Positions 1 to 27,851 of a stretch of 27,851 bases of DNA are shown piece after piece; positions within the stretch are counted from its first letter, which is position 1; every line of letters starts with the position of its first letter. The position numbers and the translations under genes are program-made. Origin of the DNA: a virus. The stretch covers positions 1 through 27,851 of IMG/VR virus record IMGVR_UViG_3300048597_000628; one strand, given 5' to 3'. The notes below the pieces were generated by a model, which was not told the DNA's origin, did not search any database, and saw only the letters and a list, made by a program, of their open reading frames with translations.

Positions 1-240
1 TCAGTCGCGCATCCAGCGGTCGAGACGGCGGTCAAGAGTAGCATCGCTATCCGTTTGAACGTCATGTCGAATCTCCGAAGATGTGGTGGTTGCTTTGGCC
101 TTTGCAGCCTGGCGTTTGGCTTGCCAGGCGGCTTTGCCGGCAGCCCGGCCTTTGAGCCAGGCGACCCCCAGGGCTGCGAACACGGCGCCGACGAGAGATA
201 GCCAACGGCCGATCGGTGAGAGGATCCAGGCCAGCATCAT
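1..240 (-). CDS. small membrane protein, Rz-like spanin candidate
   Basis: This 79-aa protein follows the endolysin with an ATGA overlap (start ATG at 238-240, endolysin stop at 237-239), so it is probably translated by coupling; its TGA stop is the first three bases of the window. One hydrophobic segment spans about residues 10-30. It is followed by an Ala/Lys/Arg-rich helical stretch (about 31-50) and a charged tail ending RLDRWMRD. An N-terminal anchor plus a charged helical periplasmic part, directly after the endolysin, is the layout of an inner-membrane spanin (Rz type), which helps disrupt the outer membrane at lysis. No embedded Rz1-like lipoprotein was identified. The spanin role is inferred from topology and position; a plain small membrane protein is the alternative. 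Confidence 0.55.
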   Translation of the reverse strand: MMLAWILSPIGRWLSLVGAVFAALGVAWLKGRAAGKAAWQAKRQAAKAKATTTSSEIRHDVQTDSDATLDRRLDRWMRD

Positions 241-965
241 GCCCCCTGCTCCAGGAGTCGCTGACGGCGCCAGACCCAGATGGCCACCGAAGCCGCAATG
301 ACGATGAGCGCTGCAATGAATGCCGGCCTGCCGAGGGACTCGGAGAGTACCGGCATGATGCCGACACCTTCCCGGATCACCGGCATGGCTTCTCCGGCAG
401 CTGCGATTGCACCGGCGCCACCGGCGATGATCGCGGCATTGGCCTCCTTCGAGCGGGTGATGGGCTTCGGCGGCTGGGGAAGATCGGGTGAGGCGCGAGT
501 TTCGACAGGATCGACAGACCTGGGCAGCCCTCGCCAGAGCGCCGCTTCCGCGCGACGGCGTCGGACGAGACCGGGGAGCTCCTTGCCGTCAGCCCTGGTC
601 CATTTCATGAGTTCGGCAGGCACAGCGTCGAAAGCCCCGGCATTCACACGCTTCAGCAGCGTCGACCGTCGCAGGGCGGCAATGCCGCAATTGAAGGCAA
701 AAGACACCAGGGTATCGAACTGGTTACCGGTCAATGGTACCTTCACTATGGAGGAGATGGCGTTTTCGAACTGCGCCAGGTCCTGCTTCAGGATCGCCTC
801 GGCCTCTTCCCTCGAGATCCGCATGCCTTCCCGTACTTCTGGAGATCCGGCCGTACTGGTATGGCCATAGCCAATGGTCCAGACCCCGGCCGGGCAGCGA
901 TAGGACTTCAGCCTCAGGCCCTCAAATTGCTGGATCAGCTTCAGGCCAGCCTCACTGGTATTCAT
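237..965 (-). CDS. GH24 (T4-type) endolysin with C-terminal membrane segment
   Basis: Phage muramidase that cuts peptidoglycan at lysis. I chose the ATG at 963-965 (242 aa) because GAGGAAG lies 6-7 bases upstream; a TTG at 978-980 would add five residues but lies inside that ribosome-binding site. The GH24 catalytic pattern E-x8-(D/C)-x5-T is present as Glu15, Cys24 and Thr30, within the motif CPAGVWTIGYGHT. The Cys-for-Asp variant is known in this family. The lysozyme domain ends near residue 150. A Pro-rich linker follows, then an Ala/Gly-rich hydrophobic stretch (about 178-195) and a clear membrane helix (FIAALIVIAASVAIWVW) close to the C-terminus. The helix could tether the enzyme or act like a holin. 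The downstream spanin-like gene overlaps its stop by ATGA, and the DUF6127 gene lies just upstream. Confidence 0.92.
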   Translation of the reverse strand: MNTSEAGLKLIQQFEGLRLKSYRCPAGVWTIGYGHTSTAGSPEVREGMRISREEAEAILKQDLAQFENAISSIVKVPLTGNQFDTLVSFAFNCGIAALRRSTLLKRVNAGAFDAVPAELMKWTRADGKELPGLVRRRRAEAALWRGLPRSVDPVETRASPDLPQPPKPITRSKEANAAIIAGGAGAIAAAGEAMPVIREGVGIMPVLSESLGRPAFIAALIVIAASVAIWVWRRQRLLEQGA

Positions 966-976
966 GTTCAACTTCC

Positions 977-1225
977 TCAATTGTTACGATTGGTGAAATG
1001 CATCCAGGCACCGGCCGCGAGGGCAAACAGGATGGCGCTGGTGATAATGCGGGCGATGGTCTGGGTGACGGTGCGCTTGGTGTCGCGCCAGGTTTCGAGC
1101 AGGCCACGGAGTTCCTGCACGTCCTTGCCGGCGTCTTCGTCATGGAGGCCGACATTGGCGAGGGCGCGCCTGGCGCCGGCTTCGGCGGCGCGCTCTATGA
1201 GCGCCTGGAGTTCAGGTTCTGTCAT
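977..1225 (-). CDS. DUF6127-like membrane protein of the lysis region
   Basis: An 82-aa protein starting at the ATG at 1223-1225 (MTEPELQALIERAAEAGARR). An upstream in-frame ATG exists, but the extra 30 residues look non-coding. The N-terminal half is an amphipathic, Ala/Glu/Arg-rich helix. A short charged section (GLHDEDAGKDVQELRGLLETW) has the look of the DUF6127 family as I remember it, and a single hydrophobic helix follows near the C-terminus (about residues 56-75). The endolysin ribosome-binding site overlaps its stop codon. Position immediately before the endolysin makes a holin or lysis-accessory role plausible, but this is inference; DUF6127 has no established function that I know of. 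Confidence 0.7.
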   Translation of the reverse strand: MTEPELQALIERAAEAGARRALANVGLHDEDAGKDVQELRGLLETWRDTKRTVTQTIARIITSAILFALAAGAWMHFTNRNN

Positions 1226-1387
1226 TTGGGGGGACTCTCTTGAAGGAATTGCATTCGGTGCCGGCCGCAGGGCCAAACCCTGGACATCACGTGCGCAATC
1301 GATGTCGTGGCACATGGTGGATGTGCAGGCTGGGCAGGTTCGGGATGCACCGTAGTGGCGATTGGGGACACGCCACGAAAATGCCGG

Positions 1388-2305
1388 CTACGCGTCTGCC
1401 AGCATCCCCCAGAAATCCCATTGGTTGTCGCCAAGGTACTTTAGCGTCACGACCGCACCCTGGCCGCGGGAGGCCAAGCTGAAGCCAGCGACCCCGTTTA
1501 GCGTGACGCCGGTGTCTTCGAGTAAGACGATCTGCCCTAAGGTCGTTCCCTGCCGGAAGTGAATCTCGCCGCCGACCGGAAAGGTGCTGCCGAAAGCCGG
1601 CACATAGACTGAGACGGCACCGTCGCCATAGGTGACGCGAACATAGGTGCCGGCCCAGGCGGCATCGATCTCGGTGATGGCACTGTCAATCTCTGGCCCC
1701 AGCGGCACGTAGGGTGCCGGCTCCACCATGAGGGCCTCGTAGACAGGAGCGCCCTCAATCTCCTTGGCAGGATCGAAGGATTCCGCTGCTCCCGTCGTAT
1801 GCGGGATCTTCACCAGCCAGACGCCGGAGCCCAACACCCGGATGACATCGTAGTAGGCATAGGCCGTGGCTGTCGCATAGATCCCGCGCCACAACATGCC
1901 CTGCGGCCTTGAGATCAGCAGCTGGTAGACGGGCTCGCCACTGATCACGAGGTTCGGATCGAAGCTGGCGCCGCTCGTATGCTGCAGCCTCACCACATAG
2001 GCCGCGTTGTCGTGGGTGACGACGTCATTCCTTGTATAGAGTGTCTCTGCCGCCCAACTCCCCCGCGCGTTGAAGGCCGCGACCGGCAGCAACAACGGCC
2101 CGATGGCGCTGCCATCTGACAAGTGCACCGTGAAGGTCGAACCGGTCGAAGTGACATTTGCAATGCTAATGGCTTCCGGCGGAGTATCCTCGAGCGCCGA
2201 TACCCGCTGATCCAGCCCATGGAAGTTGCCGTCGACCTGCTCAGCTAACAGATCCTCGGCGATCCCCGACCCCCAGGGACCGGACGTGCGATAGACGAGT
2301 GGCAT
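1388..2305 (-). CDS. distal tail fibre / receptor-binding candidate with two internal repeats
   Basis: A 305-aa protein that is the last structural gene before the lysis cassette, where siphoviruses usually encode receptor-binding or tail-tip fibres. The start is the ATG at 2303-2305, with AGGA 8 bases upstream. The N-terminus (about 1-40) is a short helical attachment-like region containing AEQVDGNFHGLDQRV, a pattern I associate with tail fibre N-termini. Two diverged repeats of about 57 residues follow (about 78-134 and 138-196). Each reads roughly G-x-W/Y, an aromatic-rich part with D-V-V/I, then H-T-(S/T)-G-A, S-F-D-P and P-V-Y-x-L. The C-terminal part (about 200-305) is Gly/Val-rich and looks beta-stranded. 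The repeats resemble small carbohydrate-binding modules, but the ligand is unknown. No enzymatic motif is seen. Confidence 0.65.
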   Translation of the reverse strand: MPLVYRTSGPWGSGIAEDLLAEQVDGNFHGLDQRVSALEDTPPEAISIANVTSTGSTFTVHLSDGSAIGPLLLPVAAFNARGSWAAETLYTRNDVVTHDNAAYVVRLQHTSGASFDPNLVISGEPVYQLLISRPQGMLWRGIYATATAYAYYDVIRVLGSGVWLVKIPHTTGAAESFDPAKEIEGAPVYEALMVEPAPYVPLGPEIDSAITEIDAAWAGTYVRVTYGDGAVSVYVPAFGSTFPVGGEIHFRQGTTLGQIVLLEDTGVTLNGVAGFSLASRGQGAVVTLKYLGDNQWDFWGMLADA

Positions 2306-2319
2306 TCTGGATGTCCTGA

Positions 2320-2826
2320 CTATGCGACGGTGAATCTGCCGGTGCGAAGATCGAATTCGACCTCAGCAAGTGTCTCGGGACTACTCGACGCAATCATCCG
2401 GGAGACCTCATACCGCTGCCGCTCTTCGCCATAGGTGAAGGGCGGCCTGCTCTTGATGTAGCTGACGACCGTCAGGAACACCTGTCCCTCATAGGCGTCG
2501 GTCTCGTCCCAGTAGGCGGCACAGGTGACGGTGACTTTTCCCAGACCGGTCGTGGTCCGGACCTCCCGGCCCCAGACCTCGACGGTTTCGGCACTGCCAA
2601 CGTCCCCGCTCCAGATGATGACGGAACGGCCTTCGTTGTAGATGCTGTCGCTCGCCCCAGACCCCACGGGGTCGAAGCTCCCGACCGTTGTCACCGTGTC
2701 GAGGTCGCGCGAGTCCGCCCCCGACCAGATGTAATCGATGACCAGAAGCGCCCTGAGGTCCCAGTTCACCTCTGTAACCTCCTGGAAGGGATCGAGTTGG
2801 ACAGGATCATTCTCCGAGCCTGGCAT
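2320..2826 (-). CDS. phage structural protein of unknown function (tail-tip region)
   Basis: A 168-aa protein starting at the ATG at 2824-2826, with GAGAG about 8 bases upstream. The fibre gene follows with its ribosome-binding site just behind the TAG stop. The sequence is acidic and rich in Ser, Thr, Val and aromatic residues with no predicted membrane segment, and it reads as mostly beta strands. Seen between the hub-like gene block and the fibre gene, it is most simply a tail-tip or baseplate accessory protein. I do not recognise a named family. Confidence 0.7.
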   Translation of the reverse strand: MPGSENDPVQLDPFQEVTEVNWDLRALLVIDYIWSGADSRDLDTVTTVGSFDPVGSGASDSIYNEGRSVIIWSGDVGSAETVEVWGREVRTTTGLGKVTVTCAAYWDETDAYEGQVFLTVVSYIKSRPPFTYGEERQRYEVSRMIASSSPETLAEVEFDLRTGRFTVA

Positions 2827-2836
2827 GATCTATCTC

Positions 2837-3205
2837 TCACCAGCTCAGCTTGAAGGTCCGCTGCACCCCATTCTCGCTCGACGAGAAGGTGATGGTCTTG
2901 ATGCGGGTCACCATCACGTAGATCTCAGGGTCATCGGGGTTTTCGACCCGGATGTCCTCGGTCTCCCGGCTCACCTCGTCATAGGTGATGGTCTGTTCTT
3001 CCGGTTCAGGATCGTCCGGTTCCTCGTCATCCTCGTCAAAGGTGATGAAGTTCCAGGGCACAGGCTCCGGCGTCGTCCCGCCGGTGCCCCAGCGCACATT
3101 GGCTTCGAGGTCCTCATTCTCGGGCGGCACCCGCGAGATCCGCTTCTGCAGACGCCGCTCGGAGGCCCCCTCGAACAGGGCATAGGACAGGACTGGAATC
3201 GGCAT
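2837..3205 (-). CDS. small acidic phage tail protein, unknown function
   Basis: A 122-aa protein. I chose the ATG at 3203-3205 (MPIPVLSYALFEGASERRLQ) because GTGAGG lies about 11 bases upstream and overlaps the stop of the hub gene; a longer reading would run into the hub gene by about 80 bases. The centre is strikingly acidic (FDEDDEEPDDPEPEEQ), and the C-terminal 35 residues look beta-stranded (VMVTRIKTITFSSS). The acidic run suggests an ion-binding or interaction linker, but that is only a guess. It sits in the coupled tail-tip gene series. I do not recognise the family. Confidence 0.7.
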   Translation of the reverse strand: MPIPVLSYALFEGASERRLQKRISRVPPENEDLEANVRWGTGGTTPEPVPWNFITFDEDDEEPDDPEPEEQTITYDEVSRETEDIRVENPDDPEIYVMVTRIKTITFSSSENGVQRTFKLSW

Positions 3206-3218
3206 GATGAAGCGAACC

Positions 3219-4907
3219 TCACGGAGCTTCGAGATCAATGGTCTTCGAGACAGCGACGGGCTGGACGGCAAGCCGATAGTCGGTCTGGAAGGGGCCACCT
3301 TTCAGGGGCTTCAGCGTCAGGTCGATCTGGGTCGGCGTCCGTGACAAGGCTGCCGCTGCCGCCGTCACCGATCCCCAGTCGAGGTTGACGACCTGCCACT
3401 GGTCACCGAAGTCATTATATAATGACAACGCGTCGATCACGGTCTCCGGCGCCATGTTGAAGAAGTCGGTGCCATCATAGCCGTCCCCGACTATTGCAGG
3501 CGGGGAATAGACCACGTCACTGGTCACAAAGCCGATCTGGCCTCCATCGGTCTTCTGATACCCCGGTGTCACGTACCCCTCGGCCCAGACCGGATCGCCG
3601 GCTACGGGCGCAACATTGCTACCCTTACCGATGGTGCATCCCATGACAATGCGGGTGCCGGATTGACCGGTATCGCCATTGAGATAGAGCGTGTAACCCG
3701 CAACCTTGCCGATGGCCGCGCCACCCGGAAGCCGGGGATCGGCAATCGACACATTCTTCCGGCAGGACAGGCCAAGGCCATGCTCAAGGGTGGTCTCGAC
3801 AGTGATCTCGACGGCGCGGGCTCGCGACAGAAGCTGGGCGCGGGCCAGGGCCACCAGGTAGGAGATGCTCTTCAACCCTCGGTCGGTCGGAAAGAAGGAC
3901 CGTCGGCGAACATCGCGAATGGGCGCCAGGCCTCCGGGATCGATTGGCTGATCGAGGTCTTCAGACTGAAGGGCAATGGTGATTGTCTCTTCATCCGTCG
4001 CGTCACTCAGTATCTCTTGGGTGTCGGCCGATACCTCGAAGGCAAGTGTTTCGACCAGCGTGCGCTCGACCTCGTACTTGACGCTGGTGGATTGAACCAG
4101 CGTGATGGCCGGCCACTTGATGTACTGACCGGTGATGGTCTTGGTTGTGTAATACTGGATGCCGAAAGCCGGAACATTGGCCTCGCAGCGGCAGGGACCG
4201 AAGGTCCAGCCGGCACCGATCGCATCGCCTTCCTTGGGCCAATCGTCCAGCAAGCCTTGCGACGTCAGGCTCTTGACCTTCTTGTCATCAAACAGCCGGG
4301 CAATGTCCTTGCTGATGTCGACGATGCCACTGGCAACTTGCGTCCACTGGCAGGTCGCCTCGATCCGCACCCTCCGCGCCGGCGGTCCCCTGTAGGCAAT
4401 CGAGATCCCGTCGACGAAGATGTTACCGCCGAGATCGATGGTGCCGTCTTCGCCCGCATTGAGGTCGGTCGTCGTCACCGAATGCGTGACACGATCCGTG
4501 TGCCAGAGCATGGGACGGGCTTCCAGCACGACATCCGGGTCCTCCCGCATCTCACCGGCAATCCACAAGGGATCGTAGAAGGGAAAGACCCGCATGCCCG
4601 CGGCAACCGTCTTCTTGCGGGCGTCGAAGTCGGAAGGCCGGGCCACAAAGTTCAGGGTGATGACCTCCTCACGGATGTTGGTCGGGATCCCGACCATGCG
4701 GCCATGGAACAGCGCCACACCATCCTTGCCGAACCAACACCAGCGCTTGCGCCCTGGTTTGAGCAGGCCAATCCTCGGATTGCGGATCTCCACGTTGAGG
4801 GTTGCGAACTCACCTTCCAGATGCGACAGCTCGAAAGCAAAGACAAATTCGTCGACTCGGTCGACGAAGGCATCGCCGCCATCGACCCAGGCAAAGGAGA
4901 AGGCCAT
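3219..4907 (-). CDS. tail-tip / baseplate hub-like protein
   Basis: A 562-aa protein. The start is the ATG at 4905-4907, preceded by a perfect AGGAGG seven bases upstream that overlaps the end of the preceding gene; a TTG two codons earlier is too close to it. The N-terminal 90 residues (for example ELSHLEGEFATLNVEIRNP and GKDGVALFHGRMVGIP) resemble the first beta domain of tail hub proteins (gp27/gpD/VgrG-like). The middle is mixed, and around residue 380 there is a second hub-like section (AVEITVETTLEHGLGLSCRK). Lying two genes after the tape measure, it occupies the place of the distal hub/tip that caps the tube and carries the fibres. The exact family is not certain. Long antisense open frames on the plus strand here are treated as shadows. 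Confidence 0.75.
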   Translation of the reverse strand: MAFSFAWVDGGDAFVDRVDEFVFAFELSHLEGEFATLNVEIRNPRIGLLKPGRKRWCWFGKDGVALFHGRMVGIPTNIREEVITLNFVARPSDFDARKKTVAAGMRVFPFYDPLWIAGEMREDPDVVLEARPMLWHTDRVTHSVTTTDLNAGEDGTIDLGGNIFVDGISIAYRGPPARRVRIEATCQWTQVASGIVDISKDIARLFDDKKVKSLTSQGLLDDWPKEGDAIGAGWTFGPCRCEANVPAFGIQYYTTKTITGQYIKWPAITLVQSTSVKYEVERTLVETLAFEVSADTQEILSDATDEETITIALQSEDLDQPIDPGGLAPIRDVRRRSFFPTDRGLKSISYLVALARAQLLSRARAVEITVETTLEHGLGLSCRKNVSIADPRLPGGAAIGKVAGYTLYLNGDTGQSGTRIVMGCTIGKGSNVAPVAGDPVWAEGYVTPGYQKTDGGQIGFVTSDVVYSPPAIVGDGYDGTDFFNMAPETVIDALSLYNDFGDQWQVVNLDWGSVTAAAAALSRTPTQIDLTLKPLKGGPFQTDYRLAVQPVAVSKTIDLEAP

Positions 4908-4909
4908 GG

Positions 4910-5338
4910 TCAAACCTCCTCGAGCTCGAGCGTCCAGCTGGTGGCTGCCCCGTACTCATCCTTCTCCATCGTGAACCCCACGATCTGCATGATGAGTTGC
5001 GGGCGATAGAAGATGAAGCTCCCCTCGTTTCGTTGCGAACCTGCGACGACAGGCTTCGTCGGCGTGTCCGTGGACGGACAGCAGAGTTCGGCCACGCAGC
5101 TCACGGTCAAGACCTGCCCCGGCCAGATGCCATCAAGCGCCGGTGCCTGCTGGTCGCTGCAGCGGATGATCGAGCGGTACTTGCGGAACTGCACCTGCGA
5201 CAGGTCGACCAGCGAGCCATTGACCGTGCGCCGCTGGCTGCCAGCAGCCTCGATCGGTTGCAGAGTCTGAGTGAGACCGCGAGCCGAATAGGATGGCACG
5301 CCGATGCCAGCAAGGACGAGGACAGATTCGCTGGACAT
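4910..5338 (-). CDS. phage tail protein (distal tail candidate)
   Basis: A 142-aa protein starting at the ATG at 5336-5338, four bases after the tape-measure stop. The sequence has a predicted beta-rich core with several cysteines (SIIRCSDQQAPALDG, LTVSCVAELCCP) and ends in a strand pair (TSWTLELEEV). In siphoviruses the gene straight after the tape measure usually encodes the distal tail protein or a minor tail-tip protein that joins tube to hub. That assignment rests on position; I recall similar unnamed proteins from rhizobial phages but no named family. Its tail carries the ribosome-binding site of the hub gene. Confidence 0.7.
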   Translation of the reverse strand: MSSESVLVLAGIGVPSYSARGLTQTLQPIEAAGSQRRTVNGSLVDLSQVQFRKYRSIIRCSDQQAPALDGIWPGQVLTVSCVAELCCPSTDTPTKPVVAGSQRNEGSFIFYRPQLIMQIVGFTMEKDEYGAATSWTLELEEV

Positions 5339-5341
5339 GAC

Positions 5342-8149
5342 TCAGGCCCCGTACCAGCCGGGCTTTCGACCGAGTGTTTTTGTCCTGCGGGCCGTTGCAA
5401 AGCGAACCAGTCGCTCAGCCGTTTCATCGGGCGCGAAGAGATCGGCGAAGCGCTCGTTGCCAATGACGAGATCGAAACTCTTGCCTGGAAGCGAACTTCT
5501 GCCCGCCGTCGGGATAGCAGGCGCCAGAATGGGCCGCGGCGGCAGCATCGAACGATTGAATCCCTCGACCAGCCCACCAAGCGCAAACTTCGGGACATTG
5601 TTCATCCGCGATGGATTCATGCGAAGACCATTGATCGCCCGCAGGAAGTCAACGCCATATTGTCTTACGGCAGCGGCGCGCACCACGAACTCACCTCTGG
5701 ACAGGTAAGCCGGAATGCTGTCGGAGGTCGACGTCCCAGGCCCCGAGACATAGCCACCGCGGGCAAAGCCGTCGCCATCACTGCCACCGCTACCCTGTGC
5801 CCGAAGCCGGGCTGCCTCAGCAATGGCTCGACGGATTGAAGCCAGGATGGCCGCAATCGCACGCTCGATGCTTGCTGCTGCCCGGCCAACGGCTTCGGCC
5901 ACGCCTGCAAATCCTGCCTCCGCGATGGCCCGGATCCCCTGCATGATCTGCTCGATCTGAGCAGATGTCTCGACAAAGGGCTGGACGAGCGCTGCAGCGA
6001 CCGCTGCGGCACTCTCGATGTCGCCGGCAATCTGGGCTGCACGCGCGATTGCTGCCCGGATCGCCTCGGCACTGGCAACGACAGCCTGGGTCGCACCCGA
6101 CCAGGCCTGCAGCACAAGATCCGCAAGACCCGGCAGAACCGTGGTCGCACCACTGACAATCCCGTCCCAAATCGGCTGGATTGTTGCGGCAACCGCGGTG
6201 GCTGCCTCGGTGATTGCCGCCCACGTTTGCGAGGCGGCCGCGAAGAGTCCGTCCCGCGCCAGACTGACCGTCTCGGTGATACCGGCCCAGACGCCGGTGA
6301 CAACCATGATCAGCGCCGACCGGGCGTCTGATACAACAGTCGTGACACCGATCCAGACATCACGCCAGGCTGTCGTAAGTCCCGTCCATGCCGTCTGTGA
6401 CGCGGTCGTGAGGCCGGTCCAGACATCCGAGACGACTGTCACCAGACCGCCGAGCGCCGTCTCGGCAATGAGGGTGAGGCCATCCCAGATATCGGAGAAG
6501 ATCGTCGTCAACCCGCTGAGCGCTGCCGATGCTCCCGCCACGATCTCGTCCCAGAAGCCATAGATCAGAGCGCCAAGCGCAATCACCCCTACTGCGATCA
6601 ATCCCTGCGGTGAGAAGAAGGCCGCCAGCATCGGTAGCATGCGCAGTACGGTGCCAATGCCACTGGCAATCACCGGGAACAGCCGGGAGAGCACGGTACC
6701 CACAGGCCCGATCAGCCTCAGGGCATTGACGAAGAGCATGAAAGACTGGGCTCCAACCTTGACCACCGCAAACAGCAGTCGGAAGATGCCAAGCAGCTTC
6801 AGGATTGTCGCCCCGACGAGGAGCTGATCGCCGGTCAGCGCCGTGCCGAAGAGCGTGTTGAAGGCTGAAGCGACCAGCCCCGCCTGATCGCGGATCACCT
6901 GGAAGGCCGGGATGAGCACATTGACGAAGGTATCCCTGACCGCCAGGGCCGCATCGCGGAGGTCGAGCAGCCATTTATTGGAAACGGAATCATCCGGCGC
7001 CTGCGACAGGATGCTGACCAGGTCGACAATAATCGAGGACAGGCTCGATGCCAGTTGCTGCAGGACCGCACTGATTCGGTCCGAATTGGTCGCCAGGGCA
7101 TTCAGGATCGCATCGGTTGCCTGGATGATGGCAGGTGCCACAAGGGTTGCGAACTTGTTGGCATATTGCTCGAACAGGAAGCCGACGAAGGCCAGTTCAT
7201 CGGCGGCACGGCCCGCAATGGACGTTGCCTCATTGGTGGCCGTCAACCCCAGGGCCTCGATCTGTTTCTGGTACTTCTCGATGCCTTTCGCACCCAGATT
7301 GAGAAACGGAATCAGCTTGGGGCCAATCCGCTTGCCGAAGAGCTCGACCGACAATTGGGTCTTCTGTGCGCCATCTTCCATGCTGGCAAACTGGGTGGCC
7401 ACCGCCCGGAAGGCATCGACGGGCAGGATCTCTTGGCCGGGCTTCAACCCGACGTTTTTCAGGATGCGCGAGAGCGTCCGAGCACTTTCCGAGAGCTTGG
7501 CCGTCTCGCCAGCCCCCTGGCGAACAACCTGGCCATAATTGCTGAAGCCAGAGATGACCTTGACGGTGCTGCTCCCGGCCTCATCCATCGAACTCGAAAA
7601 CCGGACATTGCCGGATGTCGCCTTGGCCGTCGTACCTTGAAGCTCCTTCAGGGCCTCCCCGATGCTGATGAATCCTCGGCTGAGTGTCCCACTATCGATG
7701 CCGGAGGCCGTTGCTGCCGCCTGGAAGGTCTGGAGCTGGGTGACGGTGACGCCGAGGCTTGAGGCGAGATCGCCCAGGTCATCGACCCGGTTCAGGCTGT
7801 TCCGGATGAAGGCGCCCGCCGCAAAGGCGGCCCCCGTCACGGCCGCTGCAAAGATCGTGACCCTGGCCGAGGTCGACGCAAAGGCGCTGCCAACATCGGA
7901 AAGGCCACGGGTGAGCCCCGCAAAGCTCGTCGCCACCCGGCCACCGGCCGTTCGGAGATCGGCGAAGGACGTCCGGAGTCTGCCGAACTGCGCTGCAAAA
8001 TTGTTCCCGATATTGACCCGGCCAAAGGCCTGCTCGAGCTTCCGGGCCGAGCGCTCGCCTTCCTCGCCGAGGCTCCGGAACTGGCGCAGGATCTCGTCGC
8101 CACCCTCGAGGCGGATCGACTGGTTGATGACATTGCGACCGCTGGCCAT
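5342..8149 (-). CDS. tail length tape measure protein
   Basis: A 935-aa protein that sets tail length and is ejected ahead of the DNA. The ATG start at 8147-8149 overlaps the previous stop by ATGA; a TTG one codon earlier is possible. The N-terminal part is charged and helical, and a small membrane-like segment lies near residues 98-115. A long hydrophobic block (about 445-535) is typical of tape measures that insert into the host membrane. Next come ten consecutive 11-residue repeats (about 543-652), then Ala-rich helices. Near residue 800 is the motif GGYVSGPGTSTSDSIPAYLS followed by RGEFVVRA, which recurs near the C-terminus of many tape measures. At about 0.15 nm per residue the length predicts a tail of roughly 140 nm, which is an estimate from the family rule. 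Confidence 0.95.
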   Translation of the reverse strand: MASGRNVINQSIRLEGGDEILRQFRSLGEEGERSARKLEQAFGRVNIGNNFAAQFGRLRTSFADLRTAGGRVATSFAGLTRGLSDVGSAFASTSARVTIFAAAVTGAAFAAGAFIRNSLNRVDDLGDLASSLGVTVTQLQTFQAAATASGIDSGTLSRGFISIGEALKELQGTTAKATSGNVRFSSSMDEAGSSTVKVISGFSNYGQVVRQGAGETAKLSESARTLSRILKNVGLKPGQEILPVDAFRAVATQFASMEDGAQKTQLSVELFGKRIGPKLIPFLNLGAKGIEKYQKQIEALGLTATNEATSIAGRAADELAFVGFLFEQYANKFATLVAPAIIQATDAILNALATNSDRISAVLQQLASSLSSIIVDLVSILSQAPDDSVSNKWLLDLRDAALAVRDTFVNVLIPAFQVIRDQAGLVASAFNTLFGTALTGDQLLVGATILKLLGIFRLLFAVVKVGAQSFMLFVNALRLIGPVGTVLSRLFPVIASGIGTVLRMLPMLAAFFSPQGLIAVGVIALGALIYGFWDEIVAGASAALSGLTTIFSDIWDGLTLIAETALGGLVTVVSDVWTGLTTASQTAWTGLTTAWRDVWIGVTTVVSDARSALIMVVTGVWAGITETVSLARDGLFAAASQTWAAITEAATAVAATIQPIWDGIVSGATTVLPGLADLVLQAWSGATQAVVASAEAIRAAIARAAQIAGDIESAAAVAAALVQPFVETSAQIEQIMQGIRAIAEAGFAGVAEAVGRAAASIERAIAAILASIRRAIAEAARLRAQGSGGSDGDGFARGGYVSGPGTSTSDSIPAYLSRGEFVVRAAAVRQYGVDFLRAINGLRMNPSRMNNVPKFALGGLVEGFNRSMLPPRPILAPAIPTAGRSSLPGKSFDLVIGNERFADLFAPDETAERLVRFATARRTKTLGRKPGWYGA
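6194..6523 (-). repeat. ten tandem 11-residue repeats inside the tape measure
   Basis: The protein can be cut exactly every 11 residues for ten units. Examples are ALSGLTTIFSD, IWDGLTLIAET, VWTGLTTASQT, AWTGLTTAWRD, VWIGVTTVVSD and TWAAITEAATA. A Trp recurs at position 2 and a G/A-(L/I/V)-T pattern at positions 4-6. Regular 11-residue spacing of aromatic residues is a known property of some tape measures and fits a helical rod. Confidence 0.85.
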
Positions 8150-8787
8150 CAAGCCCCCCGGAAGTTCTGCGCATAAAGTTCAGGCAGCCTATCGCGGGCG
8201 CGACGGACGGCTTTTGTGATGTTGAGCCGCTTGCGAATCGTGACGCTGTCGATCCCGACGAACAACGGCACTGAGGTCGTCCGCACACCGCCCCGGGCTG
8301 CCGCCCGGAGCGCTGACAGGGTCACCTTGGCGCGCTTGCCCGTCTTGGTCGCCCGGGTCTTGGCCACCAGCAGTGCCGCCTTCCCCGGCCGTTTCACATA
8401 CTGCAGCGGGCCAACTTCCTTCTGATAGCGCTCCGGTGTCATGCGATACCGGCCAGAGCGCTTCGGCGTCGAGAGTAACGGCACCCACATGCGGGGTCGC
8501 CCGCGGAGCGTGGCGCCCTCCTCGAAGACGCCGGCATAGGGGATCTTGTGAAAGATCTGGGCCGCGGCCTTCAGGCTGGTGCCCTTCTTTGGATAGACAT
8601 TGAGGCGAAGTGCCTTGGTGAACCTGTTGCCCAGGCCCGCGCTCAGGATATTGGCGCGCGCGTCGGACTTGGCCAGTTCGCCCGCTGCCGCGACGGCCGC
8701 CTGCGCTGCCTCCTCGATTGCCTGAGCAGGAACCAGAAATACGCGCTCGAAGATCCCTGGTTCAGAGCGATAGTGGATCCTGCTCAT
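8149..8787 (-). CDS. DUF6441-like phage protein (neck or minor tail)
   Basis: A 212-aa basic protein starting at the ATG at 8785-8787, with AGAGGA eight bases upstream; a longer open frame reaching 8865 lacks support. The central motif IPYAGVFEEGATLRGRPRMW followed by VPL is what I remember as the signature of the DUF6441 phage family. The YAGVFEEGA part also recalls the (Y/F)xxxxExG(T/A) motif of HK97 gp10-type neck or minor tail proteins. N-terminal helices (about 18-55) precede it, and the C-terminus is Lys/Arg-rich. It overlaps the tape measure by ATGA, so both are probably made together. The plus-strand oxidoreductase gene interrupts the operon just upstream of it. Confidence 0.7.
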   Translation of the reverse strand: MSRIHYRSEPGIFERVFLVPAQAIEEAAQAAVAAAGELAKSDARANILSAGLGNRFTKALRLNVYPKKGTSLKAAAQIFHKIPYAGVFEEGATLRGRPRMWVPLLSTPKRSGRYRMTPERYQKEVGPLQYVKRPGKAALLVAKTRATKTGKRAKVTLSALRAAARGGVRTTSVPLFVGIDSVTIRKRLNITKAVRRARDRLPELYAQNFRGA

Positions 8788-8935
8788 CGCTAAATTCCTC
8801 TCGACGATTACATGCTCCCATGCAGCCGCAGATTCTCCGCTGCCATTCAAAGGCGGTGGAGCCAACCTGCGAGAGACAGCTGGTCATCGTTGGCATTTGC
8901 GAAAGGAGGGGTGATTGGCCTAACTTGGAGGTTTG

Positions 8936-10261
8936 GTGTCAGCCAGCGGAATTGAGACAACTATGCAATGCGGATGGATTGCTCAAGCGGGACCCTATCA
9001 GGAGTTTCCTGCACTTGTTGGAGAGCAGACAACCGATTGGCTGATTGTCGGTGGTGGATTCACAGGTCTGGCGGCCGCGCGCGAATTGGCTGAACAATGT
9101 CCTGACGACCGAATTATTCTGATCGAAGCGCAGCGCCTTGCACAGGGTGCTACTGGCAGGAACTCAGGGTTCAACGTCGGCTATGATTTGCCTGACTTTG
9201 CGACAGACACCCCTGGTGAGGCCATGACTAAGTTTCTGGCCCAGGTCGAAATTGACAAGGCTGGCGCGCAAGAGAACCAGCGATTGATCGAGGCTCTCGG
9301 GATCGATTGTGATTTTCATGCCGACGGCTTCTTCTACGCGGTTCATGATCGGACTCGTTTGCGCGAAGCCGAGGCTTATTCCGAAGTGCTGACCCGGGCG
9401 GGCGCAACCACGCGCATCCTGGAAGCGGATGATTGTCGGCAGAGTTTCGGGACCAGTTTCTACACCAGAGCCCTATGGATCGGAGGCGGCGGGAACGGTT
9501 TCCTGCAACCTGCCAAGTTCAGCAAGGGACTTGTGGATCGGCTACCCGCGCAGGTCGAAGTCTATGAATACACACCTGCATTTGGTCTCTATCCTAGAGC
9601 TACCGGCGGAGCAGTCGTTGACGTCGCCAATGGCCGGATCAAGGCAGCCCATGTCATTCTGGCCTTGAATGCCTTTCTGCCGCGGTTCGGTTACAAGAAG
9701 TACCGGATGATGCCGCTGACGCTGACCGCCAGTCTGACGCGCCCTCTGACATCCGAGGAGGACGCACGCATAGGTCATCCGCCGGCCTGGGCTATCCTTT
9801 GTCCGATCAAGGGTGGCACTACGGCACGTCTTACGCCTGATCGGCGGATCCTGATACGGAACACAGCAGAATATCGGCCGCAGGGATTGACGACTGCGGA
9901 AGTCTTGGATCGACGCCCAGTGCACGTCGCCTCATTGCAGCGCCGGTTTCCGTGGTTGACCGCATCGGACATCGAGTTCACGTGGTCAGGCACAATGGCT
10001 GGCAGCCGAGGTTACCGTTTTCTGTTGGACGAGGTTCACCCCGGCGTTTTCCTGACGGGCTGCTGCAACGGTAACGGCATTGCACGTCTTAGCATGTTGG
10101 GCCGTCTTGCAGTGCGAATGGCGCTGGGTGATCAGAGCGCGCTTCTCAGCATCGCTTTGTCCTTAGAAAAGCCAGGACTGTTGCCGCCGGATCCGCTTCT
10201 ACGGATCGGTGTTGCGCTGCGATTTGCGCTGGATCGGATGAGGGCTGCGGAGGAGTTGTAA
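8936..10261 (+). CDS. FAD-dependent oxidoreductase (DAO / PuuB-like), cargo gene
   Basis: A flavoenzyme of about 441 aa in the D-amino-acid oxidase superfamily, which oxidises the C-N bond of an amine or amino acid. An FAD-binding Rossmann motif (WLIVGGGFTG, about 35-44) is followed by an acidic residue ending the second strand (IILIEA). GATGRNSGF (about 71-79) matches the flavin-contact loop of gamma-glutamylputrescine and related oxidases. A C-terminal FAD loop (FLTGCCNGNGIARLSMLG) begins near 372. The length fits a complete enzyme, and the substrate is unknown. GTG at 8936 has GGAGG four bases upstream; TTG at 8933 is too close to that site, and the ATG at 8963 is a plausible alternative with a weaker site. 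The gene lies opposite to the tail operon between chaperone and tape-measure genes, and by eye it is less GC-rich than its neighbours, suggesting acquired cargo. Confidence 0.9.
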   Translation: MSASGIETTMQCGWIAQAGPYQEFPALVGEQTTDWLIVGGGFTGLAAARELAEQCPDDRIILIEAQRLAQGATGRNSGFNVGYDLPDFATDTPGEAMTKFLAQVEIDKAGAQENQRLIEALGIDCDFHADGFFYAVHDRTRLREAEAYSEVLTRAGATTRILEADDCRQSFGTSFYTRALWIGGGGNGFLQPAKFSKGLVDRLPAQVEVYEYTPAFGLYPRATGGAVVDVANGRIKAAHVILALNAFLPRFGYKKYRMMPLTLTASLTRPLTSEEDARIGHPPAWAILCPIKGGTTARLTPDRRILIRNTAEYRPQGLTTAEVLDRRPVHVASLQRRFPWLTASDIEFTWSGTMAGSRGYRFLLDEVHPGVFLTGCCNGNGIARLSMLGRLAVRMALGDQSALLSIALSLEKPGLLPPDPLLRIGVALRFALDRMRAAEEL

Positions 10262-10316
10262 TCTTGGTTAAACTGATCGCACCTCTGATTGCAGGTCGAG
10301 TCACAACTTCAACAGA

Positions 10317-10499
10317 CTACGCGTTGCGACTTAGCGCCTTGTGTTGCCGTTTGACCTCCTTCGCATCGCCACGTGCCGCAAGCGCCTGAAGCGCCAGACT
10401 GTCGGCCTTCTCCTGTGACTCCCGCGCGTGTGCGACCCTCACGAATCCCGCAATCTGCCGGGGCGTGTAGCCCCAGACATCACCGGATGCATGCCCCAT
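10317..10499 (-). CDS. tail assembly chaperone, T part of the G/GT pair
   Basis: The open frame runs 60 aa from an ATG at 10497-10499 (MGHASGDVWGYTPRQIAGFV), but it stays open upstream in the same frame to about 10659, inside the preceding gene. The upstream reading AELAEAIEALIAMGH continues the helix naturally. It lies in the -1 frame relative to the G-like gene. This layout matches phage lambda, where G and T are joined by -1 frameshifting to make GT. Here the fusion would be about 203 aa. The motif W-x-Y-T-P-R-Q followed by a charged helix (ARESQEKADSL, AARGDAKEVKRQ) matches tail-chaperone C-terminal parts as I remember them. It may not be translated alone, since no good ribosome-binding site precedes the ATG. 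Confidence 0.7.
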   Translation of the reverse strand: MGHASGDVWGYTPRQIAGFVRVAHARESQEKADSLALQALAARGDAKEVKRQHKALSRNA

Positions 10500-10513
10500 G
10501 GCAATGAGCGCCT

Positions 10514-10927
10514 CTATGGCTTCGGCAAGCTCGGCTCCGGCATCCCGGAACCGCCGCCGCCTGCGGGTTTCAGCCCCATCCGCGACAGCTTGTCGACGAA
10601 AGGGCCAATGCCCTGCGGCATTGTGAGCATCATGATGGCGGCTAGAAGTTCGGCCTGGTCATCTAGGCCCAGACGACCCGCTGCTGCCTCTGCCTGGGTG
10701 TCACCCACCTGACCGCAGCCAGCGGCGATCACGGCTGAAACAATGTCACCGCCCAGCGCCAGAAGTTGGTCCAGTCCCACCTCCCGGCCAGAGATCAAGG
10801 CACGGAGTTCCGGGAAACGCAGCAGAAGCTGCGCCAATCCCTTGGCCGACACCCCCGTGACTTCAACAGGGTGACCACGAACTGTTACGGTCTGAGTCAG
10901 CGGTGCGATATCGAGAAGGCCTACCAT
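10514..10927 (-). CDS. tail assembly chaperone, G-like
   Basis: A 137-aa protein starting at the ATG at 10925-10927, with AAGGA seven bases upstream, 16 bases after the tail-tube stop. It keeps the tape measure soluble while the tube polymerises around it. The sequence is helical (LAQLLLRFPELRALISG, IVSAVIAAGCG, ELLAAIMMLTMPQ) and ends in a Gly/Pro-rich tail, close in length to lambda G (140 aa). A canonical slippery heptamer CCCTTTC sits in frame at codons 109-110. Frameshifting there would fuse residues 1-110 to the downstream T part. The position between tail tube and tape measure is the standard one for this gene. Confidence 0.8.
   Translation of the reverse strand: MVGLLDIAPLTQTVTVRGHPVEVTGVSAKGLAQLLLRFPELRALISGREVGLDQLLALGGDIVSAVIAAGCGQVGDTQAEAAAGRLGLDDQAELLAAIMMLTMPQGIGPFVDKLSRMGLKPAGGGGSGMPEPSLPKP
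10598..10604 (-). promoter_or_regulatory. candidate -1 ribosomal frameshift site (CCCTTTC)
   Basis: On the minus strand the bases read C_CCT_TTC in the frame of the G-like gene, an exact X_XXY_YYZ slippery heptamer. It lies inside the interval (about 10517-10659) where both the 0 and -1 frames are open. Slippage yields 110 + 93 residues (203 aa), ending at the TAG at 10317-10319. A downstream GC-rich Gly/Pro-coding stretch could form a stimulatory structure, but this was not computed. Confidence 0.55.
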
Positions 10928-10943
10928 TTCAAGGTCCTTTCTA

Positions 10944-11717
10944 TCAGGCTGCAGCGATCACGGCTGCCGTTGCAGCTGACGTCGCCGTTGCGGATCCCGC
11001 GGCATTGGTGGCGGTGATGGAGATACTCAGGGCATCGCCGACGTCCCCGGTGGCCGGCGTATAGGTGGCACCAGTAGCGCCAGAGATGTTCACGCCGGCG
11101 TTCTTCCACTGGTAGGTGAAGACGGGGGTGCCACTCCACTCGCCAACAATGGCTACCAGCGGCTCGCCCTCCTGGGCGATGCCGGCAATCGACGGCAGGA
11201 CAGTATTGACGGGGACGCTCTCACCGAGGGCGGTGATAGTCCCGAAAGACCCACCTGCGATCAGGACGTCACCCGTGAGCTCGATGGTCCCCCACTCATC
11301 AGACAGCAGCGAGATCGAGGACGAGGGCACAAACTCGACTGCCGGGAAGACCCACTCGTATTTCGGACCCACTTCATTGGTTCCGGTAAACTTGAGGGAC
11401 CCCTTGATCGCGTTGCTGTCGAAGATTTCGGTGATGCTCTGGCCGCCGACGATGGCATTGGTGCCGAGAACCGCCAATGCAATATTGTCGCGCGTCCACT
11501 CGTCAAGCACCAGGCGGACGGTGCCAGACTTTTGGATCACGATGGACTTGTCCTTGGTGCGCACACCTTCGCGTGACGAGAAGTGGTCAAGTTTCTCGAG
11601 TTCCGGGGTAAACTCGAACTCCGTGCAGTTGCCCATGTCGGCATAGGCACCAGCACCATCCTTCTGGAAGGAGACGATCCCCTTGCCGACGGTGTAGTTG
11701 TTGATCGATGCAGTCAT
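10944..11717 (-). CDS. major tail tube protein with C-terminal Ig-like domain
   Basis: A 257-aa protein starting at the ATG at 11715-11717. Residues 1 to about 168 have the layout of a siphovirus tail tube subunit, rich in beta strands, with a conserved-looking core (EFTPELEKLDHFSS, KSGTVRLVLDEWTRDNIALA, and a closing strand near GTIELTGDVLIAG). Residues about 173-255 form a bacterial Ig-like domain with the typical pattern EWSGTPVFTYQWKNAG, ISGATGATYTPATGDVGD and ITATNAAGSATA. Such appended Ig domains, as on lambda gpV, decorate the outside of the tail and are thought to help bind cell-surface sugars weakly. The chaperone gene follows directly. Confidence 0.9.
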   Translation of the reverse strand: MTASINNYTVGKGIVSFQKDGAGAYADMGNCTEFEFTPELEKLDHFSSREGVRTKDKSIVIQKSGTVRLVLDEWTRDNIALAVLGTNAIVGGQSITEIFDSNAIKGSLKFTGTNEVGPKYEWVFPAVEFVPSSSISLLSDEWGTIELTGDVLIAGGSFGTITALGESVPVNTVLPSIAGIAQEGEPLVAIVGEWSGTPVFTYQWKNAGVNISGATGATYTPATGDVGDALSISITATNAAGSATATSAATAAVIAAA

Positions 11718-11802
11718 ATGTGGGCTCTATCTGAGGGATATGCCGTCTCACGACGGGGGTTCACGCCTTGCCCAAGGGCCCGGAAGGCAGGAAGTATGGC
11801 GG

Positions 11803-12252
11803 TCAGAGCTCGTCCGGCCGCAGGATGTAGGAGAAGGTGAAGGAAAGGCCCATCTCGGCTTCCATATTGCGGCCGCGGGCGAGGCCGGTAGCGCAGCCCT
11901 CGTAGCGGACGTCGCCATTGCTGCCGACAATCCCGGCCAGTTCTGGATCCGTCAGCACCGCCTTGAGGAAGGCCGCCCTGAATCCATTGATGGCCGTGCC
12001 GACATCTTCCGGCTTGGCGCCCAGCATCAGGTAGATCTCCGGGGTCATGCCGACCCGCCGCGGGGCATTGGGCCGCCGCGCGTTCCCTGAAGGATCTGCA
12101 TCATCGGCCGCCTCGTCAGCGTCAAGAATCACGATACAGGGCCGCTGCCGATCGCTGATTTCGTCCTTGTTACGAAAGGCTGCGACAAGACCGGGCACAG
12201 TCTGAGCGATGCCCAGCAATCGAACCAGGATCAGTTCCCGCCTGTCGGTCAT
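11803..12252 (-). CDS. tail terminator / minor tail protein candidate
   Basis: A 149-aa protein starting at the ATG at 12250-12252, overlapping the previous stop by ATGA. It begins with a helix (ELILVRLLGIAQTVPGLVAA), followed by a strand (PCIVILDADEAAD), a Pro/Arg-rich loop, a helix-rich middle (GTAINGFRAAFLKAVL) and a C-terminal strand (EMGLSFTFSYIL). This alpha/beta layout and the position immediately before the tail tube fit a tail terminator of the gpU type, which caps the finished tube. I infer this mainly from gene order; no diagnostic motif is visible. Confidence 0.6.
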   Translation of the reverse strand: MTDRRELILVRLLGIAQTVPGLVAAFRNKDEISDRQRPCIVILDADEAADDADPSGNARRPNAPRRVGMTPEIYLMLGAKPEDVGTAINGFRAAFLKAVLTDPELAGIVGSNGDVRYEGCATGLARGRNMEAEMGLSFTFSYILRPDEL

Positions 12253-12596
12253 GCGGTGTCCTCGACCAAGAACAGGTAGAGTTCACCCTCAGTCTCACCA
12301 GACGGCGCCGGTTTCGGCATCGTCGCCTTGACTTGCCAGGCCCGATCTCCCAGCACCAGCCGGGCGCCTTCCAGATCGGCCGCGTCAAATCCCTTCTCCG
12401 CCAGATCTGCCACACGCAGGGTCACGGCTGGCCGGATGGTCTTGACGTCGATGGACGAGGCATCAGCGACTTCGACGCCGGTGGTCTGGTCGATTACGGT
12501 CAGCTCGACTCTGTCGCCATAGAGGCAGTTGAAAGTCGCCTGCACCCCGAATACCCGATAGATCGGGGCATAGAGGAGCGATGCGAAATCGATCAT
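12249..12596 (-). CDS. head-tail connector / head-closure candidate
   Basis: A protein of about 115 aa. I take the ATG at 12594-12596 (MIDFASLLYAPIYRVFGVQA); a TTG at 12606-12608 would add four residues. After a short helix it reads as a beta barrel (ATFNCLYGDRVELTVIDQTT, VTLRVADLAE, GARLVLGDRAWQVKAT) and closes with a strand (GELYLFLVED). Small beta-barrel proteins in this place, between head genes and the tail terminator, are typically head-closure or attachment proteins of the lambda FII or SPP1 gp16 kind. The family is not recognised with certainty. It overlaps the next gene by four bases. Confidence 0.6.
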   Translation of the reverse strand: MIDFASLLYAPIYRVFGVQATFNCLYGDRVELTVIDQTTGVEVADASSIDVKTIRPAVTLRVADLAEKGFDAADLEGARLVLGDRAWQVKATMPKPAPSGETEGELYLFLVEDTA

Positions 12597-12636
12597 GCTG
12601 ATACTCAAAGGTCCCAGAAGAAGGCGGCAGAACGCT

Positions 12637-12807
12637 TCAGGTATTAATCACAGTCCTGCGTCCGGTCGGCAGGGCCATCGGCAGATCGGTCACACCAGAT
12701 ATGATCATAAGCCGAACACTGGACAGGCGTGTCTGTGTTTCAGTCGCTGGCGAACTTGTCTCCGCCACGACAAGGTTCGACGTGGTCACCCGGATCGTAT
12801 CGGCCAT
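12637..12807 (-). CDS. very small phage protein, unknown function
   Basis: A 56-aa reading frame from the ATG at 12805-12807, which overlaps the TGA of the preceding LamG-like gene (ATGA), to the TGA at 12637-12639. It reads MADTIRVTTSNLVVAETS and ends with TGRRTVINT, with alternating hydrophobic residues that suggest two or three beta strands. The tight start-stop overlap, identical to other joins in this operon, and the fact that it otherwise leaves a 210-base hole, are the evidence that it is real. It could be a small virion or connector accessory. Confidence 0.6.
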   Translation of the reverse strand: MADTIRVTTSNLVVAETSSPATETQTRLSSVRLMIISGVTDLPMALPTGRRTVINT

Positions 12808-13919
12808 CAGACAAACTCCACGCCAAACTCCGACGCCTCGATGTTGGCCTTTGACCAGGCGGCACCGGTTGCCGGGTTGAGCCCGTAAAAATCATCGGCC
12901 TTCACGTAGGCCGTTGTCGCGGCCTTGGCAGCACCATTGCGGTCCGTGCCGCCGCTATCCTTCAGCCTGTTGCGCCAGGCTTGCGTGCCGCTGTCGATCC
13001 TGGCGACACTCTCGACCTGAACGCCGATGATGCTGGCAGGTGTCCAGCCAATGCCGGTGTTTTTGTAGTAATCAATCCGACCGGAGGTATTCTGCTCAAC
13101 GTAGGATACATCATCATCCTGAGTTGCATCATCGACCGCCACAAAGTTGGCACCCGCATTCGGCACCCATTGCGACAGCGCCCCATCGGCGGTCGGTAGC
13201 ACCCGGCGTAGACGATGTTCGCCCGGCAGATGGCCGGTGAAGTCAGTGCCACTGTCATCCCAGATGATCAGGTCGTCGATCCACAGCAGATTGCCGCCAT
13301 TGCCGGCCGTGCTGTTCGAATTGCAGCCGGCAATCACGACGCGGTCGAAGCTGTCGATGTCGCCAGTCACGGCATCCGAAGTATCTCCATTGACGACCGT
13401 CTGCTCCGTGGCCTCGACGCCATCGACCCACATCCGGGCGTTTCCACTGGTCGTGTTGACCTGCAGGGCCGTCTCGACGTGATGCCAGTTCCCATCATTG
13501 ATGCCGCGCGTCCTGGTGGGAGGCCGACCGGAGACCATCTGGCCGGTGGCCTGCGCGTCGTCAAACCGGGTGTGATAGAGGCCATTGCTGCCGGCGAAGC
13601 CGAAGTCATAGCCCCAGTGGCTGTAGAAGCGATCCGGTGTTCCGTTCCGCAGCTGCAGGATGGGCCGCGTGCCAGTGACCGAGAAGCCGGTCAGCAGGCA
13701 GCGGACGTGATAGGCCATCCGCAAGGTACTCCCCGCGGCCGGCGCCTGCTTCAAGAGCCGGATATGCCCGGTCGAGAGCGCCGCCGCGCGTGCCGCACCG
13801 CCGCCAAAGCGTCCCGCCGCCGGCTCATAGGTGCCGCCACCGCTAATATAGCCACCGGCGGCCCGATACTTCGCCGTGGTGTCATAGCCATCGAAGTGCT
13901 CGCAGAAGAGCAGCGCCAT
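12807..13919 (-). CDS. LamG/ConA-like lectin-domain virion protein (second paralogue)
   Basis: A 370-aa protein, clearly a paralogue of the gene before it: both begin MALLF(A/C)E(G/H)FDG. Both share W-H-H-V-E (Trp145 here), T-T-S-G, W-V-D-G-V, G-D-T-S-D-A, D-D-x-I-I-W-D-D, H-R-x-R-x-V-L-P and V-D-D-x-x-x-D-x-D-x-S-Y. The first 230 residues have the look of a concanavalin A/LamG jelly roll (NWHHVETALQ, ARMWVDGVEA, LLWIDDLIIWDD), a fold used to bind sugars or surface proteins. The C-terminal 140 residues form a second conserved part of unknown role. The two genes share one base (TGATG). They are probably virion adhesins or decorations; the exact location on the particle is unknown. Confidence 0.8.
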   Translation of the reverse strand: MALLFCEHFDGYDTTAKYRAAGGYISGGGTYEPAAGRFGGGAARAAALSTGHIRLLKQAPAAGSTLRMAYHVRCLLTGFSVTGTRPILQLRNGTPDRFYSHWGYDFGFAGSNGLYHTRFDDAQATGQMVSGRPPTRTRGINDGNWHHVETALQVNTTSGNARMWVDGVEATEQTVVNGDTSDAVTGDIDSFDRVVIAGCNSNSTAGNGGNLLWIDDLIIWDDSGTDFTGHLPGEHRLRRVLPTADGALSQWVPNAGANFVAVDDATQDDDVSYVEQNTSGRIDYYKNTGIGWTPASIIGVQVESVARIDSGTQAWRNRLKDSGGTDRNGAAKAATTAYVKADDFYGLNPATGAAWSKANIEASEFGVEFV

Positions 13920-15010
13920 CAGGTCACCCGCTCGAAGCCGACCTCAAGTCCGGCCAGCAGCTTGGCGCAGGTCCAGCGGGAACCGGTGAGAGGGTCGCGG
14001 ATCAATTCCAGGCGCTCGGCCCGATACATCGGGTCCACGTTCATGGTCGTGCCATTGAGGGTGAGACCGCCGCGCGTTGCCTTGATCCGACCGGTGTGGG
14101 CTAGGAGACCTTCCCGACGTACCAGGGCCTCGGCATAGACACCGTAGATCTCCGTGGGGTTGAAGGGGATGGTGTTGAACCGGAACATGTCTTCGCCGAC
14201 TGCCGTGGCGTAATTGTAGGATGTATCCTTGTCGCGAATGACGTCATCGACGTTCTCGACGTTCGTACCCGACAGCGGCGCGAAATCATTCACGCTGCCA
14301 TTGGTGTCCGGAAGGACCGTGCGGATGCGATGCCGGTCGGTGAGGCGGCCTGCGAATTCGCTGCCCTCATCATCCCAGATGATGACATCATCCATGTAGG
14401 TGCCGGTATTCCCGCTGTTCGCACAGGACCCACAGAGCAGCACATGATCCATCACGGAGAAATCACCGCTTGCTGCGTCGCTGGTGTCGCCCGTGAAGCT
14501 GATGTCGGCAACACCATCTACCCAGGCCCGGACCGTGCCAGAGGTTGTCCCGATCAAAAACTCAACCTCGACGTGGTGCCAGGCATTGTCACCCAGCGGG
14601 GTGGTGCCGATTGCGGCCTGGCCAGGGCTTGACGCATCATCGAACTTCCGGACACTCAGATACACATTGGGCTGGGTTCCAAGAAGATACAGGTTCCACC
14701 AGCGGGTTGTAGCGTTGAGCGCCCCGATAAGGTTGAAAAACGGCCGCCAGACCGTGGTGCTGAAGACGGCCGCACCACTGCCGAAGGTCCGGATCCAGAA
14801 GGCGGTCCGGATGAGAGATCCCACCGGCGGCCGGGTCAGGCCGAAGGCCATGCCGCCAGAAAGATCAGACCCAACAAGGCATCCATCTCCCCAGTTGCTG
14901 AGGGTGTTCGCGGATCCCAGTGCCGCACCGGAATTGATGCTGCGTGTCGCATTTGCGAGATCGCTGCCGCTGGACCAGCCGTCAAAGCCTTCGGCAAAGA
15001 GCAACGCCAT
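13919..15010 (-). CDS. LamG/ConA-like lectin-domain virion protein (first paralogue)
   Basis: A 363-aa protein starting one base inside the stop of the collagen-like fibre gene (TGATG). The N-terminal part resembles a LamG-like jelly roll: [12 protein letters not shown], then NAWHHVEVEFLIGTTSG (Trp144), VRAWVDGVAD and TYMDDVIIWDDEGSEF. The C-terminal part begins around HRIRTVLPD and ends near residue 363. It is homologous over nearly its whole length to the following gene, with the strongest match in the second half, so the pair probably arose by tandem duplication and then diverged. A role in binding host surface glycans is inferred from the fold and from the neighbouring fibre gene. Confidence 0.8.
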   Translation of the reverse strand: MALLFAEGFDGWSSGSDLANATRSINSGAALGSANTLSNWGDGCLVGSDLSGGMAFGLTRPPVGSLIRTAFWIRTFGSGAAVFSTTVWRPFFNLIGALNATTRWWNLYLLGTQPNVYLSVRKFDDASSPGQAAIGTTPLGDNAWHHVEVEFLIGTTSGTVRAWVDGVADISFTGDTSDAASGDFSVMDHVLLCGSCANSGNTGTYMDDVIIWDDEGSEFAGRLTDRHRIRTVLPDTNGSVNDFAPLSGTNVENVDDVIRDKDTSYNYATAVGEDMFRFNTIPFNPTEIYGVYAEALVRREGLLAHTGRIKATRGGLTLNGTTMNVDPMYRAERLELIRDPLTGSRWTCAKLLAGLEVGFERVT

Positions 15011-16782
15011 CAGTGGACCTGCCCTGTTGCCTCGAGGGTGAAGAAGAGGTTGGCGAGTGTCGCATCCGGCGATCCTGGTGCCACGAGTTCCAGATGGTCA
15101 CCGCTTGCCATGGTGAAGCCTGCGATCGACACATAGCTCGCAACCGTGCCTGCAGCTGAAAAGCGCACCGTGCCGACGCTCACACCGTTCTTCTGGAGAT
15201 CAAAGTCCGCCTGTGCTGCTGCTGCCGTCTTGGCCTTGATCACCGAGCCGGCCATCGATGCCGGAAACGACAGCGCTTCATTCGCCAGGAAGGCAAACAC
15301 GACGCTGCTTGCTCCCGGCGCCCCGCCGAAAGTGCCTAAGAACTTCGGCCTTCGCGCCTTGAGCGGATAGACGTAGACCTTGTCGCCGTTGTCCTGCAAC
15401 ACGATCACACGATCATCGACCCCGAAGTCGTGGCTCACACTGCCGGGCAGCACGAGATTCGCGCCGTGCGTCATTGTCGCCGCGACATCGAAGATCAGCA
15501 TCGCGTAGCGGCCGTCGACGGCTGAGCTCCAGTCGATGTCCGTGATCGGTCCTGTTCCGGCGGTGATGTGGAAGTGGCTACCCGGCCCGAGCGTGATGGT
15601 GCCCGCGAGGGGAACACTTGTACCCTTCATCGTGATGGCAAGCGGTCCCTCCGTGACCCCGCCATTGCGGTAGATCAGTCCCGCTGACGTCTGCCAGAGA
15701 TCACCGTCCGCCGGTGATGACGGAGCAATGCCTGTATTGCCGCCCAGGTTGATCAGTGCCCCACCCGACACAGACGGATTAAACGTCTTCTTCGCGGTGA
15801 AGGTCTCGGGCTTGTTGATAAAGCTCGTGAAATACCACGCACTGGACAGATAGATAAGAAGGTTCGTGCCGCCGGATGCGTAGACATCGCCGTGTGCCGG
15901 CGATGATGGTGCGGTGCCCCCAGGAATGCGAAACGATGCGGACGTGCTGTTGCCGGGTTTGAAGTCCACATGGCCGGTCAAGGCACCGCCGCTAAGTGCA
16001 AGATAGGTCGCTGCGAGGTGGGCGATCAGGTCGCTCTGATCGGTGATCGTGCCACCAAGATCCCCCCAGTTGCTGGCGCCGCCAGAAGCCGGGTTCACCC
16101 ATTGAGTGTTGTAGTTCGTGGCGTCGATCTTCGCGAGAATCTGTCCGGTCGTGCCCCCGATCGGAACACCGACACCGTTGATACCATCAGTACCGTCGGC
16201 ACCAGCCGGGCCCATTGGTCCAGCAGCACCGGTGGCTCCAGCTGGACCCGCTGCGCCATCGGCACCCGGAGGGCCGGTCGGACCGGCAGGACCTGCTGGT
16301 CCCACTGGACCGGAAGCGCCCGGTGCTCCGTCTGCACCTGCGGGTCCCGCGGGCCCCTCTGGACCCGGAGGTCCAGCAACACCTGGAGCACCATCTGCGC
16401 CTGCCGGCCCCGCAGGTCCAGGTGCACCATCACTTCCTGCTGGGCCGGTGGGGCCGGGTGGACCCGGAGGTCCTGCAATACCCTGGGCACCAACGGCACC
16501 CGAGGGGCCTGTCGGACCCTGCAGACCCTGAGGTCCAGACGGCCCTTCTGGTCCCATCGGTCCAGGCGGGCCTGCATTGCCTGTGGGCCCCTGTGGCCCG
16601 GTAGCGCCTGTCGCACCATCAAGGCCGTTCGCGCCATCTGCACCCGCAGGCCCGGCCGGACCTTGGGGACCAGGTGGACCTTCTGGGCCATCGGCACCGA
16701 CCGGACCCTGTGCGCCAGGCAAAGCAATTTCAACCGTGGCAATGGATGCCGGAATAACAACCTCGATCACCTCAAGCGTCAT
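15010..16782 (-). CDS. collagen-like phage fibre protein
   Basis: A 590-aa protein starting at the ATG at 16780-16782, 11 bases inside the end of the previous gene. A short 22-residue N-terminal head ([20 protein letters not shown]) is followed by about 60 uninterrupted Gly-X-Y triplets (residues 23-202), a collagen triple helix expected to form a trimeric stalk. Next is a fibre linker ([20 protein letters not shown]), then repeated segments with [15 protein letters not shown] and [14 protein letters not shown]. The C-terminal beta domain (about 470-590, ending [12 protein letters not shown]) is Val/Ala/Ser-rich and probably forms the trimeric knob. Collagen stalks are established in phage fibres. 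Here the gene sits between head and connector genes, so it could be a head fibre as well as a side tail fibre. Confidence 0.9.
16177..16716 (-). repeat. Gly-X-Y collagen repeat tract
   Basis: Sixty consecutive triplets, each starting with Gly, such as GPP, GPA, GAD and GPQ, without a break. The codons (mainly GGx CCx) make a DNA tract of 540 bases with strong 9-base periodicity. Length variation by slippage or recombination is likely in relatives. The Pro/Gly-rich open frames on the plus strand here are the antisense of this tract. Confidence 0.9.
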
Positions 16783-17122
16783 CGTTCACACCCTGAACGA
16801 CAATGAGGCATCCCGACAGGATGGTGAACTCATCGCCACCGAATCGCCGCTCGATGTCGTAGCGAGAGCGAAGCTTGCCGACGGCAAAGAGGCGCGTCTC
16901 CTCCGGCGTGAGCTTCAATGTCACCTCGCCCGTCGCCGGCATCGGCATCTGCAATGAGCCGTCTGCCGTCGTCTTGCGGATTGTCGAGGTCATCGTCTCC
17001 GCGATGAAGACGATCTCAGAGCCAGTCAGGTCAACCGGATTGCCAGCACCTTCCTTGAACCGGAACAGCCGCTCGTAGCTATTGCCGCGTCGGAGGCCAG
17101 CAAGATCGTAGTGCACTGACAT
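16772..17122 (-). CDS. small phage baseplate-like protein (BppU N-terminal-like)
   Basis: A 116-aa protein starting at the ATG at 17120-17122, with GGAG seven bases upstream. A longer frame to 17260 adds 46 residues that look unlike a phage protein. The sequence [20 protein letters not shown], then [31 protein letters not shown] and [17 protein letters not shown], resembles the N-terminal beta-sandwich of upper baseplate proteins that anchor fibres (RG-x-S/T-x-x-x-x-F and P-V/I-D-L/I-T-G motifs). It directly precedes and overlaps the collagen fibre gene, so an adaptor holding that fibre is a reasonable inference. The family match is by memory. Confidence 0.65.
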
Positions 17123-17315
17123 GGGAGATCTCCGACACCGTTTACGAGCCGAAAAGACAGCCTCTGGACCAGGGCTCATCTTGACGACAGCGATGTTCGT
17201 GTGTGGCGGCGCCAGAATTGGCAGCGACTGATCGTCTGCGAAGGCGCCAGCAAGGAACAAGAAGGTGAGTCAGATTGATTTGGGCAGAGACGGCGTGACC
17301 AGACCTACCGATATC

Positions 17316-17693
17316 TCATAGAACGTCGGAATGCATTCTCGCACTATGTATGGGAGCGACGAGTGATGCCGCCACTTCCGGGGAGAGTGGCTGCTCTGCC
17401 GAAGGGGATTTCCCACCTGTAACAGCCGATCGGCGATCATGGCCCGGGAACGGGATTCCTGGTGCAGGCACAGCCAACCAGTCTGCAATCTGTTCCGCTG
17501 TCGCTTTCGATTGGAAGTATGCTTCGGCACCATGTCCATCATGTACAGCTTCTGACGTCACTGCCATAGCGGGTACATCGAGAAGCGCCATGATGGTGGC
17601 CCATAGGCATAACAGTCGCAAGATCAATTTCCTCCACAAAGCCGGTCTCTTCTTGCGCTCAATGAGCGGGAAGCCATGTTTCGGGTAGTACAT
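17316..17693 (-). CDS. hypothetical exported protein, weakly supported
   Basis: A 125-aa open frame from the ATG at 17691-17693. The N-terminus has a basic stretch (ERKKRPALWRK), a hydrophobic core (LILRLLCLWATIMALLDV) and a possible signal-peptidase site after AMA (about residue 44), which together look like a signal peptide. The rest is Pro/Ala/Ser-rich with no recognisable domain. There is no convincing ribosome-binding site, and the antisense strand is also open over most of the region, so this may be non-coding. If real, it is an exported moron-like protein between the capsid decoration gene and the adhesion cassette. It is the only candidate gene in the 745 bases between 17123 and 17867. 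Confidence 0.35.
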   Translation of the reverse strand: MYYPKHGFPLIERKKRPALWRKLILRLLCLWATIMALLDVPAMAVTSEAVHDGHGAEAYFQSKATAEQIADWLAVPAPGIPFPGHDRRSAVTGGKSPSAEQPLSPEVAASLVAPIHSARMHSDVL

Positions 17694-17867
17694 CCCGATT
17701 GAGGGCAGAATGGGGCCACTGGCTCTTCAGGGGGTGAGTTTGTCCTCCGTCCAGATGAGGACGACCGAAACCGGGACATTCTTCATCTGGAGGCACAGGC
17801 CTCCGTGTTTCATGAAAGATGCCGATTCATTGCGCTTCAGACATCACTGATCTGCGGGCGTTCTCCA
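17694..17867. other. intergenic stretch with a short hairpin
   Basis: The only clear structure is a perfect 6-bp inverted repeat, GGAGGC-ACAG-GCCTCC, at 17789-17804. It lies about 65 bases downstream of the decoration protein gene in its reading direction. No T-run follows on the minus strand, so it is a weak terminator or attenuator candidate at best. I see no convincing promoter. Confidence 0.3.
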
Positions 17868-18203
17868 CTAGAAGCTGCCGTTGAGTCGAACACGCCCGGT
17901 GGTCTCATCGGTCCCACTGCCAACGGCGCCGAGTGCAACCCCAATCAGCGTATTGTCGGTCGCCGTCTTGGTCGCCCGCTTGTTGGTGTTGTCCCAGTAG
18001 ACCTTGTCGCCAACGGCCCAGGCCTGAGAGCTCACCTTGTTGATGTCTATGACGCCAACAGTGAGGGCCTCAACTGGTTCGCCGGAGGCTGCATCATGGG
18101 CAGCAATGCCAAAGATGGCGCCGACAAGCATCCCCGCGCCCGACGCGACAGCGGCTGGGGCCGTGAGCGTGATCGTGTGGCCAGACTGGATATAGTTCTT
18201 CAT
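17868..18203 (-). CDS. DUF2190 capsid decoration (cement) protein
   Basis: A 111-aa protein starting at the ATG at 18201-18203, with GGGA a few bases upstream. The sequence is characteristic of DUF2190: MKNYIQSGHTITLTAPAAVA, GMLVGAIFGIAAHDAASGEP, GVIDINKVSSQAWAVGDKVY, WDNTNKRATKT, and a closing GRVRLNG strand. Family members form small beta barrels, some shown to trimerise on the capsid surface and stabilise the expanded head. Older database entries call them RecA/RadA-like by mistake. It follows the major capsid gene, the normal order for a lambda D-like function. Confidence 0.93.
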   Translation of the reverse strand: MKNYIQSGHTITLTAPAAVASGAGMLVGAIFGIAAHDAASGEPVEALTVGVIDINKVSSQAWAVGDKVYWDNTNKRATKTATDNTLIGVALGAVGSGTDETTGRVRLNGSF

Positions 18204-18297
18204 GGGAGATGTCCCTTCCCTAATTGAATGACAGGGTTTGGAGACAGCAAAGGCGGCATCACTGCCGCCCGCTGCATCCGGTTCAGATGGAGATGCC

Positions 18298-20385
18298 TCA
18301 GGTCAGGGCAACGCCAGGGTTCTTGTAGAGACCGCGCCAGTCGATGGCCTTGGCGCCAAAGTCGAGACGCGCCTTGATCTCGACGCCATCGACGTCGAAG
18401 CCCATGCGGGTCTCGATGAAGACCCCCTCCTGGCCTTCCAGGAAAGCATATTCGATGGTGTCGATCGCCGCGGGACTTGCCACCAGGTACCAGGGGACCG
18501 CACCTGAGGCCGGGTCGAGCCGGGGTTCCGAGATGATCGAGAGACTGCGGATGCTGGTGGGCACGACATCACCGGATTTCGCTGGCACGAGGTTCTGGGC
18601 AAGCAACTGTTCGGCTGCCAGTTCCAGGGAAGTTGGCACCACCAGGAAGGCCGGCCTGATGTTGAGCACCGTCTTGCCGTCGAGCCCGGTCTGACGCGAC
18701 ATGGCAGTCCGGGCCTTGGCGAGATTGGTCACATCCAGTGCGGTTCCCGTGCCTGCGAGATTGTTGTGCCCGGCATGGAAGAGGGTCTTGCCGTCAGCCA
18801 TGTTCGCGTTGGCAGTAAGGATGTTCCACACCACATCCGATTCAAGGGTGGCAGCTGACGTGCCAAACAGCGATGGTACCCGGGTGAAGGCATCAAGATC
18901 GTCATTGATCAGCACTTGTCGGGTGATTCCGACCACCTTGCCATAGGGTTCGACCCGGTAGGTCTCTTTCGCTTCGCCGATAGTCCCGCGCTTGAACTCG
19001 CCCGACTCGTTCACCTTCTCGAGCTGGGGCGCTTCGCCCAGCTGCAGGCGCTGCACGGACTTGAAGTCGGCGACACTCGCACGGCGCGAGATCGGCTGGT
19101 AGGTGCGAGGTGCTGCCTCATAGGCATCACGCAATGTGCGATTGGTGACACCCGCCAGGATCTGTGGGAAGTCGGAAGTTGAATGAAGGGCGCGGGTCGC
19201 AATCTCGTCGCGCGCGAGCCCCTTGACCCTGACCCCCTCGGCCTCGAGGAAGCTGCGAGCCATCTCGATCAGGCTCAAGCCCCGCCACTCGCGGGCAGCG
19301 TCCGTCAGCTTGAAGCGGCTGGGTTCGAAGCGATGCAGAAGTGCTGCTTCGACGGCTGCGCGCCGGGTTTCAACCTCGTCGAGGCCGCCCATGCGGATAT
19401 GGGGCCTGGTTTGGATTGCCGCATCGCGCGCCGCCGCGGCATCGATCAGTGCCGCACGGGCGTCGCCAATGACGACGCCCCGCTTCACCAGATCATCAGC
19501 AAGCGTCTGATCAACACCGAGCTTACGGGCGGCATCATAGATGCCGGTCACGCGGGCGCGTTCCTCGGCGAGAATGCGCGCAGGTTTCATCTCAGAATGG
19601 CTTTCACTGCGCATCTTCTCGCTTGACGACGCTGGCATCTGGTGCTGCTCCTGCCGCTCGACATCGGCAACGGTGGCAATTGCGTTGGCATCCTGCGAAA
19701 TTGGCTCATTCTGAGCCTCTGACGCAGATTCAACAGTCGTATCGGTCATCCGGATTTCCTCTTCATGAGTGGGATTGAGGGGTTTTTCCTGTCGCAAAAG
19801 GCGGCATGTCGTTGTCGCGATGTTGGAGCGGAAGCCTGCGGCGCCATCAGCACCAACGGGAACGGCGGAAAGCTCGAGCGGTTGCCAGTCGACGGCGGTC
19901 CAGATCGGTACCGCACCTTCTTCTTCGCGGATCTCGTAAGCCTGAACGCGGTAACCGACCGAGACATTGCGAATGATGCCGCCCTTCACGTCCTGCCAGA
20001 TGGGTTCGACATCTGCCCGGTCGCTGAAGCGGACCGTGGCACGACCGACATAGGTTCCACCTTCACGTGCGATCCAAGCCCGCTCGACGACACCAATCAC
20101 GTCATCGAGATCGAAGGCGCCATGGGCATTGAGCAACGGAGCACCGCCGTTGAGCCTCGTCAGGTCGACATGGGCGGGATCGAGCGAGAGAACTTCCTCG
20201 AAGGCCTTGCCACTCCAGGGATCCCGGCGCCGGACCGCCGCCCCGGTCGACCAGACAACCTCGATGGTCCGCGCCTCCAATGCCACGGTGTCTGGCATGA
20301 GCCGGACCTCCAGGCGGGTCTGCATGGGAAGATCAACGCTCGGCGCATCGGCTGCAAAGACAGCCGGTGGGTCATGTTGGGTCAT
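18298..20385 (-). CDS. prohead protease / major capsid protein fusion
   Basis: A 695-aa fusion starting at the ATG at 20383-20385, with GAGGG five bases upstream. Residues 1 to about 190 form an HK97-type (S78-like) prohead protease. His88 lies in LLNAHG, Ser142 in IIRNVSVGYRV, and the family's ELSAVPVGAD (usually E-I-S-x-V) in 171-180. Residues about 213-395 are charged and helical (ILAEERARVTGIYDAARKLG), like a delta/scaffold domain. The rest is an HK97-fold capsid protein (RRASVADFKSVQRLQLGEAP, DGKTLFHAGHNNLAGTG, and a C-terminal strand FIETRMGFDVDGVEIKARLD). Such fusions are known in prophages. An internal ATG at residue 213 with a strong ribosome-binding site could give a free 483-aa capsid precursor. 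Self-cleavage between the two parts is the other possible route. Confidence 0.93.
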   Translation of the reverse strand: MTQHDPPAVFAADAPSVDLPMQTRLEVRLMPDTVALEARTIEVVWSTGAAVRRRDPWSGKAFEEVLSLDPAHVDLTRLNGGAPLLNAHGAFDLDDVIGVVERAWIAREGGTYVGRATVRFSDRADVEPIWQDVKGGIIRNVSVGYRVQAYEIREEEGAVPIWTAVDWQPLELSAVPVGADGAAGFRSNIATTTCRLLRQEKPLNPTHEEEIRMTDTTVESASEAQNEPISQDANAIATVADVERQEQHQMPASSSEKMRSESHSEMKPARILAEERARVTGIYDAARKLGVDQTLADDLVKRGVVIGDARAALIDAAAARDAAIQTRPHIRMGGLDEVETRRAAVEAALLHRFEPSRFKLTDAAREWRGLSLIEMARSFLEAEGVRVKGLARDEIATRALHSTSDFPQILAGVTNRTLRDAYEAAPRTYQPISRRASVADFKSVQRLQLGEAPQLEKVNESGEFKRGTIGEAKETYRVEPYGKVVGITRQVLINDDLDAFTRVPSLFGTSAATLESDVVWNILTANANMADGKTLFHAGHNNLAGTGTALDVTNLAKARTAMSRQTGLDGKTVLNIRPAFLVVPTSLELAAEQLLAQNLVPAKSGDVVPTSIRSLSIISEPRLDPASGAVPWYLVASPAAIDTIEYAFLEGQEGVFIETRMGFDVDGVEIKARLDFGAKAIDWRGLYKNPGVALT
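19747..19762 (-). promoter_or_regulatory. internal ribosome-binding site and start for the capsid part
   Basis: Inside the fusion gene the minus strand reads AGAGGA (19757-19762), seven spacer bases, then ATG (19747-19749), in frame at residue 213. The protein from here (MTDTTVESASEAQNEP) runs 483 aa and holds the scaffold-like and capsid domains without the protease. It lies right at the domain boundary, which is where an internal start would be useful. Confidence 0.55.
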
Positions 20386-20439
20386 TGGCCCTCGCTATAT
20401 GTTGGCGGGAATGTCGCTGCCGTCGGTCGTGGCCTTCTC

Positions 20440-21876
20440 CTAGCCCGTTTTGGTCGAGCGCCGGGGATCGGTGTCCAGCGTGATGCCGGCCGCGTCGAGT
20501 TCGGCATTGGTGGCGGCGATCTCGCTCAGCACCTGTGCCGGATCATAGCCCTGCCGGGCGATGGCCTCCTTCAGCGTCATGACACCGGCGCGCACGGCCA
20601 GAATATCGGCCTGGATGTCCTTCAGCGGATCAACCGCCTCGAAGCGTGGCGCTGTCCATTCCGCCGTGATCGGACCTTCCGGCAATTTGCCTGAGACTTG
20701 CGCCAAGGTGACAAACCTCGACCACACCGGCTGGCAAAGACCCGGAACAATCACCTGCCATTGCAGCGCTTCCATGCGACGGCGGAACTCGATGAGCCCC
20801 GCCCGGATGGACGAATAGTTCACTTGGCTCAGGTCACCGGTGAGCAGTTCATAGGTGAGCCCGACACCGGCGGCGACGGCATGAAGCTGCAGCCGCATGT
20901 ATTCGGCGTAGCCGCCGTTCGATGACGGGCTCGCGAACTTCACGTCCTTGCCCGGCTCCAGATACTCGATCATGCCGGGCTCGAAGGCTTCGATCCGGTT
21001 GCCCGCAGCATTGATGTTGGCCTTGCCGAGTGTGTCCTCGTCCTGGGCGCCGGTCACAAAGGCCGCAAAGCAGGCCTCGATCTTCTTCCGCATCAGTTCG
21101 GCGTCGTCATAGTCGTCGAGATCCCGAAGCTTCAGGATCACGGGTGCAAACCAGGGCACGCCCCGAACCTGTCCCGGCCGCAGACGCTCATAGAGATGCA
21201 GCACCTGGGCTGCCGGCACCGGCTTTGAGACCAGCGACCGGCCGCGGCTGTCGCCCGGATGGGTCGGGAACAGCCAGTAGGCGCGCCTTCGCCCCAGGGC
21301 ATCGAACTCGATCCCCTGCACGATGAAGCCGCCGTCTGGGAGTTCGCCCAACTTCAGGCTGTCCAGATGATCGGGCTCAAGGACTTGCAACTGCAGCGGG
21401 ACCGGCAAGCCGTCTTCGATCCTTCGATCCCGCAGCCGGATCAACACCTCTCCACTTTCGGCCATGGTGCGAATGACGAGCGCTTGAAGTCCGCCAAAGT
21501 CCGTCAAGCCATCGGCATCGCAGCTTGCTGCAAACTCAAGCCACAGTTGATCAGCCAGTTTGGCAGTCGTGCTTCGCTTTGCACGGGCCCGAGGCACAAT
21601 CCCCGTTCCCACGAGATTGCTGACGAGCGCATGCACTGCCTTGGTGGCATAAGGGTTGTTGCGCACTAGGTCGCGCGATCGCTCGCGAAGCCTGGACAAT
21701 GCCGGCGCAATCTCGGCATTGGCACCACTTCCGGCCGTCACCCAGCCATCGGTGCGCCGCCCGATCTTGGCGCCCTCATAGACTCGTTGCATCAGACCCA
21801 ACGCCTGCCGCTGCCGCAGGCGGCGCAAGGCAGCGCCTGGCGCCACTGCACCAATCGCCCGGTCGATCCAGTTCAT
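20440..21876 (-). CDS. portal protein, lambda gpB family
   Basis: A 478-aa portal subunit that forms the dodecameric DNA gate at one vertex of the head. The start is the ATG at 21874-21876, eight bases after the gpW-like stop. Family features include the N-terminal helix, RLRERSRDLVRNNPYATKAV, LVSNLVGTGIVPR, AESGEVLIRLRDR, LQLQVLEPDHLDS, the wing strand GIEFDALGRRRAYWLFP, and the crown region TYELLTGDLSQVNYSSIRAG followed by EFRRRMEALQWQVIVPGLCQP. The length is typical for the lambda-type family (PF05136). It lies between gpW and the protease-capsid fusion, the standard order. Confidence 0.95.
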   Translation of the reverse strand: MNWIDRAIGAVAPGAALRRLRQRQALGLMQRVYEGAKIGRRTDGWVTAGSGANAEIAPALSRLRERSRDLVRNNPYATKAVHALVSNLVGTGIVPRARAKRSTTAKLADQLWLEFAASCDADGLTDFGGLQALVIRTMAESGEVLIRLRDRRIEDGLPVPLQLQVLEPDHLDSLKLGELPDGGFIVQGIEFDALGRRRAYWLFPTHPGDSRGRSLVSKPVPAAQVLHLYERLRPGQVRGVPWFAPVILKLRDLDDYDDAELMRKKIEACFAAFVTGAQDEDTLGKANINAAGNRIEAFEPGMIEYLEPGKDVKFASPSSNGGYAEYMRLQLHAVAAGVGLTYELLTGDLSQVNYSSIRAGLIEFRRRMEALQWQVIVPGLCQPVWSRFVTLAQVSGKLPEGPITAEWTAPRFEAVDPLKDIQADILAVRAGVMTLKEAIARQGYDPAQVLSEIAATNAELDAAGITLDTDPRRSTKTG

Positions 21877-21884
21877 GCTTGGTG

Positions 21885-22088
21885 TCAGCCTTTACGAAAT
21901 GACGCGAGGCTTCGCTTCGGAGCATGGTTGCCGGACAGCGCTGCCATCTCTGCCTCGATGATGCGGATGCGGCTTAGGAGATCAGCCGCAGAACCATACT
22001 CGACACTGCGGCCCTCAAAGCTCACGCGCAGTGTTCCTGCAGCATAGGCCTTCTTCAGGGCATCGAGCTCAGACTGGGTCCAGGGCAT
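21885..22088 (-). CDS. gpW-like head-tail joining protein
   Basis: A 67-aa protein from the ATG at 22086-22088, almost exactly the size of lambda gpW (68 aa). The pattern WTQSELDALKKAYAAGTLRV, then EGRSVEYGSAADLLSRIRII, is the gpW family signature: a first helix, a short beta hairpin (RVSFEGRSVEYGS) and a second helix. gpW binds the portal and is needed for DNA retention and tail attachment. In lambda it lies between the terminase and portal genes; here the order is kept, but a plus-strand island is inserted between it and the terminase. Confidence 0.93.
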   Translation of the reverse strand: MPWTQSELDALKKAYAAGTLRVSFEGRSVEYGSAADLLSRIRIIEAEMAALSGNHAPKRSLASFRKG

Positions 22089-22190
22089 CGTTCATGTCCA
22101 CGCAACTCCGTTCCCAAACCTGAAGCACGTGCAAAGCACACCGCAACTAAGCCAGGACCTGCAGATCTTGTCGGCGACGATTGTAAGGAG

Positions 22191-22211
22191 TAAGTTGACA
22201 TTGTCGACTTA
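22191..22211. promoter_or_regulatory. palindromic operator candidate over a -35-like TTGACA
   Basis: An inverted repeat with 10-bp arms around a single central base (TAAGTTGACA-T-TGTCGACTTA) has nine of ten positions matching. A consensus -35 hexamer TTGACA (22195-22200) lies in its left arm, pointing towards the cold-shock gene 140 bases downstream, but no good -10 element is at 16-18 bases spacing. The leader (22212-22338) otherwise shows nothing clear. Confidence 0.4.
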
Positions 22212-22338
22212 ACAACCGTGACACCTTGTTCCACGCGCCAGCTGCGCTCGAACTCCCCCGTGCCACATTTGGAACATCGATGGCTCTGCGCGCGACTTGT
22301 GCGCCGGGTCCAACACCGACAATTGAGAGAGAACGAAA

Positions 22339-22548
22339 GTGGCTACAGGTACCGTAAAGTGGTTCAATTCCCAGAAGGGCTTCGGATTCATCCAACCGGA
22401 TGGAAGCGGGCAGGATGTGTTTGTTCACATCAGCGCCGTCGAGCGAGCAGGTCTCAGCGGCTTGAACGAGGGGCAAAAGGTCTCCTTTGAGATCACGACG
22501 GATCGCAAGAACGGCAAGTCATCGGCAGAACAGCTGAAGGCCATCTGA
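22339..22548 (+). CDS. cold-shock domain protein (CspA family)
   Basis: A 69-aa nucleic-acid chaperone starting at a GTG at 22339, with GAGAGA about 7 bases upstream. Both RNA-binding motifs are intact: RNP1 as KGFGFI (13-18) and RNP2 as VFVHI (27-31). The N-terminal [11 protein letters not shown] and the length are those of a complete cold-shock protein that melts RNA structure, so it can act in transcription antitermination or translation. It lies on the plus strand between gpW and the large terminase, opposite to the phage operon. A candidate terminator follows directly. That makes it an independently controlled moron; whether it serves phage or host is unknown. A long upstream leader would fit cold-shock control. 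Confidence 0.95.
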
Positions 22549-22554
22549 CAACCC

Positions 22555-22625
22555 AAGAGGGTCTCTCTCTGCACTGGTGCTGATCTTCGCAGCTCCCCGG
22601 CAGGAGCGGCCCTCTTCACTTTTTT
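22555..22625 (+). terminator. candidate rho-independent terminator after the cold-shock gene
   Basis: Perfect outer arms AAGAGGG (22555-22561) and CCCTCTT (22610-22616) enclose an inner 5-bp hairpin, GCTCC-CCGGCA-GGAGC (22592-22607). Six T residues (22620-22625) follow. The inner hairpin plus the T-run is the more likely functional part. The next gene begins right after it. Confidence 0.6.
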
Positions 22626-22638
22626 GAAAATCGACCAC

Positions 22639-22920
22639 ATGGCTGCAAAGCGAAACCAGAAGTCACTCACGGCAAAGAAGACCAAATCTGCCGGTGCTCG
22701 ATCTGGCGCCGGCCGGAAGGCGCGCAAATCAACAGCTTCGAAAGGTGCTGCGCCCAAGAAGAGCGTTTCACGGAGAAAGGCGCGTCGCAGTGCCGCTGAA
22801 GTGGCGAAGCTGAAGAAGGCGGTTGAATCCGGCCTGAAGAAAGGAACATCCGCTGCCGACCTGGCAAAGAACTTCGGCGTCAGTACGCCTTACATCTACA
22901 TGCTCAAGACCGCGGCCTGA
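22639..22920 (+). CDS. histone-H1-like basic protein with C-terminal helix-turn-helix
   Basis: A 93-aa protein from the ATG at 22639-22641; a TTG at 22624 would overlap the T-run of the terminator and add five residues. About a third of residues 1-60 are Lys or Arg, with Ala, Ser and Gly making up much of the rest (KSLTAKKTKSAGARSGAGRK), like the tail of bacterial histone H1-like proteins. Residues about 53-91 form helices ending in a helix-turn-helix (KKGTSAADLAKNFGVSTPYI). It should bind DNA, possibly with some sequence preference. Its stop is three bases from the convergent terminase stop. No strong ribosome-binding site is seen, so it may be made by read-through past the terminator or from a separate promoter. 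Nucleoid protein, silencer and phage regulator are all possible. Confidence 0.75.
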   Translation: MAAKRNQKSLTAKKTKSAGARSGAGRKARKSTASKGAAPKKSVSRRKARRSAAEVAKLKKAVESGLKKGTSAADLAKNFGVSTPYIYMLKTAA

Positions 22921-22923
22921 TCC

Positions 22924-24963
22924 TCAGCGCAGCCATCCCGAGCGGCGCCTCAACCACACATCATCGCGCGAGGGAGCAGGTCGCTGCCCCTCGCGTTTCT
23001 TGTTTCGTGACATCATGACACGAGACTGCGTTGAGGGACTTGAATCCCTCAGTTCGGTTTCAAGCGCCTGCCACCGATCATCCGACCAGCGATCAACGCC
23101 GATGATCCAGGCCGCTGCCCTGGCATAGACACGGGCATCGAGCGCTTCGTTGCGTTCGCGGAGCTTCTGCCACTCGAGACGCTGGAAGCCCCGCTTGTTT
23201 TTGACCGTGACAAGCTGCTCGCCCACGAACTGCTTGCACCACTCGCTGTCCGCCCAGCCTGGCAGGTGGATGGTGCCGGGTGGATGCGTGATGCCCGTAG
23301 TGATTTCTTCGTCCGTCGGACGTTCAAGCCGCAGGAAGCGGTAGGTCTCGGCCTTGAAGGTCGACACCGCCACGGTCCAGAGCCTCGCACCACGACGCAG
23401 GCGCTTCCCGTTGTCGGTGGCATCCACATAGGTAGGTCCCGAGACCGGGCTTGCCCGGTTGAAACCTTCGACGCCTTTTATGGGAGCAACTTGCGCGAAC
23501 CCCGCACGGCGTGACCAGGCATAGACCGCAGGCGCCTCATAACCCGTATCAATCGCCAGTTTATGGATCTTGAGGTCAGCGCCGGTCTCGTGGCGCCAGG
23601 TTCGGTTCAATACCACGCCGAGTTCTACCCAGCTGGCCTGCTGACCGGGCCCACCTTCGATCACGATATGATCAATCAACCAGCTTTCCAGCCCCCGCCC
23701 CCAGGCCCAGACATCGATCTCGATCCGGTCCTTTTGCACGTCAGCACCGGCGGTCAGGAGCAGTCCGCCGGCCGGCACGATGCCGGCCTTCCAGCTTTCG
23801 CGGCGGTCGTAAAGGCGCTGCCAGTCAGGTGCTTCGCCCGATTCCATCCAGGTTTCGCCCAGCAGCACGTTCTTGGCCGTCTTCAAGGCGGCATCATTGT
23901 GCTGGGCGTCTTCCCAGCCCCGGGCGATATCGGACCAGCTGGTCCAGCCCACGGGTGAATAGAGCGCTGAAAGATGATAGCCCCGTGTTCGGGGGTTGCT
24001 TCCCTCCGCAGTCGGCCGCCATTCGCCCTTGGCGAGCATCTCGGTTTTGGCTGCCTCACTGATCGGCTGGTCGCAAGACTCACAAGTATAAAGTGCTGTC
24101 TCAGGGTTGCCTTTGTCCCAGCGCAGCCGCTCAAACTGTAGCCACTGCATGGCCCCACAGTGCGGACAGGGCACGAAGTAGCGCCGCTGGTCGGAGGCCT
24201 CGTACTCGCGCTCGATCCGCGACAGACCCTTGATTGTGGGCGTCGAGACGAGAAACAGCTTCTTGCGGTGGCCGAAGGTCGCCGTTCGCGCTTCAGCCAG
24301 GGCAATCGGGTCCCCCTCGCCGTCGACATCGCCCGGATAGGCGTCAACTTCATCCAGAAATACATAACGCGCCGGCATGGACCTGAGCCCTGTCGCACTG
24401 TTAGCACCCGTCAGGATCAGCTGACCTCCGGGGAACCGCTTCGCCAACACCGTGTTGCCGCTGTCCCTTGACCGTGCTGGCGCAACAATCTTCCGAAGCT
24501 CGGCGCTTTCCTCGATCAACGGGTCAATTCGCTGCTGCGAATTGCGTTTCGCCAGTTCGACAGTGGGCTGGACCGCCAGGATCGGGCCCGGCGCCTGGTG
24601 GATAACAAAGCCGATGAAGTTGTTTCCAGCCTCCGTGGCGCCCGTCTGAGCTGCTTTCATGAACACCACCCGCTCGACCGGGCTCGAAGGCGACAGATTC
24701 TCCATGATCTCGCGCATGTATGGTGTTCTGGAGGTGCGGTACCGTCCGGCTTCCGCCGCTGCCCGGCCTGACAGGATCCGATAGGTATCGGCCCATTCCG
24801 CGACCGTCATCGGCGGGTCCGGCGTCAGGCCGTCGGTGAGGCTCCTCAGAAATGCGTGGTTGCCTTCGTATTCATGTGCCGCGGAGATTGAGTTCCTCGT
24901 GGGCTGAAGCCTTGAGCTGTTCCCGGACATGATGGGTGAGGAGTCCTTCGAGCTTGTGGACAT
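22924..24963 (-). CDS. terminase large subunit, GpA family
   Basis: Packaging motor ATPase and nuclease, up to 679 aa. The ATPase part shows the variant Walker A typical of GpA (KAAQTGATEAG, about 103-113) and Walker B (ARYVFLDEVDAYP, with Asp204-Glu205). Paired cysteines CPHC and CESC (266-297) form a likely zinc knuckle. The C-terminal nuclease domain includes LTAGADVQKDRIEIDVWAWG and AIDTGYEAPAVYAW. The start is uncertain: ATG at 24961-24963 gives a 92-base overlap with the small subunit, and ATG at 24928-24930 (11 residues shorter) is equally plausible. GpA-type terminases usually cut at cos sites, so the phage may have cohesive ends. Confidence 0.95.
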   Translation of the reverse strand: MSTSSKDSSPIMSGNSSRLQPTRNSISAAHEYEGNHAFLRSLTDGLTPDPPMTVAEWADTYRILSGRAAAEAGRYRTSRTPYMREIMENLSPSSPVERVVFMKAAQTGATEAGNNFIGFVIHQAPGPILAVQPTVELAKRNSQQRIDPLIEESAELRKIVAPARSRDSGNTVLAKRFPGGQLILTGANSATGLRSMPARYVFLDEVDAYPGDVDGEGDPIALAEARTATFGHRKKLFLVSTPTIKGLSRIEREYEASDQRRYFVPCPHCGAMQWLQFERLRWDKGNPETALYTCESCDQPISEAAKTEMLAKGEWRPTAEGSNPRTRGYHLSALYSPVGWTSWSDIARGWEDAQHNDAALKTAKNVLLGETWMESGEAPDWQRLYDRRESWKAGIVPAGGLLLTAGADVQKDRIEIDVWAWGRGLESWLIDHIVIEGGPGQQASWVELGVVLNRTWRHETGADLKIHKLAIDTGYEAPAVYAWSRRAGFAQVAPIKGVEGFNRASPVSGPTYVDATDNGKRLRRGARLWTVAVSTFKAETYRFLRLERPTDEEITTGITHPPGTIHLPGWADSEWCKQFVGEQLVTVKNKRGFQRLEWQKLRERNEALDARVYARAAAWIIGVDRWSDDRWQALETELRDSSPSTQSRVMMSRNKKREGQRPAPSRDDVWLRRRSGWLR

Positions 24964-25420
24964 CCACCCCGAGGTCCGCCGCCATCAAGGCTGCAACCCG
25001 TGCCGGCCAGTTGCCCCAGGCATCCCGAAGCCGCCTTGCGAAGGCAAAGCCCTGTTCGATTGCATAGTCTCGTTCGACCACCTCGCCCTTCTCGCGCCGG
25101 AGCTTCTCGCGGAGCAGCTGCACGGTCAGAACCTTCTCCGCCGTCCTGGCATGGAGGTAGCTCATGCCGCCGACGACCGGTGATCCCACTTCCGAGAGCG
25201 TGTCTCGAACGGCTCCCACTGCTGCTGTGGGCACAGGCTTGAGCTTAGCTGCCTCGCGCACCTTGGACGGGTCTGCATTCTGCACCCAGCTCCGGTCGGC
25301 CTTCGCCGCGTCGATGCTGCCATCCGGCTCCAGCGTCAACCGGCCCGACGAGACCGCCTTGCGCACAGCCGTGTGGCTGACACCCCTCTGAGCTGCATAG
25401 GCGCGGATTGACAATCCCAT
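24872..25420 (-). CDS. terminase small subunit, Nu1-like
   Basis: A 182-aa protein starting at the ATG at 25418-25420. The N-terminus is a DNA-binding helix-turn-helix or winged helix (MGLSIRAYAAQRGVSHTAVR, then KAVSSGRL), the fold lambda gpNu1 uses to bind cos. The middle carries a helix (YLHARTAEKVLTVQLLREKL, then RREKGEVV) that fits the Nu1 assembly region. The C-terminal helices (FARRLRDAWGNWPARVAALM) should contact the large subunit. It overlaps the large terminase gene by up to 92 bases and is the first gene of the packaging operon. The divergent region 25421-25528 should hold its promoter, but I cannot pick out a convincing one. Confidence 0.9.
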   Translation of the reverse strand: MGLSIRAYAAQRGVSHTAVRKAVSSGRLTLEPDGSIDAAKADRSWVQNADPSKVREAAKLKPVPTAAVGAVRDTLSEVGSPVVGGMSYLHARTAEKVLTVQLLREKLRREKGEVVERDYAIEQGFAFARRLRDAWGNWPARVAALMAADLGVDVHKLEGLLTHHVREQLKASAHEELNLRGT

Positions 25421-25440
25421 GGATGCACTGCCCTCAAGAA

Positions 25441-25455
25441 AGCAATCTCATTGCT
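25441..25455. promoter_or_regulatory. short palindrome in the divergent promoter region
   Basis: AGCAAT-CTC-ATTGCT is a perfect 6-bp inverted repeat midway between the divergent terminase and plus-strand 74-aa genes. Its place suits an operator controlling one or both directions, but the arms are short and it could be chance. Confidence 0.25.
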
Positions 25456-25528
25456 GCTTATCGACTGGATAATCAGATGCGATGGAGCAAGTGTCTGACC
25501 ATCAGATCGACCACCTGGAAGACCCATA

Positions 25529-25753
25529 ATGATGCGCAAACCCCGAGACAACAGTAAGGCAGTCGCCGCCTTCATGGCGAAAAGGGCCGAGATCGACGCC
25601 ATGCTGGTAAGACTCATGGATCTCAGCGCCGACCACTTTGACGTCTCTCCAGACACCCTGCAGTGGGGGCACGTCGACAGCCTCGAGCACTATGCCGAGC
25701 TCCTGAAACGCATCACCGACGCCGCCTTTCAGGAAGGTGAACACGCCACGTAG
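25529..25753 (+). CDS. small conserved hypothetical protein
   Basis: A 74-aa protein with two adjacent ATG codons at 25529 and 25532; GGAAG lies about eight bases upstream of the first. It is almost entirely helical (NSKAVAAFMAKRAEIDAMLV), with a central acidic section (SADHFDVSPDTLQWGHVDSL) and a closing helix (HYAELLKRITDAAFQEGEHA). I recall close relatives next to DUF3489 genes in rhizobial genomes and prophages, but no function. The pair with the next gene, 106 bases apart on the same strand, suggests a two-gene unit. Confidence 0.75.
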   Translation: MMRKPRDNSKAVAAFMAKRAEIDAMLVRLMDLSADHFDVSPDTLQWGHVDSLEHYAELLKRITDAAFQEGEHAT

Positions 25754-25805
25754 CGCGGCATGACGAGGCACGTGTCGCTCCGCCTCGCGCGTGTCGCGGG
25801 GCTTG

Positions 25806-25833
25806 GGCTCATAGGAGCCGGCAGTCCAGCCGG
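25806..25833 (+). promoter_or_regulatory. two overlapping hairpins before the DUF3489 gene
   Basis: GGCTC-ATAG-GAGCC (25806-25819) and CCGGC-AGTCCA-GCCGG (25818-25833) share two bases, so both cannot form fully at once. They end about a dozen bases before the AAGGAG ribosome-binding site of the DUF3489 gene. An attenuator-like or RNA-switch role is possible but untested. Confidence 0.25.
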
Positions 25834-25859
25834 TCCGGAACCCCGAAGGAGCGAGACCC

Positions 25860-26327
25860 ATGAAGAAATTCACCGACGCCGAGCAGGTCATTCTCACCGC
25901 CGTCGCCCGCAACAACGGCGCGGTGCCCACTCGAGAACGATCCGGCTCCAAGGTCGACCCCCGCGTCTACGGTGCGGCAATTGCCAGCCTCATCCGGAAA
26001 GGCATGCTGAAACCGCGCGGGCCCGCCCGCGAGGGCGACTATGCCAAGGACGGGCAGAAGCTCGTGCTGGCGAAGATCGACACCGAAGTCGAGACGCCGC
26101 CCCCCGCTCTGAAGGAACGCAAGACCCGTGAGGGAACGAAACAGGCTCTCCTGATCCAGATGCTGAAGCGCGCCGAAGGTGCAACCATTGATGAGATCGT
26201 GAGTGCCACGGGATGGCAATCACACACCGCGAGGGGCGCGATGGCCGGGGCGCTCAAGAAGAAACTTGTGCTCACCATCACATCCGAGAAGGACGACGCC
26301 CGAGGACGCGTCTATCGCATCATTTGA
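25860..26327 (+). CDS. DUF3489 protein
   Basis: A 155-aa protein starting at the ATG at 25860-25862, with AAGGAG about nine bases upstream. The C-terminal 65 residues match DUF3489 strongly: GTKQALLIQMLKRAEGATID, then EIVSATGWQSHTARGAMAGA, KKKLVLTITSEK and GRVYRI. This has the form of a winged helix (helix, helix with TGW, then a beta wing). The N-terminal 65 residues may form another small winged-helix-like domain (DAEQVILTAVARNNGAVP). DNA binding is likely, but targets are unknown. Its end overlaps the convergent DUF7220 gene by eight bases, with a strong hairpin just after. Confidence 0.9.
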   Translation: MKKFTDAEQVILTAVARNNGAVPTRERSGSKVDPRVYGAAIASLIRKGMLKPRGPAREGDYAKDGQKLVLAKIDTEVETPPPALKERKTREGTKQALLIQMLKRAEGATIDEIVSATGWQSHTARGAMAGALKKKLVLTITSEKDDARGRVYRII

Positions 26328-26586
26328 ACGCAGATAGCCCTGTTGCACAGAAGCCCGCAGCACATGCGGGCTTCATGCGTTCATTGACCGCATTGAAGAA
26401 GCGCCGCAGCCCGTGGGACCTGCAGAGAGAAACCGCAGTGAAGATCAATCCGATGATCAGATTGTCGCTGAGCGATGCCGCAAGACCGAAGAGCGGAAAC
26501 ACCAGAAGCTGCGTGATGACCGCGACGGCAAATCCCACCATGATGTTCGCGACCGACTCCACGAGCGACATTATGCGCGTCTGCAT
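26320..26586 (-). CDS. DUF7220-like small membrane protein
   Basis: An 88-aa protein whose ATG (26584-26586) shares one base with the stop of the methyltransferase gene (TGATG). Two hydrophobic helices are visible, about 10-35 (ANIMVGFAVAVITQLLVFPL) and about 40-55 (NLIIGLIFTAVSL), with the conserved-looking MSLVES start and FPLFGLAASLSDN turn that I associate with DUF7220. The function of the family is unknown. The last 20 or so residues (MKPACAAGFCATGLSAFK) look unlike the family and are encoded partly by a 10-bp hairpin, so the coding end may have been extended. Confidence 0.75.
   Translation of the reverse strand: MQTRIMSLVESVANIMVGFAVAVITQLLVFPLFGLAASLSDNLIIGLIFTAVSLCRSHGLRRFFNAVNERMKPACAAGFCATGLSAFK
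26350..26374. terminator. strong hairpin, bidirectional terminator candidate
   Basis: A perfect 10-bp inverted repeat with a 5-base loop (GAAGCCCGCA-GCACA-TGCGGGCTTC). It starts 22 bases after the DUF3489 stop on the plus strand and lies inside the last codons of the convergent DUF7220 gene. No T-run follows on either strand, so termination may be weak or protein-assisted. It suits insulation of two convergent units. Confidence 0.55.
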
Positions 26587-27851
26587 CAGGCGGCGTTCTT
26601 CGCAAGGCGTTCAGACTTCAGATCGCCATAGGTCCGGTCCTCGCCATCGAGAACCGCCACTCCCCCCGTTAGATTCTGCCAGCGCTCAACAATCACATCG
26701 ACATACTTCGGATCGAGTTCGAGGAGCCTCGCCGACCGACCGGTTCGTTCGGCAGCAATCAGCGTGGTGCCGGAGCCCCCGAACAGATCCAGCACGATGT
26801 CCCGGCTCTTGCTGCTGTTGCGGATCGCCCGCTCGACCAGTTCAACCGGTTTCATGGTGGGGTGCAGGTCATTGACCCGCGGCTTGTCCACGAACCAGAC
26901 GTCGCCCTGGTCACGCGCACCACACCAGAAATGGTCAGCACCCTGCTTCCATCCATAGAGGATCGGTTCGTACTGGCGCTGGTAGTCTGCGCGTCCGAGC
27001 GTGAAGGTGTTCTTGGCCCAGATGACAAAGGTCGACCACTTGCCACCGGCGTCGGTGAAGGCCTTCTGCAGGGTGTGAAGCTCGGACGAGCTCATGCAGA
27101 TGTAGCAGCCGCCCTTCGTCACCGTCAGCATGTTGACGCAGGAGTCGTAGAGGAACTGATAGAATCCGTCGCCCAGGGCATCGTTTAGGATGCGGCGGTC
27201 TTTCCCCTGCAGCTTCCCCTTGGCACCGTTGCCGTAGTCCACGTTGTAGGGCGGATCGGTGAAGACCATGTCAGCTAGCTGGCCATCCATCAGGCGTTCG
27301 ACATCTGAGAGGACGGTGGCGTCGCCACAGAGCAACCGATGGCTGCAGAGAATCCACAGGTCGCCTGGCCTGGAGACCGGCTCCGCGGGAACCTCAGGGA
27401 GCTCCCCCTCATCGGATTCCGCACTGGCATCGACGTCGATCCCGGCGAGGTAGCGCTCAAGGTCTTCAGCTCCGAATCCCAGGACATCAAGTTCGAAATC
27501 CGAGGCATCGAGGTCACGGACGAGGTTCGACAGTGCAACTTCATCCCAGCCTGCGTTGAGTGCCAGCTGATTGTCGGCAATGACCAGCGCCTTTCGCTGC
27601 GCCGCCGAAAGGTGCCCCAGGCGAATGACTGGAACTTCCCGCAGCTGAAGGCGTTTCGCAGCTTCGAGCCGGCCGTGCCCCGCAATGATCGTGCCATCCG
27701 CATCAACCAGGATCGGATTGGTCCAACCGAACTCGCGTATGCTCGCGGCGATCTGATCAACCTGGGCATCCGAATGCGTGCGCGGGTTGCCGGCAAATCC
27801 TGTCAAGGCGGTCACATCCACGCGCTCGAGGGCGTAGCTCTCGGGGATCAT
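26586..27851 (-). CDS. ParB-like / N6-adenine DNA methyltransferase fusion
   Basis: A 421-aa protein whose ATG is the last three bases of the window, so a start further upstream cannot be excluded. The N-terminal 135 residues form a ParB/Srx-like domain (NPRTHSDAQVDQIAASIREF and GTIIAGHGRLEAAKRL). The C-terminal part is a beta-class DNA methyltransferase: the catalytic DPPY at 199-202 (VFTDPPYNVDYG) precedes the AdoMet-binding FGGSG at 357-361, with HPTMKP at 330-335. DPPY enzymes methylate adenine N6, or sometimes cytosine N4, and the target is unknown. Such ParB-methyltransferase fusions are common in alphaproteobacterial prophages, where they may protect phage DNA from restriction or mark packaging sites. 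No restriction enzyme is seen. Confidence 0.93.
   Translation of the reverse strand: MIPESYALERVDVTALTGFAGNPRTHSDAQVDQIAASIREFGWTNPILVDADGTIIAGHGRLEAAKRLQLREVPVIRLGHLSAAQRKALVIADNQLALNAGWDEVALSNLVRDLDASDFELDVLGFGAEDLERYLAGIDVDASAESDEGELPEVPAEPVSRPGDLWILCSHRLLCGDATVLSDVERLMDGQLADMVFTDPPYNVDYGNGAKGKLQGKDRRILNDALGDGFYQFLYDSCVNMLTVTKGGCYICMSSSELHTLQKAFTDAGGKWSTFVIWAKNTFTLGRADYQRQYEPILYGWKQGADHFWCGARDQGDVWFVDKPRVNDLHPTMKPVELVERAIRNSSKSRDIVLDLFGGSGTTLIAAERTGRSARLLELDPKYVDVIVERWQNLTGGVAVLDGEDRTYGDLKSERLAKNAA

Follow-up and report, generated by a model that had tools for sequence, protein, structure and literature searches.

On which part of the particle does a set of adhesion genes act when it is encoded between the capsid decoration gene and the connector genes? 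The question is raised by a stretch of viral DNA of 27,851 bases (hereafter the window), for which the initial annotation assigned genes at this position to a BppU-like adaptor, a fibre on a collagen stalk and a pair of lectin-like proteins and suggested head or neck fibres that attach the particle to extracellular matrix. Our analysis points to a structure that is probably of a known kind but encoded at an unusual position, and we favour, with some reservation, a relocated side-fibre module of the T5 p132/BppU type that would form a collar on the tail and work together with a separate tip fibre.

Organization of the cassette

All structural genes of the window are carried by the minus strand (Table 1). 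They begin with terminase, portal, a fused protease/major capsid protein, the cement protein and the cassette, continue with candidates for a head-tail attachment protein and a tail terminator and with an Ig-domain major tail protein, and end with the tape measure, tip genes, a fibre containing a CBM5/12 domain and lysis genes. The cassette is one overlapping set with the cement gene on one side and the head-tail attachment gene on the other, in which TGATG overlaps join genes at 15010 and 13919 and the adaptor and fibre genes share 11 bases (16772/16782). The four overlapping genes were found where they had originally been placed, together with a fifth, previously missed gene for a 56-aa protein, whose counterpart in the nearest relative, L087, is 91% identical (dN/dS of 0.09). 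Against L087, the cassette genes have dN/dS values of 0.09-0.15, comparable with those of the capsid and connector genes, and are thus genuine genes subject to purifying selection. The head-tail attachment candidate is also kept in L011, L099 and L087. The second fibre, at the tail end of the window, is confirmed by its CBM_5_12 match and has homologs at the tail end of Aestuariivirga litoralis, L087, L146, L148 and L151. The window, L087 and A. litoralis thus each combine a coherent adhesion cassette, unusually placed, with a separate fibre at the tail tip.

Table 1. Features of the cassette and its surroundings (window coordinates)
Feature	Position	Strand	Evidence or remark
Separate tail-tip fibre with CBM5/12 domain	1388..2305	-	CBM_5_12
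Head-tail attachment protein candidate, downstream flank	12249..12608	-	PF05354, E 1e-4, slightly below cut-off
56-aa protein, last of the overlapping set	12637..12807	-	TGATG overlap
Lectin-like protein 2	12807..13919	-	phrog_2448; weak Laminin_G_2
Lectin-like protein 1	13919..15010	-	phrog_2448
Collagen fibre gene	15010-16782	-	
Fibre C-terminal tip domain, about residues 483-583	15031..15336	-	Common to tail fibres of other phages
Collagen-like shaft, fibre residues 23-205	16168..16716	-	61 uninterrupted Gly-X-Y triplets; Pfam Collagen, E 9e-27
Proposed docking peptide, fibre residues 1-23	16714..16782	-	Two VIEV-type repeats
116-aa fibre adaptor/collar protein, predicted BppU-N/T5 p132-type Ig-like fold	16772..17122	-	phrog_1084; fold match
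Capsid cement/decoration protein, upstream flank	17868..18203	-	Phage_cement_2, E 2e-30; phrog_122 (head decoration), E 6e-31

Fold of the adaptor

The adaptor gene was taken to start at the ATG at 17122 because its relatives begin at the corresponding ATG; a TTG at 17260 lies upstream of the true start. The only name obtained for the adaptor from sequence libraries was phrog_1084, a family of unknown function, and no match was found in Pfam (BppU model included) or when the family profile was compared with PDB sequences. A structure model built from an alignment of 16 relatives was confident (pLDDT 90), and its best PDB matches in Foldseek were tail-tip chains of DT57C and T5 and baseplate chains of 80alpha, NF5 and TP901-1 (the last of which we take to be BppU), with E values of 4e-5 to 7e-4 and TMq of 0.53-0.73, the remaining matches being antibody-type Ig domains. 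The phage chains listed are all from baseplates or tail tips, and chains of RcGTA or other head spikes were absent among the PDB matches listed. With 116 residues and an Ig-like beta-sandwich, the adaptor also falls in the size range of such chains, about 110-140 residues. The earlier designation as BppU-like therefore holds for the predicted fold, whereas the Pfam and PDB sequence searches did not return it.

Coupling of the adaptor to the fibre

The collagen stalk reported for the fibre is clearly present as a long run of triplets (Table 1). Its proposed role in binding extracellular matrix is disfavoured, given that phage fibres frequently have shafts of Gly-X-Y triplets, judging from phrog tail-fibre matches and, reportedly, from a study of collagen-like prophage proteins, and that the identified hosts are Aestuariivirga.

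The first gene 3′ of the adaptor usually opens with a series of two to four VIEV-like strands, spaced by about 9-11 residues, after which collagen-like GPxG follows. If repeats are defined as at least two [VI][EKD][VIL] motifs within the first 45 residues, they follow the adaptor in 19 of 27 loci, some of which are not independent of each other, vs 1.7% of 1,382 background ORFs, which were drawn from the same sequences and include spurious ORFs. The pairing occurs both beside capsid genes and beside tail genes. A partnership between adaptor and fibre is thus supported by the kept neighbourhood and the putative docking repeats, and the VIEV-type strands may insert into the adaptor.

At the other end of the fibre, the tip domain shows 63% identity to a relative in L144, 41% to one in Mesorhizobium phage Cp1R7A-A1 and 37% to one in L150. 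Apparent collagen matches in L144, L145, L150 and L006 were rejected as such, for they align to the C-terminal tip domain and not to the collagen repeats; those fibres thus have another anchor, judging also from the N-termini in L144, L145 and L150.

Lectin-like proteins

The two lectin-like proteins are paralogs (38% identical); the first shares 36% identity with an L144 protein encoded downstream of J, and the second 91% with its L087 counterpart. Laminin_G_2 scored 20.3 bits in one copy, compared to a cut-off of 22.9, and gave no match in the other, while a profile search of the PDB yielded sub-threshold LamG matches only. A low-confidence structure model (pLDDT 48) reached a TMt of 0.55 to an X122 domain and to PL36 alginate lyase, but its resemblance to many unrelated jelly-roll binding domains is generic and uninformative on function. 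These sub-cut-off and jelly-roll resemblances lend the term lectin-like some weak backing, no domain being found above the cut-off, and sugar binding by the two proteins, for which their membership in phrog_2448 is a further thin indication, can be suggested only tentatively.

A fixed site with exchangeable fibres

The adaptor follows the cement gene in all 11 informative loci (L010-L013, L016, L033, L087, L098, L099, L101 and the window), which have related capsid proteins of about 78-88% identity, with inserted genes in between in some of them. The cassette site is fixed in this clade of Hyphomicrobiales prophages, including that of A. litoralis. In the four loci that reach the connector (the window, L087, L011 and L099), the fibre genes stop there. 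In the window and L087, the fibre part consists of the collagen fibre and the lectin-like pair, whereas the remaining loci of the clade have a docking protein of 67-73 aa with different fibres. Such exchanged fibres, one bearing an S74 endosialidase-type chaperone domain and others with further tips, occur behind one conserved adaptor in L011, L012, L013, L016 and L099, which fits a host-range module. L099 is A. litoralis KCTC 52945, a cultured Hyphomicrobiales strain, and the tail end of its prophage encodes a tip fibre of 550 aa that resembles the one in the window; a literature search found no published work on Aestuariivirga prophages.

Host-like genes are inserted at the cassette locus in L087 and L007. 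The latter had been considered as an adaptor-less locus and was set aside as uninformative, its contig stopping about 680 bases past the cement gene within a host-like gene. In a more distant prophage, G187 (capsid identity of 55-59%), the site is empty: the cement gene ends at 2404 and is followed from 2406 by the next gene, an adaptor profile search of the genome gave no match, and the tail end encodes a J-like protein and a DUF2793-type fibre. The comparison of related prophages suggested in the initial annotation thus yields a constant adaptor site, an exchanged fibre part and a cassette missing at this site in G187. The same gene order being standard for ordinary side tail fibres had been named as evidence against head or neck fibres; the order is indeed standard within the clade, and sequence does not decide between tail and neck.

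Relatives at tail-fibre positions

Outside the clade, most alignable relatives of the adaptor, the tip domain and the lectin-like proteins are located at tail-fibre positions. Adaptor relatives are found 3′ of a gpI-like gene (named from its sequence) in L131 and L132, a prophage type taken to have a contractile tail, downstream of J-like genes in L133, L103/L134 and L105, by or downstream of the baseplate in Microcystis phage yong2, and next to DUF2793-like genes in L137 and L142; those in L135, L136, L138 and L143 lie in chromosomal stretches without recognised phage genes. In L144, the tip domain and lectin-like proteins come after a J/megatron gene, as they do, immediately or almost so, in L150 and L145; in Mesorhizobium phage Cp1R7A-A1 they come after a tail fibre of the DUF2793 type, and a lectin-like relative closely follows the tip attachment gene in Brevundimonas phage Fanboy. 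L146, L148 and L151 have the tail-tip genes of the window, and their lectin-like relatives are encoded behind the tip fibre at the tail end; no adaptor was seen in these three. None of the tail-fibre loci was found to have both the adaptor and the lectin-like pair, their combination being restricted to phages of the window type.

L097 encodes an adaptor and fibre that are 84-86% identical to those of the window, but its capsid type is different, with a portal of 45% identity and separate genes for an S49-type protease and the major capsid protein; a short portal match excepted, the similarity at the DNA level starts inside the adaptor gene. That the same pair also occurs next to another type of capsid speaks against an anchor specific to the capsid. 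Taken with the positions of the relatives elsewhere, it makes the cassette look like a mobile side-fibre unit at the junction of the head module and the neck-tail module.

Possible locations on the particle

The reading that we consider fairly probable is the tail collar. The 116-aa Ig-like adaptor would assemble into a ring-shaped collar in the manner of T5 p132 and TP901-1 BppU; the fibre N-terminus, with its repeated VIEV-type strands, would thread into this ring, the collagen triple helix would serve as the shaft, and the tip domain and the two lectin-like proteins may bind surface polysaccharide reversibly. The ring would most likely be on the tail near the tip, beside the central fibre, comparable to the lateral-fibre collar and central fibre of T5. 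The genes lie where the head module meets a neck/tail module of different ancestry, their fibre part being exchanged among relatives. Ring formation, docking through the repeats, sugar binding and the place on the particle are all inferred here.

Tail placement is favoured by the fold, the separate adaptor gene and the location of the relatives. In T5, p132 is a dodecameric collar with a fold related to the BppU N-terminus, onto which lateral fibres are grafted, and unassigned density has been attributed to about 50 N-terminal fibre residues that are probably intertwined with the p132 ring; p132 has been presented as a landmark restricted to T5-like phages (PMC10038345). As in the system of p132 and the L-shaped fibre pb1 (LtfA/LtfB in DT57C), the adaptor of the window consists of a single Ig-like domain, comparable in size and predicted fold, is encoded apart from its putative fibre and coexists with a central tip fibre. 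However, no sequence similarity was detected between the two systems, the T5-type partner p140 was not identified in the window, and the cassette is located at the neck/head border and has a collagen shaft, whereas the T5 genes are in the tail-tip cluster; the cassette of the clade does not lie in such a cluster after the tape measure, unlike lateral fibre genes of T5-like phages. The window also lacks J, gpI or p140-type proteins, which accompany the adaptor elsewhere. The fold is shared with the TP901-1 BppU/BppL and Staphylococcus aureus 80alpha baseplate fibres as well, in which, however, a longer upper-baseplate/fibre protein of the tail tip begins with the Ig-like domain and its gene follows that of the tape measure. 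Further counterparts are other pairs of phrog_1084 adaptor and VIEV/collagen fibre (L131-L134, L103, Rhizobium phage RHph_TM16 and Microcystis phage yong2), which have a homologous adaptor and the same docking repeats but whose recognisable neighbours are tail-fibre/baseplate genes rather than capsid genes. With such known collars for the adaptor fold, the idea of an undescribed particle structure loses ground.

Against the tail, the cassette adjoins head and neck genes, and this position is fixed across the clade. A neck collar with whiskers, in which an adaptor ring surrounds the portal or head-tail connector and collagen fibres with lectin tips radiate from it as accessory adhesins, is possible although appreciably less likely. 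Of the arrangements considered, it comes closest to the original proposal. It is favoured by the placement of the cassette, flanked by the cement gene and the head-tail attachment gene throughout the informative loci of the clade, and by the separate tail-tip fibre. It also has a precedent in the neck passage structure of lactococcal phages, which has a predicted BppU-N base (PMC6669499) and, in 936 phages, is encoded by nps upstream of mtp and was located at the neck by immunogold labelling (PMC4759559). Since the same fold forms this neck collar (PMC6669499), the adaptor fold cannot settle the place. The lactococcal structures (936 and TP901-1) share with the cassette a BppU-N fold base and fibres, with carbohydrate-binding tips that are only weakly supported here; nevertheless, they are built from one fused protein with a coiled-coil shaft, occur in phages of Gram-positive hosts, show no detected sequence relation to the window proteins, and have a demonstrated particle location. 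The separate adaptor gene, as in T5, and the tail-fibre positions of most alignable relatives count against the neck. Moreover, gene order is a weak guide to place, as the TP901-1 neck gene comes after the baseplate genes (PMC4493119). A broader proposal, which we regard as rather unlikely, is that this alphaproteobacterial, Gram-negative clade has a neck collar made of a stand-alone BppU/p132-type ring with exchangeable collagen-shaft lectin fibres in addition to a tail-tip fibre, and that unrelated phages employ the adaptor and docking peptide as an interchangeable coupling, be it at the tail tip, on a contractile baseplate or at the neck.

Attachment to the capsid surface, the other location originally suggested, is improbable. 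Head fibres of this kind are known from phi29 and from the gene transfer agent of R. capsulatus, whose head spikes (base Rcc01079, fibre Rcc01080) are likewise alphaproteobacterial, combine a base ring with a fibre docked by a repeated hydrophobic N-terminus, and bind polysaccharide (PMC7296036). The cassette adjoins the cement gene, and fibre A of L011 has a domain related to phrog_2647, which is annotated as head decoration. However, the spike base is a jelly roll on capsid pentamers, whereas the window adaptor matches Ig-like baseplate adaptors, with no head spike among its listed phage PDB matches; the phrog_2647 domain is also present in tail-fibre families such as phrog_11518; and L097 pairs the same adaptor and fibre with an unrelated capsid type. 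A literature search on collagen-like capsid spikes of siphophages yielded no papers. Finally, products that are not part of the virion, for instance secreted proteins that bind or degrade polysaccharide and are made at lysis or by the lysogen, are very improbable, for although the lectin-like model weakly resembles alginate lyase and carbohydrate-binding jelly rolls and host-like genes are inserted at the locus in two relatives, a baseplate-fold adaptor and a fibre with docking peptide and shaft are encoded by overlapping genes inside a structural operon.

Implications

Gene order is widely used to guess the place of phage adhesins. Here a probable side-fibre module, of a type expected among tail-tip genes, keeps a constant place at the border of head and neck genes, so that annotators would miss or misplace the main exchangeable adhesin of such phages. 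The p132/BppU-type collar would be extended to many alphaproteobacterial prophages, both siphophage-like and with contractile tails, and the succession of adaptor gene, VIEV-type repeats and collagen provides a short, testable signature of the coupling. As the prophage of A. litoralis KCTC 52945 resides in a cultured strain, both the location of the fibres and their swapping are directly testable.

Gene order in the neck and tail

In distant relatives, a protein weakly similar (28-35%) to the DUF6441 protein is located immediately after the cement (capsid decoration) and connector genes, and this differing place suggests that the neck genes have been rearranged. No J-like protein or peptidase was found in the window's tail tip, whose two proteins are without clear family matches; the same genes are common to three relatives (L146, L148 and L151), in which the larger protein has approximately 905-913 aa, versus 564 aa in the window. 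The fusion gene upstream of the terminase genes is kept in many relatives.

Features of the window and of related loci
Feature	Locus	Positions	Placement
Minimal tail tip (142-aa and 564-aa proteins)	window	3219-5338	
DUF6441 protein	window	8149-8865	between tail genes and tape measure
Major tail protein with C-terminal Ig-like domain	window	10944-11717	
ParB-nuclease-like/DNA methyltransferase fusion	window	26586-27851	upstream of terminase genes
Rrf2-type regulator and NnrS-like membrane protein	L087	5110-7129	between adaptor and fibre
TAT-signal host-like gene	L007	5400-6070	after cement
Insertion of ~2.6 kb	L101	5423-7980	separating cement from adaptor

Variable genes in relatives

Some relatives carry extra genes inserted near the BppU-fold adaptor, the names of which were taken from translations read by eye, with no family search behind them. 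Adaptor relatives also occur in short adaptor-fibre sets at six chromosomal loci (L135, L136, L138, L143, L137 and L142), the last two adjoining DUF2793-like genes. No phage genes were recognised around these six sets; they may represent the remains of phages or, alternatively, fibre islands that belong to gene transfer agents.

The major tail protein homologs of two members of the window's capsid clade (L011 and the Aestuariivirga litoralis KCTC 52945 prophage, L099) are shorter (166 aa) and lack the Ig-like domain, which in the window is another variable surface decoration.
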